NCBI RefSeq assembly: GCF_029910095.1
Contig: NZ_CP094526.1
Coordinates: 2,852,001-2,916,000 of the forward strand
Reading direction: 5' to 3'
Source of the DNA: Bradyrhizobium sp. ISRA464
Lineage (GTDB): Bacteria; Pseudomonadota; Alphaproteobacteria; Rhizobiales; Xanthobacteraceae
DNA: 64,000 nucleotides
Shown: positions 1 to 64,000 of the stretch, piece by piece
Layout of the letters: the number at the start of each line of letters is the position of its first letter
Numbering within the stretch: position 1 is the first letter of the stretch
Notes under the pieces: generated by a model
The model's database searches: none
The model's input: the letters and a program-made list of their open reading frames with translations, nothing else
Told to the model about the DNA's origin: nothing
Made by a program: the position numbers and the translations under genes

Positions 1-1131
1 GCGGTCGGCTTTGTCGCGCGCCCGATCGGTGCTGCGATTTTCGGGCACTATGGCGACCGCATCGGCCGCAAATCGACGCTGATCGCGACGCTGCTGCTGA
101 TGGGACTGGCGACCGCCGCGGTCGCGGTGGTGCCGACCTATTCGAGCATCGGCATCTGGGGCGCGGTGATCCTGACCGCACTGCGCTTCATCCAGGGCGT
201 CGGCGTCGGCGGCGAATGGGGCGGCTCGGTGTTGATGTCGATGGAGTGGGCCCGCAACGACCGGTCGCGCGGGCTGATCGCCTCGTGGCCGCAGTTCGGC
301 GTGCCATGCGGCCTGTTCCTCGCCAATCTCGCCGTGCTGGCGTTCAGCCAGATGTCAGGCGATCAGTTCCTGGCCTGGGGCTGGCGCATTCCGTTCGCCC
401 TCAGCCTCATCCTGGTTGCCGTCGGCCTCTACATCCGGCTCGGCATTCTGGAAACGCCAGTGTTCTCGAAGCTGCTCGCCGAGCGTCAGCTCGACCGAAC
501 GCCGATGCTGACGGTGATCAAGGAATATCCGCGGGAGATTCTGCAGTCCGCGTTTGCGCGCATGTCCGAGCAGGCGCCGTTCTACGTCTTCACCGCGTTC
601 GTGTTCTCCTACGGCATCGGTACGCTTCACCTCACGCGCGACCTGCTGCTGACCGCGGTGCTCGCGGCTTCGGTGGTGTCGTTCGTCGCGATCCCGGTGT
701 CCGGGTACGTGTCCGACCAGATCGGCCGCAAGAACATGTACATGATCGGGGCCGTCGTGACCGGCGTCTTCGGCTTCATCTACTTCGCGATGCTCAATAC
801 CGGATCGGAGCCGATCATCTTTCTCGCGATCGTGCTGTCGCTGATCCCGCACGACATGCAGTACGGCCCGCAGGCCGCCCTGATCGCCGAGAGCTTCACC
901 GGACGCCTGCGCTACAGCGGCGCGTCGCTCGGCTATCAGCTCGCATCTGTCATCGCCGGCGGCCCCGCGCCGCTGATCGCAGCCTGGCTGTTTGGCACCT
1001 TCAAGTCCGCGACCGCGATCGCAATCTATATCGCGATTTGCGCGGTCATCACGCTGATCGCGACCGCGCTGATGACCGACTACACGGGCAAGGATATCAA
1101 CGCGGTCGGCGCGCATGAGCGGCGCGCTTGA
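1..1131 (+). CDS. MFS transporter, metabolite:H+ symporter family (5' truncated)
   Basis: This is the C-terminal ~376 residues of an inner-membrane major facilitator. The reading frame is open from base 1, so the true start lies upstream of the window. The visible part opens with an ARPIG segment followed by GDRIGRK (bases 52-72), the loop 2-3 signature of MFS proteins. A second copy, SDQIGRK, lies near base 715 at the start of the second half. About ten hydrophobic segments follow. The RPxG plus GDRxGRK combination is typical of the metabolite:H+ symporter group (ShiA, ProP, KgtP type), which takes up organic acids or osmolytes with protons. The substrate cannot be told from sequence. The small SPW gene follows 38 bases later on the same strand. 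Confidence 0.9.
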   Translation, partial: AVGFVARPIGAAIFGHYGDRIGRKSTLIATLLLMGLATAAVAVVPTYSSIGIWGAVILTALRFIQGVGVGGEWGGSVLMSMEWARNDRSRGLIASWPQFGVPCGLFLANLAVLAFSQMSGDQFLAWGWRIPFALSLILVAVGLYIRLGILETPVFSKLLAERQLDRTPMLTVIKEYPREILQSAFARMSEQAPFYVFTAFVFSYGIGTLHLTRDLLLTAVLAASVVSFVAIPVSGYVSDQIGRKNMYMIGAVVTGVFGFIYFAMLNTGSEPIIFLAIVLSLIPHDMQYGPQAALIAESFTGRLRYSGASLGYQLASVIAGGPAPLIAAWLFGTFKSATAIAIYIAICAVITLIATALMTDYTGKDINAVGAHERRA

Positions 1132-1169
1132 AGCAGCGAGAGTTTGAAGCAAGCAAGGGAGGCATCGAC

Positions 1170-1547
1170 ATGATCAAATGGCGAAGTGAATCGGCGCTTG
1201 ATCTCTACAATCTGGTGGCATCCATCTTCCTGCTCGCCGCACCGTGGCTGTTCGCGCACGCCAACCAGACGGCGGCGATCGATCTCAGGACCAGCGGTGC
1301 CGTGATCGCCGTGCTGTCGCTGGCGGCGATTGTTGCGTTTTCTGTCTGGGAAGAGTGGGTCAACGTGTTCGTGGGCTTGTGGCTGATCGTCTCGCCATGG
1401 CTGCTCGGCTTCACGCATAGCCGCGCGATGCATTTCAGCATCGCCGCCGGAGCGGTGGTGGCGTTCATGGCGCTGCTCGAGCTGTGGCTGGAATATGAGA
1501 AGACGCATCTCGGCCCGTCTGCGGCACGGGCCCCCGAAAAGCATTAG
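1170..1547 (+). CDS. SPW repeat membrane protein
   Basis: A small integral membrane protein of 125 residues with four predicted hydrophobic helices. Two internal repeats each carry a PW motif, APWLF near residue 24 and SPWLLG near residue 75, matching the SPW repeat family (PF03779), whose function is unknown. The ATG at 1170 is chosen because AAGGGAGG lies 8-15 bases upstream; the frame also runs open further upstream. The charged C-terminal tail after the last helix is probably cytoplasmic. It lies just downstream of the MFS gene and may be cotranscribed with it. Confidence 0.8.
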   Translation: MIKWRSESALDLYNLVASIFLLAAPWLFAHANQTAAIDLRTSGAVIAVLSLAAIVAFSVWEEWVNVFVGLWLIVSPWLLGFTHSRAMHFSIAAGAVVAFMALLELWLEYEKTHLGPSAARAPEKH

Positions 1548-1702
1548 AGAAGACCGGCCGCCCAAATCCTGCAAACCCGTTGCTCGCCTTGATCAGGCGC
1601 TCGCGCCGGTGATCGGGCGTGATGAAATAACTTCGACCACAAATCGCTCTTGGTCACAGGAGCGGGGCTTGCCCCGGCTTCCACCACCCTGTGGAGAAAC
1701 CT

Positions 1703-1918
1703 ATGACCAAATTGACCTTCGTGGCGGTTGCTCTGGTTGCGGCAGCTGCATATTCGGCTCAGGCTTCCGCCGCCGGGGGCAATGCCGCGTCACGGCGCGC
1801 CCATGCGTCGACAACGGCCAGCAGCAAGACCGTCGATTGCATGCGCGCGCCGAACGTTGGATCTTTCGCAACCGCTCCGTTTACGGAGCCGCCCTGCATG
1901 CCTGGCGCGATGCGCTGA
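1703..1918 (+). CDS. small secreted protein of unknown function
   Basis: A 71-residue ORF preceded by GGAG at proper distance. Residues 1-23 form a clear Sec signal peptide, with an alanine-rich hydrophobic core and a likely cut after AQASA. The mature part of ~48 residues is polar, rich in Ala, Ser and Thr, and has two cysteines, VDCM and PPCM, which could form a disulfide in the periplasm. No family is recognised. It stands alone, 155 bases after the SPW gene, and ends just before a strong hairpin terminator. Confidence 0.6.
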   Translation: MTKLTFVAVALVAAAAYSAQASAAGGNAASRRAHASTTASSKTVDCMRAPNVGSFATAPFTEPPCMPGAMR

Positions 1919-1934
1919 GCACACGCCCAGCAAA

Positions 1935-1961
1935 AAGCCCCGGACGCGACGTCCGGGGCTT
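1935..1961. terminator. bidirectional intrinsic terminator
   Basis: An 11-bp perfect stem, AAGCCCCGGAC with GTCCGGGGCTT, encloses the 5-base loop GCGAC. The minus strand continues into a T run (TTTTTG), which suits the hydrolase gene ending at 1984. It also sits 16 bases after the stop of the small secreted protein, so it probably serves both converging genes. Confidence 0.8.
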
Positions 1962-1983
1962 GGCGTGATTCTTTGAGGTTGGC

Positions 1984-2685
1984 TTATTCCGGCTTGCCGA
2001 TCGCAACCTTCAGCGTGCCGACGCCGTCGACGCCGCATTCGAGCTTGTCGCCGGGCTGGAGCTGGGAGACGCCGGCCGGAGTGCCGGTCATGATGATGTC
2101 GCCGGCGGCGAGCTTCACCTGCTGGGAGAGCTGCCAGATGATTTCCGGCACGCTCCAGATCAGCTCGGTGAGATCGCCCTTCTGGGCTTCCTTGCCGTTG
2201 ACGGTAAGCCAGATCTTGCCCTTCGAGGGATGGCCGATCTTCGATGCCGGTTCGATCGCGGAGCAGGGCGCGGAATAGTCGAACGACTTGCCGACTTCCC
2301 ATGGGCGCTCCTTCTTGCGCGAAGCAATCTGCAGGTCGCGGCGGGTCAGGTCGATGCCGACGGCATAGCCGTAGACATGCTCGAGCGCCTTGTCGGCGGG
2401 GATGTTCAGTCCGCCGCTCTTCATCGCGACCACCAGCTCGACCTCGTGATGCAGGTCCTTGGTCAGCGGCGGATAGGGAATGGTGGCGCCGTCGGACACC
2501 AGCATGTCGGCATGCTTGGCGAAGAAGAACGGCGGCGCGCGCTCGTCGTTGCCCATCTCGCGGATATGCTCGAGATAGTTGCGCCCGACGCACCAGATGC
2601 GGCGCACCGGGTAGGCGCTCGCCTCGCCGACGACGGGAAGCGAGGGCTGCGGCGGAAGCGGGATGACGTAGGAGGCGGCGTTCAT
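1984..2685 (-). CDS. fumarylacetoacetate hydrolase family protein, fumarylpyruvate hydrolase-like
   Basis: A 233-residue cytosolic enzyme of the FAH superfamily (PF01557). The start at 2685 gives the usual N-terminus, running into RIWCVGRNYLEH at residues ~29-40. The metal-ligand signature is H-HEVELVV (residues ~81-88) followed by the conserved GIDLTRRDLQ and KSFD segments, and GDIIMTGTPAGV lies near the C-terminus. The GNDERAPPFFFAKHAD segment resembles fumarylpyruvate hydrolases of gentisate degradation (NagK type), which split fumarylpyruvate into fumarate and pyruvate; the exact substrate is inferred. No other gentisate gene is nearby. It lies 34 bases behind the ABC exporter gene on the same strand and may be cotranscribed with it. 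Confidence 0.85.
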   Translation of the reverse strand: MNAASYVIPLPPQPSLPVVGEASAYPVRRIWCVGRNYLEHIREMGNDERAPPFFFAKHADMLVSDGATIPYPPLTKDLHHEVELVVAMKSGGLNIPADKALEHVYGYAVGIDLTRRDLQIASRKKERPWEVGKSFDYSAPCSAIEPASKIGHPSKGKIWLTVNGKEAQKGDLTELIWSVPEIIWQLSQQVKLAAGDIIMTGTPAGVSQLQPGDKLECGVDGVGTLKVAIGKPE

Positions 2686-2719
2686 GAGGCGGTCTCGCTG
2701 CTCTTGAGGTGAACTTGAT

Positions 2720-4531
<1,812 letters not shown>

Positions 4532-4630
4532 CCGCGTTCCATTGACGGCAGGCCTTGCCGGCCGTCAGGGTTGCGGAAACCTCCTTGCCCGCTTGTCGGC
4601 GCTTTTTCAAGCCCAATAACGGCTTGATTT

Positions 4631-5644
4631 TCAGGCCGATTCTGCCTGTAGCGGAAGCCCGCCGCGCTCCCGGAACAGCTTCTCTTCCCAGTTCAGCGCG
4701 TGGGTCGCGATGGTCTCGAGATTGTCGTAGCGCGGCGTCCAGTCAAGCAGCGCGCGGATGCGGCCGGTATCGGCCACCATTGTCATGATATCGCCGGGCC
4801 GCCGTGCCGCATAGGCGACGGCGAAATTGCGCATCGAGACACGGCGCACCACCTCGATCGTCTCGAGCACGGAATAGCCGCGGCCATAGCCGCAGTTCAG
4901 CGTCACCGATTGGCCGCCGGCGCGCAGGTAGGACAGCGCCGAACGATGCGCCTCGACGAGGTCGCTGACATGGATGAAGTCGCGAATGCAACTGCCGTCA
5001 TGCGTCGGATAGTCGGTGCCGAACACGTCGATCTTGGCGCGCTGCCCGGTCGCGGCCTCGACCGCGATCTTGAGCAGATGGGTAGCGCCGACGGTGGCAA
5101 GGCCGGCCCGTCCTTTCGGGTCAGCGCCGGCGACGTTGAAATAGCGCAGCACGACGTAGCCCATGCCATGGGCGGTGGCGACGTCGTGCAGCATGATCTC
5201 GGTCATCAGCTTCGACGAGCCGTAGGGCGACAGCGGCCGCGTCGGCGCAATCTCGGGCACCGGCACGTGGTCCGGATTGCCGTAGACGGCGGCGGTCGAG
5301 GAGAAGATGAAGCGCTTGACGCCGCGCTTGACCGCGACATTGAGCAGGCTGCGGGTCGTCATGGTGTTGTTGCGGTAATAGCCAAGCGGATCGCGCATCG
5401 AGTCCGGCACCACGACAGAGCCGGCGAAATGGATAATGCTCTCGATCTTGTGCTGGGCGATCACGCCCTCGACGAGGTTCTCGTCGCCGGCGTCGCCGAT
5501 GAACAGCGGCACGCCCTCGGGCAGGAATGCGGAGAAACCTGTGGAGAGATTGTCGATCACGACCACGCTTTCGCCGGCATCGACCAGCGCGTGAACCATG
5601 TGACTTCCGATGTAGCCGGCGCCGCCGGTCACAAGCACGGTCAT
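4631..5644 (-). CDS. galE: UDP-glucose 4-epimerase
   Basis: A 337-residue extended short-chain dehydrogenase that interconverts UDP-glucose and UDP-galactose in the cytosol, supplying galactose for surface polysaccharide. The NAD-binding GGAGYIGS is at residues 7-14. The catalytic Ser/Thr lies in FSSTAAVYG (residues ~114-122) and the catalytic pair is Tyr141 and Lys145 in YGSSK. The length fits GalE. The N-terminal IDNLSTG and the later YFNVAGADP motif are standard for this enzyme. It is transcribed divergently from the glycosyltransferase at 5775 and leads the minus-strand run galE, ABC exporter, FAH hydrolase. Confidence 0.92.
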   Translation of the reverse strand: MTVLVTGGAGYIGSHMVHALVDAGESVVVIDNLSTGFSAFLPEGVPLFIGDAGDENLVEGVIAQHKIESIIHFAGSVVVPDSMRDPLGYYRNNTMTTRSLLNVAVKRGVKRFIFSSTAAVYGNPDHVPVPEIAPTRPLSPYGSSKLMTEIMLHDVATAHGMGYVVLRYFNVAGADPKGRAGLATVGATHLLKIAVEAATGQRAKIDVFGTDYPTHDGSCIRDFIHVSDLVEAHRSALSYLRAGGQSVTLNCGYGRGYSVLETIEVVRRVSMRNFAVAYAARRPGDIMTMVADTGRIRALLDWTPRYDNLETIATHALNWEEKLFRERGGLPLQAESA

Positions 5645-5774
5645 GGATGCTGCTCTCCCGTTCTATTTGCCGGGGATGCTAGCGGCGTCGCGGTGAAGAG
5701 GGGGTTTCGTCGCGGCTGAACTGGCCACTATGCTTAATGTTGCGTATAGGAACTGGCGCGAAACGGAGACTTGC

Positions 5775-6821
5775 GTGCCGATCGAGAACATATCTGCCGG
5801 CGAGCTCGAACTTATCGTGCCGAACCTGCACAGACGCTATTCAGGCGTCACCGCGACCAACCGCATGGTCGCGCCGAAGCTCGCGCGGATGTTTCGCGCG
5901 GCATGGTTCGGCACGCATCGGCCCGACGGCATTGCGGCGATGGGATTTCTCGATCTGATGCGGCTGTGGCGCCGCCGCACGCCTGTGATCTGGCACGCGC
6001 GGCGCAACGACGAGATGATCGCGGGGCTCCTGCTGCGCGGGCTCGGCTGGCCGCTGAAGCTCATCTTCACCTCTGCGGCGCAGCGGCATCACACCTGGCT
6101 GACGCGCTGGTTGATCCGCAAGATGGACGCGATCATCGCGACCAGCCCGCTTTCGGCATCCTATCTCAAGCGTGAAGCGACGGTGGTGATGCACGGTGTC
6201 GACACCGATCGCTACGTGCCGCCGGCCGATCGTGCGGCGGCCTTTGCCGAGAGCGGATTGCCGGGCCGCTATGCGATCGGATGCTTCGGCCGGGTGCGCG
6301 CGCAAAAGGGCACCGACGTCTTCGTCGACGCGATGTGCAGGCTATTGCCGCGCTATCCCGAATTCACCGCTGTGATCGTCGGCGCCGTCGTGCCGGAGCA
6401 GCAGGCGTTCGCGAACGACCTGAAGCGACGCATCGAGGCGGCGGGCCTGCAATCGCGCGTGATCATCACCGGCGAGCTTCCGATCGAGGACGTCGTGCGC
6501 TGGTACCAGCGGCTGACGATCTACGCCTTCACCTCGCGCAACGAGGGCTTTGGCCTGACCTTGATCGAGGCGATGTCGGTAGGTGCCGCGCTGGTGGCGG
6601 CGCGGGCAGGAGCCGCGGAGTTCGTGGTCGAGGACGGCGTCACCGGTGTGCTGACGCCGCCCGGCGATGTCGATGCGTTGGTGGCGGCGCTGGAGCCGCT
6701 GATGCACGATCCGGCCGCGGCGACGGCGATGGGTGCGCGGGCGCAGGCGCGGGCTGTGGATAAGTTCAGCCTGGACGCGGAAGCAAATGCGATCGCCGCA
6801 GTCTATCGGGCGCTGATCTGA
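5775..6821 (+). CDS. glycosyltransferase family 4 (LPS core type)
   Basis: A 348-residue GT-B glycosyltransferase, cytosolic at the inner membrane face, using a nucleotide sugar donor. The C-terminal Glycos_transf_1 domain has GCFGRVRAQKGTD near residue 168 and the donor-binding ES/E region FTSRNEGFGLTLIEAMSVG near 250. The start is taken as GTG at 5775 because GGAG sits 7 bases upstream and the protein then begins VPIENISAGE. An in-frame ATG at 5730 would add 15 residues but lacks a ribosome binding site. It converges with the heptosyltransferase gene, overlapping its 3' end by 19 bases. The acceptor is probably LPS core, inferred from context. Confidence 0.88.
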   Translation: MPIENISAGELELIVPNLHRRYSGVTATNRMVAPKLARMFRAAWFGTHRPDGIAAMGFLDLMRLWRRRTPVIWHARRNDEMIAGLLLRGLGWPLKLIFTSAAQRHHTWLTRWLIRKMDAIIATSPLSASYLKREATVVMHGVDTDRYVPPADRAAAFAESGLPGRYAIGCFGRVRAQKGTDVFVDAMCRLLPRYPEFTAVIVGAVVPEQQAFANDLKRRIEAAGLQSRVIITGELPIEDVVRWYQRLTIYAFTSRNEGFGLTLIEAMSVGAALVAARAGAAEFVVEDGVTGVLTPPGDVDALVAALEPLMHDPAAATAMGARAQARAVDKFSLDAEANAIAAVYRALI

Positions 6822-7867
6822 GCCAGCACGTGCTGGGCGGTCTCGACGACGTCGATGGCGGGGAGGTCGCGCATGCAGCGATGGTCGTTCATCCGGCAGA
6901 TCGTGCTCTGGCACGGTTGGCACGACAGCTTCGCCTTGGTCTGCTGCATGGTGGCGGCGAGGCCGTTGATGGGGGCCCAGAGATAGGGGCTGGTCGGGCC
7001 GAAAATGCCCATGGTTGGCGTGCCGATCGCAGCTGCGATGTGCATCAGCCCGGAATCGTTTGATATCGCAACGCTGGCCGCGGCCATCGCCAGCACGCCA
7101 TTGCGTAGGTCGGTGCCGGTAAGATCGCGGACCCGGGCGCCGCCGGCTGCGACGATCTCCTGCGCCAGCGGTTTTTCGGCAGGGCCGCCGATCACCCAGA
7201 CGTCAAATCCACGCTCGGCGAACAGCCGCGCCGCCTCCGGATAGTAGGTCCAGCGCTTCGAGGCGCCGACCGAGCCGGGCCCCAGTGCGATGGCCGGGCC
7301 CGTGCCCAGGCCGTTGGCCTGCCGCCATCGCGCGACCTCGTCGGCGGGAACCTGGAGCTGCGGCACCGGCCATTCCGACGGCAGTGCCGCGCCGTCGGGC
7401 AGCGCCAGCGATGCATTCTGGTCGATGAACCGCGGCAGCTTCTTCTCGCCCCACCGCATCGAATTGATTAGGCCGAACCGGGCTTCGCCGAAGAAACCGA
7501 CCCGCTCCGGGATGCCGGCCAATGTCGGTGCAATGGCGGACTTCCAGGTGCCCGGCAGCACCAGGGCGGTGGCGTAGTTCCGGCCCCGGAGCTCGGCCGC
7601 GAGTGTCCGCTGCCGGCCGAGCGCCAGCCGGCTCCGGGGCAGGTCGGACACAATTCCGGCGCGAACCCCCGGCATGTAATCCACCAGGGGGGCACACAGC
7701 CGGGTGACCAGCAGGTCGACCGGTCGATTGGGCCAGCGCTTCCGGAGCACCCGGATCACGGTGTGGCCACGCACAAAATCCCCAATCCACATATAGGGGA
7801 TGACGAGAATCGGGCGCGTGTCCGCGGCATCCTCTGTCTCGATCCCTAGTATTGAATTGTTATTCAT
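6803..7867 (-). CDS. waaF: glycosyltransferase family 9, LPS heptosyltransferase II-like
   Basis: A 354-residue GT9 enzyme that would transfer L-glycero-D-manno-heptose from its ADP-sugar onto the LPS inner core. Recognisable parts are the N-terminal ILVIPYMWIGDFVRGHTV (the usual MVMAQ region varies here), ALGPGSVGASKRW near residue 205, and the donor site SNDSGLMHIAAAIGTP near 280 with FGPTSP after it. It ends with the Cys-rich segment CQPCQSTICRMNDHRCM and DLPAIDV, typical of WaaF. The start at 7867 (MNNNS) is preferred because sequence further upstream does not look coding. Adjacent hldD and hldE make its donor. Confidence 0.85.
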   Translation of the reverse strand: MNNNSILGIETEDAADTRPILVIPYMWIGDFVRGHTVIRVLRKRWPNRPVDLLVTRLCAPLVDYMPGVRAGIVSDLPRSRLALGRQRTLAAELRGRNYATALVLPGTWKSAIAPTLAGIPERVGFFGEARFGLINSMRWGEKKLPRFIDQNASLALPDGAALPSEWPVPQLQVPADEVARWRQANGLGTGPAIALGPGSVGASKRWTYYPEAARLFAERGFDVWVIGGPAEKPLAQEIVAAGGARVRDLTGTDLRNGVLAMAAASVAISNDSGLMHIAAAIGTPTMGIFGPTSPYLWAPINGLAATMQQTKAKLSCQPCQSTICRMNDHRCMRDLPAIDVVETAQHVLAQISAR

Positions 7868-8004
7868 ATCTAAAAGTGTGCCAAGCCGGACCGGTTGCGG
7901 CCCCGTCGGTAACCGGTTCGCGTCTGGAGGTAAAGCCGTCGTTGCTTGCGGCGCGGGAGTGGGGCAAAGCTGGCGACTGCAGTAGACTTGGGTGGGATTT
8001 CGCA

Positions 8005-8985
8005 ATGTTTCTGGTAACCGGGGGGGCCGGTTTTATCGGATCGAACGTCGTCGCCGCGTTGAATGACGCCGGGCGGAGCGACGTCGCGGTCGCCGATATC
8101 CTCGGGCACGAGGGCAAGTGGCGGAACCTGGCCAAGCGCCAGCTCGCCGATGTCGTGCCGCCTGCCGAGCTCGGCCACTGGCTGGAGGGGCGGCGTCTCG
8201 ATGCCGTCGTTCATCTTGGCGCCATCTCGGAGACCACCGCGACCGACGGCGACCTGGTGATCGAAACCAATTTCCGCCTGTCGCTGCGGCTGCTCGACTG
8301 GTGCACGGCCAACCGTACGCCGTTCATCTATGCTTCATCGGCGGCCACCTATGGCGACGGCGATCAGGGCTTCGATGACGATCCATCGGTCGCGGCGCTG
8401 AAGCGATTGCGGCCGATGAACCTCTACGGCTGGAGCAAGCAACTGTTCGACCTCGTGGTCGCCGAGCGCGCGGCGAAGGGGGAGCGGCTGCCGCCGCAAT
8501 GGGCGGGGCTGAAATTCTTCAACGTGTTCGGCCCGAACGAATATCACAAGGGTCCGATGATGAGCGTGCTGGCGCGCCGTTTCGATGACATCAAGGCGGG
8601 CCGCGTCGTGCAGTTGTTCAAGTCGCACCGGGAGGGGATCGCCGACGGCGACCAGCGCCGCGACTTCATCTATGTCGACGACGTCGTGCGGGTGATCATG
8701 TGGCTGCTCGCAACCCCATCGGTGAGCGGGCTCTTCAATGTCGGAACCGGCAAGGCGCGCAGCTTCAAGGATCTCATCGTCTCGGCGTACAGCGCGCTCG
8801 GCGCGAAGCCGAACATCCAGTACGTCGACATGCCCGAGCAGATTCGTGGCAGTTACCAGTATTTCACGCAGAGCGAGGTCGATCGCCTGCGGTGCGCCGG
8901 TTATAACGGCGGCTTCACGGCGCTCGAAGATGCGGTCGATGCCTATGTGAAGGGTTTCCTCGACCGCGCCGATCGATATCGCTGA
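8005..8985 (+). CDS. hldD: ADP-L-glycero-D-manno-heptose 6-epimerase
   Basis: A 326-residue extended SDR enzyme (rfaD/waaD) that epimerises ADP-D-glycero-D-manno-heptose at C6, the last step of LPS heptose donor synthesis. NADP binding is [10 protein letters not shown] at residues 5-14. The catalytic Tyr141 and Lys145 are in NLYGWSKQ, the same register as the E. coli enzyme. [16 protein letters not shown] is a strong HldD signature. The ATG at 8005 starts directly on the Rossmann motif; the frame is open upstream but not conserved in character. hldE follows after 17 bases in the same operon. Confidence 0.93.
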
Positions 8986-9002
8986 GCGGGGCACGATCAC
9001 AG

Positions 9003-10475
9003 ATGTTCGATTTTGAAGCCCTGTTGCATGCAATGTCCGGCCAGACCGTGCTCTGCGTCGGCGACCTCATGCTTGACGAGTTCGTGTATGGCGAGGTGTC
9101 GCGAATCTCGCCGGAGGCGCCGGCGCCGGTGATCGCGGTCGGGCGCAGCGAGACCAATATCGGTGGCGCCGGCAATGCCGCGCGCATCGTTGCCTCGCTC
9201 GGCGGGCGCTGCATCTTCATCGGTCTGATCGGCGAGGACGATGCGGGCGCCAGGCTGCAGGCCGTGCTGGGCCGGGAAAGCCGGATCGAGAGCATATTGG
9301 TGCGCGATTCCGGCCGGCCGACGACGCGGAAAGTACGCTTTGTGTCTGAGCATTTCTCGACACATATGCTGCGCGCCGACTGGGAGCAGGCAGTGCCGGC
9401 TTCGGCCGAGGTCGAGCAAAAGCTGATCGACGCCATCCTGTCGCAGCTGGCACGTGCCGACATCGTGCTAGTGTCGGACTACGCCAAGGGCGTGCTGACC
9501 GCGCGGGTGATCCGCAACACGATCGATGCCGCGCGCGAGCTGGGCAAATCCGTGATCATCGACCCGAAGAGTCTCAATTTCGCGATCTATCGCGGCGCCA
9601 CCTTGCTCAAACCAAACCGCAAGGAATTCGCCGAGGCGACGCGGAGCCGTGCCGATTCAGACAGCGCGATCGCAGCCGCCGCCGAAGACGCGATGCGGCT
9701 CGCCGACTGCGAAGCCATGCTGGTGACGCAGGGCGAACGCGGCATGACGCTCGCTCTGCGCGACCGCGGTGTCATCCACGTGCCGGCGCTGCCGGCGAAA
9801 GTGCGCGACGTGTCGGGTGCGGGCGACACGGTGGCGGCGACGCTGGCTCTGGCGCTGGCCGCAAAGGCGGACTGGGAGGCGGCGCTCAGGATGGCGACCG
9901 CGGCGGCCGCCGTGACAGTCGGCAAAACCGGCACCGCGATCGTCAGGCCGGATGAATTGCGGCGGCGAATCCTGCCGCACGCATCGCTTGCCGCGGAAGA
10001 CAAGATCGTTGCGGCCCGCGGCGATATCGATGCGCATCTTGCGGAATGGCGCAGGCAGGATCTGCGCATCGGCTTCACCAATGGCTGCTTTGACATTCTG
10101 CATCCCGGCCACGTCAAGGTGCTGACGGCGGCGCGCGGTGCCTGCGACCGCCTCGTTGTCGGGTTGAACAGTGATGCCTCGGTGAAGCGGCTGAAAGGAG
10201 AGGGGCGACCGGTGCAGGACGCGCAGTCGCGCGCCGAAGTGCTGGCTGCTCTTGAAGCCGTCGATCTCGTTGCGATCTTCGAGGAGGACACGCCAATCAA
10301 CCTGATCACGAAGGTGCGGCCGAGCGTGCTGGTCAAGGGTGGCGACTACACCCGCGAGCAGGTGGTCGGCCATGAGATCGTCGAGGCATCCGGCGGCGAG
10401 GTGCTGCTGGTCGATATCCTGGCCGGACACAGCACGACATCGCTGGTCGATCGGGCCCGCGGGGGCAAGGCGTGA
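9003..10475 (+). CDS. hldE: bifunctional heptose 7-phosphate kinase / heptose 1-phosphate adenylyltransferase
   Basis: A 490-residue two-domain enzyme (rfaE) of ADP-heptose synthesis. Residues ~1-325 form a PfkB/ribokinase domain with GGAGNAAR near residue 55 and the catalytic anion-hole motif [12 protein letters not shown] near 270. Residues ~355-490 form the nucleotidyltransferase domain with [14 protein letters not shown] near 357 and the later VKGGDYT. The kinase phosphorylates D-glycero-D-manno-heptose 7-phosphate at C1 and the second domain adds AMP. Both are cytosolic. The gene follows hldD and overlaps the ligase gene by four bases (GTGA), so translation is probably coupled. Confidence 0.95.
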
Positions 10476-11761
10476 GCCCGGGCTCAGCCTCCGCGACCTC
10501 AGCCGCGGCGCTGCCCGCCTGGCGCGACCGGGCGCGGTGGGCGACCACGACCGACGTGATCGCGGTCTTGATTGCGCTGTCGCTGCCGTGGTCGACCTCG
10601 CTGGTCGGCATCTTCGGGGTGGTGTTGTTGATCGCAGTCGCGCCGACGCTCGAACTAAGGGCGTTCTGGGCGCTGGTGAAGCAGCCGATCTGCGCGGTGC
10701 CGGCCGCGCTGTTCGCCCTTGCACTTGTCGGCACGCTCTGGTCGGACGCCGCCTGGGGCGTGAGGCTGTACGCGGTCGGGCCGACGGCAAAGCTGCTGGT
10801 GCTTCCGTTCCTTTTCTATCATTTTCAGCGCTCGAGGCGTGGAACGTGGATATTCACGGCTTTCCTCGTGTCCTGCACGCTGCTGATGGTGATGTCCTGG
10901 CTGGTGCTGGCACATCCCGGCCTCTCGTTAAAGGGGGCGGGCGGTGAGCGCGGAATCTTCGTCAAGGACTACATCAACCAGAGTCAGGAATTCACGCTCT
11001 GCGCGGTCGCGCTGGCCTATCCGATCGTCATACTGCTGCGCGCCAGGCGCATCGCACTCGCCGTTCTGCTGATCGTGATTGCCTTGAGCTTCTTCGCCAA
11101 CATGGCGTTCGTGGTGGTGTCGCGAACCGCGCTGGTCACAGTCCCGATCATGTTCGCGGTGTTTGCGCTGCTCCATCTGCGTTGGCGCAGTATCGCGCTG
11201 ATTCTGTGCAGTGCTGCCGTGCTTGCCGTGGTGGCGTGGTATTCCTCTCCGCAGCTGCGATGGACCGCCGAAACGTTCACTCGCGACTACCAACTTTACA
11301 AGGAGCGCAACGAGCCGACCTCGATCGGCTTGCGGTTGGAGTTCTGGCGAAAGTCGCTCGGATTCTTCGCCGAGGCGCCGATCATTGGCCATGGTACCGG
11401 AGCGACGCGGGGCTTGTTCGAGCGAGTCGCAACGGGCGGCGCGAGTCACGCTTCGGGTGAAGTGATTGGCAACCCACACAATCAGACGTTGAATGTCGCC
11501 GTACAGTGGGGCATGATCGGCGTCGCAATCCTTTATGCAATGTGGATTTTGCACCTGTTGTTGTTCCGCGGGGATGGTGTCGTGAACTGGATCGGGCTCC
11601 TCGTCGTGGTGCAGAATATTTTTACTTCATTGTTCAATTCACACATCTTCGATTTTCACGAGGGCTGGATGTACGTACTGGGTGTCGGGGTCGCTGGCGG
11701 CATTGTGCTGAAAACGCGATCGACGGCAGGGACGGAACCTGAACGCCTAATCCATCCATGA
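10472..11761 (+). CDS. O-antigen ligase family membrane protein
   Basis: A 429-residue polytopic inner-membrane protein with about ten hydrophobic helices and a large periplasmic loop around residues 265-335, characteristic of Wzy_C/WaaL proteins (PF04932). The loop carries [23 protein letters not shown] and [12 protein letters not shown], the RxxxW and H(x)xxxN-type elements expected for ligases that join undecaprenyl-linked O-chains to lipid A-core. It starts with GTG overlapping the hldE stop codon. WaaL is likelier than a Wzy polymerase because of its place in the core operon, but sequence alone does not settle this. Confidence 0.8.
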
Positions 11762-11837
11762 TGGCTGGCATGACTGTCGCAGATGCGCTATCAGCCTTGA
11801 TATCTTGTCGCAAAACCCCATTAAATCGCTCGTATCC

Positions 11838-13790
11838 ATGATGCGTCTTCCACGTTTCACTCTGCGCAACTTCCTGATTTTGATCCATGATGCCCTTGTA
11901 ACGGCGTTTGCGCTGGTGGCGAGTTTCTATCTGCGCTTCGAGGGCAGCCTTCTCACGGATCGGCTGCCGCTATTGATGCACGTCCTGCCATGGTTCGTGC
12001 TGTTCAGTATTGTGGTCAGCTATCTCTGCAACTTGACCACGGCGAAATGGCGTTTCACGTCGCTGCCAGATGCCGTGAACATCCTGCGCGTCGCGGCGGT
12101 GCTGACGCTGGCGCTCGTGGTGCTGGACTACGTCTTCATCTTCACCGAGACAAGTTCGCATAGCGTTGTCTTTCTCGGGCGTGTCACGATCGTCCTCTTC
12201 TTCTTCCTCGAGGTGTTCGGGCTGAGCGCGTTGCGCCTCGGCTATCGCTATTTCCGCTATTCGCGAACGCGTCTTCATGCCCGCTCCGACAACGCCGCGC
12301 CGGCGCTGCTGGTCGGACGCACCGCTGACGCGGAAGTCGTGCTGCGCGGCATTGAGAACGGGGCCATCAAGGGACTGTGGCCGATCGGCGTGCTGTCGCC
12401 CTCGTCCTCCGACCAGGGCCAGAAGATTCGCAATATTCCCGTCGTCGGCGGTGTCGACGACATCGAGCCGGTGATTCGCGACTTCGGCGTTCGCCAGCGG
12501 CCGATCAAGCGGGTGATCATGATGCCGTCGGCGTTCGAGCCGGATGCCCATCCGGAAAGCGTGCTGATGCGCGCCAAGCGTCTCGGCCTGATCGTCAGCC
12601 GTCTGCCGTCGCTGGAAGGCGGCGACACGCCGCGGCTGACCAATGTCGCGGTCGAGGACCTGTTGCTGCGTCCGAGCCACAAGATCGACTATGCACGGCT
12701 CGAAAGCCTGGTGAAGGGGAAGTCGGTCATCGTGACCGGCGGCGGAGGCTCGATCGGGGCGGAAATCTGCGATCGCGTCGCGACCTTCGGCGCGGCACGT
12801 CTGCTGGTGATCGAGAACTCCGAGCCGGCGCTTTATGCGGTCACCGAAGCATTGTCGGCCCGCGACACCGGCGCGGTGGTCGAGGGCCGGATCGCCGACA
12901 TCAGGGATCGCGAGCGCATGACGCGGCTGATGAGCGACTTCAAGCCCGACATCGTGTTCCATGCCGCGGCGCTCAAGCATGTGCCGATCCTGGAGCGCGA
13001 CTGGAGCGAGGGCGTCAAGACCAACATCTTCGGCTCGGTGAACGTTGCCGACGCCGCGCTGGCCGCCGGCGCCTCGACCATGGTGATGATCTCGACTGAC
13101 AAGGCGATCGAGCCGGTGTCGATGTTGGGGCTGACCAAGCGCTTTGCCGAAATGTATTGTCAGGCGCTCGACCACGATTTGATGGTCGGAGCCGCCGGCA
13201 AGCCGCATATGCGCCTGATCTCGGTGCGCTTCGGCAACGTTCTGGCCTCCAACGGTTCGGTGGTGCCCAAGTTCAAAGCGCAGATCGAGGCCGGCGGCCC
13301 GATCACTGTCACTCATCCGGACATGGTCCGTTACTTCATGACGATCCGCGAGGCCTGCGATCTCGTGATCACCGCGGCCACGCATGCGATGACGCCGGCA
13401 CGGCCCGACGTCTCGGTCTACGTGCTGAACATGGGACAGCCGGTCAAGATCGTCGATCTTGCCGAACGGATGATTCGCCTGTCCGGCCTGCAACCCGGGG
13501 TCGATATCGAGGTCGTGTTCAGTGGCATTCGCCCCGGCGAGCGGCTGAACGAGATCCTGTTCGCAAGCCAGGAGCCGACCATCGAGATTGGCGTCGCCGG
13601 CATCATGGCGGCCAAGCCGAACCAACCGCCGATGTCGACGCTGCGCAAGTGGCTGGCGGCGCTGGAGGACTCCATCGAGAGAGACGACCGGGTGACCATC
13701 CGCGCGGTGCTGCAGGACGCCGTGCCCGAATTTGGATCGAATGCGCGCGACAGGAGCGTCTCGAAAGCGATTGATGCGCAAGCCCAATAA
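11838..13790 (+). CDS. membrane-bound nucleotide-sugar 4,6-dehydratase (WbpM/CapD-like)
   Basis: About 650 residues. Four N-terminal transmembrane helices (residues ~10-135) precede a CoA-binding-like region and a C-terminal SDR domain. The SDR domain has GGGGSIGAEI near residue 301 and, in place of the usual YxxxK, SMLGLTK near 428, the variant found in WbpM-type UDP-GlcNAc 4,6-dehydratases. It probably makes UDP-2-acetamido-4-keto-6-deoxyglucose for QuiNAc or a related sugar. The start is uncertain: ATG 11838 (used here), ATG 11841 or TTG 11805 are all in frame and none has a strong ribosome binding site. It overlaps the start of the next glycosyltransferase. Confidence 0.88.
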   Translation: MMRLPRFTLRNFLILIHDALVTAFALVASFYLRFEGSLLTDRLPLLMHVLPWFVLFSIVVSYLCNLTTAKWRFTSLPDAVNILRVAAVLTLALVVLDYVFIFTETSSHSVVFLGRVTIVLFFFLEVFGLSALRLGYRYFRYSRTRLHARSDNAAPALLVGRTADAEVVLRGIENGAIKGLWPIGVLSPSSSDQGQKIRNIPVVGGVDDIEPVIRDFGVRQRPIKRVIMMPSAFEPDAHPESVLMRAKRLGLIVSRLPSLEGGDTPRLTNVAVEDLLLRPSHKIDYARLESLVKGKSVIVTGGGGSIGAEICDRVATFGAARLLVIENSEPALYAVTEALSARDTGAVVEGRIADIRDRERMTRLMSDFKPDIVFHAAALKHVPILERDWSEGVKTNIFGSVNVADAALAAGASTMVMISTDKAIEPVSMLGLTKRFAEMYCQALDHDLMVGAAGKPHMRLISVRFGNVLASNGSVVPKFKAQIEAGGPITVTHPDMVRYFMTIREACDLVITAATHAMTPARPDVSVYVLNMGQPVKIVDLAERMIRLSGLQPGVDIEVVFSGIRPGERLNEILFASQEPTIEIGVAGIMAAKPNQPPMSTLRKWLAALEDSIERDDRVTIRAVLQDAVPEFGSNARDRSVSKAIDAQAQ

Positions 13791-14988
13791 AGTCGTCGTC
13801 GTCAGCCAGCACTATCCGCCGGATCACAGCACGACTGCCGCGATCATGGCCGCAATCGCCGAGCGGCTCGCGCAGGACGCGGAGGTGGTCGTCGTGTCCG
13901 GCATGCCAGGCTCGGCAAAAGAGCCCGCACCAGGACGGCCGACCGTGATCGAGATCAGGAACTGGTTGCCGGACAAGGCGGCGCTGATCAAGCGCGCTCT
14001 GGCGGAGACGCTGTTCAGCTGCCGGATCTTTGTCGCGCTGTGGACGCGGCTGCAGCGCGGCGACGTGGCGCTGACGGTGACCGCGCCCTTCGTGCTGCCC
14101 TACGCGGTGGCCGCCGCGGCAAGGCTGAAGGGGGCGAAGTCGGCACTGATCCTGCACGACCTGTTTCCCGATGTGCTCGTCATGGCCGGATTGCTGAAGC
14201 CGTCCTCCCTCGTCGCACGCGCGATGCGGGGCATCAACGCACTGATGTTCCGCGCGCTCAACGCCGTCATCGTGATCGGCCGGGACAGCGAGAAACTGTT
14301 GCTGCGGTACCGCGCAATGACGCCCGACAAGATCAGGTTCATTCCGAACTGGACCACGCTGATGCCCGGCATCCGTGCCGTGGACCCCGACAATCCGTTT
14401 CGCAAGGCGATCGGTGCCCGCTTCGTCGTCGGCCTGTCCGGCAATCTCGGCTTCACTCACGACCCGGACATCGTGTTCGAGGCCGCGCGGCTGCTGCGCG
14501 GCGAAGGCGATATCCATTTCCTGCTCTCCGGCTGGGGCATGGGCTTTGACCGGCTGCGGGAGATGCAATCTACAGATCGGTTGGCCAACGTTACGCTGGT
14601 CGATCGGGTCGCTGATAGCGATCTCGACGCGCTGCTCTCCAGCGCCGACATCTGGCTGATTCCCTATCGCAAGAACGTCGCCGGCGTATCGGTGCCGAGT
14701 CGGTTCTACAATCTGCTCGCCGCGGGCCGTCCCGTGATTCTCATCTCGGAACCCGAGGCCGAGGCCGCGTTGACCGTGAAGGAAAACGGGCTCGGCTGGG
14801 TCGTGGCACCCGGCAGGCCGGATCAACTCGCCGACGCGATCAGGCTGGCGCCGCGCTCGCAGGACGCCGCGATGGCCGAGCGCGCGGTTGCGGCAGCGCG
14901 GACCTTCAGTCCTGAACTGGCCCTTGGCAGTTACGCCGCGCTCGTTGCCGAGCTATTGTGCAATCGCGACGTGGAGCGGACAGCATGA
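13774..14988 (+). CDS. glycosyltransferase family 4 (WbuB/WcaI-like)
   Basis: A 404-residue GT-B enzyme. The N-terminal VVVVSQHYPPDHSTTA resembles WbuB/WcaI-type transferases that act on an undecaprenyl-diphosphate-linked first sugar. HDLFPDV lies near residue 130, and the C-terminal half has VVGLSGNLGFTHD near 227 and the donor site VSVPSRFYNLLAAGRPVI near 308. It overlaps the preceding dehydratase by 17 bases and the following epimerase by four (ATGA), so the three are probably one operon. It probably adds the second O-unit sugar; the linkage is unknown. The ATG at 13774 is favoured, with ATG 13741 as an alternative. Confidence 0.85.
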   Translation: MRKPNKVVVVSQHYPPDHSTTAAIMAAIAERLAQDAEVVVVSGMPGSAKEPAPGRPTVIEIRNWLPDKAALIKRALAETLFSCRIFVALWTRLQRGDVALTVTAPFVLPYAVAAAARLKGAKSALILHDLFPDVLVMAGLLKPSSLVARAMRGINALMFRALNAVIVIGRDSEKLLLRYRAMTPDKIRFIPNWTTLMPGIRAVDPDNPFRKAIGARFVVGLSGNLGFTHDPDIVFEAARLLRGEGDIHFLLSGWGMGFDRLREMQSTDRLANVTLVDRVADSDLDALLSSADIWLIPYRKNVAGVSVPSRFYNLLAAGRPVILISEPEAEAALTVKENGLGWVVAPGRPDQLADAIRLAPRSQDAAMAERAVAAARTFSPELALGSYAALVAELLCNRDVERTA

Positions 14989-15932
14989 GTGATGGTCGTC
15001 GACCGACGGTTCTGGTGACGGGGGCGAGCGGCTTCGTTGGCCGCCACCTGGTGCCCTTACTGGTCCGCAACGGCTGGGTGGTGCGGCGCGCCGTGCGGAC
15101 TCCGCCTCAGGACCCAAACGACGTGACGATCGATATGCTCGGACCAACCACCGATTGGCGCGAGGCGGTTGCCGATGTGGACGCCGTGGTGCATCTTGCC
15201 GCGCGCGTTCATCACCAAAACGACGAGCATGCGGTCCAACTCTATCACGACGTCAATGTCGGAGGGACGCTGCATTTGGCGCGCACCGCGATGGCCGCGG
15301 GTGTTAGGGATTTCATCTTCATCAGCACGATCTTGGTCCACGGGCGCAGTAATGATGGACGTCCCCCGTTTCGCGAGGACGACACCTTGACACCCCGCAG
15401 CCTCTACGGGATGTCGAAGGCTGCTGCGGAAGCTGGCTTGAGGGAATTAGTGGCGGATAGCGGTATGAGGGTGACCGTCGTTCGCCCGCCCATGATCTAT
15501 GGTGCTGGGGCAAAGGGGAACTTTGCTTTTCTCGAAAGAGCAGTGAAACGCGGCGTTCCACTTCCCTTGGCCAATATTCACAACCGTCGTGCCTTTCTGT
15601 CAGTGGAGAACCTAACTTCGTTTGTCCTCCATCGGCTATCGTCCCCGGGGGGGAGGAATTTCGACGTATTTCTCGTGGCCGACCGCGAACAGGTGTCGAC
15701 GCCGCAATTCATCGAACGTCTCGCCCATGCGGCGCAGACCTCGCCACGTCTGTTCCGTTTGCCACAGCCGATTCTTCGCACTCTGCTCAGGGTCGGCGGT
15801 CGAGGCGAGGCAAATGACAGCTTGCTCGGTTCGCTCGAACTCGATCTGTCGAAAGTCGCGGCGATTGGGTGGCAGCCGCCGATCAGCCTTGATGACGGGT
15901 TGAAACTCGCCATGAGTCAGTCATCGTCCTGA
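14985..15932 (+). CDS. NAD-dependent epimerase/dehydratase, WbpV/WreQ-like
   Basis: A 315-residue extended SDR protein. The Rossmann motif TGASGFVGRH is at residues ~12-21, followed by HLAARVHH near 71, and the catalytic Tyr/Lys pair is in SLYGMSK near residue 140. In QuiNAc pathways an enzyme of this kind (WbpV, WreQ) reduces the 4-keto sugar made by the WbpM-type dehydratase; that role is inferred from the upstream dehydratase and the downstream sugar-phosphate transferase. GGAG lies 10 bases before the ATG, which overlaps the previous stop. Bases ~15,300-15,700 show more T- and A-ending codons than neighbouring genes, hinting at exchange of O-antigen genes. Confidence 0.82.
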   Translation: MSDGRRPTVLVTGASGFVGRHLVPLLVRNGWVVRRAVRTPPQDPNDVTIDMLGPTTDWREAVADVDAVVHLAARVHHQNDEHAVQLYHDVNVGGTLHLARTAMAAGVRDFIFISTILVHGRSNDGRPPFREDDTLTPRSLYGMSKAAAEAGLRELVADSGMRVTVVRPPMIYGAGAKGNFAFLERAVKRGVPLPLANIHNRRAFLSVENLTSFVLHRLSSPGGRNFDVFLVADREQVSTPQFIERLAHAAQTSPRLFRLPQPILRTLLRVGGRGEANDSLLGSLELDLSKVAAIGWQPPISLDDGLKLAMSQSSS

Positions 15933-15945
15933 TCGGGCCCACCGA

Positions 15946-16962
15946 TCAAGATGTTCGCAGTCGCGAGAACTGCTGTAGAAGGAGAGCAACGGCAAGCGCA
16001 CCGGCCAGCAGCAGGACGACGTCCGCGGCAAAGGAATTCAGGGCGACCGAAGCGATGGCGAGCAGCGCCAGCACGACATTGAGCGCGAACACTTCACCGA
16101 TGACGCACCACACCGCAAATCCGTTGTCGGTTGCGCGCTGATAGAAGTGCGAACGGTGCGCGGCCCAGAATGGCTCGCGTCGCGCCATCCGCCGAAGCAG
16201 TGTGACCGTCGCATCCGCTAGGTAGTACAGCGGCAGGAGCAGCGCGGCAACGAATTGCTGATGCAGTGCGAGCTGCAGCAGACACCAGCCGAGCAGCAGG
16301 CCGATCGGCAGGCTGCCGACATCGCCAAGGAAGATCCGTGCGACCGGCCGGTTGAACGGGGAGAAACCAAGCAGCGCACCGCATAGCGAGGCGGCGACGA
16401 TCGTCGTCGCAGCCGGGACATGGCCGAAGCTGCCGAGCAGGGCGACCGCCACCGTGATCGGCACGGCTTCGGCGGCTGTCATCAGGTCTAGCCCATCCAT
16501 GAAGTTGACGAGATTCACGAACCAGAGGCCGGCGATCAGCAGCAAGGCACGTTCCAGCCACAGCGGGCAGGCCGGAACGATCCGCAGATCACCCGGCGCG
16601 GCGAACACGACGACGGCGACGGCCGCGGCTTGCAACAACAATCGTGGCACGACGGGCAGCGGGCGGACATCGTCGACGAAACCCACCACCGCGATGAACA
16701 GGCTGGCCGCGAACACCACGAAGGCAACCGTCAAGTCGGGGAATCCCGCCAGGACGAGGACGATCCCGCCTGCGAGCAGCGTAGCCAGCGTGACCGCGAT
16801 GCCGGCGCCTTGCGGCGTTGGAATCTTGTGTGACGAGCGGGCATTCGGTTTCGCCAGCGCCACGCGCAGCAGCATCGGCCGCGTCGCCTGGATCAGCATG
16901 GCCGAGATCGATGCGGCCAGAACCGCTGCGATGAACGACAGGAGGATTTCGAAACTGGTCAT
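15946..16962 (-). CDS. polyprenyl-phosphate sugar-1-phosphate transferase (WecA/WbpL/WreU-like)
   Basis: A 338-residue polytopic protein of the MraY/WecA family (PF00953) with about ten helices. Diagnostic cytoplasmic motifs are KPNARSSHKIPTPQGAG near residue 38, VGFVDDVRPLP near 93, NFMDGLDLMTA near 152 and FLGDVGSLPIG near 212; the Asp residues in the last two bind magnesium and substrate. It would start O-antigen assembly by moving a HexNAc-1-phosphate to undecaprenyl phosphate. Beside WbpM-like and WbpV-like enzymes the likely donor is UDP-QuiNAc (inference). It is cotranscribed with the upstream flippase-like gene (12-base gap) and converges on the epimerase. Confidence 0.87.
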   Translation of the reverse strand: MTSFEILLSFIAAVLAASISAMLIQATRPMLLRVALAKPNARSSHKIPTPQGAGIAVTLATLLAGGIVLVLAGFPDLTVAFVVFAASLFIAVVGFVDDVRPLPVVPRLLLQAAAVAVVVFAAPGDLRIVPACPLWLERALLLIAGLWFVNLVNFMDGLDLMTAAEAVPITVAVALLGSFGHVPAATTIVAASLCGALLGFSPFNRPVARIFLGDVGSLPIGLLLGWCLLQLALHQQFVAALLLPLYYLADATVTLLRRMARREPFWAAHRSHFYQRATDNGFAVWCVIGEVFALNVVLALLAIASVALNSFAADVVLLLAGALAVALLLQQFSRLRTS

Positions 16963-16974
16963 TGCGGTCGACAG

Positions 16975-17940
16975 CTATTCCGATGCCGGCACTTTGATCG
17001 GCTGAGCGCCCTTGGCAGCTTTTTCCGGGCTAAGGATCCACACCAGGCCGCCGAAGATGCCGACCAGGAATGATATCGCGCCGAACAGCAGCGAGACGTT
17101 GACGCCTTCGCTCGAGATCAACCCGGCATATCCGAAGGCCAGTCCCATGGTGGCTTCGCGCACCCCCCAGCCCGCGATCGAGATCGGCATCATCGTGATC
17201 AGCATCACCGGCGGCAAGAGCTGGAAGATCTGACCGAACGTGACCGGGGCCGCGATCGATCGCACCACGCACCAGCCGATCACGGCCGTGACCACGTGAA
17301 TCATCAGGGAAAGTACGATGACCTTCAGCCCGCGGTTTCGGCTGAACAGCACCCGGTTCGCAATCACGGCACAGGCATGCACGTGATGCGTCGCCCACCA
17401 CCGCTTCAGCCACGGCCACGGCAACATGCCGATCAGCAGGAAGCCGAATCCGGCTGCGAGCGCGGCAAGGTCGAGGAGCAGCAGAGCCGTCCAGCCGCGG
17501 GGATCGGAGATCAACCGGTAGCTCCACGGCAGGGTTGCTGCGATGACGACGGCAAGCGCGACGAGTCCGATCGCGCGATCGACGAAGATCGAGTAGGTGG
17601 CCGCGCGCCAGCCCGCGCCGTTGCGCGCGACGAGCCACAGCCGCACCGCGTCGCCGCCGATCGAGGACGGCAGCGTCTGGTTGAAGAAGGTGCCGATCAT
17701 GTTGAAGCGCATCGCCTGCGCGGTCTCGAGCGGCGCGCCGCATTCCACGCTGATCTCCCGCCAGCGCAACACTCCGAGAAAGATCTGGCCGAGCGTGACC
17801 GCGATCGCAAGCCCAAGCCAGCCCAGGCTCTCGACCTGGATGCGCGAGGCGAGGTCATAGAGATTGACCTTGCGCAATGAGAGATAGAGCAGCGCGGCCG
17901 AGATCAGTATCTTGAGGGTAGAAAGCAGGATTCGGCGCAT
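16975..17940 (-). CDS. LPG synthase TM-family (UPF0104) membrane protein
   Basis: A 321-residue membrane protein with about eight helices, of the lysylphosphatidylglycerol-synthase transmembrane family (PF03706), related to the flippase half of MprF. The catalytic C-terminal domain of MprF is absent, so it is not an aminoacyl-lipid synthase. Family hallmarks are FNQTLPSSIGGDAVRLW near residue 88 and MMPISIAGWGVREA near 255. It is the first gene of a two-gene minus-strand unit with the WecA-like transferase, which suggests a role in lipid-linked sugar handling at the inner membrane (inference). A second member of the family lies at 58562-59638. Confidence 0.8.
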   Translation of the reverse strand: MRRILLSTLKILISAALLYLSLRKVNLYDLASRIQVESLGWLGLAIAVTLGQIFLGVLRWREISVECGAPLETAQAMRFNMIGTFFNQTLPSSIGGDAVRLWLVARNGAGWRAATYSIFVDRAIGLVALAVVIAATLPWSYRLISDPRGWTALLLLDLAALAAGFGFLLIGMLPWPWLKRWWATHHVHACAVIANRVLFSRNRGLKVIVLSLMIHVVTAVIGWCVVRSIAAPVTFGQIFQLLPPVMLITMMPISIAGWGVREATMGLAFGYAGLISSEGVNVSLLFGAISFLVGIFGGLVWILSPEKAAKGAQPIKVPASE

Positions 17941-18273
17941 TTCGCCCGCGCTTGCCAGGGTTCAGAATGTGTCAAAAACCGCGCAAAAGGCCTTCGCGCG
18001 TCCAAATTCGCCGCCTTGGTATGGTTTCCGCACCGATCTGGCAATAGCTGTGCGGCTCTTATTGCGGCCAGCCTGACGAGGGGGGTAAAGAGGTCAGACG
18101 GCGACTGTCGGCCGCACACTGGGGTTACAATACCGGTAAAATCCGACCTGACGCACGGGATCGCATGGTGCTACACCGTGGCGGTGCTTCCCGGGCAACA
18201 GGGGCGTCGATCACGGCCGCCTTCGCGCAAATTTGATGTGTCATCCGCGGACACGACAGAACTTGAGGGTTCA
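17941..18273. other. 333-base intergenic region between divergent genes
   Basis: It separates the minus-strand flippase-like gene from manC and must hold promoters in both directions. No confident promoter, operator or RNA structure was recognised. The frame of manC is open upstream through much of this stretch, but the codons do not look coding. Confidence 0.5.
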
Positions 18274-19686
18274 ATGGACCGACGAATTATCCCCCTGATC
18301 ATGTGCGGTGGCGCGGGTACGCGGCTGTGGCCGGCCTCGCGCGAGGTGCATCCGAAGCAGTTCCTGTCGCTGTTCGGGGCGCGCTCGACCTTCCAGGAGA
18401 CGCTGCTGCGGGTCGCGGACCCGACCCTGTTCGAGCGGCCGATCGTGATCACCAACGAGGCCTATCGCTTCATGGTGCTGGAGCAGCTCGCCGAGATCGG
18501 CCGCGAGGCCGATGTGCTGCTCGAGCCGATGCGGCGCGATTCCGGCCCGGCGATCGCCGCCGGTGCGGCGTTTGCGCAAACCCGGGACAGCGATGCGGTC
18601 GTGCTGGCGCTCGCCGCCGATCATCTGGTGCGCGACATGCCGGCCTTCGTCGCGGCGTGCCGCGAGGGGCTGGCGGCAGCGGAGCAGGGCCGCATCGTGA
18701 CCTTCGGCGTCAAGCCGGAACGGCCGGCGACCGAATACGGCTACATCAGCCCGGGCGAAGTGGTCGCCGGCGAGGTGCGCGCGGTCGCCAAATTCGTCGA
18801 GAAGCCGGATGCCGAAATTGCGGCCGGCTATATCGATGCCGGCTATCTCTGGAACAGCGGCAACTTCATGTTCCGCGCTGCGGTGCTGCTCGATGAGTAT
18901 CGCAACGTCGACGCGGACAGCGTGACTTCCGTCGAGCAGTCGGTGGCCGAGGCCGCGCGCGATCTCGGCTTCGTCAAGCTCGATCCGCCGGCGTTCGGCG
19001 CGGCCAAGGCGATCTCGATCGACTATGCGGTGATGGAGAAGACCGCGCGTGCGGCGGTGGTGGCGGTGGCCTGCGGCTGGTCCGACATCGGCTCGTGGCG
19101 CCAGGTCTGGGAGCTCTCCGACAAGGACAGCCAGGGCAATGCGGCGCGGGGAATTGCGGTGTTCGAGGACTCCCGCAACTGTAGCGTCGCGACCGACCGC
19201 GCGCTGGTCGCGCTCGAAGGCGTCGACGATCTTGTCGTGGTGGCGACCCAGGATGCCGTGCTGGTGTCGCGGCAGAAGGATGCCAACGGGCTGAAGCGGC
19301 TGGTCGCGAAACTGAAGGTAACCGCGCCCGAGGTGACAGAGAGCCACATCAAGGTGCACCGGCCCTGGGGCTCCTACCAGTCGGTCGACAATGGCGACCG
19401 CCACCAGGTCAAGCACATCATCGTCAGGCCGGGCGGGCGGCTCAGCCTGCAGAAGCACCACCACCGCTCCGAGCATTGGATCGTGGTGCGCGGCACCGCG
19501 CAGGTGACCGTCAACGAGCTGATCAAGACCGTGCACGAGAACGAATCGATCTACATTCCGATCGGCGCGGTGCACCGGCTGGAGAACCCCGGCAAGATCC
19601 AGCTCGAGCTGATTGAGGTGCAGACGGGCAGCTATCTCGGCGAGGACGACATCATCCGCATCGAGGACGACTACCGGCGCACCTGA
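18274..19686 (+). CDS. manC: mannose-1-phosphate guanylyltransferase / mannose-6-phosphate isomerase
   Basis: A 470-residue bifunctional enzyme that makes GDP-mannose for LPS and other glycans. The nucleotidyltransferase domain (residues ~1-285) opens with GGAGTRLWPASRE and PKQF and has the FVEKP motif near 174. The C-terminal cupin domain (type II phosphomannose isomerase, residues ~320-465) has HRPWGSYQSVD, the zinc-binding QKHHHRSEHWIVV and IPIGAVHRLENPG. The ATG at 18274 is preceded by GAGGGT. It stands alone on the plus strand with a 437-base gap behind it. No phosphomannomutase is in the window. Confidence 0.93.
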   Translation: MDRRIIPLIMCGGAGTRLWPASREVHPKQFLSLFGARSTFQETLLRVADPTLFERPIVITNEAYRFMVLEQLAEIGREADVLLEPMRRDSGPAIAAGAAFAQTRDSDAVVLALAADHLVRDMPAFVAACREGLAAAEQGRIVTFGVKPERPATEYGYISPGEVVAGEVRAVAKFVEKPDAEIAAGYIDAGYLWNSGNFMFRAAVLLDEYRNVDADSVTSVEQSVAEAARDLGFVKLDPPAFGAAKAISIDYAVMEKTARAAVVAVACGWSDIGSWRQVWELSDKDSQGNAARGIAVFEDSRNCSVATDRALVALEGVDDLVVVATQDAVLVSRQKDANGLKRLVAKLKVTAPEVTESHIKVHRPWGSYQSVDNGDRHQVKHIIVRPGGRLSLQKHHHRSEHWIVVRGTAQVTVNELIKTVHENESIYIPIGAVHRLENPGKIQLELIEVQTGSYLGEDDIIRIEDDYRRT

Positions 19687-20123
19687 GAGCCGGTAGGCCT
19701 ATCCAGTCCCGTCACTGCAAGGAGCGATAGCAGCGAAGCAATCCATGCTTCCGCGTATGCAGCGCGATGGATTGCTTGGCGGAGCCTGTCATCGGGCGCG
19801 CATTCGCGCGACCCGTTGGCTCGCAGTGACGGGGATGGAGCTGCGGCACAACCTTCACCGCGATCCTGACGCGAGGCGGGGTCCCGTGCCCAAAAGGGCT
19901 CACCGGACGATGTAACTCTTTGAATCAAAACGTGTCCGGATATCGTCCTTGTCAATCGCCACATTTGTGGCGCCGTGCTATAGCGGCTGCCAACGAAGCG
20001 GATCGTGGTTCGCGCCAAAAGCGCCAAACAGGGGATAGAGCCTTGGTGCTGATTCCCCTTGGGGCCGGGGTGGCTCCCTGAGAAGCCGGGACAACCGCCA
20101 GAACGTTACTTGGGGTCTACAAT
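19687..20123. other. 437-base intergenic region with a dispersed inverted repeat
   Basis: It contains the palindromic element at 19708-19833, then an A/T-richer part that should hold the promoter of the downstream oxidoreductase. The last ~90 bases are G/C-rich with nested short inverted repeats, such as CCCC-TT-GGGG near 20056 and GGCT...AGCC near 20081. This could be a structured leader, but no known riboswitch class fits fully. Confidence 0.5.
19708..19833. repeat. dispersed inverted-repeat element
   Basis: The ends CCCGTCACTGC and GCAGTGACGGG are perfect inverted repeats. The interior holds AAGCAATCCATG paired with a later ATGGATTGCTT. Elements with GAAGCAATCCA / TGGATTGCTT arms are familiar intergenic repeats in Bradyrhizobium and Rhodopseudomonas genomes (established knowledge; copy number not checked here). 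It follows manC, where it may also act as a transcript end. Confidence 0.7.
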
Positions 20124-21140
20124 ATGAACGCAAAAGTGTCCGCATCGGGCGCGAAGGCCGACATCAAGCGCGCACTGCGCGTCGGCGTGATCGGTGCCGG
20201 CGTGATGGGCAGCAATCATGCCCGCGTGCTGGCCGGGCTGCCCGGTGTCCTGCTGGTTGGGATCGTCGATCCGCTGCCGGAACACCGCTCGCGCGCCACT
20301 GATCTTGTCGGCTGCCGCGCGTTCGCGACCGTCGACGAATTGCTCGCCGAGGGCGTCGATGCGGTGACGATCGCGGCCCCCACCCACCTGCATCACGACA
20401 TCGCGCTGACCTGCATCGCGCGTAACATCCACATCCTGGTCGAGAAGCCGGTGGCATCCTCGGTCGAGGAGGGCCGCGAGATCGTTGCCGCCGCGCAGCA
20501 GGCCGGAGTGACGCTGATGGTCGGCCATGTCGAGCGCTTCAATCCGGCGGTCGCCGCGATCAAGCAGGCGATCTCGGGCGAAGACATCCTGTCGATCGGC
20601 ATCACCCGCGTCGGTCCGTTCCCGCCACGGATGTCCAATGTCGGCGTCGTGATCGACCTCGCCGTGCACGACATCGACCTGATTCGCTGGTTCACCGAAT
20701 CCGACATCGTCGAGGTGCAGCCGCAGCTCTCCAGCGCGGTTGCCGAGCGCGAGGACATCGCGCTGCTGCAGTTCCGCACCGCCTCCGGTGTGCTCGCCCA
20801 CATCAACACCAACTGGCTGACGCCGTTCAAGGCGCGCAACGTCACGGTGGCAACCCGCGGCAAGTACGTGATGGGCGACCTGCTGACGCGCCAGGTCACC
20901 GAATGCTTCGGCTTCAAGTCTGACGGCAGCTATTCGATGCGTCACCTGCCCGTCGGTCACGACGAGCCGCTGCGCGCCGAGCTGATTGCCTTCCTCGATG
21001 CGGTGCGCACCGGCAAGCTGCCGGCAGTGTCCGGCGACGAGGGCGTGGCGAGCCTCGAGATTGCGATCCGCTGCCTGGACGCGCCCGCGAAGCCTGCCGC
21101 TTCGACGGCGCGTAAGGGACCGCGCCGTATCGCCGGCTAA
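20124..21140 (+). CDS. gnnA: Gfo/Idh/MocA oxidoreductase, probable UDP-GlcNAc 3-dehydrogenase
   Basis: A 338-residue NAD(P)-dependent oxidoreductase. The N-terminal Rossmann motif is VGVIGAGVMGSNHARV at residues ~17-32, EKPVAS lies near residue 110, and the C-terminal domain has VVIDLAVHDIDLIRW near 176, where the Asp-His pair is catalytic. That segment resembles UDP-GlcNAc 3-dehydrogenases (GnnA type), which oxidise C3 so that the partner aminotransferase can make UDP-GlcNAc3N for diamino-glucose lipid A. This fits the following DegT-family gene and the known lipid A of the presumed host group. The alternative is a WlbA-like step in O-antigen amino sugar synthesis. The symbol is an inference. 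Confidence 0.75.
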   Translation: MNAKVSASGAKADIKRALRVGVIGAGVMGSNHARVLAGLPGVLLVGIVDPLPEHRSRATDLVGCRAFATVDELLAEGVDAVTIAAPTHLHHDIALTCIARNIHILVEKPVASSVEEGREIVAAAQQAGVTLMVGHVERFNPAVAAIKQAISGEDILSIGITRVGPFPPRMSNVGVVIDLAVHDIDLIRWFTESDIVEVQPQLSSAVAEREDIALLQFRTASGVLAHINTNWLTPFKARNVTVATRGKYVMGDLLTRQVTECFGFKSDGSYSMRHLPVGHDEPLRAELIAFLDAVRTGKLPAVSGDEGVASLEIAIRCLDAPAKPAASTARKGPRRIAG

Positions 21141-21174
21141 TTTTGTCATTTCTCATCACGCGCAAAGAACCTCC

Positions 21175-22326
21175 ATGAACCAGCACATCCATCCTGAACT
21201 CATCCCCTTCATCGACATCGCTGCGCAGCGTCGACGGCTCGGCAAGTCGGTCGATGAGGCGGTCGCCCGCGTCCTCAATCATTGCCAGTTCATCAACGGC
21301 CCGGAGGTCACGGCGCTGGAGAAGGCGCTGGCCGAGTACAGCGGTGCAAAGTATGTGGTGAGCTGCGCCAGCGGTACCGACGCGCTTCTAATGGTGCTGA
21401 TGGCCAAGAATGTCGGGCCGGGCGACGCTATATTGTGCCCGACCTTCACTTTCTGCGCGACCGGCGAAGTAGTGACATTAACCGGTGCTACGCCGGTCTT
21501 CGTCGACGTCGACGAAGCGACCTTCAACATCGACGTCGGCTCGCTCAAGCGAGGCATCGCGACCGCGCGGGCGCACGGGCTGAAGCCGGTCGGTATCATT
21601 CCGGTGGACCTGTTCGGCCAGAGCGCCGATCATGATGCGATCGCAGCGGTAGCCGACGCCGAAGGCCTGTTCATACTCGACGACGCCGCGCAAGGCTTCG
21701 GCGCCAGCTACAGGGGGCGGAAGCTGGGCACCTTCGGACTGGCGACTGGGACCAGCTTCTTCCCGGCAAAGCCGCTCGGCTGTTTCGGCGACGGCGGCGC
21801 GATCTTTACCGACGACGAGGAACTTGAACGCACGCTGCGCAGCATCCGCGTTCACGGCCAAGGCTCAGACAAGTACGACAATATCCGGCTCGGCCTAACC
21901 GCGCGGCTCGATACCGTGCAGGCCGCGATCCTGATCGAGAAGCTGAAGATCTTTGAGGACGAGATTGCGGCGCGCAACGTGGTCGCCGACCGCTATTCGC
22001 GCGGGCTCGGCAATGTCGTGACCGTGCCGCACCTGGCCTCCGGCTGCACCTCTGTATGGGCGCAATACACCCTCCGGCTGCCCAAGGGGACCGACCGCGA
22101 CGCCTTCGCGGCGGCCCTGAAGGCGCAGGGCATCCCCACCATGATCTACTACCCCAAGTCGGTCCACCAGCAGACGGCCTATCGCCACTTCCCGGTCGCG
22201 GACGGCGGTCTGCCGGTCAGCGAGCGCCTGTCGAAGGATGTCATCAGCCTGCCGATGCATCCCTATCTCGATGAGGCAACCCAGGATCGCATCGTCCAGG
22301 CGGTGCGCGGCGCGCTTTCGTCCTGA
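21175..22326 (+). CDS. gnnB: DegT/DnrJ/EryC1 aminotransferase, probable GnnB
   Basis: A 383-residue PLP-dependent sugar aminotransferase. The cofactor lysine lies in TSFFPAKPLGCFGDGGA near residue 200, with SCASGTDALLMVL near 63 and DDAAQGFGASY near 167 forming the PLP site. RVHGQGSDKYDNIRLGLTARLDT-type sequence follows (key residues RVHG and G-N-R-D). With the upstream 3-dehydrogenase it would aminate C3 of a UDP-3-keto-GlcNAc to give UDP-GlcNAc3N. ATG 21175 lies 34 bases after gnnA. No WlbB-like acetyltransferase is adjacent, which favours the lipid A role over a diacetylated O-antigen sugar. murJ follows after 44 bases. Confidence 0.78.
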   Translation: MNQHIHPELIPFIDIAAQRRRLGKSVDEAVARVLNHCQFINGPEVTALEKALAEYSGAKYVVSCASGTDALLMVLMAKNVGPGDAILCPTFTFCATGEVVTLTGATPVFVDVDEATFNIDVGSLKRGIATARAHGLKPVGIIPVDLFGQSADHDAIAAVADAEGLFILDDAAQGFGASYRGRKLGTFGLATGTSFFPAKPLGCFGDGGAIFTDDEELERTLRSIRVHGQGSDKYDNIRLGLTARLDTVQAAILIEKLKIFEDEIAARNVVADRYSRGLGNVVTVPHLASGCTSVWAQYTLRLPKGTDRDAFAAALKAQGIPTMIYYPKSVHQQTAYRHFPVADGGLPVSERLSKDVISLPMHPYLDEATQDRIVQAVRGALSS

Positions 22327-22370
22327 ATACGTCATTTTGACGGATGGTGATCATGCGCTAGAAGCACCGC

Positions 22371-23900
22371 ATGCTTGGGCGCATCTTCACCGTCGGTGGC
22401 TACACCCTGCTTTCGCGGCTGACCGGGTTCGCGCGCGACATCATGCTCGCGGCGATCCTCGGCGCAGGCCCGGTGGCGGATGCGTTCTTCGTGGCGCTGC
22501 GGCTGCCGAATCACTTCCGCGCGATCTTTGCCGAGGGCGCCTTCAACGCCGCCTTCGTGCCGGCCTATGCCCATGTCCATGGTGAGCGCGGCGAGGCCTC
22601 GGCGCGGCTGTTCGCCGACCGCATCTTCACGCTGCTGTTCGCCTCGCAGGTGGTCCTGCTGGTGGTGGCGATGCTGTTCATGCCGCAGGCGATGAGCATC
22701 CTCGCGCCGGGCTTCACCGAGGATGTCGAGCAGCGCAAGCTCGCGATCGAACTGACGCGGATCACCTTTCCCTATCTGCTCTTGATCACGTTGGTGACGC
22801 TCTATGGCGGCATGCTCAACGTGATGCACCGTTTCGCCAGCGCCGCGGCGGCGCCGATCTTCCTCAACCTGGCGATGATGATGACGCTGGCGCTGGTCGC
22901 GTTCTTCCCGAGCGCCGGTCATGCCGCGGCCTGGGGCGTGCTGATCTCGGGCTTCCTGCAGTTCTTCCTGCTGGCCGGCGACCTCGCGCGCCATGGCGGC
23001 TTGCCGCGCTTTGCGCCGCTGAGGCTCGACGAGGATGTCCGCGCCTTCTTCCGCGCGCTGGGGCCGGCCACGCTGGGCTCGATGGGGACGCAGGTGGCGC
23101 TGTTCGCGGATACCATCATCGCGACCTTCCTGCACGCCGGCGCGCTGTCGGCGCTCTATTACGCCGACCGCCTCAATCAATTGCCGATCGGCGTGATCGG
23201 GATCGCGATCGGCACCGTGCTGCTGCCGGAGATGTCGCGGCGCCTGTCGGCCGACGACCACGCCGGCGCGCTTGCGGCGCAGCGCCGCGCGTTCGACTTT
23301 ACCCTTTTGTTCTCGGTGCCGTTCGTGGCGGCGTTCCTGACGGTCGCCGACCCGATCATGCGCGCGATGTTCGCGCGCGGCGCCTTCTCGAAGGCGGACG
23401 CCGCCACCGCCGGCGCGACGCTTGCGGCCTATGCGGTCGGCCTGATCCCGTTCGTGATGATCCGCAGTGCGGTCGCAACCTTCTACGCCCGCAAGGACAC
23501 TGCAACCCCGGTGAAGGCGGCGCTGACCGGGGTCGCGGTCAACGTCGCGCTGAAGATCGCGCTGGTCGGCACGCTGGCGCAGGTCGGGCTCGCGCTCGCG
23601 ACCGCGGTCGGCGCCTGGATCAATCTGCTGCTCGTGCTGTTCTTTGCTGCACGCCGCGGCTACCTCGACTTCGATCGCACGCTGGTGCGCTCGCTCGGCA
23701 CCTTCGCGCTTTGCGGTATCCTGCTGGCGGTCGCCCTGTGGCTGACCTCGCACTTCGCGGCGGTCTGGTTCGCGCCGATGCAGATCTTTCGCGACGAATT
23801 GATCCTGCTGCTGCTCGTCGCGGTCGGCCTCTTCGTCTACGGCTTCGCGGTCCTCGTGCTGTTCGGCCGCGGTTGGCTGTTCGCACTGCGGCGCGGATAG
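22371..23900 (+). CDS. murJ: lipid II flippase MurJ
   Basis: A 509-residue MOP-superfamily membrane protein with about fourteen helices that moves lipid II across the inner membrane for peptidoglycan synthesis. The N-terminus GGYTLLSRLTGFARDIM, then FFVALRLPNHFRAIFAEGAFNAAFVP (key residues LPN..R..FAEGAF..AF.P) and the later QVALFADTIIATFL, PIGVIGIAIGTVLLPEMSR and ARGAF are strong MurJ (MviN) signatures, including the conserved arginines of the central cavity. The start at 22371 matches the family N-terminus. It follows gnnA/gnnB closely. Confidence 0.95.
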   Translation: MLGRIFTVGGYTLLSRLTGFARDIMLAAILGAGPVADAFFVALRLPNHFRAIFAEGAFNAAFVPAYAHVHGERGEASARLFADRIFTLLFASQVVLLVVAMLFMPQAMSILAPGFTEDVEQRKLAIELTRITFPYLLLITLVTLYGGMLNVMHRFASAAAAPIFLNLAMMMTLALVAFFPSAGHAAAWGVLISGFLQFFLLAGDLARHGGLPRFAPLRLDEDVRAFFRALGPATLGSMGTQVALFADTIIATFLHAGALSALYYADRLNQLPIGVIGIAIGTVLLPEMSRRLSADDHAGALAAQRRAFDFTLLFSVPFVAAFLTVADPIMRAMFARGAFSKADAATAGATLAAYAVGLIPFVMIRSAVATFYARKDTATPVKAALTGVAVNVALKIALVGTLAQVGLALATAVGAWINLLLVLFFAARRGYLDFDRTLVRSLGTFALCGILLAVALWLTSHFAAVWFAPMQIFRDELILLLLVAVGLFVYGFAVLVLFGRGWLFALRRG

Positions 23901-24030
23901 TTTGCCCTGTTAAATCAAAAGCATAGGAGTGGGCTGCGCGATCGCGTCGCGGCATGTGGAAAGCGGTTTGCGCTTCCGGAACAACCACGCCAATATGCGG
24001 CCCAAACAAACCAAGACAATTGGAGACGAG

Positions 24031-26340
24031 ATGGCAGCTCCCATCAAATTCGGCGTCGGTCAAAGTGTGCGCCGCAAAGAGGATGACGCCCTGATTCGCG
24101 GCAAGGGCCGCTACACCGACGACGTTGCGCCGTCTCCCGCATTGCAGGCGCTGATGCTGCGCTCGCCGCATGCGCACGCGACTTTCACCATCGACGCGAC
24201 CAAGGCCCGCGGCATGCCCGGCGTGGCGCTGATCCTGACCGCGGCCGATGTCGCCGACCTCGGCGGCCTGCCGTGCCTGTTCAATCTCGAGACCGATCCA
24301 TTCACGGCGCCGCCCTATCCGATCCTCGCCAAGGACGAGGTGCGCCATGTCGGTGACGCCGTCGCCTTCGTGGTCGCCGACACCGTCGATCATGCCCGCG
24401 ACGCGATCGAGGCGATCGACGTCAAATGGACGCCGCTGCCCGCCGTCGTCGGTCTCGTGAACGCCGTCAAGAACGGCGCGCCGCAGGTCTGGTCCGACAA
24501 GCCGGGCAACGTGCTGTTCGACGTCTCGATCGGCGACAAGAAGGCCGCGGAAGAGGCCTTCGCCAAGGCGCATGCGGTGGCCGAGATCACCATCGTCAAT
24601 CCGCGCGTCATCACCAACTTCATGGAGACGCGCGCGGCGGTCGCCGAATACGACACCAAGAAGGATCATCTGACCCTGACGATCGGCAGCCAGGGCAGCC
24701 ACCGCCTGCGCGAGATCCTCTGCGACATGGTCCTGAAGATGCCGAAGGAGAAGATGCGGGTGATCTGTCCCGACGTCGGCGGCGGCTTCGGCACCAAGCT
24801 GTTTCCGTATCGCGAATATGCGCTGATCTCGGTCGCCGCGCGCAAGTTGAAGAGGACGATCAAGTGGACCGCCGAGCGCTCCGACCACTTCATGGGTGAC
24901 GCGCAGGGCCGCGACAACGTCACGACCGCGAAGATGGCGCTCGCCGAGGACGGCAAATTCCTCGGCATGGACGTCGATCTGATGGGCGACATGGGCGCCT
25001 ATCTCTCGACCTTTGCGCCCTACATCCCGCACGGCGGCGCCGGCATGCTGCCGGGCCTCTACGACATCCAGGCCTTCCACTGCCGCGTCCGCACCGTGTT
25101 CACCAATACCGTGCCGGTCGATGCCTATCGCGGCGCTGGCCGCCCCGAGGCCGCCTATGTGATCGAGCGCCTGGTCGACGCAGCGGCCCGCAAGCTCGGC
25201 ATGACGCCGGATGCCGTCAGGCGGAAGAATTTCATTCCGCCGAAATCGCTGCCCTACAAGACCGCGACCGGCAAGGTCTACGATTCCGGCGACTTCGTCG
25301 CGCATATGAAGCGTGCGATGGAGATCGCCAACTGGAAGGAGTTTCCGAAGCGCGCCAAGGCGGCGAAGAAGGACGGGCTGGTGCGCGGTATCGGCATGGC
25401 GAGCTATGTCGAGGTCTGCGGCACCATGGGCGAGGAGACCGCCAATGTCGCGCTCGATCCCAATGGCGACGTCACCATTCTGATCGGAACTCAGTCGAGC
25501 GGGCAGGGCCATCAGACCGCCTATGCGCAGCTCGTCGCCGACCAGTTCGGGCTGCCGCCCGAGCGCGTCCATGTGCTGCAGGGCGACACCGACAAGATCG
25601 CGACCGGCCTCGGCACCGGCGGCTCGTCGTCGATTCCCTCCGGCGGCGTCAGCGTCGAGCGTGCCACGCGCGAGCTCGGCAACAAGCTGAAGGAGCTCGC
25701 GGCGCAGGCGCTGGAGGCCGGCGCGGGCGACCTCGAAATCGCCGACGGCCGCGTCCGCATCGCCGGCACCGACCGCTCGATCAGCTTTGCCGATCTCGCC
25801 AAACGTGCCGGCGGCGATCCCTCGAAGTTGAACGGCAGCGCGACCTTCTCGAGCGCCGACGGCACCTATCCGAACGGCACGCATCTCGCCGAAGTCGAGA
25901 TCGATCCAGCCACCGGCATCATCAAGATCGTCAACTACGTCATCGTCGACGATTTCGGCGTGACGCTCAATCCGCTGTTGCTCGCGGGCCAGGTGATTGG
26001 CGGCGCGATGCAGGGTATCGGCCAGGCGTTGATGGAGCGGGCAGTCTACAGCGCAACCGACGGCCAGCTCGTCACCGGCACGTTCATGGACTATGCAATG
26101 CCGCGCGCCTCCGACGGACCGTCCTTCGTGTTCGAGACCCACAACGTGCCCTGCACGACCAATCCGCTTGGCGTGAAGGGAGCGGGTGAGGCCGGTGCGA
26201 TCGGCTCGTGTCCGGCGGTGGTCAATGCGATCGTCGAAGGGCTGTGGCGCGAGTACCAGATCGACCACATCGATATGCCCGCAACGCCCGAACGGGTCTG
26301 GGTTGCAATCCGCGAAGCACAACGCCAGCACAAGCTCTGA
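24031..26340 (+). CDS. xanthine dehydrogenase family molybdopterin-binding (large) subunit, CoxL form II-like
   Basis: A 769-residue molybdenum hydroxylase large subunit. Residues ~20-130 are the a/b hammerhead domain; the rest forms the two molybdopterin-binding domains. GGGFGTK lies near residue 250, the active-site loop [10 protein letters not shown] near 365 is the form II version rather than the AYxCSFR of true CO dehydrogenase, and the catalytic glutamate is in [12 protein letters not shown] near 718. The enzyme would oxidise an aldehyde or N-heterocycle. Neither the FAD nor the [2Fe-2S] subunit gene is beside it, so partners must be encoded elsewhere or be unusual. GGAGACGAG precedes the ATG at 24031. 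Confidence 0.9.
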
Positions 26341-26463
26341 AACTTTGTGCGGGAGAGGAATGAACCGGATCGAGCGGTGTTCGCCTGATCAGGCCGCTCG
26401 ACGCAAATCCGTGGCCGAGCGCGAAGGTCGGTTCATCCGCCCCCTGAACATGGAGAGCTGTCG

Positions 26464-26910
26464 ATGTTTCGAACTGGTACTGTCGCGGGAACCTTGCTGC
26501 TTGGCGTTGGCGTTGTGGCCGCGGCGGAAGACCATGTTACCTTGACCCAACTTGCAATGAAATCCAACCTCAAGAATGCCGTCGTACTCTACGACATTAC
26601 CAAGGGTAAGGCGGCTTATGATCAGAACGCCGTTGACACGGCGCTTGTGGGGCTCGAGGATGTAGCCAAGCGCTTCCCTTCCTTTTTTCCCGAAAGCATC
26701 AAGGGCAAGAAGCCGAAGGGCGACTACTACGCGTCAATGAAGGTGTGGACCCAGCGAGCGGATTTTGAGGCCCATGCGGCCACCTTTGCCAAGGCTGTGG
26801 GTGAGGCAAAGACCAAGGTCAAAGATCTCGATAGTCTGAAGACGGAGTTTGCAGCCATTAACGATGCATGTCTTCGCTGTCACGAGACCTACCGCGTTAA
26901 GGCGCGTTGA
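26464..26910 (+). CDS. cytochrome c' / c556 family protein
   Basis: A 148-residue exported monoheme cytochrome. Residues 1-21 form a signal peptide ending near VVAAAE. The body is predicted as a four-helix bundle, and the heme motif CLRCHETYR (Cys136, Cys139, His140) lies at the C-terminus, as in cytochrome c' and c556 (PF01322). It would act in periplasmic electron transfer or gas binding. Codon use is less G/C-rich than its neighbours (many Lys AAG with AAA and GAT/GTT codons), possibly a sign of transfer. It lies 123 bases behind the molybdenum hydroxylase gene and could take its electrons, which is speculative. Confidence 0.85.
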   Translation: MFRTGTVAGTLLLGVGVVAAAEDHVTLTQLAMKSNLKNAVVLYDITKGKAAYDQNAVDTALVGLEDVAKRFPSFFPESIKGKKPKGDYYASMKVWTQRADFEAHAATFAKAVGEAKTKVKDLDSLKTEFAAINDACLRCHETYRVKAR

Positions 26911-26943
26911 GAAGAGCGGAAGGTTGCCAGAAATTCCCCTCGA

Positions 26944-26975
26944 GAAGGGCGGACGCCGCAAGGTGTCCGCCCTTC
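26944..26975. terminator. bidirectional hairpin terminator
   Basis: A 14-bp stem (GAAGGGCGGACGCC with GGTGTCCGCCCTTC, one G-U pair) caps a GCAA tetraloop. It lies between the convergent cytochrome c556 and CHRD genes. The T tract is weak on both sides, so efficiency is uncertain. Confidence 0.7.
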
Positions 26976-27017
26976 CTGCTGTGTCGGCCTTTTCTTGTCG
27001 GACTTACTTCGTGAGCT

Positions 27018-27440
27018 TTACTTGGTGACCTGGCCGCGGATCTCGCCGCCCGGATTCGCCGCGGTGTGGATGTTGACGTAGTACTTGCCGGCGAGCAGAT
27101 CGGCGGCCTGAGCATCGGTTAGCGTGGCGCTGCCTTCCGCTGGGCTCTTGCCCGCGTTCGGGATCGCGACTGCGACGCCGGCGTTCTTGCCGGATTCTGC
27201 AGGACCATGGAAATGCGCGGCGGTGGCGGGGCCGGTCAGGCCGGAATAGCTCAGCTTCCAGGTTAGCTTCTTGGTCGCGGCGTCGTAGTCGATGTCGGCG
27301 GTGCCGGTGGCCGTGCTGGTGGTCGGCGGTACTTCGGACTTGCCGCTCAGCGTCGCCTTGAGCTTCTCGGCGAAGGCGGGTCCGGCAAAGGCGACCGCGG
27401 CGCTCAGCGTCAGCGCGGCAAGCATGGTCTTGTTCGGCAT
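27018..27440 (-). CDS. CHRD domain protein, secreted
   Basis: A 140-residue protein. Residues 1-22 are a signal peptide cut after GPAFA. The rest is a CHRD domain (PF07452): LSGKSEVPP near residue 29, the central THFHGPA-like AAHFHGPAESG near 68, and the end motif YYVNIHTAANPGGEIRGQV. CHRD proteins are mostly of unknown function in bacteria; the conserved His residues may bind metal. The ATG at 27440 has GGGAG upstream. It converges with the cytochrome c556 gene and is divergent from the diheme cytochrome gene. Confidence 0.87.
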   Translation of the reverse strand: MPNKTMLAALTLSAAVAFAGPAFAEKLKATLSGKSEVPPTTSTATGTADIDYDAATKKLTWKLSYSGLTGPATAAHFHGPAESGKNAGVAVAIPNAGKSPAEGSATLTDAQAADLLAGKYYVNIHTAANPGGEIRGQVTK

Positions 27441-27605
27441 GGTTTTCTCCCTGTTGACATCAAACGACGGTATCAGCCTCAAAACAGCAGCCGTCCGGAT
27501 TTATTCCCAAAAATCAACCTGAGCGGGCGAAATTTGATGGAAGCTTATGCGCCAGCTTGCGCTCATACTGGCTGACAGATGACCGGCCCAGTGACGGATC
27601 AATGA

Positions 27606-28541
27606 ATGCCGCGACGAATTCTCCTCCTGGCCATTGTGGCCGGCATCGCCGGCTTCGGCGTGTTCTGGTGGTTGACGACCCCCGCGACCATTGCTGCAAG
27701 CGCGCTTCCTGCCTACCAGCCTGACTTGGCCAACGGGCTCACAACGTTCAATGCAGGTGGATGTTCCTCCTGCCATGCCGTGCCGAAGCAGGACGACCGC
27801 ACCAAGCTTGGCGGCGGCCTTGCGATACCGTCTCCGTTCGGCACCTTCTATGCGCCGAACATCTCTCCCGATCCGAACGATGGCATCGGCCGCTGGAGCG
27901 AGGTCGACTTCGTCAACGCGGTTATGAAGGGCACCTCGCCGTCGGCGACGCACTACTTCCCGGCGTTTCCCTATACCTCTTACCAGCACGCCAGGATCAA
28001 TGACGTGCGCGACCTCTTTGCCTATCTGAAGACGTTGCCGCCGGTCGCGGGCAAGGTGCGCGACCATGACGTGCCGTTTCCCTTCAACGTCCGTCGCAAT
28101 ATCGGCGTCTGGAAATGGCTGTTCATGGACGGCAAGCCGTTGGTGGCCGATGCAAGCCGTTCGCCGCAGTGGAATCGCGGCGCCTATCTCGCCGACAGTT
28201 TCGGCCATTGCGCCGAGTGCCACAGCCCGCGGAATATCCTTGGCGGCATCATCGGCGTGCAACGCTTTGCCGGCGGCCCCAATCCGGAGGGCGAGGGCTG
28301 GGTGCCCAACATCACGCAAAAGGGGCTTTCGGATTGGAGCGCGAACGATATCGCCTATTTCCTGGAGACCGGGCAGACGCCGGATGGCGACAGTGCCGGC
28401 GGGTCCATGGTGCGCGTGATCCGCAACACCTCGCAGCTCTCGCACCCGGATCTCGACGCGATCGCCGACTACATCAAGTCGCTACCGCCGGTCGAAGGCC
28501 CGCCGCGGCCACCGAAGAAAAAGCCGGCGGAGGAGTCTTGA
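27606..28541 (+). CDS. diheme c-type cytochrome, membrane anchored
   Basis: A 311-residue periplasmic cytochrome held by an N-terminal hydrophobic helix (residues ~4-24). Two heme sites are present: CSSCH (Cys53, Cys56, His57) and CAECH (Cys202, Cys205, His206). The layout resembles the diheme cytochrome subunits of membrane dehydrogenases, with conserved FGTFYAPNISPD after heme 1 and the FPAFPYTSY motif near 120. The Pro/Lys-rich C-terminus (PPRPPKKKP) looks flexible. It may pass electrons from a periplasmic dehydrogenase to the respiratory chain. No dehydrogenase subunit is directly adjacent. Confidence 0.87.
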   Translation: MPRRILLLAIVAGIAGFGVFWWLTTPATIAASALPAYQPDLANGLTTFNAGGCSSCHAVPKQDDRTKLGGGLAIPSPFGTFYAPNISPDPNDGIGRWSEVDFVNAVMKGTSPSATHYFPAFPYTSYQHARINDVRDLFAYLKTLPPVAGKVRDHDVPFPFNVRRNIGVWKWLFMDGKPLVADASRSPQWNRGAYLADSFGHCAECHSPRNILGGIIGVQRFAGGPNPEGEGWVPNITQKGLSDWSANDIAYFLETGQTPDGDSAGGSMVRVIRNTSQLSHPDLDAIADYIKSLPPVEGPPRPPKKKPAEES

Positions 28542-28620
28542 AGCGCGATCAATTCGGGCGGTCTTCCGCCGGCTTGGTCGCCTCAGCTCGCCGCGGGCGT
28601 CGCATCGAAAGATGCGAACC

Positions 28621-28866
28621 TCACTTCGTTCCGAACGCCTTGAAGGTGATGATGGTGAGGGTATCCTGAATACCCGGGATCACCTGCACCTTCTCGTTGA
28701 TGAAATGGCCGATGTCGGTGTCGTGGTCGACGTAGAACTTCACCAGGAGGTCATAGTTGCCTGCGGTGGAATAGATCTCGGAGGCAATCTCGGCTTCCGC
28801 CAGCGCGTTGGCAACGGCGTAGGACTGGCCGAGCTTGCATTTGATCTGGACGAAGAAAGGAACCAT
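28621..28866 (-). CDS. stand-alone Lrp/AsnC ligand-binding (RAM) domain protein
   Basis: An 81-residue protein consisting only of the C-terminal effector-binding domain of Lrp/AsnC regulators (PF01037), a ferredoxin-like fold that multimerises and binds amino acids. It begins MVPFFVQIKCK and contains GNYDLLVKFYVDHD and IPGIQDTLTIITF, the usual RAM signatures. No helix-turn-helix is present, so it cannot bind DNA by itself. Such proteins may modulate full-length Lrp paralogues or enzymes. GGAG lies about ten bases before the ATG at 28866. It is convergent with the diheme cytochrome gene, and an 11-bp tandem array lies upstream. Confidence 0.85.
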   Translation of the reverse strand: MVPFFVQIKCKLGQSYAVANALAEAEIASEIYSTAGNYDLLVKFYVDHDTDIGHFINEKVQVIPGIQDTLTIITFKAFGTK

Positions 28867-28925
28867 CGCTGTGTCTCCGGGGATATCGGCGACAATAGGC
28901 CAAAAACGGGCCGCCAAGGCAAGGC

Positions 28926-28996
28926 CAAGTCCAGGTCAAGTCCAGGTCAAGTCCAGGTCAAGTCCAGTCCAGGTCAAGTCGAGATCAAGTCGCGGT
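28926..28996. repeat. 11-bp tandem repeat array
   Basis: Three perfect copies of CAAGTCCAGGT (28926-28958) are followed by a copy carrying a 5-base internal duplication (28959-28974) and two degenerate copies (CAAGTCGAGAT, CAAGTCGCGGT). The period is close to one helical turn. The array sits between the divergent RAM-domain gene and thiD. Confidence 0.9.
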
Positions 28997-29079
28997 AAGG
29001 TCAGGCGAACTTGCTGCCAATGGGCGGCCGGGCTAGGACAGGTCATGACCCCGTTCATATCAACCGCTGGCGCTGCAAA

Positions 29080-29883
29080 ATGACGCCGATCGCGCTCACC
29101 ATTGCGGGCTCGGATTCCTCCGGCGGCGCGGGCATCCAGGCCGATCTGAAGAGCTTTGCCGCGCTCGGGGTCTACGGCGCCTCCGTGATCACGGCGCTGA
29201 CGGCGCAGAACACCACCGGGGTCAGCGGCATTCATCCGGTGCCTGCGCCGTTCGTCACCGCGCAGATCGACGCGGTGTTTTCCGACCTCGCGGTCGGCGC
29301 GGTCAAGATCGGCATGGTGGCGCAGACCGAGACGATCGCGGCGATCGCCGAAGGGCTGCAGCGCTGGGCGCCGCACCACGTCGTGCTCGACCCGGTGATG
29401 GTCGCGACCTCGGGCGACCGCCTGCTGGCGGCCGAGGCGGTCGATGCGCTCAAGACCATGTTGTTCCCCCGTGCATCGCTGATCACGCCAAACCTGCCGG
29501 AGGCCGCGGCGCTGCTGAACGAGCCGGTCGCTTCGAGCGAGGCCGCCGTCGAGGACCAGGGGAGGCGGTTGCTGGCGATGGGATGTCGCGCCGTGCTGGT
29601 CAAGGGCGGCCATGCGCAGGGTGCCGAAAGCATCGATTATCTGATCGACGGCGAACGCACCGTCGCGCTTGCCGCGCCGCGCATCGCGACCGCCAACACG
29701 CATGGCACAGGCTGCTCCCTGTCGTCGGCAATCGCTGCAGGTCTGGCCAGGGGCGAGGATATGGAGACCGCCGTGCGCAACGCCAAGGCCTGGATCACGG
29801 CTGCGATCGCTGCGGCGGATCGCTTCGCCGTCGGACACGGCCACGGGCCCGTGCATCATTTCCACAAGCACTATCCGGATTGA
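29080..29883 (+). CDS. thiD: hydroxymethylpyrimidine / phosphomethylpyrimidine kinase
   Basis: A 267-residue ribokinase-fold enzyme that phosphorylates HMP and HMP-phosphate for thiamine synthesis or salvage. It opens with [17 protein letters not shown] at residues ~7-23, has the [10 protein letters not shown] segment near 42 and [13 protein letters not shown] near 106, and ends with the catalytic loop [15 protein letters not shown] near 207, where Asp/Cys-type anion-hole glycines bind ATP. The start ATG 29080 matches the family N-terminus. No TPP riboswitch is seen in front of it. Confidence 0.93.
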
Positions 29884-30104
29884 CGGCCCCGCCGCGCTCA
29901 ACCTTGGCCTCCAGATCCGTGTGCGTCCTCACGGACGCCCTAGGCTTGCCCGGCCATTGCAGGCCGGCGAACACCGCTCGCGGGGCAGCCTGCGACAGAC
30001 AGAAGCCAAGCCGCCCAATCTGGGTGGCCCGATGCTCCCCAGGAATTGACGGGGCGCGACTTCGAGCCAGTCGCCGCCGCTATGCGGGTATGCTTGATCG
30101 GTAG

Positions 30105-32588
30105 TCAGTGGGCGTGACGGAACTTGCCCCGTAGCTCGGCCAAGGCCCCTGCGAACGGATGAAACGTGAAGCTCACCGTGTGGTGCCCTGGGCGAAGAGC
30201 GACTGCCCGAAAGATGACGTTGGCCCTGAGGATGTCGCTCGGCTCGCCATCCACCGTTGCACGCCACCAGGGATGCCAAACGTCGTTGAGGAGCAGCAGG
30301 CCGCCTGACGGCGCGTCGACCTCGACGTCGACTCGTGTATTCTCATAGCGGATCAAGCGTGCTGTGCCGGGCGCCGCGCCAGCCGCGCTTGCACGCGGCA
30401 GCGCTGGCGCGCGGTCGAGCAGGACGGTGTGGCGCGGATCGACGTCCGTCGGCCAGCCATTGGTGAGAAGCTGATTGAAATCCGCGATGCGCCAGTCAGA
30501 GAGCACCATCACACGCGGCAGAGCGCGGGGATTCTCGTACACATAGGCGTCCGCCGTATGGGCGACGAGCGTGAGATCGCCGGGGGCAAGCGATGGATCG
30601 ACCTTCTCGACTGGCACGCCGACGGCGATGAAGCGCAGACCGAACAGATCGGCGAAGGCGGAGCGATAGGACGGAAATAGCGGCGAGAAGCGGCGCTGGT
30701 CATAATCCACCACCGTATCACCGACCAGGGTGGCGTCGTAGAACCACTTGAGGCGCAGCGGATTGTGCCCGAACACGTGGTCGCAGCCGTGGATCATACA
30801 CAGGTTCGGCCAATGATAGGCGATGCCGATCAGTTCGACGCGATCACGCCGGGCCGGATCTGACGCCGCCGCAAGCTTTGATTTCAGCAGCGCCAGCGTT
30901 GCGTTCCTGGTGTCGAGGCGCAGTGCATCGAATGTCGAAGCCGCCATAGCGGTGGAAATGTGCGGCGCATTGTTCCAGGCGAGGTCGACGGCGGAGAACG
31001 AGCTCAGCAGCAGCATGCCCGCAAGGAGCGAGAGACCGTTCAGCCAACGCGCGAGAACGAGCGCCACGACCGCACCGCTGGTGAAGACGAGCGCGGTGAC
31101 GACCGGCACGATCACCTGCGTGATGGACACGACGGTGTGGGCGAGCCACAGCGCCACTGCGACCAGCACAACCGGCATGGCCAGTTCGACTGCCCGCTGC
31201 GCACTGGTGGGTTGCGGTACCGTGCCTTCGAGCCAGCGATGCACGAGGTAGCCGGCGATGATAGCGAGCAGCGCCCCGATGACGAACGTCGCATCGGCAG
31301 GTCGCCGGTATAGCATCACCCCGGGCAACCATTCGTACATCGCATGGAAGACGGGCGTGTACCAGCCGAGTCCATAGAGCAAGACGATGCTGGCAGCGAT
31401 CGAGAAGAAGCGGATGTCACGCGACCAGGCGAGGCGGCGCACGATGCCAAACGAGACGATGACGACGAGCAGCAGGGCTCCCGAATAGACCAGACCCATG
31501 TTTTGCGCGAGCGAGAGATCAGCGCCGCCAAGCGCTGCTTTCCAGGACGACGTCGCCGGCCCCCAGTACTCGATGGCCGGGTCCATCGCGCCGTAGAGAT
31601 CGGCGAAAGCGAGGGTCAGCAGATGTGCCGGATGCAGCGATCCCTGGCCGGCGACCATCCAGCCAATCTCGGGCCGGTTCGAGCGTGCGGCGAGCAGAGC
31701 CGTCAGCGTGACCGGAACGGCCGCGATGGGGATGCCGACCAGGCAGCTGGCCGCGAGCGGTCTGATGCTCGCGTTGATGCGCTTGCGCCAATCGTCACCC
31801 GCGATCCAGTGGTACGCGACAAATCCGGCGAGGACGTAGAGCGAGATCAGCGCAACCTGATCCCGCCCCACGGCGAGCAGGCCGCCAAACACGCCGGCCG
31901 CCAAGCCGGCGCGCCACGACGAACGTTCGAGCGCGCGCGATAGCATCCAGAGCGTCAACGGCAGATAGACCAGGCTGACGATCTGGCCGGTATGCTGCAA
32001 TCGTGAATTCGCCGAGCCGCCGAAGGCGAAGGCGAGCGCAGCGACAAGCGCACCGGCCGCGTGCCAGCCGCGGTCGCGGAAATACAGAATGATGGCCAGG
32101 CCGCCGAGCAACAGATAGGCAAAGGTCAGCCCGTCGACCACACGGAAGCTTGGTTTCGGGTCGACGCAGGCGAGCAGAAAATGTAGCGGCGAGAAGATCA
32201 GCGATTGCGGATCGGAGATGAGCGGCCAGCCCCCGAAGACGTTGGGCGTCCAGAACGGCGACTGGCCATTCGCCAGCGACGTGGCGAGAAATTGCAACGG
32301 CGGCAGGAATTGCGACTTGGCGTCCCAGGGAATCGTGACGTGGCCGGATAGCCATGGCCATGCAGGCAACAGAAACGCGAGCGCGAACAGCGCGACGGTA
32401 AGGCCTAGCGGGAATTTGCCCGTCGAAACCGCCGGTCTGGCCCGCCGCCCCAAAGCGCGTGGCTCAGCACCGGCGAGCCACGGCGTCGCCTGGAAGGACG
32501 GCGCGGCCACGGGGTCGTCGATCCACGACAGCGACCGCGCTTCGCTCTCGGGTCCCTCGAGCGACCCGTCCCCAAGGTCGGTTCTCAT
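30105..32588 (-). CDS. YfhO-family polytopic membrane protein
   Basis: An 827-residue protein with a cytoplasmic N-terminal tail of ~55 residues, then about twelve to fourteen hydrophobic helices to residue ~560, and a periplasmic C-terminal domain of ~260 residues with a final hydrophobic-poor tail. The early WDAKSQFLPPLQFLATSLANG segment (key residues WD..Q..P...) resembles the acidic first loop of GT-C glycosyltransferases and YfhO proteins (PF09586), and GGLLLLNDVWHPWWRATVDG near the C-terminus is typical of YfhO. YfhO glycosylates teichoic acids in Gram-positives; here a role in surface glycan modification is inferred. It stands alone between thiD and a poorly coding stretch. Confidence 0.75.
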   Translation of the reverse strand: MRTDLGDGSLEGPESEARSLSWIDDPVAAPSFQATPWLAGAEPRALGRRARPAVSTGKFPLGLTVALFALAFLLPAWPWLSGHVTIPWDAKSQFLPPLQFLATSLANGQSPFWTPNVFGGWPLISDPQSLIFSPLHFLLACVDPKPSFRVVDGLTFAYLLLGGLAIILYFRDRGWHAAGALVAALAFAFGGSANSRLQHTGQIVSLVYLPLTLWMLSRALERSSWRAGLAAGVFGGLLAVGRDQVALISLYVLAGFVAYHWIAGDDWRKRINASIRPLAASCLVGIPIAAVPVTLTALLAARSNRPEIGWMVAGQGSLHPAHLLTLAFADLYGAMDPAIEYWGPATSSWKAALGGADLSLAQNMGLVYSGALLLVVIVSFGIVRRLAWSRDIRFFSIAASIVLLYGLGWYTPVFHAMYEWLPGVMLYRRPADATFVIGALLAIIAGYLVHRWLEGTVPQPTSAQRAVELAMPVVLVAVALWLAHTVVSITQVIVPVVTALVFTSGAVVALVLARWLNGLSLLAGMLLLSSFSAVDLAWNNAPHISTAMAASTFDALRLDTRNATLALLKSKLAAASDPARRDRVELIGIAYHWPNLCMIHGCDHVFGHNPLRLKWFYDATLVGDTVVDYDQRRFSPLFPSYRSAFADLFGLRFIAVGVPVEKVDPSLAPGDLTLVAHTADAYVYENPRALPRVMVLSDWRIADFNQLLTNGWPTDVDPRHTVLLDRAPALPRASAAGAAPGTARLIRYENTRVDVEVDAPSGGLLLLNDVWHPWWRATVDGEPSDILRANVIFRAVALRPGHHTVSFTFHPFAGALAELRGKFRHAH

Positions 32589-32825
32589 CTATGGCCCATT
32601 GTTTGGCGGAGGCGAGGCCGGGCCTGGATCACAACTCCGGGACTGCAACCGGCGAGCTCCCTTTTGCTATCCGCATGCCGGCTTTGCCTGTTTGGCGCAG
32701 AGCGCGCGCTGTCGCCACAACAGCGATTGCACTCCGCCCCCGACGGAGAGTGTACTCTGATACTGAGGACGCCTTAGCTAGCTGGGCCATTGCGCCTCAC
32801 GAAGGCTGGATATTACGGAATTTCT

Positions 32826-33230
32826 ATGGCGTCGCGCGGTGATGGCACGTTATTCAACTTCATTGAGCTTCTGGTTCACGGCGACAACATTGCGCGCGCA
32901 TTCCTTGCCGGTGGACCAAGCCTGATCGTTCTGGTTGACCCAGTGTTTTCTCCGCTGATGAAGATCGGCGACGCCGTTAGAGGCATCGCGCGAGCGCTTG
33001 AGTCTCACAATTTCGTAGTTCGCCAAGTACCGGCATCTGAAATATCTATACGATCACCCGGGGTAGATGACGGTCGTCGACCTCGTGGTGTTAACGCCGG
33101 AGAGGGCGTTCTCGATTACCGAGCTCATATTGCGGCTACCGGTCTGACCCGAAGTCGGCGCCTGTGGTCGTTGGGGAGCGACGCAGATGGCGCCGGTGAA
33201 ACGCTTCCGACTGAGCAGCTTGGCGCGTGA
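32826..33230 (+). CDS. hypothetical protein, possibly degraded
   Basis: A candidate of 134 residues with no recognised family. The first ~85 residues read like real protein, with alternating hydrophobic stretches (LFNFIELLVHG, SLIVLVDPVFSPLMKIGDAV) and codons fairly rich in third-position G/C. The last ~50 residues are Arg/Gly-rich and look like read-through of non-coding sequence. No good ribosome binding site precedes the ATG; an earlier in-frame start at 32790 is equally unsupported. The 5' part may be a remnant of a former gene. Confidence 0.3.
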   Translation: MASRGDGTLFNFIELLVHGDNIARAFLAGGPSLIVLVDPVFSPLMKIGDAVRGIARALESHNFVVRQVPASEISIRSPGVDDGRRPRGVNAGEGVLDYRAHIAATGLTRSRRLWSLGSDADGAGETLPTEQLGA

Positions 33231-33583
33231 GGATCGAGACCCGGCCAGAGCCAAATTGCTCGCAAGAAGAGGGCCAGCGTCGCTTGCCGGGTTCGCGACC
33301 AGCCGTGCCAACCCGGCATCTCCAGCAGGTGGCGGCCTGAAGAAAGACAATCAGCTAGGCGGACCTTTTCGGTGCAACTGTCGCACACGCCCTTCAGAGC
33401 CGCAAGCACCGGCCTCGCCTGTGATCGCAAACCCGCCGCCCCCTGCATCGTTACGCCGAAAGCGATGCCAACATCCTTCTCGTCGGCGTCGATACCGACC
33501 GGCCCAAATTGGATATGCACCCCGCCAGATATCGAGTTAAGTTCACGGTCCGATAAGCTGACTGCTTCGATAGGTCCTCTCAT
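33125..33583 (-). CDS. candidate double-glycine leader peptide (RiPP/bacteriocin-like)
   Basis: A candidate ORF whose N-terminus MRGPIEAVSLSDRELNSISGG fits, from residue ~9, the LSxxELxxIxGG leader consensus of peptides cut by double-glycine peptidase exporters (key residues Leu10, Glu14, Leu15, Ile18, Gly20, Gly21). GGAAGAG lies six bases before the ATG at 33583, a good ribosome binding site; an upstream ATG at 33589 is also in frame. After the GG comes a Gly/Asp/Val-rich stretch of ~35 residues. The remainder to 33125 looks non-coding, so the true gene may be frameshifted. No C39-type ABC exporter or modifying enzyme lies in the window. Confidence 0.35.
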   Translation of the reverse strand: MRGPIEAVSLSDRELNSISGGVHIQFGPVGIDADEKDVGIAFGVTMQGAAGLRSQARPVLAALKGVCDSCTEKVRLADCLSSGRHLLEMPGWHGWSRTRQATLALFLRAIWLWPGLDPHAPSCSVGSVSPAPSASLPNDHRRRLRVRPVAAI

Positions 33584-33925
33584 GACCATCTCTTCCGCCG
33601 CTGGGGTCAGGTCATCCCTGACGTGCCGCGGATCGTGACGGAGATTAGCGCTTACTGACTGTGATCTACGTAACATTTGAAATTGGCTCGCGACGGCCTT
33701 TTTCTTCGTCGCGCCGTCCGGGCAATGACGGCGGTTGAACCATCCGAGCGAACATCGAAGCAACCTGTGTTCCACACATCTACGCGCTGGCATGTCGCCA
33801 GATTGTCGCACGCCGCTGTTATCGGCAGTGAAGGGGCGTGCAACTGATTCTCGTTAACTTTCCGGGGGCCTTCGGTCGCGGGGATCGTCATCGCCTTGTC
33901 ACAGGAATCTGTTAGGTGCACAGGC

Positions 33926-34738
33926 ATGGGAAGTGACTCCTTGAGTGAAGAAAGCCCGGAGCGGCGCTTTCGCACTTTGTTCATCTCCGACGTCCATCTC
34001 GGAGCCCGCGGTTCGCAAGCCGACCGCCTGCTTGATTTCCTCCGCTCTCACGATGCCGACACGATCTACCTCGTTGGCGATATCGTCGACGGCTGGGCGC
34101 TGAAGTCGAACTGGTACTGGCCGCAGACCCACAACGACTTCGTGCAGAAGATGCTGCGCAAGGCGCGCAAGGGCGCGAAGGTGATCTACGTCCCGGGCAA
34201 CCACGACGAATTTCTGCGCAAATATTACGGCACGCATTTCGGCGGCATCGACGTGGTGGAAAACACCATCCACACCGGCGCCGACGGCAAGCGCTATCTC
34301 GTGATCCACGGCGACATCTTCGACCTCGTGGTGCAGAACGCGCGCTGGCTCGCCCATCTCGGCGACAAGGCCTACGACTTCGCGATCCAGATGAATCGCT
34401 TCGTGAACTTCTTCCGCAAGATGTTCGGCGTGCCCTACTGGTCGCTGTCGCAGTGGGCCAAGCTGAAGGTCAAGAAGGCGGTGAACTATATCGGCGCGTT
34501 CGAGGCGACGCTGGCAGGCGAGGCGCGGCGCCACGGCTGCGACGGCGTGATCTGCGGCCACATCCACTACGCGACCATTCATGACGAGCACGGCATCCGC
34601 TACATGAACTGCGGCGACTGGGTCGAGAGCTGCACCGCGCTCGCCGAGCATGAGGACGGCCGCTTCGAGATCATCACCTGGACCGATCCGGTGCGCCGCA
34701 TCGCGCCGGTTCCGCGAGTAACGGCGCGCGCTGCATGA
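33926..34738 (+). CDS. metallophosphoesterase, UDP-2,3-diacylglucosamine diphosphatase-like
   Basis: A 270-residue calcineurin-like phosphoesterase with the full metal-site set: FISDVHLG near residue 20, GDIVDGW near 48, GNHDEF near 89, HGDIF near 127 and GHIHYATIH near 208. Proteins like this are often labelled LpxH-like because of the ordered motifs, but in this group LpxH activity is often carried by LpxI, so the substrate (a lipid or nucleotide diphosphate) is uncertain. The ATG 33926 gives the best N-terminus. It overlaps the next glycosyltransferase by four bases (ATGA), which suggests a shared role in a glycolipid pathway. Confidence 0.85.
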   Translation: MGSDSLSEESPERRFRTLFISDVHLGARGSQADRLLDFLRSHDADTIYLVGDIVDGWALKSNWYWPQTHNDFVQKMLRKARKGAKVIYVPGNHDEFLRKYYGTHFGGIDVVENTIHTGADGKRYLVIHGDIFDLVVQNARWLAHLGDKAYDFAIQMNRFVNFFRKMFGVPYWSLSQWAKLKVKKAVNYIGAFEATLAGEARRHGCDGVICGHIHYATIHDEHGIRYMNCGDWVESCTALAEHEDGRFEIITWTDPVRRIAPVPRVTARAA

Positions 34739-35826
34739 CGCATATCCTGGTCGCGACCGATGCGTGGCATCCCCAGGTCAACGGGGTTGTCCGCACGCTG
34801 ACCATGATGGCGCAGGCGGCAAAATCGCTCGGTGTCGAGGTGAGCTTCCTCACGCCGGAATCGTTCCGCACCTTTGCGATGCCGAGCTATCGCGATCTCA
34901 GGCTGGCCCTGCCGTATCAAGCGAAGGTTGCCGGTCTGATCGCGGCAGTGAAGCCCGACAGTATCCATATCGCAACCGAGGGGCCGATCGGGCTCTCGGT
35001 TCGCCGCTATTGCCGCAAGCGCGGCCTGCCGTTCACGACGAGCTTCCACACCCGCTTTCCCGACTATGTCTCGGCGCGGTCGCCTGTCCCGGAATCCTGG
35101 ATCTGGCGCGCGCTGCGCTGGTTCCACAAGCCGAGCCAGGCGGTGATGGCGGCGACGCCGGCGCTGGCCGGCGAGTTGCGGTTGCGCGGCTTCCGCAACG
35201 TGGTGCTGTGGTCGCGCGGCGTCGATACCGCGCTATTCCATCCGCGCGATGTCGATCTCTGCCTGCCGCAGCCGGTCTATCTCAGCGTCGGCCGCATGGC
35301 GGTCGAGAAGAATCTCGAGGCCTTCCTCGATCTCGATCTGCCCGGCACCAAGGTCGTGGTCGGAGACGGCCCGGCGCGCGCGGCGCTGGAGCGGAAATAC
35401 CCGGAGGCCGTGTTTCTCGGCGCGCGCCATGGCGAGGAACTGGCCGAGATCTACGCCGCAGCCGACGTGTTCGTCTTCCCGAGCCGGACCGATACGTTCG
35501 GCCTCGTGCTGCTCGAGGCGCTGGCAAGCGGGCTGCCGGTTGCCGCTTTTCCGGTCACCGGCCCCCTCGACGTGATTGGGGCGGCTCCGGTCGGCGTGCT
35601 CGACGAGGATTTGCGCCATGCGTGCCTGGAAGCGCTGAGCATCCCGCGGCAGGCCTGCGTTGATTTTGCAGCGCTCCACACCTGGCAGGCGTCCGCGCGA
35701 GTGTTCATCGACCGCGCCCTGAACGTCCGGCCGGTGCTGCGCGACGGCGAGGGCGAAGCCATGGAGTTCGGTGCCGAAGAGCACCATTTCGGCGTCCTGC
35801 CGGCAACCCAGCCGACGCCGCGCTGA
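34735..35826 (+). CDS. glycosyltransferase family 4
   Basis: A 363-residue GT-B enzyme. The N-terminal domain has ATDAWHPQVNGVVRTL at residues ~7-22, typical of lipid glycosyltransferases of the GT4 group, then TSFHTRFPDYVSAR near 102. The C-terminal donor domain has YLSVGRMAVEKNLEAF near 182 and FPSRTDTFGLVLLEALASGLPVA near 248 (key residues E-x7-E). It is translationally coupled to the upstream metallophosphoesterase. It probably glycosylates a membrane lipid such as diacylglycerol or a related acceptor (inference from family resemblance). Confidence 0.85.
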   Translation: MTHILVATDAWHPQVNGVVRTLTMMAQAAKSLGVEVSFLTPESFRTFAMPSYRDLRLALPYQAKVAGLIAAVKPDSIHIATEGPIGLSVRRYCRKRGLPFTTSFHTRFPDYVSARSPVPESWIWRALRWFHKPSQAVMAATPALAGELRLRGFRNVVLWSRGVDTALFHPRDVDLCLPQPVYLSVGRMAVEKNLEAFLDLDLPGTKVVVGDGPARAALERKYPEAVFLGARHGEELAEIYAAADVFVFPSRTDTFGLVLLEALASGLPVAAFPVTGPLDVIGAAPVGVLDEDLRHACLEALSIPRQACVDFAALHTWQASARVFIDRALNVRPVLRDGEGEAMEFGAEEHHFGVLPATQPTPR

Positions 35827-35942
35827 CCGACCTCACGCCCCTTTGTTTTGACGCGTTTTCGTCACGCGAACCGGGCCCACTTCGCTTGAAAGCGCTATGA
35901 AGCGTCTTGCCGGGCTGTCCGCCAACGCGATAGAAATTGCGG

Positions 35943-36932
35943 ATGATGGAAAACGCCATAAATCCGCCCGTGGCTGCCGCGGACATCGATGCCGCCGCAA
36001 GGGTGGTCGCGCCGTTCGCGGTGCGTACGCCACTCCTGACCTTCCCCGTTCTCAACGAACGGGTCGGCACCAAGGTCTTCCTCAAGCCCGAGATGTTGCA
36101 GCGGACCGGATCGTTCAAGTTCCGCGGCGCCTTCAACAAGCTGGCCTCGATCCCGCAGGCAGTGCGGGGCGGCGGCGTCGTCGCGTTCTCCTCGGGCAAT
36201 CATGCCCAGGGCGTCGCGGCCGCGGCAAAGATCCTCAATATGCAGGCGACCATCGTGATGCCTGCCGACTCTCCCGTCACCAAGCGCGAGCGGACCAAGT
36301 CCTATGGCGCCGAGGTCGTGCTCTACGACCGGGACCGCGAGGACCGCGAGGCGATCGCCAACGGCATCGCCAGCAAGCGCGGTGCGACGCTGGTGCGTCC
36401 CTATGACGATCCCTTCGTGATCGCAGGGCAGGGTACCGCCGGCCGCGAGATCGCCGAGGACATGACGGCGCTCGGGCTGACGCCCGACATCGTCGTGGCG
36501 CCGGCCTCCGGCGGCGGCCTGATCGCGGGCGTCGCCACCGCGGTGAAGGCGAAGTTCCCGCAGGCCCAGGTGATCGTCGCGGAGCCTGCGGGCTATGACG
36601 ATCACGCGCTGTCGCTCAAGGTCGGGCACCGTGAGGCGCATCCGGTCGCTGCGCGCACCATTTGCGACTCGCTGATGGCGATGATGCCGGGCGAGCTCAC
36701 CTTCGCGATCAACAGCAAGCTGCTGGCGACTGGCGTGAGCGCCTCAGATGACGAAGTCGGCGCCGCGGTCGCTTTCGCCTATCGCGAGCTGAAGCTCGTG
36801 GTCGAGCCGGGCGGCGCCGTCGGGCTCGCTGCATTGCTGGCCGGGCGAGTCGACGCCAAGGGCAAGAACGTCGTCATCGTGCTCTCCGGCGGCAATATCG
36901 ACGCGGAGTTGTTCGCCAAGCTGGTCGCCTGA
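35943..36932 (+). CDS. threonine/serine dehydratase family protein
   Basis: A 329-residue fold-type II PLP enzyme. The cofactor lysine lies in TGSFKFRGAFNK near residue 60, the SSGNHAQGVA loop near 84 holds the substrate carboxylate, and GGGLIAG near 188 binds the PLP phosphate. It is shorter than biosynthetic IlvA because the C-terminal ACT-like regulatory domain is absent, so it is a catabolic-type threonine/serine ammonia-lyase or a serine racemase. In-frame start choices are ATG 35943 and ATG 35946. It stands alone and is followed by a hairpin. Confidence 0.88.
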   Translation: MMENAINPPVAAADIDAAARVVAPFAVRTPLLTFPVLNERVGTKVFLKPEMLQRTGSFKFRGAFNKLASIPQAVRGGGVVAFSSGNHAQGVAAAAKILNMQATIVMPADSPVTKRERTKSYGAEVVLYDRDREDREAIANGIASKRGATLVRPYDDPFVIAGQGTAGREIAEDMTALGLTPDIVVAPASGGGLIAGVATAVKAKFPQAQVIVAEPAGYDDHALSLKVGHREAHPVAARTICDSLMAMMPGELTFAINSKLLATGVSASDDEVGAAVAFAYRELKLVVEPGGAVGLAALLAGRVDAKGKNVVIVLSGGNIDAELFAKLVA

Positions 36933-36954
36933 GATGCTCGAACCAAATTGACAT

Positions 36955-36980
36955 GGGCAGAGCGTTGGTTCGCTCTGCCC
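36955..36980. terminator. hairpin terminator between convergent genes
   Basis: A perfect 10-bp stem, GGGCAGAGCG with CGCTCTGCCC, encloses TTGGTT. It lies 23 bases after the dehydratase stop. The following ATTGCTATTTG is only a weak T tract. It may also serve the opposing gene ending at 37030. Confidence 0.7.
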
Positions 36981-37029
36981 ATTGCTATTTGTGGCAATCG
37001 ATGTCGTCAGCGCATGAAGCCGCACGAGA

Positions 37030-38283
37030 TCATGAGAAGAACGCGATCTTCTCGGCCTGGCTCATGCGGCGGATCGGCGCGAGCGGGTCGTTGGCCGCGG
37101 CGCCCGGCCTTTTCAAGAGGCCGCTTGCGATGATCGTCGAGCCAAGCGAGACGGCGGCCACGGGAGCCGGAGTAGTTTGGATGTCAGCTTGCGATGGTGC
37201 CGGGGTCGCCGACGCCTCTGCAATCCGCGCGGCGGCCGCCGGCTGCGGTTCGATCATCGGCTCGGGGGCCCGTGCGAGCTCTGGCACTGGCTTGGCCGCC
37301 TGCACAAGCTCCGGCTCGCGTGTCGGCGCAGCGATGTCGGGCTCTGACGCCATCGCTTCAGCGGCGTGCATCTCCGCGACAAGCATCGCCTCGTCGTCGT
37401 CGATCGGATCGGGCGCGCCCATTTCCATTGCAATGAGGTCGAGCACCGCGTCGTCACGCGCGTCGGCGGCGGCCTCGTCGGCGAGCTCGGCGGCTTCGGC
37501 TTCGGCCAATGCGGCCTCGGCTTTTGCAAGTGCGTGCTCGGTCGGTTGCGCCACGGTAGCCGTCGCGAGGTCAACGCTCGGCGTCGCGGCGACGTCGTGA
37601 ACTGGCGCTGCTTCCGCGGCCACGATTTCGGGCTGGGCGCTTTCAGCTGCGCCAGCTGGCGACGGGGGGGCCGCGGGCGCCTCCGCGACCGCCGCCTCGG
37701 CAACAGCCGGTTCCGTCGCCGGCGCGGCCGCCTCTTCCGCGTTGAACTCGGCGAGCCGGCGGGTCAGCGCCGCGAAGGCCGCATCCACGACGGTCTTGGC
37801 CTCGTCGAGGGAGACCTGGGAGGCGCCGGCCTCGATGGCGCTGGCCTGCGAATCCATGATGTCGCAGATTCGGCCGTCATTGCCGATCTCGCGCAGCCGC
37901 CAGGAGATTTCCCGGATCACCCTCACGCCTTTGCGGATCGGCGCGAGCCTCTGCTCGAAACTGAGCTCATCGAGCGCGGCGATGGCGGAGGCTTGCACCG
38001 CCTCGACCGCGCCGCGCAGGGCGGCCAACGCCTGTTCCAGTTGCTCGTCCCTGAAAGCGTCTGCGGCAGCCTCTCGCTGCGCGGCAAGGCTTTCCTCGAT
38101 CCGCGCCACGGCGTCGAGCACCATGCGGGTATCGGCATTGCGGTTGCGCTTGGCGTACTCGCCGAGGAACCAGCGCCCCCGCGAGGTCTCCATGAAGGCC
38201 TCGCTGATCGCAGCATAGTCCTCCTCGCTCGGCTGGGCCGCGCGGGCGGAAATCGGCGACAGGGCGAATGCTTCTTCGGCCAT
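37030..38283 (-). CDS. conserved hypothetical protein with Ala/Pro-rich C-terminus
   Basis: A 417-residue cytosolic protein. The N-terminal ~190 residues are predicted helical and include GRWFLGEYAKRNRNADTRM (residues ~36-54), a motif found in alphaproteobacterial proteins of unknown function, followed by coiled-coil-like segments. Residues ~200-385 are of low complexity, rich in Ala, Glu and Pro, and likely disordered. The C-terminal ~35 residues (LGSTIIASGLLKRPG...PLAPIRRMSQAEKIAFFS, key residues PLAPI and KIAFF) look conserved again. The layout suggests two binding ends joined by a linker. The ATG at 38283 has GAAGAGAT upstream. It is divergent from the MFS gene. No function is assigned. 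Confidence 0.75.
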   Translation of the reverse strand: MAEEAFALSPISARAAQPSEEDYAAISEAFMETSRGRWFLGEYAKRNRNADTRMVLDAVARIEESLAAQREAAADAFRDEQLEQALAALRGAVEAVQASAIAALDELSFEQRLAPIRKGVRVIREISWRLREIGNDGRICDIMDSQASAIEAGASQVSLDEAKTVVDAAFAALTRRLAEFNAEEAAAPATEPAVAEAAVAEAPAAPPSPAGAAESAQPEIVAAEAAPVHDVAATPSVDLATATVAQPTEHALAKAEAALAEAEAAELADEAAADARDDAVLDLIAMEMGAPDPIDDDEAMLVAEMHAAEAMASEPDIAAPTREPELVQAAKPVPELARAPEPMIEPQPAAAARIAEASATPAPSQADIQTTPAPVAAVSLGSTIIASGLLKRPGAAANDPLAPIRRMSQAEKIAFFS

Positions 38284-38358
38284 CACAATCTCTTCGCGCA
38301 AATCACCGCGCGCTGCGCTAACGATCACCACGATATCGCGCGAATCGCAATTGAATTG

Positions 38359-39558
38359 ATGTCTTCCGAATCAAAAATCCCCATCGCAGCCAGGGTTGCG
38401 TCGCGGCGATTCGCCAGGAGCCTGGCCGCATTCTACGCCACGCTGTTCGGGATGACGGGCGTCCATCTGCCATTTTTCACGGTGTGGCTGAAGGCAATCG
38501 GCATCGATGCCACCTGGATCGGCATCATCACGGCAGTGCCCCCGGTGACGCGCTTCACCGTGCTGCCGCTGGTCACCGCTGCGGCGGAACGTCGCCAGAT
38601 GTTGCGCGGTGCGATCATGCTCACTGGCTTTGCCACCACGCTCGGATTTTTCGTGATCCGCAGCCAGCACCAGCCTTTGCTCGTGCTGCTGGTCTATGCG
38701 CTGACCTGCTGCGTCTGGACGCCGATGGTGCCGCTGACGGATGCCTACGCACTGCGCGGCGTGGCGCGCTACGGTCTCAACTATGGACCGCTGCGGCTCT
38801 GGGGGTCGACCGCGTTCGTGGTCTGCGCGCTCGCAAGCGGACTGCTGCTCGGCTATGTCGCCGAGGTTCATCTGATCTGGATCATCACGGCCATGACCGT
38901 CGTCGGCGCGATAGTCGCCTTGACGCTGCGGCCGCTCGAGCGGCCGGAAGTCGCATCCACGCCCACGGCCGGCGCACGGCAGCTTCTGCGCGATCCCGGC
39001 TTTCTTGCCATCATCGTCTCCTCGGCGCTGATCCAGAGCAGCCACTCCGCCTACTACATCTTCGCATCGATCGCCTGGCGGCAAGCCGGCTTCAGCGGCC
39101 TGACGATCGCGGGCCTGTGGGTGATCGGCGTTCTCGCCGAGATCGTCCTGTTCGCGCTGTCGCCGCGCTTCACGCTGCCGTCGGCAACGCTTGTGGTGAT
39201 CGCGGCCGCCAGTGCCATGGCGCGCTGGACCATCACCGCGCAGGATCCGCCGCTCGCGATCCTTGCCGTCGTCCAGCTTGCGCACGGGCTGACCTTCGGG
39301 CTGACCCAGGTCGGCATCATGGGGCTGATGGTGCATCATGTGCCGCCTCATGTGATGGCGCGCGGGCAGGGCTACCTCACCGCCTGCGGCGGCATCGTCG
39401 CGAGCACCACGTCGATCCTGAGCGGCATGGTCTATACACGCTACGGACTGGGCGTCTACGACATGATGGCCGCGATGGGGGCGGCGGGTGGGCTCGTGAT
39501 ATGGCTGTCGCGCAAGCGCTTCACCCATCACCCCCAGAGCGCGGCGTCCGGGGGATAG
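38359..39558 (+). CDS. MFS transporter, 3-phenylpropionate permease (HcaT)-like
   Basis: A 399-residue inner-membrane protein with twelve predicted helices, of the MFS_1-like group (PF12832) that includes HcaT and sugar or nucleoside symporters. The RLWGSTAFV motif (near residue 151) after LTDAYALRGVARYGLNYGPL is diagnostic of this group, as is HGLTFGLTQVG near 312. It overlaps the 3' end of the convergent dipeptide epimerase gene by 31 bases. Together they could serve uptake and breakdown of murein peptides, but the substrate is not shown. ATG 38359 is chosen because upstream sequence is the antisense of the neighbouring gene. Confidence 0.83.
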   Translation: MSSESKIPIAARVASRRFARSLAAFYATLFGMTGVHLPFFTVWLKAIGIDATWIGIITAVPPVTRFTVLPLVTAAAERRQMLRGAIMLTGFATTLGFFVIRSQHQPLLVLLVYALTCCVWTPMVPLTDAYALRGVARYGLNYGPLRLWGSTAFVVCALASGLLLGYVAEVHLIWIITAMTVVGAIVALTLRPLERPEVASTPTAGARQLLRDPGFLAIIVSSALIQSSHSAYYIFASIAWRQAGFSGLTIAGLWVIGVLAEIVLFALSPRFTLPSATLVVIAAASAMARWTITAQDPPLAILAVVQLAHGLTFGLTQVGIMGLMVHHVPPHVMARGQGYLTACGGIVASTTSILSGMVYTRYGLGVYDMMAAMGAAGGLVIWLSRKRFTHHPQSAASGG

Positions 39559-40529
39559 ACGAGGCTGCCCTCGTAGCGCAGGCCGTTGTCGCGGTCGCGC
39601 GCCAGCAACAGCGGGCCGTCGAGGTCGACGAAGCGCGCGGCCTGCGCGATCAGCATCGCCGGGGCCGTCGCCAGCGAGGTCGCGACCATGCAGCCGACCA
39701 TGATCTCGAAGCCGAGCGCACGGGCGGCGTCCGCCATCGCCAATGCCTCGGTCAGCCCGCCGGTCTTGTCGAGCTTGATGTTGACGGCGTCGTAGCGGCC
39801 GCGCAGGCCCTCGAGCGAGGCGCGGTCATGCACACTCTCGTCGGCGCAGACCGGAACCGGGCGCTGGATGCGCGACAGGGCCTCGTCCTTGCCGGCCGGC
39901 AGCGGCTGCTCGATCAGGGTGACGCCGGCATCGGCGCAGGCGACGAGATTGGCGGCCAGGTTGCCCTCGGTCCAGGCCTCGTTGGCGTCGACGATCAGTT
40001 CGGAGGCTGGCGCTGCCTTGCGCACCGCGGCAATCCGCGCACCGTCGCCATCGCCGCCGAGCTTGATCTTGAGCAGCGGACGGTGAGCCGCCCGGGCGGT
40101 GGCCTCGGCCATCGCCTCGGGTGTTCCGAGCGAAATCGTATAGGCGGTGGTGCGGGCCTCGGGCGCAGGCCGGCCCAGCAGGTTCCAGATGCGGTCGCCG
40201 GCACGCTTGGCCTCCAGGTCCAATAGCGCGCAGTCGAGCGCGTTGCGGGCGGCGCCCGCGGGCATCCTGGCCTGCAGGGCGCCGCGATCGATGCCGCCGG
40301 CCAGGGGCTCCTGCATGGCCTGAATCGCCCGCAGGGTCGCCTTCGGCGTTTCGCCGTAGCGGGGATAGGGTACGCATTCGCCGCGGCCGGTCAGGCCGCC
40401 CTGGCTGACCTCGGCCACCACGACCATCGCCTCGGTCTTGGCGCCCCGGCTGATCGTGAAGGTCCCTGCGATCGGCCAGCGCTCGATCCGGGCGCTCAGG
40501 AAAATTGCGCGGAGCGGGGTGGAAGTCAT
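39528..40529 (-). CDS. enolase-superfamily dipeptide epimerase (L-Ala-D/L-Glu epimerase-like)
   Basis: A 333-residue enzyme of the muconate-lactonizing subgroup of the enolase superfamily. The barrel has the acid/base lysine in LLKIKLG near residue 160, the metal ligands Asp in ELIVDANEAW near 185, Glu in LIEQPLP near 213 and Asp in VCADESVH near 236, and the opposite lysine in VNIKLDKTGG near 260. That set with GCMVATSLATAPA (near 290) matches L-Ala-D/L-Glu epimerases, which act in murein peptide recycling. The start is ATG 40529. It converges with the MFS gene. Confidence 0.87.
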   Translation of the reverse strand: MTSTPLRAIFLSARIERWPIAGTFTISRGAKTEAMVVVAEVSQGGLTGRGECVPYPRYGETPKATLRAIQAMQEPLAGGIDRGALQARMPAGAARNALDCALLDLEAKRAGDRIWNLLGRPAPEARTTAYTISLGTPEAMAEATARAAHRPLLKIKLGGDGDGARIAAVRKAAPASELIVDANEAWTEGNLAANLVACADAGVTLIEQPLPAGKDEALSRIQRPVPVCADESVHDRASLEGLRGRYDAVNIKLDKTGGLTEALAMADAARALGFEIMVGCMVATSLATAPAMLIAQAARFVDLDGPLLLARDRDNGLRYEGSLVYPPDAALWG

Positions 40530-40669
40530 TTCAAAGTCTACTATTTCCTGAACCGTATGCTTGCGACCTGCAACCAACTATGGCTGGTTAGTGACAGATT
40601 CGACAAGCCGACCCGGCGGCGCCGGTAACTTGCTTTCGAACGGCCAACCAGCCGAGGGGTGGGCAAAAG

Positions 40670-41803
40670 GTGAGCGGCGACCCGACACTGGAGCGAATAG
40701 CCCAAGGCGAGGGACTGGCGTTGTGCGCGGCGGGCAGCTGGACGGCCCGCTTTGCTCCGGCGCTCGAGCGGATCGTTTCGGATGCCGAGAAGCTGCGCGG
40801 CAGCCGTCCGCATATCTTTATCGACGTATCGCAGATCTCCAGCCTCGACACCTTCGGCGCCTGGCTGATCGAGCGGCTGCGCCGCAGCCTCAGCGACCCC
40901 ACGACGGAGGCCATGATCGCCGGCCTCTCCGCCAACTATTCCAGCCTGGTGGACGAGGTCCGCCGCGTCGGCACCGCGCCCCAGGCCGACAGCGAGCCGC
41001 TGTCGGTCACGATCATGCTCGAGCAGATCGGCCGCACGGTGGTCGGCATCGGCGGCACGATCGTCAGCCTGGTCGACATGCTCGGCGCGGTGATCACCGC
41101 GTCCGGCAAGGTACTGATCCATCCGCGCAGCTTCCGCCTGACCTCGACGGTGCATCACCTCGAGCAGGTGTGCTGGCGCGCGGTGCCGATCGTGGTGCTG
41201 ATCACCTTCCTGATCGGCTGCATCATCTCGCAGCAGGGCATTTTCCATTTCCGCCAGTTCGGCGCCGATATCTTCGTCGTCGACATGCTCGGCGTGCTGG
41301 TGCTGCGCGAGATCGGGGTGCTGCTGGTCGCCATCATGGTCGCGGGCCGCTCCGGCTCGGCCTATACCGCCGAGCTCGGCTCGATGAAGATGCGCGAGGA
41401 GATCGACGCGCTGCGCACCATGGGCTTCGATCCGATCGAGGTCCTGATCCTGCCGCGCATGCTTGCGCTGGTGCTGGCAATGCCGATTCTCGCGTTCCTC
41501 GGCGCGATGGCCGCGCTCTATGGCGGCGGCCTGGTGGCCTGGCTCTACGGCGGCATCGATCCGGAGGCGTTCCTGCTCCGCCTTCGTGACGCCATATCGA
41601 TCGATCATTTCATCGTCGGCCTCGTCAAGGCGCCGGTCATGGCCGCGGTGATCGGCATCGTCGCCTGCGTCGAGGGCCTTGCGGTGCAAGGCTCGGCGGA
41701 ATCGCTCGGACAGCACACCACCTCGTCGGTGGTGAAAGGGATTTTCTTCGTGATCGTGATGGACGGCGTGTTCGCGATCTTCTTCGCATCGATCGGGATA
41801 TGA
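40670..41803 (+). CDS. mlaE: MlaE-type ABC permease with N-terminal STAS domain
   Basis: A 377-residue inner-membrane permease of the Mla phospholipid transport system, which maintains outer-membrane lipid asymmetry. Residues ~1-100 form a cytosolic STAS-like domain (FIDVSQISSLDTFGAWLIERL, key residues D-S-S-L-D), a fusion found in part of this family. The permease core (MlaE, PF02405) follows with GCIISQQGIFHFRQFG near 182 and AGRSGSAYTAELGSMKMREEIDAL near 222 (key EIDAL). The GTG at 40670 is the likely start, and ATGA overlap couples it to mlaF. Confidence 0.9.
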   Translation: MSGDPTLERIAQGEGLALCAAGSWTARFAPALERIVSDAEKLRGSRPHIFIDVSQISSLDTFGAWLIERLRRSLSDPTTEAMIAGLSANYSSLVDEVRRVGTAPQADSEPLSVTIMLEQIGRTVVGIGGTIVSLVDMLGAVITASGKVLIHPRSFRLTSTVHHLEQVCWRAVPIVVLITFLIGCIISQQGIFHFRQFGADIFVVDMLGVLVLREIGVLLVAIMVAGRSGSAYTAELGSMKMREEIDALRTMGFDPIEVLILPRMLALVLAMPILAFLGAMAALYGGGLVAWLYGGIDPEAFLLRLRDAISIDHFIVGLVKAPVMAAVIGIVACVEGLAVQGSAESLGQHTTSSVVKGIFFVIVMDGVFAIFFASIGI

Positions 41804-42582
41804 TCGTGCCGGAGCAGACAGACGACGCCATCATTCGGGTCCGTGACATCACCGTGCAGTTCGGCAAGACCCGCGTGCTCGACGGCCTCAACCTCGACGT
41901 CAAGCGCGGCGAGATCCTCGGCTTCGTCGGTCCGTCGGGCGCCGGCAAGTCGGTGCTGACGCGCACCATCATCGGCCTCGTGCCGAAGGTCTCCGGCCGC
42001 ATCGAGGTGTTCGGGGTCGATCTCGATGCTGCTGGTACCGCCGAGCGGCGCGGGGTCGAGCGGCGTTGGGGCATCCTGTTCCAGCAGGGGGCGCTGTTCT
42101 CATCGCTCACGGTGCGGCAGAACATCCAGTTCCCGGTGCGCGAATATCTGCGCGTCTCGCAGCGGTTGCTCGACGAGATCATGGTCGCCAAGCTCGTGAT
42201 GGTCGGCCTGAAACCGGAGGTCGCCGATCGCTATCCGTCGGAGCTGTCAGGCGGCATGATCAAGCGCGTGGCGCTGGCCCGCGCGCTCGCGCTCGATCCC
42301 GAACTCGTGTTTCTGGACGAGCCGACTTCGGGCCTCGATCCGATCGGCGCCGGCGAATTCGACGAGCTGGTGCGCACCCTGCAGCGCACTTTGGGGCTGA
42401 CCGTTTTCATGGTAACCCACGATCTCGACAGTCTTTATACCGCGTGCGACCGTATCGCCGTTTTAGGGAACGGTAAGATCATTGCTGCAGGATCGATCGC
42501 CGACATGAAGGCATCGCAGCATCCGTGGCTGCAGCAATACTTCAACGGCAAGCGCGCCCGCGCCGTTGTGGCTAGTGCATGA
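41800..42582 (+). CDS. mlaF: MlaF-type ABC ATPase
   Basis: A 260-residue ATPase that powers the Mla lipid transporter on the cytosolic face. Walker A is GPSGAGKS near residue 46, the Q-loop lies in LFQQGALFSSLTV near 92, the signature LSGGMIKR near 148 has the M typical of Mla/lipid importers, and Walker B FLDEPTSGLDPIGA follows near 170, with the switch His in VTHDLD near 205. It is coupled to mlaE by a four-base overlap, and mlaD follows after a 102-base gap that holds a small palindrome. Confidence 0.93.
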   Translation: MIVPEQTDDAIIRVRDITVQFGKTRVLDGLNLDVKRGEILGFVGPSGAGKSVLTRTIIGLVPKVSGRIEVFGVDLDAAGTAERRGVERRWGILFQQGALFSSLTVRQNIQFPVREYLRVSQRLLDEIMVAKLVMVGLKPEVADRYPSELSGGMIKRVALARALALDPELVFLDEPTSGLDPIGAGEFDELVRTLQRTLGLTVFMVTHDLDSLYTACDRIAVLGNGKIIAAGSIADMKASQHPWLQQYFNGKRARAVVASA

Positions 42583-42622
42583 TCCCGACACGTGGAGACC
42601 GGTTTTCGGACCAGATCATGCG
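42575..42622. repeat. short dispersed palindrome
   Basis: GTGCATGATC and GATCATGCGC form near-perfect inverted ends around GGAGACCGGTTTTCGGACC. It resembles the GAGCATGATC...GATCATGCTC intergenic elements common in Bradyrhizobium-like genomes and in this window at 54016-54089. It overlaps the mlaF stop codon. Confidence 0.65.
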
Positions 42623-42684
42623 CCAAAGGGGAATTCGACGGGCTCTGACGCAGGCTGGCTGCGCGAGAGCCTAGGAGCCGATTG

Positions 42685-43551
42685 ATGGAAACGCGGGCGA
42701 ACTACGTGCTGATCGGAGCGTTCACGCTGGCGGTGATCGCCGCGGCGTTCGGCTTCGTGCTCTGGTTCCAGAGCCTGCACACCATCAAGCAGCGCAGCCC
42801 CTTGCGGGTGATCTTCGAAGGTCCCGCATCAGGCCTGCGCAACGGCGGCAGCGTCAATTTCAACGGTATTAGAGTAGGTGAAGTGATCTCGGTGAAGCTC
42901 GACAACCCGCGGCGCGTGGTCGCGCTGGCGATGGTCGAGAACAATGCCCCGATCCGCAAGGACACCCATGTCGGCCTGGAATTCCAGGGCCTCACCGGCG
43001 TCGCCGCGATCTCGCTGCGCGGCGGCGAGGAGGCGGCCCCGCCGGTGCCGCTCGACGAGGACGGCATCCCGGTGCTGACCGCCGATCCAAACTCGCTGCA
43101 AGACGTCACCGAGGCGATCCGCGCCACCCTGCAGAATGTCAATCGCATCGTTGCCGACAATCAGGAGTCGGTGAAGAACTCACTCAGGAACCTCGAGACC
43201 TTCACCTCGGCGCTGGCGCGCAACTCCGAGAAGATCGACAATGTCATGCTCAAGGTCGACGGCGTGATGGGCAAGGCCGACAGCCTGATGCTCGGGCTGA
43301 ACGCGATTGCCGGCGGCAACAATGGCGGCGAGCTCAATCTGATGGTGAAGTCGATCCGCGAGCTTGCCGAGGATCTCGACAAACGTTCCAACGCGCTGAT
43401 CCTCGACGGCCGCAGGACGCTGTCCGACATCAGCCGCGCCGTCAACAATTTCGACCGCAACCCGAGCCGGGTGATCTTCGGCGGCAGCAACAACAGCGTG
43501 CCGGAGCCCGCGCCGGCCCCCGTAGCGCCAGGGCCGAGGCGGCGACAGTGA
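42685..43551 (+). CDS. mlaD: MlaD-type MCE domain protein
   Basis: A 288-residue periplasmic lipid-binding subunit anchored by one N-terminal helix (residues ~7-28). Residues ~40-118 are the MCE domain: VIFEGPASGLRNGGSVNFNGIRVGEV (key G-L..G..V..NGI.VG) and the GVAAISL segment. A helical region follows to ~260, ending in a Pro/Ala tail. MCE hexamers form a channel for phospholipids between the membranes. GGAG lies 9 bases before the ATG. The auxiliary lipoprotein gene that often follows mlaD in related genomes is absent; a repeat-rich region and the Fic gene come next. Confidence 0.9.
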   Translation: METRANYVLIGAFTLAVIAAAFGFVLWFQSLHTIKQRSPLRVIFEGPASGLRNGGSVNFNGIRVGEVISVKLDNPRRVVALAMVENNAPIRKDTHVGLEFQGLTGVAAISLRGGEEAAPPVPLDEDGIPVLTADPNSLQDVTEAIRATLQNVNRIVADNQESVKNSLRNLETFTSALARNSEKIDNVMLKVDGVMGKADSLMLGLNAIAGGNNGGELNLMVKSIRELAEDLDKRSNALILDGRRTLSDISRAVNNFDRNPSRVIFGGSNNSVPEPAPAPVAPGPRRRQ

Positions 43552-43613
43552 TGTGATGAGCGAATGGTGAGTGGCGAGTGGCGAATAGGGGTTTGTTGCA
43601 CGCTGCTTGCGAT

Positions 43614-43697
43614 GTCATTCCGGGGCGGTCCGCAGGACCGAACCTCAGGCGCGCATTGCGCGCCATGGTTCGATGCTTCGCATCGCCCCGGAATGAC
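43614..43697. repeat. dispersed inverted-repeat element
   Basis: The perfect 14-bp arms GTCATTCCGGGGCG and CGCCCCGGAATGAC bound 56 bases with internal GC-rich hairpins. Repeats with GTCATTCCGGGGC arms are frequent between genes in Bradyrhizobium-like genomes (known; copy number not checked). It follows mlaD and may end its transcript. Confidence 0.7.
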
Positions 43698-43816
43698 GGC
43701 TGTTGAGGCCGTCGAGCGCTTCGCAAACCAGATGTCGTTTTTTGCTCGATCTGAGTCTCGGAGCGAGAAAGACCAGTAGTTGCTCTACGGATTTTGGCCC
43801 CTTCAGAGTCTATTCT

Positions 43817-43862
43817 GGTTCCATCGGAGTCATTTGGCCAAGATTAGGGTTCCATCGGAGTC
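43817..43862. promoter_or_regulatory. two direct repeats of GGTTCCATCGGAGTC
   Basis: Identical 15-base copies at 43817-43831 and 43848-43862 are spaced 31 bases start to start. That equals the period of the following TTTTACGGAC array but with a different core sequence. They may be binding sites or relics of a related array. Confidence 0.6.
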
Positions 43863-43941
43863 TTTGATTTTCCGGTTCGGTGGCAGCAAATTGGCCGACA
43901 GCAGACGGGCAGGGGGAGGCCTCAAGGGATCTCCGGATCTC

Positions 43942-44116
43942 TAATCGACTTTTACGGATAAAATCGTCAGCTAAATCGACTTTTACGGACAATTGGGCCT
44001 TGCGGAACGCGGCTTAATCGAACAATAAGCCACTAATCTAATTTTACGGACAAAATTTGGCCGTTAGTCGAATTTTACGGACAAGGCTGGCGCTTAATCG
44101 ACTTATACGGACGGAG
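43942..44116 (+). promoter_or_regulatory. iteron-like operator array before the Fic gene
   Basis: Five direct repeats with the core TCGAnTTTTACGGA(C/T)A start at 43945, 43976, 44037, 44068 and 44098; a partial copy (TTAATCGAA) lies near 44018. Intervals are 31, 61, 31 and 30 bases, about three helical turns, so the sites face the same side of the DNA. The last copy runs into the GGAG ribosome binding site (44112-44115). This is the layout expected for autoregulation by the product of the downstream gene, which is inferred. Confidence 0.7.
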
Positions 44117-44123
44117 ACTGCAG

Positions 44124-45707
44124 ATGGTGTCGTTCGGGGAAATCCAGATGACGACCGGCGACGACGAGACGGCAAACCGGCAGATCCGTCGCCGGGCCGA
44201 GGCCGGAGAGTTGAGACAGATCACCGAGCGCGTCTACACGTCGAACCGTCACGACGATCTGGCCGCCGTCGTGAAACGCAATGCCTGGTACATCCTTCCA
44301 CACCTCTTCCCGAACACCGTCATGACATCGCGGACGGGCGCGAAAGTCAGCGTGTACCAGCCGGAGAAGAACGGAAAATCGTACGTGTTCCTCACTGGGC
44401 CGTACGCGACACGCAACGTCGAGCTTCCCGGAATGGAGGTGAGATTAATTCGTGGGCCGTCAGCGTTGCCCGGCGACACGCCAATGACGACGGCAGACTT
44501 TTATGTTCCGTCGCGCGCGCGCACTCTCCTCGAGAATCTCATGCCCTCTCGCTCGCGCGGCGGCATCCAGCGAAATCTCCGCAAAGACGAATTTGAAGAG
44601 TACCTCGTCACGCTCCTCGATTCCGGCGGAGCCGAAAATTTCAACGAGATCCGCGATCAGGCGCGTACCTTGGCGCCCCAACTCAAGGCCGAGGAAGAAT
44701 TCAAGACGCTCGACCGCCTCATGGGAGCACTCCTTGGGACGCAGAAGACCCGGTTCGCAAGTCAGGCTGCCAAAGTGCGGGCATCGGGAGCCGACAAGGT
44801 CTGCACCGAACGTCTGCAGGCCCTGTTCTCCCATCTGAAGTCCCTGACTTTCCAGAACCTGCCCGCCTCAAGCGACGGCGCGATCCGTCAGTCGACGGCC
44901 TTCATCGAAGCCTATTTCTCTAATTTCATCGAGGGCACGGAATTCACTCCCAAGGAAGCGCAGCGGATCGTCTACAGCGGTCAGGCGCCGGTCAATCGGC
45001 CCGCCGACGGTCACGACATCCTTGCGACTTATCGTCTTCTGACCGACGAGCGCGCTTTGAAGGCGAAGCCTTCAAACTACGAGGAATTCGAGAGCATGCT
45101 GCGCGCGCGCCATGCGCTCCTTATGGAGGCGCGCCCGGAAAAGCAGCCCGGCAAGTTCAAGACGGCGACGAACAGCGTCGGCGGAGTCCAAATGGTCGCG
45201 CCGGACCTTGTCATCGGCACCTTCAAGATCGGCTACGACTTGCTTCAAGGCCTGAGCGAACCATTCGCCCGCGGGCTATTCCTCCACTGTCTCATTGCGG
45301 AGGTGCATCCTTTCGATGACGGCAACGGTCGGATGTCGCGTCTCCATTTCACGTCGGAACTGCTGCAGGCCGATCAGGCCCACGTCATTATCCCGACGGT
45401 CTTCCGGGACGACTACATCGGAGGCATGCGGTCGCTGACGCGGCGCGGCGATCCGGCGCCGATCACGAGGGCATGTCTTCGAGCCCAGGAGACAACGGCC
45501 GCGATTCAGGTGCCAACCGTAGACGATGCGATCATCGCATGGGCTAAGACGAACGCCTTCATGAAGCCCAACGCAAACGCCCGATTGGAGGTCTACGATC
45601 CGGCCACCGAAATCGATTGGCGCGGCGAGATGCCGGCGCCGGTCAGCTACTGGGAAGCGGAAGAAAATCCGGGATCGATCCTTTCGCCGGGCTCCCTGAG
45701 CCGGTAA
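44124..45707 (+). CDS. Fic family protein with AbiEi-like N-terminal region
   Basis: A 527-residue protein. The C-terminal half is a Fic AMP-transferase-type domain with the complete active site HPFDDGNGRMSR (His395 to Arg406). Before it lies SNFIEG (Ser266, Glu270, Gly271), the (S/T)xxxE(G/N) inhibitory helix of class II Fic proteins. Residues ~12-110 resemble the winged-helix N-terminus of AbiEi-type antitoxins: IRRRAEAGELRQITERVY, then NAWYILPHLFPNTVMTSRTG. It may thus sense or bind DNA and modify a target by adding a nucleotide. GGAG precedes the ATG by eight bases. Composition is less G/C-rich than its neighbours. The Fic call is firm; the AbiEi likeness is by eye. Confidence 0.85.
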   Translation: MVSFGEIQMTTGDDETANRQIRRRAEAGELRQITERVYTSNRHDDLAAVVKRNAWYILPHLFPNTVMTSRTGAKVSVYQPEKNGKSYVFLTGPYATRNVELPGMEVRLIRGPSALPGDTPMTTADFYVPSRARTLLENLMPSRSRGGIQRNLRKDEFEEYLVTLLDSGGAENFNEIRDQARTLAPQLKAEEEFKTLDRLMGALLGTQKTRFASQAAKVRASGADKVCTERLQALFSHLKSLTFQNLPASSDGAIRQSTAFIEAYFSNFIEGTEFTPKEAQRIVYSGQAPVNRPADGHDILATYRLLTDERALKAKPSNYEEFESMLRARHALLMEARPEKQPGKFKTATNSVGGVQMVAPDLVIGTFKIGYDLLQGLSEPFARGLFLHCLIAEVHPFDDGNGRMSRLHFTSELLQADQAHVIIPTVFRDDYIGGMRSLTRRGDPAPITRACLRAQETTAAIQVPTVDDAIIAWAKTNAFMKPNANARLEVYDPATEIDWRGEMPAPVSYWEAEENPGSILSPGSLSR

Positions 45708-45844
45708 ACATCAGCCGCAGCAGCAGCGCGAGGAGTGGCCAAAAGTCGGGAGCTCGGAAAGCGAACAGGATCAGCGAGAGCCGACTGGCTGCACTGCAGC
45801 GCCCCGCTGCCTGCCTTTGTCTATTGTGCTGCAAGAGGACCCAC

Positions 45845-46640
45845 TCAGTTGTGAGCCTTTCGCAGTATGAGAGGCAACACCCCGCCGACGCGGAGGATCT
45901 CGCACTCAAGATGAGTTTCGATCGCGGCGGTTGCGACAAAGCGTGCGATCTGAGTGCCATCTCGCACGATACGCACCACGACATCAGCCCGTGGTTGGAT
46001 CGCTTCGGTTGGGGCAATCGATCTCGAGGCTATAAGTCGGTCTAAGTCCGAGGTCCCGCGGCCGACGATCGGCAGGCATACGCGGCGGTAGTACTCCCGT
46101 GCCGATCAGGTTGGAGCGGTGGATTCGCTCGAAGCTTGACGCCAGCACGGCGCGAACACCGAGCAGCGCAACGCCCTTGGCGGCCCAATCGCGTGACGAG
46201 CCCATGCCGTAGCGTTCGCCGGCCACGATCACGACCGAGCGGCTCTCCTAGGCATATCGCTCGGCAGCAAGTCGAAGCGAGACCTGTTCGCCGGAACCGG
46301 CGTGAATCGTCGTGCCCGGTGCAGATCGGGACCGATCAGGTTGCGCACGCTCTTGTTGGTGAACAGCCCGCGCAGCATCACCTCCCAATTTCCCCGGCGC
46401 GAGGCGTGTCGGGGGCCGCGAACGCTGCCCAATCGGCGCTTGCTTCCGCGGCATCATAGGCGTGGCTGTAGTCGCTCGTTTCGCGCGCGGGCGCGAGTGC
46501 GGTATCTATCTCACGACCGGTCGGCCAGAGATCGGCGAGGCGGACTTCGGTACCGGCCGCATTTCGCGCAATGGGATCGCGCAGGATGTCGCGCGTGGCG
46601 TCACCGGCGATTGCAAAAGCAACTCGTGCGACCGGCCGGT
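45845..46640 (-). pseudogene. aconitase-family gene remnant (C-terminal part)
   Basis: Reading the minus strand from ~46640 down gives, in the right order, pieces of an aconitase/AcnD-type C-terminal half: VAFAIAGD and VRLADLWPTGREID (to ~46480), RGNWEVMLRGLFTNKSVRN (~46400), IHAGSG and AAERYA (~46270), then IVAGERYGMGSSRDWAAKG and SFERIHRSNLIG (46230-46100), and finally FVATAAIETHLEC and GGVLPLILR (to 45848). The frame changes at least three times (near 46430, 46320 and 45986), and an in-frame TAG occurs at 46248-46250. The N-terminal two thirds, including the iron-sulfur cysteines, are missing. It cannot make an active enzyme. Confidence 0.85.
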
Positions 46641-46683
46641 CTGTAATCGAGAAGAATCTACCGGCCAATCTCGCCCAAAAACA

Positions 46684-46711
46684 AAAACGGAGGCCTTCCG
46701 GCCTCCGTTTT
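46684..46711. terminator. bidirectional intrinsic terminator
   Basis: The stem AAAACGGAGGCC with GGCCTCCGTTTT around a TTCC loop, with an A run on the left and T run on the right, makes a strong terminator on both strands. On the minus strand it follows the stop of the giant coiled-coil gene by 27 bases. Confidence 0.85.
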
Positions 46712-46737
46712 CCATTCGCTACTTGCTATTCGCCAAT

Positions 46738-49700
46738 TCAGCCCAGGCGTCCCGCGGCATGCGCGAGCAGGGTGTAGACCAGCCCCGTCTCCGAGGTCAG
46801 GTGGTTGCGCAGTTCCTGCGGGCTGCGGCCGTCGCGGGCCACCTCGTCGAGCAGACGCTCGAACTCGGCGATGTAGCGGTCGACCGTCTGCTTGAAGCCG
46901 CGGTCGGAGCGATACTTCCGAGCTACCTCATCGAAGGCCTTCTGGCCGGCCGGCGTGTAGAGGCGCTTGTTGAACGCCTTGTTCTCGCCGCGCTGGTAGC
47001 GATCCCACATTTCGGCAGCCAAGTTGCGGTCCATCAGCCGGGCGATGTCGAGCGACAGCGATTCCAGCGGATTGGCGGCGGCCTGCGGCGCCGGGCGTGG
47101 CCGCTGCGCCTCGCGGCTCGGGGCGGGCGGCGGCGGGGCGTCGCTGCGGTTGAGCAGGTCGGACAGCCAACCATCGCCGCGGCCATTGTCGGGGCCCGCG
47201 GGGCTGACCGGCGGCGCTTCGGTCCGGCGCGAGGACGGCATGCCCAAGTTCTGCATACCAAGGTCCGGCGGCGGCAGCGTCGACGCGCTGTTGCCGTTGT
47301 CGCGCATGCGCACCTCGCCGCGACCGCCGCCGGCCGCCGCCGCCATCAGCGGTTCCTCCTGGCGAACGCTGCCGCGGTTGCCGCTGACGACGTCGAGCCC
47401 GCGGCCGTGATGCGCCACGATGCGGTTGAGCTCGGCCAGCGCTTCGATCTGGTCGACGATCACCTTGCGCATCTGCGCGGTGTTCTCGGCGGCTTCCTGC
47501 GGCATTTCGAGCACACCGCGGCGCAGCTCGTTGCGGGTGGCTTCGAGCTCGTTGTGCATCTCGGTCGCCATCTGCTTCATCGCCGTGACCATCGCGGAGA
47601 ACTTCTCCGTCGATTCCTTGAACATCGCATCGGTCTCGGCGTTGCTCTGCTGGTACAGGTCGTTCATGGCGTCGATCGTCTGCTGACGCTCGTTCTCGGC
47701 CGCAAGCCGCACCGCCTCGAACTGCCGGCTGATGGTCGCCGAACCGGCGCCGGCGGTCTCCGCCACCACGCGGGCGATGTCGCGGGCACGCTCTTCGGCC
47801 GCGGCCAGCGATTCATCGAGCAGGCCGGTGAAGCGCGACAGCCGCTGGTCGAGATCGGTGGTGCGCAGGTCGATGGTGGTGATCAGCGATTCCAGCTCCG
47901 ACTTGCGCTCGTTGACGGACGCCGTCGTGGAGCGATTGGCCTGCTCGACCATGGCAGCTGCGTCGATCAGCGCCTTGCCATGGGTTTCGAACTGGCTCGA
48001 CAGCTGACCGAGGTCCTCCAGCGCGCTGCTGGTCTTGCTGTTGAACACCGTGAGCTGGTCTTCCAGGGTCTGGGTTGCCACGCCGTTGCGCGAGGTGACG
48101 TCGTTCATGGCGGACACGAAGTCGGCCACCCGGGTCACCAGCGCACGCTCCAGCGAGTTGAGGTTGTCGTGGGCGCCGGTCAGCACCTCCTGCAGCAGGA
48201 TGTTGCCCTCGCGCAGCCGCTCGAACAGCGCCACCGTATCGGTGCGCAGGATCTTGCTGGTTTCCTGCATTTCGGTGACCGCCGAGATCGAGACCTGGCG
48301 CGACTGGTCGATCGCCGCACGCGAGGCCTGCTCGAGCTCCTTGAGCGACTTCGCCACTGCGCCGGTCGCCTGATCGCCGGCCGAGGTGATGTTGCGCGCG
48401 ACGTCGCTGCCGTGCGCCGCCATCGACTGCGAGAACGCCTGGCCGCGGGTTTCGATCGCCTTCAGCGCATCGGCTGTCGAGCGATCGATGTCGGTCGCAA
48501 GCTGCGTGGTCTTGGCGGTCAGCGCCTCGACCAGCGCGCCGCGGCGGCTGTCGACCATCTGCGACAGGCGGTCGGTCTGTTGCTGCACATAGGTGACGAT
48601 CTCGTCGGTCTTGCCGGTCATCGCCGATCCGAACGCGCTCGAGGCAGACAGCACCGAACGTTCGATGTCGGCCGCGGTCGACTTGACCTTGGTCGAGACC
48701 TCGCTCGACATGTTGACCAGCGCCGCCTGCGCGTTCTGCGCCGAGGTCTGGATGTTGTCGGTGGTCTTGGCCGTGACCGCGCCGAGCGAACGCTCGATAT
48801 CGGTCGAGAGCGCGCGGATCTGGTTGGCGGCGTCAGTGGAGGTCGCCGCGAACGAGCTCTGGGCCTCGTGGGCGCTGCCGAGGATGGTTTGCGCAGTCTC
48901 CGCACTGGCCGCAGTCAGCGTGCGCTCGATCTCGGCCGAGAGGTTGCGGATCTGGTTGGCGGCGTCGGTGGAGGTTGCCGCGAACGAGCTCTGGGCCTCG
49001 CGGGCGCTGCCGAGGATGGCCTGCGCGGTTTCCGCACCGGCGGTGGTCAGCGTGCGCTCGATCTCGGCGGAGATCTCGCGGATCTGGCTAGCCGCCTCGG
49101 TGGAAGTCGCCGCGAACGAGCTCTGGGCCTCGCGGGCGCTGCCGAGGATGGCTTGCGCGGTTTCCGCACCGGCGGTGGTCAACGTGCGCTCGATCTCGGC
49201 GGAGATCTCGCGGATCTGGCTAGCCGCCTCGGTGGAAGTCTCCGCGAACGAGCTCTGGGCCTCGCGGGCGCTGCCAAGAATGGTCTGGGCCGTGTTGGCG
49301 CCGACCGCGGTCAAGGTGCGCTCGACATCGATCGCCAGCGACTTGACGTGGTTGGCGGCGTCCGACGACGCCGACACGAGGGCGCTCTGCGCCTCGCGGG
49401 CACCGGCGGTGATGGTTTCGGCCGTGCCGGTGCCGGCCATCGACAGCGAACGCTCGACGTCGGCGACGAGCGCCGTCACCTTGGTCGCAGCCTCGGTCGA
49501 GGCATTGATCAGCGTATTCTGGGCATCACGCGCACCGGCGGTGATGGCTTCCGCGGTCGCGGCGCCGGCCATCGACAGCGAGCGCTCGATGTCGGCCGCG
49601 AGCGTGCGGACCAGGCTGGTGGCTTCGGTGGACGCGTCGGCCAGCGTGCTCTGGGCCTCGCGCGCACTTGCGACGACCGCCTCGGCGGTGGCCGTGCCGG

Positions 49701-52700
49701 CCGTCGAGAGCGAGTGCTGCAAGTCGGCGGAGAGCGTACGCACCAGATCGGCGGTCTCCGTGGATGCGTCGGCCAGCGTGCTCTGGGCTTCGCGGGCAGA
49801 GGCGACCACGGCTTCCGCTGTGGCGGTACCGGCCACCGACAGTGAGCGCTCGACGTCGCCGGCGAGCGACTTGATCTGGCCGGTGACGTCGGTCGACGTC
49901 GAGATCAGCGTGGTCTGGGCCTCGCGCGCACCGGTCATGATTGCTTCAGCGGCGGCGGAGCCGGCCATCGACAGCGAATGCTCGACATCGGCGGCCAGCG
50001 ACTTGACCTGGCCTGCGGCCTCGGCGGAGGCGGTGACCAGCGTGGTCTGCGCTTCGCGGGCGCCCGACAGCACGGACGCTGCGGTGGCGCTGCCGGCGGC
50101 CTGCAGCGTGCGCTCCACGTCGGCCGACAGGGCCTTGATCTGGGAGGCGACGTCGCCGGAGGAGGAGACCAGCGAGGCCTGCGCGTCGCGGGCGCTGGTG
50201 AGGATCGAATTGGCGGCGCTGGTGCCAACGGCGGTCAGCACGGCCTCGACCTCGGACGAGGTCAGCTTGAGCTGCGCCCCGACGTCGGTGGACACGGTGA
50301 GCAGCGACTGTTGCGCGGTACGCGCACCGGTCTGGATGGTCTCGCTGGTGTTGACCACGAGGTTCGTCAGCGAGCGCTCGGCGTCCTCGACATGAGACTT
50401 GATGCTCGACGACAGCAGCTCCGCGCGAGCCATCAGGTCGTCGCTCGCCTGGCGGCCGCTGCTCTCGATGCGGCCTGCGACGGCCTCGACGCGCGAGCCG
50501 AGCAGATCCTCGAACTGCGCGACGCGGGTGTCGATGTCGTTGGCGATCGCGCCGACGCGGGTTTCGATACCCTGCTGGACGTCGACGAAGCGCGCCGAGA
50601 TGGTGTCGGTCAGGCGCGCGCTATGACCGTTGATGGTCTCGGCGAGGCGGTCGCTGTGGCCGTTGATGGTCTCGCTGACACCGTTGATGCGATGGTCGAC
50701 CGCGGCGATCGCCTGCACGGTGCCCTCGGTCAGGGTCGTGGTGAGCAGGCCGAGCCGCGAGTCGATCGACTGGATCGCCTGAGCGGCGCCTTCGGTCAGC
50801 GAGGTCGCGAGCGTGCCGAGATGGCCGTCGATGGAGGCCGTGACGGATTTCGCACGGCTCTCGAAGGTGACTTCGAGCGTCTTCAGGCGGTCATCGATGG
50901 TGCCATCCAGCAAGCTGAGGTGGCCGTCGAGCGAGCCGATCCTGCTGGCGAGGGAACTGTCGAGGGAACCGATCTTGCTGGCGAGCGAGCTGTCGAAGGT
51001 CGAGAGCTTGTTGTCCAGCGAGGCGTCGAGATTGGTGACGCGGTCGCCGAGCGTGGTCTCGAACTTCAGCAGGCGCTGGTCGAGCGAGGCGGTGATCTCG
51101 CCGCCGTTCGAGCTGACGCGATGATCGAAGGTGTCGACATAGGTCTTCAGGCTGTCGGCGATGTCCTGGGTCCGCTGGCCCATGCGCTCGACGATGTCGC
51201 CGCCGAAGGTCTTCACCGTGCGGTCGAATTCCGAGATGTGGCGCGTGATCAGCGCGCCGAGCGTGCCGGAGTCGCGGGCGAAACGCTCGGCAAGCTCGCT
51301 GCCGTGATTCTTCACCAGCTCGTCGAATGCGCTCATCTGCAGCGACAGCGAGTCGTGCGCGGTCTCGGTCTGGCTCACGACCCTGGCGACCAGCGAATTG
51401 ACGGTGACGTCGAGCGCCTCGCTCGCCTTGTCGCCGCTCGTCATGATCTGGCCGGCGAGGCGGTTGCCGGCGTCGTCGATCTTGCTGACGAGGTCGTTGC
51501 TGCGCAGCTCGAGCTCCAGCAGCAGCGAGTCGGCGGAGTTCTTGAGCGAGTCGTGGACCTGCTCGGTGCGGTCAGAGATGCCGTCGACGATGGCCGACGA
51601 CCGCTGCTCGAAGTCGCCGGTGATGCGGTCGACGCGCTCGTTCAGCATCTCGTGGATGCGATCGGCGAGGTCGACGAATTCGTCGTGAACGTGGCCGGTC
51701 TTGAAGTTGAGGCTGGTGGTGAGCCGCTCGGACGCTTCGAGCACGGCACGCGTGGTCTCGGCGCTGGCTTCCTCGAGGCGGTCGAGCAGGTCGCCGCCGC
51801 GCTCGCCGAGCGCGAGGATCATGTTGTCGCCGGCATGGCTCAGCGCGGTCGTGATGTGCTGGCCGCGCTCTTCCAGCGCGCCGGTGATGCTCTTTGCGAC
51901 CTCGTCGACGCGCGAGGCGATCGCATCCGAGATCAGCGCGATGTCATGGCGCAGGTCGATCTGCACGCCGGAGATCGCGCTGCGCACCTGCTCGGCCTGG
52001 CCGACCAGATTGTCGCGCTGGTGGGCGATGTCCTGCAGCAGCGCGCGGATGCGCACTTCGTTGTCGGAATAGGCGCGCTCCAGCGCCGCGACCTCGTTGG
52101 CGACGAGGGTTTCGAGTTCGCCAGCGCGCGCGATCGCACGCTCGACGCCGTCGCCCATCGCCGCGACCTCGCGGCGGATCGCCTGGCCGACCGTGACCAT
52201 GGAATCGGCGGCGGCGTTTTCAGGCTCGGAGAAACGGATCGCGACCTGGGCCATCGATTGCGCGATCATCTGCATTTCCTGGCCGCGCCAGGCGAGGCTC
52301 GCGAGGAAATAGAACAGCAGAATCGGCGCGAGGAAGAGGGCGGCGAGACCTGCGAACATCAGGACGCCGCTGCCCTGGGCCATCCCGGCTTGCAGCGACG
52401 GCAGGAAGGCAACGGTGAGGATGATGCAGCCGAGCAGCCAGACACCGGCGGCGATCGATGCGAACACAAAGGCGTTGCGGGCGGGGCGGCCCTTGCGCAG
52501 CGACTGAAGAAGCTGGCCGATGGTTTCGCGATCGTCATTGGCGGCGCGGCGCGGCGCGCGCGGCTCCTCGATCGGATCGAACGCGGAGCGGTCTGTGCTC
52601 GGGCGCGGCTCGAACGCCGTCGCCGAGAAGTCGGGCGAAGCGGGCGGAAGGCTCGGCACGGCCTGCTCGTTGGTGGCGTCTGATTTTTCGGCGCCCTGTT

Positions 52701-52779
52701 CGTTGATGTTGAGGGCTTCCTGAATCGCAGAAAGCGCGACTTCGGTGGGATCTTTGACCTTCTTTGGAGTGTTCGCCAT
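46738..52779 (-). CDS. giant coiled-coil membrane protein, growth pole ring (GPR/RgsE)-like
   Basis: A 2,013-residue protein. Residues 1-100 are polar and disordered, two transmembrane helices lie at ~103-125 and ~136-163, and almost all the rest is predicted helix/coiled coil with 11-residue periodicity (for example SSLASKIGSLD repeated near residue 600). Thirteen tandem 44-residue repeats (four 11-mers each, consensus AREAQSxLxxxSTEAAxQI) fill residues ~819-1390. The last ~150 residues form a separate domain after a Pro-rich linker. Size, membrane topology and apolipoprotein-like repeats match GPR of Agrobacterium and RgsE of Sinorhizobium, which organise polar growth in Rhizobiales. It is followed by a strong terminator. 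Confidence 0.85.
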   Translation of the reverse strand: MANTPKKVKDPTEVALSAIQEALNINEQGAEKSDATNEQAVPSLPPASPDFSATAFEPRPSTDRSAFDPIEEPRAPRRAANDDRETIGQLLQSLRKGRPARNAFVFASIAAGVWLLGCIILTVAFLPSLQAGMAQGSGVLMFAGLAALFLAPILLFYFLASLAWRGQEMQMIAQSMAQVAIRFSEPENAAADSMVTVGQAIRREVAAMGDGVERAIARAGELETLVANEVAALERAYSDNEVRIRALLQDIAHQRDNLVGQAEQVRSAISGVQIDLRHDIALISDAIASRVDEVAKSITGALEERGQHITTALSHAGDNMILALGERGGDLLDRLEEASAETTRAVLEASERLTTSLNFKTGHVHDEFVDLADRIHEMLNERVDRITGDFEQRSSAIVDGISDRTEQVHDSLKNSADSLLLELELRSNDLVSKIDDAGNRLAGQIMTSGDKASEALDVTVNSLVARVVSQTETAHDSLSLQMSAFDELVKNHGSELAERFARDSGTLGALITRHISEFDRTVKTFGGDIVERMGQRTQDIADSLKTYVDTFDHRVSSNGGEITASLDQRLLKFETTLGDRVTNLDASLDNKLSTFDSSLASKIGSLDSSLASRIGSLDGHLSLLDGTIDDRLKTLEVTFESRAKSVTASIDGHLGTLATSLTEGAAQAIQSIDSRLGLLTTTLTEGTVQAIAAVDHRINGVSETINGHSDRLAETINGHSARLTDTISARFVDVQQGIETRVGAIANDIDTRVAQFEDLLGSRVEAVAGRIESSGRQASDDLMARAELLSSSIKSHVEDAERSLTNLVVNTSETIQTGARTAQQSLLTVSTDVGAQLKLTSSEVEAVLTAVGTSAANSILTSARDAQASLVSSSGDVASQIKALSADVERTLQAAGSATAASVLSGAREAQTTLVTASAEAAGQVKSLAADVEHSLSMAGSAAAEAIMTGAREAQTTLISTSTDVTGQIKSLAGDVERSLSVAGTATAEAVVASAREAQSTLADASTETADLVRTLSADLQHSLSTAGTATAEAVVASAREAQSTLADASTEATSLVRTLAADIERSLSMAGAATAEAITAGARDAQNTLINASTEAATKVTALVADVERSLSMAGTGTAETITAGAREAQSALVSASSDAANHVKSLAIDVERTLTAVGANTAQTILGSAREAQSSFAETSTEAASQIREISAEIERTLTTAGAETAQAILGSAREAQSSFAATSTEAASQIREISAEIERTLTTAGAETAQAILGSAREAQSSFAATSTDAANQIRNLSAEIERTLTAASAETAQTILGSAHEAQSSFAATSTDAANQIRALSTDIERSLGAVTAKTTDNIQTSAQNAQAALVNMSSEVSTKVKSTAADIERSVLSASSAFGSAMTGKTDEIVTYVQQQTDRLSQMVDSRRGALVEALTAKTTQLATDIDRSTADALKAIETRGQAFSQSMAAHGSDVARNITSAGDQATGAVAKSLKELEQASRAAIDQSRQVSISAVTEMQETSKILRTDTVALFERLREGNILLQEVLTGAHDNLNSLERALVTRVADFVSAMNDVTSRNGVATQTLEDQLTVFNSKTSSALEDLGQLSSQFETHGKALIDAAAMVEQANRSTTASVNERKSELESLITTIDLRTTDLDQRLSRFTGLLDESLAAAEERARDIARVVAETAGAGSATISRQFEAVRLAAENERQQTIDAMNDLYQQSNAETDAMFKESTEKFSAMVTAMKQMATEMHNELEATRNELRRGVLEMPQEAAENTAQMRKVIVDQIEALAELNRIVAHHGRGLDVVSGNRGSVRQEEPLMAAAAGGGRGEVRMRDNGNSASTLPPPDLGMQNLGMPSSRRTEAPPVSPAGPDNGRGDGWLSDLLNRSDAPPPPAPSREAQRPRPAPQAAANPLESLSLDIARLMDRNLAAEMWDRYQRGENKAFNKRLYTPAGQKAFDEVARKYRSDRGFKQTVDRYIAEFERLLDEVARDGRSPQELRNHLTSETGLVYTLLAHAAGRLG
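48610..50325 (-). repeat. thirteen 132-bp tandem repeats inside the coiled-coil gene
   Basis: The gene encodes thirteen consecutive 44-residue units, each starting ARxAQ and ending near xILGS/xAxxG. Units 9 and 10 (bases ~49,005-49,270) are almost identical at DNA level and differ by one residue (Glu to Ala), which points to recent duplication or gene conversion; outer units are more diverged. Confidence 0.85.
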
Positions 52780-53148
52780 CTGAGCCCTCTACTATTTTAC
52801 GCGCGGCGAACTTGCGAACGCCCCCCGCAAGCTCGAGCCTGTGCCCAAAGCGGAACGCAAGCGTGCCCGTCGGCGGCTTGTCCGCTACATCCGCAAACAT
52901 CCTATTGGCTGAGCGATGCGAATGAAATGCTTGCGATTAATACTTTCTTAATCATCGTTAACAGCTTTAAGCCATAAGGCCTTATGGGTACTGGAAATTC
53001 CTGTCGAACCGCGCCAATTGTGTCGAGATATTGTCCGAAATCGGGCCGATTTGCAGATGATCCCGACAACAATCCGTTAACCAGTTTCATGATTGGCTAG
53101 GCCGATAAGCCGCCGGGAAGTGCCCTGCGGGGACGACAGGGACTGGCC
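52780..53148. other. 369-base divergent intergenic region
   Basis: The shared upstream region of the giant coiled-coil gene and the Hpt gene. Its middle (52,930-52,990) is unusually A+T-rich for this genome and carries a CtrA-like site and the perfect 16-bp palindrome CCATAAGGCCTTATGG at 52972-52987. Promoters for both genes probably lie here. Confidence 0.6.
52937..52961. promoter_or_regulatory. CtrA-like TTAA-N7-TTAA site with a third half-site
   Basis: TTAA at 52937-52940 and 52948-52951 are separated by exactly seven bases, the spacing of the alphaproteobacterial cell-cycle regulator CtrA. A further TTAA (followed by C) begins at 52958, ten bases later. Such a match can arise by chance, but TTAA is rare in this G+C-rich DNA. 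Confidence 0.5.
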
Positions 53149-53526
53149 ATGCCGCTTCATCTCGAACGGGTTGAATGGACGCAATCGCCGCCGCTCGCGC
53201 CGGGCAACGGTCCGATCGATCTCGACCACCTCCAGCGCATGACGCTGGGCGACCCGGGTCTCGAGCGGGAAGTGCTGGCGATGTTCTCGGCCCAGTCGGC
53301 CAGGATCCTGGGTGAACTGATGGCGTTGCCGGCCGAGGCCGCGACCCATGCCCACACCCTGAAGGGGTCGGCGCGCGCGATCGGAGCTTTCGGCGTGGCC
53401 GACGCCGCAGCCCGGCTGGAAACGGCGCTGTCCTCCGGTTCCGACCCGTCCCAGCCGCTTGCCGAACTCGGGACGGTGATTGCCGAGGCGCGCGCTGCGA
53501 TCGACTTGATCCTGCATCGGTCCTAG
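53149..53526 (+). CDS. Hpt domain phosphotransfer protein
   Basis: A 125-residue cytosolic protein made of a single histidine phosphotransfer domain (PF01627), a four-helix bundle that relays phosphate between receiver domains. The phosphorylated residue is His69 in HTLKGSARAIG, the classic HxLKGxAxxxG motif. No kinase or receiver is adjacent, so its partners are elsewhere. It is divergent from the growth-pole gene and shares its A+T-rich upstream region with a CtrA-like site, which suggests a cell-cycle or polarity link (inference). Confidence 0.87.
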   Translation: MPLHLERVEWTQSPPLAPGNGPIDLDHLQRMTLGDPGLEREVLAMFSAQSARILGELMALPAEAATHAHTLKGSARAIGAFGVADAAARLETALSSGSDPSQPLAELGTVIAEARAAIDLILHRS

Positions 53527-53687
53527 GGAAACCCCTCAAGGGGCCCGCCAAAGGGGGCGATGGCCCATCCGAAACCGGCCGGCAGGTTTTCGGTCCCCGC
53601 CGCTAGCGCTGTGCGGATCGACCCGTTATAGGACTGCCGGGGACCTTTCCATCTATTGTCCGGCGCATTCCGGCAGCACGAGCGATC

Positions 53688-54008
53688 ATGGCCAAAATCC
53701 ACTTTATCGACCATTCCGGCGAGAAACGCACCATTGAGATCGAGAACGGCGCGACCGTTATGGAAGGGGCGATCCGCAACGGCATCCCCGGCATTGAAGC
53801 CGAATGCGGCGGGGCCTGCGCCTGTGCGACCTGCCACGTCTATGTCGATGAAGCCTGGCGCGAGAAGGTCGGTCCTCCGTCGCCGATGGAGGAGGACATG
53901 CTGGACTTCGGTTTCGACGTGCGGCCGAACTCGCGGCTGTCCTGCCAGATCAAGGTGACCGACGAGCTTGACGGTCTTGTCGTGTCGACGCCCGAGCGGC
54001 AGGCCTAA
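53688..54008 (+). CDS. [2Fe-2S] ferredoxin, adrenodoxin type
   Basis: A 106-residue soluble electron carrier. The cluster ligands are Cys40, Cys46, Cys49 ([14 protein letters not shown]) and Cys86 (LSCQI), the Cx5Cx2C...C pattern of vertebrate-type ferredoxins used by P450s and iron-sulfur assembly; Cys44 is an extra, non-ligand cysteine. The C-terminal [11 protein letters not shown] is typical of the family in this group. A ferredoxin-NADP reductase gene lies 0.7 kb downstream and may reduce it. Confidence 0.92.
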
Positions 54009-54015
54009 GGCCTTT

Positions 54016-54089
54016 GAGCATGATCTTCGCGCAAACGCTTGGCGTTTGTCGCGAGGGAAAACCGCTTCACACTTTCCCGGATCATGCTC
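54016..54089. repeat. dispersed palindromic element
   Basis: GAGCATGATC and GATCATGCTC are perfect 10-bp inverted ends around 54 bases that include CGCGAGGGAAAACCGCTTC. This element type is abundant between genes in Bradyrhizobium-like genomes. It lies between the ferredoxin and the convergent thioesterase, overlapping the latter's stop codon. Confidence 0.7.
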
Positions 54090-54550
54090 TATTCGCCGTC
54101 CGGATTCACGCCGCGGCGAACCCAGCGTCGAAAGTTCTCTTTGACCTCGGCCGGCAAGGGCGTCGGCCTGCGGGTCGCCTCGTCGATCATGACGGTCACG
54201 GCCCGCGCCGACGCCACGCATTTCCCTTCTGAAAACACCACCTGATCGAAGCTGGTCGAGGTCCGCCCGAATTTCACGAGGCCGAGCCCGAGCTCGATCT
54301 CGCCCGGCCAGTGCAGCTCGGCGCGGAAATGGATGTCGAGGCGCACCATGATCCAGCCGAGCCCGGACGGCATCAGCCCCATGCTGCGGTCCTTCACCAG
54401 CGTGACGCGGCCGGTCTCGAAATATGTTGCATAGACCGCATTGTTGACGTGCCCGTTCGGATCGAGATCGGCAAAGCGCACGTTGTCGGTGAGGCGATAG
54501 GGGAAGTCTTCCAGGCGCAGCGTATCGTCGGCGCGGATCGGGGCGTTCAC
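54089..54550 (-). CDS. acyl-CoA thioesterase, 4HBT/YbgC-like
   Basis: A 153-residue hotdog-fold protein that would hydrolyse an acyl-CoA thioester. The active-site segment is NVRFADLDPNGHVNNAVY at residues ~23-40, with the catalytic Asp in DLDPNGH, followed by YFETGR near 43. The central VRLDIHFRAELHWPGEIE and the later FGRTSTSFDQ are typical of the family. The chain-length specificity is unknown. It is convergent with the ferredoxin gene and divergent from the ferredoxin reductase. Confidence 0.87.
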   Translation of the reverse strand: MNAPIRADDTLRLEDFPYRLTDNVRFADLDPNGHVNNAVYATYFETGRVTLVKDRSMGLMPSGLGWIMVRLDIHFRAELHWPGEIELGLGLVKFGRTSTSFDQVVFSEGKCVASARAVTVMIDEATRRPTPLPAEVKENFRRWVRRGVNPDGE

Positions 54551-54703
54551 GAGGGGTCTCCGTCAGTTTCCCGCCCATACAGCCGACTTGCTGAAGCTCG
54601 GCAAGGGGTTGCCGCGCCAGCCTCTGCCCCTATTATGCATGTCACGATCCGGCATCACCTCGTGGCTGGACAGGCGGCGGCCGTCCCAGTCAATTTCAAC
54701 TGA

Positions 54704-55744
<1,041 letters not shown>

Positions 55745-55863
55745 TTGCAGCCGAATTGTGACCGGCAGAAGCGGCGCGGACGTCTCCGGCATGACGCGGG
55801 GTACTAGAACACTCCGCGAAATGGACGTAGACTCCGAGCATCAGTTTGTCGGTTGATCAGGTG

Positions 55864-56439
55864 ATGACGATGCGGAACACGCTATCCAGACTTCGGCTGA
55901 TCTTCGCAATCGCAACGGCGCTCATCGTTGCGATTCCATTTGCGGCCTCGGCCGCGGAGCCCTCCGCCGCCGGCCTGTGGCAGAAGGTTGAGGACGGCAG
56001 GACATCCGGGTGGTTTCTGATCGTAGACCACAGCGGCATTTTCGAAGGCGTGATCGCCAAGATGTTTCCCGAGGCCGACGATTCACCCAATCCCGTCTGC
56101 ACGAAATGCACCGACGATCGCAAGAACGCGCCCTGGCTTGGACTGTCCTTCATCCGCGACATGAAGCGCGCGGGCCTGAAATACGAGAACGGCAACGTGC
56201 TCGATCCGCGCGATGGCAAGGTCTACAAGGCGAAGATGACGCTGAGCCCCGACGGGCAGACGCTGACCATGCGCGGCTATGTCGGCATCTCGCTGTTTGG
56301 CAAGGACGAGGTTTGGACCCGGCTGCCTGACTCCGCGATGGCCCAGCTTGATCCGGCGATCGTCGCCAAATACATGCCGTCGGTCGCGGCAGTGAGGACG
56401 CCAGCGCCACCACCGACGCCGATGACGAAACGGCACTAG
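55864..56439 (+). CDS. DUF2147 family exported protein
   Basis: A 191-residue protein with a signal peptide (residues 1-~30, cut near ASAAE) and a DUF2147 domain (PF09917): [18 protein letters not shown] near 37 and [10 protein letters not shown] near 63. A cysteine pair in [10 protein letters not shown] (near 80) could form a disulfide or bind metal. The C-terminus is Pro/Thr-rich. DUF2147 proteins are periplasmic with unknown function. The start is taken as ATG 55864, with ATG 55870 and GTG 55861 as alternatives. Confidence 0.8.
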
Positions 56440-56509
56440 GGAATCGGAATCGCGCGCGTCCTTGTTTGGACACGCTCCATTGAGCGCTCATGTCCAGGTA
56501 GCGTGAACC

Positions 56510-58474
56510 TTAACGCTGCTCCGGCGCAGCCGGCACAGGCAGTGGCGCAACCGGTTCCGAAATGATTTCCGGCACGACATTGTCGAGCTGCAGCACGCTG
56601 GCGGCGGCGGGCACGGCGGCATCCGCCATCGCTGCGTGTCCTTCGGCGGTCGGGTGCACGGCGCCGCCGTAAACGGCCGAAAGGATGCCCCACGTCGCGT
56701 CGTGGATATCGGTCGGCTGCATCGAGGCCGGCAGGGCCTGCGGATAGGTCATCGCAGCGAAATAGCTGTCATTGGCATCGCGGATCCAGCGCGCGCGCGG
56801 CAGGTAGGCGCGATAGTCGCCCGCGCTGCGACCGCATTTGAGCGGCTGGTTCGCCGCGGCGACGATGTCGGACACGAAGCTGTCGCCATTGGCGGAGAAG
56901 CAGTCGCGGTCGAACTCCGGATCGGTCGACGCACGCGCGCAGAAGCCGTGGCTGGCAAACGCGTCCTGGTGCGCATCGACGAACGTCATGCGATCGGTCT
57001 GCGGATCGCGGCAGATGGTGCCGGACTGGCATAGCGCGAGCGCCTTGAGCTGCGGCAGGAACTCGTTCTGCACGAAACTCGAGACGGTTGCGAGCCGCTG
57101 CGGATCGGCGTTGAAGGAGGGGTGGATGTCAAAGCCGGCGCGGCCGCCGGGGCAGGGCGTTCCGCCATTGGTCAGTGCCGGATTGGCATAGGCCGTATAG
57201 ATGACCCGCGACAGGTCGCCGCCGACCAGCGGCTTCAGCGCATCGCGCAGCCTGGCGAACCCGGACGGCAGATCGCGCGCCAGCGCCGAGCGGGCATCGT
57301 CGACCGAGGCCAGCGAGCCGCTGCGCTTGAACAGTGTGCGCTCGGTCGGCGTGTCGACGATCACGTCGGCGACAAGACCTGAGAAGTAGATGTCGTTGGC
57401 GCCGATCGACAGCAGCACGAGGTCGAGCGTGCGGTCCGGCTGGCGGCGCTTTGCGGCCGCCAGCGCCGCGCGCAGCTCGGCGAGTTGGCCGTTGACGGAG
57501 CCCGAACAGGTGTTGGCGGTCTTCGTCGGCAGGCACTCGCGCGCCTGCTGCGAACCGAACAGGCCATCGGCAATGGTGGCGCCGGTGCAGGCCAGCGGCA
57601 GATAAGTCACCGCGATGTGCGGATATTGCACGGCGAGCGCCAGCGCGGTGCGGGTTTGGTAGCTGTAGAGCGAGCGATGGCAGGCCGAATTGAACCATAG
57701 CGCGCTGTGGCGCTGCCAGTTCGACAGGCTGTCCGGCGCCTCGCAGGCGCGCCCGCCCTTGTAGCCGGCGCGGCTCGGCCGGTAGTATTGGGCACCGCCG
57801 AGATAGGAGCGGAAGCAGAAGCCGTCGTCGGACAGCGCGATCGCGCGGTCTGGATTGCCCTCGCCGGAGGCGATGCTGTCACCCAGGCCGGCGATGAAGA
57901 AATCACGCACCGCGATCTGGGTCGTGACACGCTGGTTTGCCTCCGAGCCGCTCGCGACGTCGACGGTCGCGACCGTGGTACGCCCGTAGCGGACGCGTAG
58001 ATTAACCGGTTCGGCGCAATCGAACGTCGAGGATTGCGGCCCGTCGCCGTCGTCGAACGACCAGGCGCAGGTCGCGCCGACCGGAACCGGACCTGTAAGG
58101 CGGACGACGATCGCGTGGTCGATCGGCGTCAGGTAGCTTTCCTTGACGTTGTCGCGGGTGCAGGGCTCGCTGACGCGGCCTTGCAGGTCGATACAGAGCC
58201 GGTTGACCGTATTGCGCGCCCAGCCGCGGCCATCGCTTTGCAGTTCCAGGGCCCGCTCGGAGTCCAACACGCTGCGGCCGAGCCCGCTCTCGACATGGAG
58301 GCGGAAGTCGCGCTCCTCGCGGAACAGGCGGAAGCGGTTGCGAACCTCCCAGGAGATCTGCAACGGGTTGTCCTGGGCTTCCGCGGCCGATGCGATGACC
58401 GCGGATAGCGCGCTGCCGAGCAGCGCTGCGCAGACCGTCAAACGAAACGAAAATCGAGCCAAAAAACGAACCAT
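56510..58474 (-). CDS. large exported SGNH/GDSL hydrolase family protein
   Basis: A 654-residue protein with a signal peptide (residues 1-~33, cut after AEAQ or nearby). Residues ~35-190 form a beta-rich domain with a PKD-like stretch (CAWSFDDGDGPQSS). The SGNH hydrolase domain follows: the catalytic Ser is in AGLGDSIASGEGNPD near 195, the oxyanion Asn in SIGANDIYFSG near 360, and the His in GAVHPTAEGHAAMAD near 605. Many cysteines suggest disulfides in the periplasm. It probably removes acyl groups from an envelope glycan or lipid. It is convergent with the DUF2147 gene. Confidence 0.82.
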   Translation of the reverse strand: MVRFLARFSFRLTVCAALLGSALSAVIASAAEAQDNPLQISWEVRNRFRLFREERDFRLHVESGLGRSVLDSERALELQSDGRGWARNTVNRLCIDLQGRVSEPCTRDNVKESYLTPIDHAIVVRLTGPVPVGATCAWSFDDGDGPQSSTFDCAEPVNLRVRYGRTTVATVDVASGSEANQRVTTQIAVRDFFIAGLGDSIASGEGNPDRAIALSDDGFCFRSYLGGAQYYRPSRAGYKGGRACEAPDSLSNWQRHSALWFNSACHRSLYSYQTRTALALAVQYPHIAVTYLPLACTGATIADGLFGSQQARECLPTKTANTCSGSVNGQLAELRAALAAAKRRQPDRTLDLVLLSIGANDIYFSGLVADVIVDTPTERTLFKRSGSLASVDDARSALARDLPSGFARLRDALKPLVGGDLSRVIYTAYANPALTNGGTPCPGGRAGFDIHPSFNADPQRLATVSSFVQNEFLPQLKALALCQSGTICRDPQTDRMTFVDAHQDAFASHGFCARASTDPEFDRDCFSANGDSFVSDIVAAANQPLKCGRSAGDYRAYLPRARWIRDANDSYFAAMTYPQALPASMQPTDIHDATWGILSAVYGGAVHPTAEGHAAMADAAVPAAASVLQLDNVVPEIISEPVAPLPVPAAPEQR

Positions 58475-58561
58475 GGCGCGTTTGACGTCAACGGTAAGGC
58501 AAAAATAAGAGAACGGGGTTGAGGGGATAAAAAACCCTGCAAGGGGGTGATAACGTCGCTG

Positions 58562-59638
58562 TTACCTCTTCAGCCGCCGAATCCGCTGCTGTCGGCTTTC
58601 GATCGGCTGCCGCACGGTCGCCGAAGCCGTGCAGGCCTGGCTAAGTCGCTTACGTTCCTGCCAGGGCTGCACCACGTTGAGCCAGAGCTCGCGCATGCCC
58701 ATGATCGAGATCGAGATCCCGAAGGGGATCAGGAAATAGAGGACGCGGAACACGACCAGCGTCGCCAGCAACTGTTCCTTGCTGAATTCCGGCAGCGCCA
58801 CCAGCATCGCGGCATCGAACACGCCGATCGAGCCGGGGGCGTGGCTGGCGAAGCCGAGCAGGGTGGCCAGGATGAACACGACCGCCAGCGAAACGAAGTC
58901 GATATACGGCTCGGTCGGCATCAGCAGGTACATCGCGAGCGCGCAGAAGCCGAGATCGACCACGCCAATGAGGACCTGCAGCAGCGTCAGCTTCGCCGAG
59001 GGCAATACTACCTTCCAGCCGTTCTGGCCGAGTTCGCGACGCTTGTCGCCGGTGAGGAGCCAGACGAAATAGGCGGCGATGCCGGCAAGGCAGCCGATCG
59101 CGATCAGCCGGTTCATCGCAGGCGGCAGCAGGTCCATCGCCGATGCCGCGGCAGGGTGCCAGGCCATGCCGAAACCCAGCACGAACAGGTTGCCGAGCCA
59201 GAACGTCAGCCCCGACAGGAAGCAGATCTTGGCGACGTCGATCGCGGTCAGGCTGTAGTCGGAATAGATCCGGAACCGGATCGCGCCGCCCGTGAAGACG
59301 GTCGCGCCGATATTGTGGCCAATCGTGTAGCTGGTGAAGCTCGACAGCGCTGCAATGCGGTAGGGGACGTGGTTCTTGCCGATCGTGCGCAGCGCAAAGA
59401 AATCATAGAAGGTCAGCGTGCAGAAGGCGCCGACGACGCAGAGGGCAGCCAGCGCGATCCGGTGCGGCGCGATGTTGGTCAGCGCGGTGAGGATGACACC
59501 GGTATCGACGCCCTTCAGGGTCCGGACCAGCGTCGTGACCGCAAACGCGATGATGAGCACACTCGCAGCGATCCCGAGCCGTTTCCAGCCGATCTGTTCC
59601 TTGAAGCCACGCCCGAGCGTGGTCAGCAGCCGATGCAT
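58562..59638 (-). CDS. LPG synthase TM-family (MprF flippase-domain-like) membrane protein
   Basis: A 358-residue membrane protein with about eight helices, similar to the N-terminal flippase domain of MprF (PF03706). YTIGHNIGATVFTGGAIRFRIYSDYSL (key residues GH..G...F.GGAIR.R) near residue 104 is the strongest family segment, then GFASHAPGSIGVFDA near 265. The synthase domain is absent. It carries a strong GGGAGG ribosome binding site before ATG 59638. It probably moves a lipid across the inner membrane; the substrate is unknown. It is divergent from the DHA2 exporter. Confidence 0.85.
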   Translation of the reverse strand: MHRLLTTLGRGFKEQIGWKRLGIAASVLIIAFAVTTLVRTLKGVDTGVILTALTNIAPHRIALAALCVVGAFCTLTFYDFFALRTIGKNHVPYRIAALSSFTSYTIGHNIGATVFTGGAIRFRIYSDYSLTAIDVAKICFLSGLTFWLGNLFVLGFGMAWHPAAASAMDLLPPAMNRLIAIGCLAGIAAYFVWLLTGDKRRELGQNGWKVVLPSAKLTLLQVLIGVVDLGFCALAMYLLMPTEPYIDFVSLAVVFILATLLGFASHAPGSIGVFDAAMLVALPEFSKEQLLATLVVFRVLYFLIPFGISISIMGMRELWLNVVQPWQERKRLSQACTASATVRQPIESRQQRIRRLKR

Positions 59639-60225
59639 TCATCCTCCCGGCGGGCGGCAATTTCAGTGGGACCCGGTCACGGATGGCGACGGGTGACGGG
59701 CAGACGCACCGTGCGCGATGACCCATAAGGCAAAACCGATGCGTTGTGCAGTCCTTGACAAGCCAAGCTTCGGCTCCCGTCGGTCGTCATTGTCATATTG
59801 GCTACATATGATGTCGTCTTGTGGAATGTGAGTCGCATGTAAGGCATTTGCCGCCGTCAGTTCACCGCACGTTCTGGTGTTCCGGCCGGTTTCCTCCACA
59901 TTTTTTTCATATTTGCCGCAGCGGCTGGTCTGCCGCCCCAATTCTCGAATGGACGATATGCATGAGAGTGGGGTCGCGCCACCAGCCCCGTTTACCAAGG
60001 CGACAAGTCGGCGCGCACACATGCCTGCAGGGGGATGTGCGGCCCCCGGCCGGGAAGCGACCGATATCGTGCCGGTCCGTTGGTTTATTGAGGCAAAACG
60101 ACGCGCGATCCGGAGCCCGCCCGCGCGTCGACCGACGGCAGGATGACACACTTCGGTGTAAAGCGAAGTATTCCGTCGAAACAGATGCCTATGTGCTGCA
60201 TTGGTAGCCACGATCGAGGTGAGCC
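59639..60225. other. 587-base divergent intergenic region
   Basis: It lies between the LPG-synthase-like gene and the DHA2 exporter. Short open frames on both strands (to 60211 minus, 59877-60146 plus) show no protein-like composition or family and are not called. A TTGACA at 59754-59759 may be a -35 element, but no convincing -10 was found. Nothing else is recognised. Confidence 0.5.
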
Positions 60226-61668
60226 ATGCAACGCATATCCCCGCGCGTCCACTCCGAGCCGGAACAACGCGCAGCCTCCCGCCCCGAGCAGACCAGGCTT
60301 GCGACGACCCTGACGCTTGCCGCGATGAGCCTCGGCTACGGCGTCGTGCAGCTCGACGTCACCATCGTCAACACCGCACTCAATGCCATCGGCACCTCGC
60401 TCGGCGGCGGCGTTGCCGAACTGCAATGGGTGGTGAGCGCCTACACGGTCGCCTTCGCCGCCTTCATCCTGACTGCGGGCGCGCTCGGCGATCGCATCGG
60501 CGCCAAGCGCATCTTCATGGCCGGGTTCGCGCTCTTCACCGCGGCTTCGGTTGGCTGCGCATTTGCGCCTGATGCCGTGATGCTGATCGCGGCACGCTGC
60601 GTGCAGGGACTGGCCGCGGCCATCCTGGTGCCGAACTCGCTCGCGCTGCTGCGCCATGCCTATGCGGACGAGAAGGCGCGCGGACGCGCCGTCGGTATCT
60701 GGGCCGCAGGCGCGAGTCTTGCGCTGACCGCCGGCCCGCTCGTCGGCGGTGGCTTGATCGCGCTGGTCGGCTGGCGTGCGATCTTCCTGGTCAATTTGCC
60801 GATCGGACTTGCCGGTTTGTGGCTCGCCTGGCGCCATGCCGGCGAAACCACGCGCCACCTGCAGCACGAGCTCGACCTGCCGGGCCAGCTCGCCGCGGTC
60901 GCCGCCCTCGGCACGCTGGCCGGTGCGCTCATCGAAGGCGGCGCACTTGGCTGGAGCAGTCCATTCGTGGTCGCAGGCTTCGTTCTGGCGGCGGTCTTCG
61001 CGATGCTGTTCGTCTGGCGCGAGTCGCGCGCGGCCCAGCCGATGCTGCCGCTGTCGCTGTTCCGGCAGCGGATATTCGCCCTGACCTCGCTGGTCGGCCT
61101 GCTCGTCAATGTCGCCTTCTACGGTCTGATCTTCGTGGTCAGCCTTTACTTCCAGCAGGTCAACGGCCTGTCGGCGTTCGAGACGGGTCTTGCTTTCGTG
61201 CCAATGCTGGGAGCGGTCCTGCCGGTCAACCTGATCGCGCCGCGCGTTGCGGAGCGGATCGGCGCGGTTGCGACCATCGCGCTCGGCACCGTGCTGGCGG
61301 CCGCCGGGTGTCTGGCGATGCTCGGCATCGATCGCGACACGAGCTATCTGGCGATCTGCCTGCAACTGATCGCGATGAGCGGCGGGCTGGGCCTTCTGGT
61401 GCCGCCGCTGACATCCACGCTGCTCGGCAGCGTCGAGCCGCAGCGCTCGGGCATCGCGGCCGGCGTGCTGAACGCCACGCGGCAGACCGGCAGCGTGCTC
61501 GGTGTCGCGCTGTTCGGGTCGCTGGTCAGCCGGTCCTCGGCCTTCATCACCGGCCTGCATGCCTCGCTCCTCATCTCGGCCGGCGTGCTGCTGACGGCGG
61601 GCGCGATGATCTGGGTCGGCGCATCATCACAAGCGCGGCAATGGTCGAGGCAGGTGATTGCAGAGTAG
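60226..61668 (+). CDS. MFS drug exporter, DHA2 (EmrB/QacA) family
   Basis: A 480-residue inner-membrane antiporter with fourteen predicted helices. The helix 1 signature LDVTIVNTAL lies near residue 43, the MFS motif LTAGALGDRIGAKRIF near 82, and the antiporter motif C region WAAGASLALTAGPLVGG near 155. Such pumps export drugs or toxic compounds with proton antiport. The ATG at 60226 has GAGGTGAGCC upstream. No regulator or membrane fusion protein is adjacent. Confidence 0.9.
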   Translation: MQRISPRVHSEPEQRAASRPEQTRLATTLTLAAMSLGYGVVQLDVTIVNTALNAIGTSLGGGVAELQWVVSAYTVAFAAFILTAGALGDRIGAKRIFMAGFALFTAASVGCAFAPDAVMLIAARCVQGLAAAILVPNSLALLRHAYADEKARGRAVGIWAAGASLALTAGPLVGGGLIALVGWRAIFLVNLPIGLAGLWLAWRHAGETTRHLQHELDLPGQLAAVAALGTLAGALIEGGALGWSSPFVVAGFVLAAVFAMLFVWRESRAAQPMLPLSLFRQRIFALTSLVGLLVNVAFYGLIFVVSLYFQQVNGLSAFETGLAFVPMLGAVLPVNLIAPRVAERIGAVATIALGTVLAAAGCLAMLGIDRDTSYLAICLQLIAMSGGLGLLVPPLTSTLLGSVEPQRSGIAAGVLNATRQTGSVLGVALFGSLVSRSSAFITGLHASLLISAGVLLTAGAMIWVGASSQARQWSRQVIAE

Positions 61669-61832
61669 CGGCTGTGTGACGCTCAGCGCCAACTCCCGCG
61701 ACCCGACCGGGTTGGACGAAGCCTTGTCGCGCCGTTCAAACCTTTCTTCACCATGCGCGGAGTCCCGCTGCACGGAGTTACCGTTCGTACACGAATGGGA
61801 TCGCCTTTATAGGTCTATAACGGGGGCCTATA

Positions 61833-64000
61833 ATGTATCGCGTTCTGACCTGTCTCACCTTGGAGCATGACTGGCGGCTGGTCGTCCTTGGCGGGGTGAT
61901 CTGCATGCTCGCCAGCGCAGTCGCGATCAGTCTGTTTCATCGCGCCCGTGCCGCGGACGGCCGCGCGCGCGATATCTGGATAGGCCTTGATGCGGCGGTG
62001 GGCGGTTGCGGCATTTGGGCCACCCATTTTGTCGCCATGCTGGCCTATGATCCCGGCGTTGGCGCCGGCTACAGTATCCCGATCACCCTCATGTCGCTGG
62101 TGCTTGCCGTGGCCGTCCTGGCCGTCGGGCTTTCCGTCGCCTCGTTGGACGGGCGTTGGTGGACGGTCGCAGCCGGCGGCGCGATCGTCGGCGCCGGTGT
62201 CGCGGCGATGCACTATACCGGCATGTTGGGGCTCGAATTGCCGGCACGCATCGTTTGGTCGCCGAGCATCGTCGTGGCTTCGATCGCCTTCGGAGGCGTG
62301 TTTGCAGCGCTTGCGCTGATCGTCGCCGCCCGCGGTGAGAGCTTCGGCCATACCGCCACCGCAACCGGCCTGCTGACGATTGCGATCGTCTCGCATCACT
62401 TCACGGCGATGGGCGCGGTCACCGTGATCCCCGATCCGACCGTCGTTGCCGACGGACTGACGATCTCGCCGTCGGTGCTGTCGTTCATGACCGCCGTTGC
62501 GGCCTTCGCCATTCTCGGTATTTCGCTGATCGCAGCCATTCTCGACCGTCGCGCCAAGACCGAGCTTCAGAAGCAGAAGCTGGTGCTGGATACCGCGCTC
62601 GAGAACATGTCGCAGGGACTGTGCATGTTCGATGCCGACGGCCGCATCATGCTCTTCAACGAGCGCTACGGCGAGATCATGGGCCGCAGTCGCACGCCGT
62701 TGCAGGGACGCCTGCTGATCGACGTGTTGCAGGACCTTCGCTCGCTCGGTGAGTGGGATGGCGATCCGGACGAGTTCTGCGCCGGCCTGATCGCCGAGGC
62801 GAAGGCGGGCAATACCGCGACGCGGATCATCAGTCGCAACGGACGGGCCATCCGTGTCGTCGACCAGCCGATGAAAGGGGGCGGATGGGTTGCGACCTTC
62901 GAGGACATTACCGAGTGGCAGCAGGCCCAGGAGCAGATTTCGCACATGGCGCGGCATGATGCACTGACCAATCTGCCGAACCGGACACTGTTCCGTGAGC
63001 AGCTCGAGAAGGCGCTGCGTCTCGCCAAGCGCTCCGACCAACTCGCGGCGCTCTGCCTCGATCTCGACCATTTCAAGGAGATCAACGACACGCTCGGACA
63101 TCCGATCGGCGACGCGCTGCTTCGGGAAGTGGCGCGCCGGCTCGGCGAATGCGTGACCGAGCATGACACTGTAGCACGGCTTGGCGGCGACGAATTCGCC
63201 ATCGTGCAGTTCTGCAGCAACAGCGAACCATCGGTCGTCTCAGCGCTTGCCAGCCGGATCGTCGAGACGATCTCGGCGCCCTACGAGATCGGTGGGCACC
63301 AGCTCGTGATCGGCGTCAGCATCGGGATCTCGCTCGCGCCGGAGGACGGCAAGGATCCCGACGAGCTCCTGCAAAAGGCCGATCTCGCGCTGTACCGCGC
63401 CAAGGCCGACGGCCGCGGCACCTACCGCTTCTTCGAGACCGGTATGGACGCACGCGCGCAGGCGCGCCGCATGTTAGAGCGCGACCTGCGCCTGGCGCTG
63501 CAACGCAATGAGTTCGAGGTCTACTACCAGCCGATCCGCGACGTCGCGGGCGACCGGATCGTGGCATTCGAGGCGCTGGTGCGCTGGAACCATGCGTTGC
63601 GCGGTTTGATCGCGCCGAACAACTTCATTCCGGTGGCCGAGGAGACCGGCCTGATCGTTCCGCTTGGCGAGATCGTGCTACGCAAGGCCTGCGCGGACGC
63701 CGCGGGCTGGCCTGAGGACGTTGCCGTGGCGGTCAACCTCTCGCCGGTGCAGTTCAAGAATCCGAACCTGGTGGCGTCGGTGAGGGGCGCGCTGCAAGCG
63801 TCCGGACTGGCGGCGGATCGGCTCGAGCTCGAGATCACCGAATCGGTGCTGCTGCAGAACAGCGAGGCGACACTCGCCGTGCTGCACGAGCTGCGCGGGT
63901 TCGGCGTCCGGATCTCGCTCGACGATTTCGGCACCGGCTATTCTTCGCTCAGCTATCTGCGCAGCTTTCCCTTCGACAAGATCAAGATCGATCGCTCCTT
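61833..64000 (+). CDS. MHYT-PAS-GGDEF-EAL cyclic di-GMP protein (3' truncated)
   Basis: Its first 722 codons are in the window; the end lies beyond base 64000. Residues ~1-245 form a seven-helix MHYT sensor with metal-binding motifs THFVAM, MHYTGM and HHFTAMGA, thought to sense oxygen, CO or NO. A PAS-type domain (residues ~250-365, LENMSQGLCMFDADGRI) follows. The GGDEF domain (~370-540) has intact RLGGDEFAIVQ near 450, and the EAL domain (~555-) has FEALVRW near 578, ELEITES near 666 and DDFGTGYSSLSYL near 697. Both activities look intact. The start ATG is preceded by a weak ribosome binding site. Confidence 0.92.
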   Translation, partial: MYRVLTCLTLEHDWRLVVLGGVICMLASAVAISLFHRARAADGRARDIWIGLDAAVGGCGIWATHFVAMLAYDPGVGAGYSIPITLMSLVLAVAVLAVGLSVASLDGRWWTVAAGGAIVGAGVAAMHYTGMLGLELPARIVWSPSIVVASIAFGGVFAALALIVAARGESFGHTATATGLLTIAIVSHHFTAMGAVTVIPDPTVVADGLTISPSVLSFMTAVAAFAILGISLIAAILDRRAKTELQKQKLVLDTALENMSQGLCMFDADGRIMLFNERYGEIMGRSRTPLQGRLLIDVLQDLRSLGEWDGDPDEFCAGLIAEAKAGNTATRIISRNGRAIRVVDQPMKGGGWVATFEDITEWQQAQEQISHMARHDALTNLPNRTLFREQLEKALRLAKRSDQLAALCLDLDHFKEINDTLGHPIGDALLREVARRLGECVTEHDTVARLGGDEFAIVQFCSNSEPSVVSALASRIVETISAPYEIGGHQLVIGVSIGISLAPEDGKDPDELLQKADLALYRAKADGRGTYRFFETGMDARAQARRMLERDLRLALQRNEFEVYYQPIRDVAGDRIVAFEALVRWNHALRGLIAPNNFIPVAEETGLIVPLGEIVLRKACADAAGWPEDVAVAVNLSPVQFKNPNLVASVRGALQASGLAADRLELEITESVLLQNSEATLAVLHELRGFGVRISLDDFGTGYSSLSYLRSFPFDKIKIDRS

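What the first reader, a model, noticed from the sequence alone, without database searches (positions are those of the whole stretch)
44124..45707. Single-gene fusion of an AbiEi-like DNA-binding region with a self-inhibited Fic domain
The Fic active site (HPFDDGNGRMSR) and the class II inhibitory motif SNFIEG are complete in one protein, and the N-terminus resembles the winged helix of AbiEi antitoxins. AbiEi proteins autoregulate type IV toxin-antitoxin operons, so here regulator, antidote helix and toxin-like enzyme may be one polypeptide. The gene lies in a low-G+C insert beside a decayed gene, as defence genes often do. It has no partner gene. A one-gene toxin-antitoxin or phage-defence module is a reasonable hypothesis.
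Basis: partly seen in the sequence, partly recalled or inferred. Interest (0 to 1): 0.8.

Follow-up and report, generated by a model that had tools for sequence, protein, structure and literature searches.

The report
Self-regulating Fic enzyme with phased operators
A bacterial gene joins a DNA-binding antitoxin-like part to a protein-modifying Fic enzyme, and it and many distant relatives carry evenly spaced DNA repeats just before the gene that look like docking sites through which the protein switches off its own gene.

Summary
Window 44124-45707 encodes a 527-aa class II Fic protein (HPFDDGNGRMSR; SNFIEG) whose first ~145 residues resemble the type IV antitoxin AbiEi (profile comparison; best PDB fold match 6y8q, modest scores). 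The fusion is widespread but patchy (8 of 265 same-genus genomes; also other phyla and plasmids), annotated 'Fic family protein', with no conserved partner gene found.

The new result lies outside the given coordinates. Five 20-bp direct repeats about 31 bp apart precede the gene. Among 45 distinct upstream regions of the family, lineage-specific repeats 30-32 bp apart reach the threshold in 27, against 7 of 241 neighbouring-gene controls. The shared frame is cTTAw-N5-A/T-rich; a further TTAW follows 40-43 bp on in 25 of 45. The unit shared with a 94%-identical copy at another site is this array plus one ORF.

Best reading (0.7): a self-contained, autorepressed and self-inhibited AMP-transferase whose N-terminal module binds direct-repeat operators, unlike the inverted operators of AbiEi and CccR. 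Autoregulation is inferred. The Fic target and any toxin, plasmid-maintenance or phage-defence role are unproven. New variant of a known kind.

The parts
44124..45707 (+). Fusion gene: AbiEi-like N-terminus plus class II Fic domain, 527 aa
44124..44558 (+). Residues 1-145: AbiEi-like module (recognition-type helix 15-26, wing 31-39, then alpha/beta domain)
44919..44936 (+). SNFIEG, class II inhibitory motif (residues 266-271)
45306..45341 (+). HPFDDGNGRMSR, Fic active site (residues 395-406)
43940..43959 (+). Operator-like repeat 1
43971..43990 (+). Operator-like repeat 2
44013..44032 (+). Degenerate repeat (CTTAATCGA...), seen by eye only, not listed by the repeat tools
   Evidence: sequence printed
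44032..44051 (+). Operator-like repeat 3
44063..44082 (+). Operator-like repeat 4
44093..44112 (+). Operator-like repeat 5, ends 11 bp before the start codon
43940..45709 (+). Unit shared (90.8% DNA identity) with a copy at another site in a relative: repeat array plus this one ORF
   Evidence: L155
43589..46670 (.). Inserted or replaced stretch relative to related genomes
43733..43866 (.). About 135-bp block shared with L155 and L156, with its own direct repeats (GGTTCCATCGGAGTC); possibly a transposon end
45984..46232 (-). Aconitase C-terminal fragment (decayed gene)

Best explanation
The locus is a one-gene, self-regulating Fic module. Inferred: the AbiEi-like N-terminus of the protein binds several direct repeats, spaced close to whole helical turns (about 31 bp, three turns), that lie over or just before its own promoter and start codon, and so represses the gene. 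Shown by conservation: repeats of this spacing recur before the gene across the family although their sequence changes from lineage to lineage. The Fic domain is predicted to be an AMP-transferase held off by its own glutamate (E270 in SNFIEG) until that block is relieved. Because regulation of expression and of activity are both in one polypeptide, the unit moves as operator array plus a single ORF. It most likely serves as a conditional growth-arresting module of mobile DNA; this last step is the weakest.
For: Five repeats in the window with spacings 31, 61, 31, 30; 5 matches against 0.11 expected; in the whole 8.46-Mb genome all 4 sites with at most 1 mismatch lie here, and 3 sites elsewhere with 2 mismatches compare with 2 for the reversed control pattern. 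Family test: self-match at spacing 31 averages 10.98 of 16 against 7.80 in controls (z 15); threshold 12 of 16 at spacing 30-32 is met by 27 of 45 against 7 of 241, and 11 of 16 by 36 of 45 against 25 of 241. Gibbs motif cTTAw-N5-A/T-rich with information 7.9 bits against 4.2-4.6 in five control runs; held-out AUC 0.974-0.994, motif alone 0.947-0.972. A third TTAW at +40..43, not used in the fit, in 25 of 45 (background 0.9% per offset), and a TATAAT-like element after repeat 2 in 12 of 45 against 2.8 at shifted places. A 94%-identical copy at another site shares 43940-45709, array plus ORF. No conserved neighbour. Antitoxin AbiEi itself is an autorepressor binding repeated operators (PMC3985639, passages), and HTH-bearing Fic proteins can autorepress (CccR, PMC9755527, passages). 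Fic and inhibitory motifs conserved.
Against: No binding or expression data. The winged HTH is reduced in the model, so DNA contact is inferred. Operator divergence follows the whole protein: correlation with the Fic domain (0.327) is no weaker than with the DNA-binding region (0.291), and the partial correlation is larger for Fic (0.202) than for the wHTH (0.130). 18 of 45 upstream regions miss the threshold. No sigma-70 promoter was found in the window's own upstream region by the consensus scan. 8 of 60 other Fic genes also pass the repeat test; all 8 carry an HTH-type domain by Pfam, 6 of 8 above the curated cut-off, so spaced repeats are not exclusive to the AbiEi type; the other 52 were not checked for HTH domains. 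Held-out halves were random, not split by clade. Starts were assigned by rule, not by experiment.
Confidence: 0.7

Rival explanations
1. The repeats are operators, but of another regulator (a host factor or a neighbouring gene product), and the N-terminus serves another purpose such as substrate binding.
For: The N-terminal HTH is reduced in the model; operator sequence does not track the DNA-binding region more closely than the Fic domain.
Against: No regulator gene is conserved next to the family; repeats change with the protein lineage and recur with it in unrelated genomes and plasmids; the repeat array is inside the minimal shared unit.
Confidence: 0.14
2. The repeats are transposase-binding sites at the end of a mobile element, next to the gene by chance of its mobility.
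For: Arrays of direct repeats are typical of some transposon ends (recalled, no call); a second block with its own repeats lies at 43733-43866 and is shared with L155 and L156.
Against: Motif family keeps a fixed place relative to the start codon (2nd copy most often at -44 to -52) across phyla; only site cluster in the genome; no match of this motif elsewhere in the window, so no partner end was seen.
Confidence: 0.06
3. It is an anti-phage abortive-infection gene of the Sofic type.
For: The Fic region scores with PADLOC SoFic (E 7.4e-15) and PDC-S04 (E 2e-14) models. Sofic is reported as an abortive-infection protein (PMC12249575, abstract and passages).
Against: The SoFic match covers only the Fic part (256-481); the N-terminus differs; the small downstream antitoxin gene AS1 of Sofic has no counterpart shared by L001 and L155, whose similarity ends at 45709, 2 bp after the stop. 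The window flanks are not a recognised defence island. These facts lower membership, not the possibility of a defence role.
Confidence: 0.25
4. It is not a toxin: an ordinary transcription regulator whose Fic domain senses nucleotide state or modifies the regulator itself.
For: Class II Fic proteins are normally self-inhibited; DNA binding switches CbFic2 between activities (PMC10628234, passages).
Against: Patchy distribution (8 of 265 same-genus genomes; 13 of 385 in the class) and presence on plasmids (19 of 31 matching records cover at least 80% of the query) fit a mobile, dispensable module better than a core regulator.
Confidence: 0.25

Closest known systems
[quoted passage not shown] agalactiae, PDB 6y8q) and Rv2827c
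   Same: Similar fold along the N-terminal 157 residues and profile similarity; repeated operator boxes of 20-23 bp over the promoter (PMC3985639 and PMC7319586, passages).
   Different: No AbiEii nucleotidyltransferase partner conserved; fused to Fic; repeats direct and 30-32 bp apart instead of inverted (23-3-23 in AbiE; two inverted pairs in Rv2827c); reduced HTH. Of 30 PF13338 antitoxin genes in relatives, 1 reaches the spacing threshold.
CccR of Yersinia pseudotuberculosis (FIC domain plus C-terminal DNA-binding domain)
   Same: One polypeptide with Fic and DNA-binding parts; autorepression shown for CccR (PMC9755527, passages).
   Different: Opposite domain order; CccR binds two 10-bp inverted repeats 26 bp apart; no AbiEi-like region described in the passages seen.
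CbFic2 of Coxiella burnetii
   Same: Class II Fic protein with an HTH domain; DNA binding controls activity (PMC10628234, passages).
   Different: HTH at the C-terminus, of DeoR type; no specific operator was reported in the passages seen.
Sofic / SoFic
   Same: Class II Fic domain.
   Different: Different N- and C-terminal parts; Sofic has a small downstream antitoxin gene AS1 (PMC12249575, passages).
FICD / FIC-1
   Different: Animal proteins without DNA-binding part.

Membership tests
Class II Fic proteins | HxFx[D/E]GNGRxxR active-site motif | tested here: met
   HPFDDGNGRMSR; 119 of 121 aligned homologues
Class II Fic proteins | N-terminal inhibitory motif [S/T]xxxE[G/N] before the Fic core | tested here: met
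   SNFIEG 266-271; 121 of 121; aligned with the motif of FIC-1
Class II Fic proteins | Fic fold | tested here: met
Class II Fic proteins | AMP transfer, relieved by loss of the inhibitory glutamate | not testable with these tools
   needs biochemistry
AbiEi antitoxins (type IV TA) | N-terminal wHTH plus C-terminal antitoxin domain | tested here: inconclusive
   fold and profile similarity, but low scores and only one helix before the wing
AbiEi antitoxins (type IV TA) | Adjacent AbiEii/DUF1814 nucleotidyltransferase gene | tested here: not met
   no neighbour ORF family in more than 4 of 44 loci; no separate Pfam scan of each neighbour was run
AbiEi antitoxins (type IV TA) | Inverted-repeat operator | tested here: not met
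   direct repeats in the window; spacing test is for direct repeats; inverted repeats were not surveyed over the family
Sofic anti-phage system | SoFic domain layout over full length | tested here: not met
   PADLOC SoFic covers protein 256-481, profile 54-286 of 361; NCBIfam SoFic 10.5 bits against cut-off 550
Sofic anti-phage system | Small downstream antitoxin AS1 | tested here: not met
   no shared DNA beyond 2 bp after the stop between window and its 94% copy; other members not checked for ORFs under 60 aa
Sofic anti-phage system | Phage protection | not testable with these tools
   needs plating tests
CccR-type Fic regulators | Fic at the N-terminus, HTH at the C-terminus, inverted operator | tested here: not met
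   Fic at 240-464 after the DNA-binding-like region; direct repeats

The most novel reading that the evidence does not exclude
An AbiEi-type module has been recruited to make a one-polypeptide toxin-antitoxin system in which a phased array of direct-repeat operators is also an activity switch: protein lined up on one face of the DNA is held in a fixed oligomeric state that keeps the Fic domain off or in AMP-removing mode, so that loss or dilution of the operator DNA (plasmid loss, or takeover by a phage) both derepresses and activates the enzyme.
Probability: 0.13. Interest if true: 0.85.

Novelty: new variant of a known kind. Interest (0 to 1): 0.62.

Why it matters
Fic proteins are mostly studied as separate toxin-antitoxin pairs, secreted effectors or FICD-like enzymes. 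Here a large, unnamed family puts an AbiEi-like module, a self-inhibited Fic enzyme and a lineage-specific direct-repeat operator into one portable gene. Because each lineage carries its own readable operator, the family offers a natural set of matched protein-operator pairs for testing how such a module reads DNA, and a way to find members and guess their regulation from DNA alone. It also joins two fields, type IV antitoxins and Fic enzymes, in a directly testable way.

Tried and rejected
Transposon-end reading of the 31-bp array: kept as a rival at low weight because the array is fixed relative to the start codon and unique in the genome. Specific co-change of operator with the DNA-binding region: tested and not found beyond whole-protein relatedness. 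General AbiEi operator: PF13338 antitoxin genes of relatives do not show the spacing (1 of 30 at 12 of 16, 3 of 30 at 11 of 16; starts assigned by rule; the list included weak matches). General Fic operator: 8 of 60 other Fic genes pass (of 64 loci, 4 skipped), all 8 with HTH-type domains. Sequence search of the N-terminal profile against PDB sequences gave no AbiEi hit (best E 0.12, HSP70). VIA on the full model showed no AbiEi row because the Fic domain fills the list. Sigma-70 promoter scan of the window found none. No full-length match among phage records: 1 record, Fic part only. Rows dropped before the family counts: of 51 loci with a match, L010, L013, L098, L101 and L113 were left out (cut, N-terminus not covered, or second piece of a broken gene) and L097 as a near-duplicate, leaving 45; L001/L096 and L110/L111 are related pairs that remain. 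In the covariation test 43 of 45 had proteins over 380 aa. Five further plasmid loci looked at later gave best self-matches at spacing 30-32 of 12, 14, 11, 11 and 12, but three are close relatives of loci already used (L172 and L176 of L106, L173 of L107).

Full report

The array upstream. Five repeats of about 20 bp lie at 43940-44112 with start-to-start spacings 31, 61, 31 and 30; 5 matches of the core in the window against 0.11 expected. In the whole genome the 4 sites with at most one mismatch are all here; three sites elsewhere have two mismatches, against two for the reversed control pattern. By eye there is one more degenerate copy at 44013 in the 61-bp gap (sequence).

The array is a family trait. 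I collected loci from the genome search, the search for related loci and plasmids and took 160 bp before each start. For 45 distinct upstream regions (of 51 loci with a match; six dropped, see Tried and rejected) the mean best 16-base self-match at distance 31 is 10.98 against 7.80 for 241 upstream regions of neighbouring ORFs (z 15). At distances 30-32, 27 of 45 reach 12 of 16 against 7 of 241 (Fisher p 1e-19); 36 of 45 reach 11 of 16 against 25 of 241. Hosts include Bradyrhizobium, sphingomonads, Bacteroidota, Acidimicrobiia, Elusimicrobia and Bdellovibrio (record titles). The genus name Bradyrhizobium is inferred: the 94% homologue is named so and its longest contig (948,881 bases) has the length of the contig behind L155 in a genome of the same genus.

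The motif. A Gibbs fit of paired sites gives cTTAw-N5-A/T-rich-N-T[CG]NC, with TTA nearly fixed and the middle and end varying by lineage. Its information is 7.9 bits against 4.2-4.6 in five runs on control sets; trained on random halves it separates held-out members from controls with AUC 0.974-0.994, or 0.947-0.972 by motif alone. Halves were not clade-separated. Two features were not used in the fit: a further TTAW 40-43 bp after repeat 2, often touching the start codon, in 25 of 45 (background 0.9% per offset); and a TATAAT-like hexamer after repeat 2 in 12 of 45, against a mean of 2.8 at shifted places. The window itself shows no sigma-70 consensus promoter there. Spacings near 31 and 41 bp are close to three and four turns of B-DNA (10.5 bp per turn, textbook), which would put bound proteins on one face; this is inference.

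Controls against the reading. Of 30 upstream regions of PF13338 antitoxin genes in relatives, 1 reaches 12 of 16. Of 60 other Fic genes (64 loci, 4 skipped), 8 do, and their mean profile peaks weakly at 31-32. All 8 carry an HTH-type domain by Pfam, 6 above the curated cut-off and 2 below it; the other 52 were not scanned. So spaced repeats may be a habit of DNA-binding Fic proteins in general. Operator distance follows protein distance (rho 0.29 for the wHTH region, 0.29 for the rest of the AbiEi-like part, 0.33 for Fic), with no extra signal for the DNA-binding region (partial 0.130 against 0.202 for Fic).

The moving unit. In two relatives the chromosome flanks of the insert lie 167 and 194 bp apart; of 11 related loci examined none matches the insert, and 7 show both flanks, 167-950 bp apart. 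The 94%-identical copy in another genome shares 43940-45709 with the window at 90.8% DNA identity: the repeat array and the ORF, ending 2 bp after the stop. It also shares a separate block at 43733-43865. A 42%-identical gene in a third genome (L099/L156) sits behind the same block but has its own repeats. Neighbour ORFs of at least 60 aa within 3 kb (less where the locus was short) form no cluster in more than 4 of 44 loci. The gene is patchy: 8 of 265 genomes of the genus (one of them with the gene broken by a stop), 13 of 385 in the class sample, 4 of 295 in the family sample, 5 of 398 in the phylum sample (G000 itself is counted in each, and the first look scores few candidates, so these are lower bounds). 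It occurs on plasmids: 31 records match, 19 over at least 80% of the query, near toxin-antitoxin, recombinase or conjugation genes in several of the records whose annotation I saw. Phage records hold no full-length copy.

Mechanism. Shown: domain layout by motif and prediction, conserved motifs, conserved phased repeats, compact shared unit, lack of conserved partner. Inferred: binding of the repeats by the protein itself, repression, AMP transfer, self-inhibition by E270, and a growth-arrest or mobile-element role. I put the autoregulated Fic reading at 0.7.

What is known. AbiEi binds two 23-bp inverted repeats separated by 3 bp (PMC3985639, passages); Rv2827c binds two pairs of inverted 23-bp repeats (PMC7319586, passages). 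[quoted passage not shown] CbFic2 changes activity on DNA binding (PMC10628234, passages). Sofic has a small downstream antitoxin (PMC12249575, abstract and passages). I found no report of an AbiEi-Fic fusion or of direct-repeat operators for a Fic gene in these searches of the held open-access library: AbiEi with Fic domain (5 papers), Fic/fused/AbiEi/antitoxin (5), AMPylation/direct repeats/Fic/promoter (0), AbiEi with direct repeats (12, 10 listed), Fic protein/direct repeats/autoregulation/operator (61 with three of four terms, 20 listed). Most of these papers I saw only as listings, and subscription journals are largely missing.

Verdict. The finding is real and its core interpretation, regulator and enzyme in one polypeptide, is strengthened; the toxin or defence role is open. 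Interest 0.62; new variant of a known kind.

Noticed in passing
L157:10703-12280 (-) (P0122) and L174:9278-10897: A different Fic family (42% identical to each other over 501 positions; related to the window protein only over the Fic core) has its own tandem array at about 24 bp: four copies of TATTGTAATTGCACAACATA-like sequence at -118, -94, -70, -46 in L157, and repeats at 23-24 bp before L174:9278. No AbiEi hit for P0122.
   Followed up: partly
L045, L049, L062, L068 upstream regions: Fic proteins of about 300 aa with an N-terminal Cro/C1-type HTH (Pfam HTH_26) carry repeats with an AATCTTTACTTTT core about 32 bp apart before the gene.
   Followed up: partly
window 43733-43866: Block with direct repeats GGTTCCATCGGAGTC, starting TGTCGTTT, shared with L155 and L156 (82-87% identity), single copy in the genome; looks like a transposon end (recalled, IS21-like; untested).
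   Followed up: partly
window 45984-46668 (-): Aconitase remnant: C-terminal domain fragment with no obvious rest of the gene; the piece 46378-46668 has no Pfam match.
   Followed up: partly
L098/L101, L110, L111, L112/L113: Several family members are broken by an in-frame stop, as expected for a costly or dispensable gene.
   Followed up: no
L002 upstream, about -252 to -200 from the start: Besides forward repeats, the 71% homologue has reversed copies (TGTCCGTAAAAGTC) 31 bp apart farther upstream, perhaps a divergent promoter.
   Followed up: no
L107, complement upstream of the DUF6088 gene: A DUF6088 (AbiEi-like by annotation) gene next to a family member has its own near-perfect 50-bp-spaced repeat containing TTTGTCACAAATAAATCATAAATTTGTGACA.
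   Followed up: no
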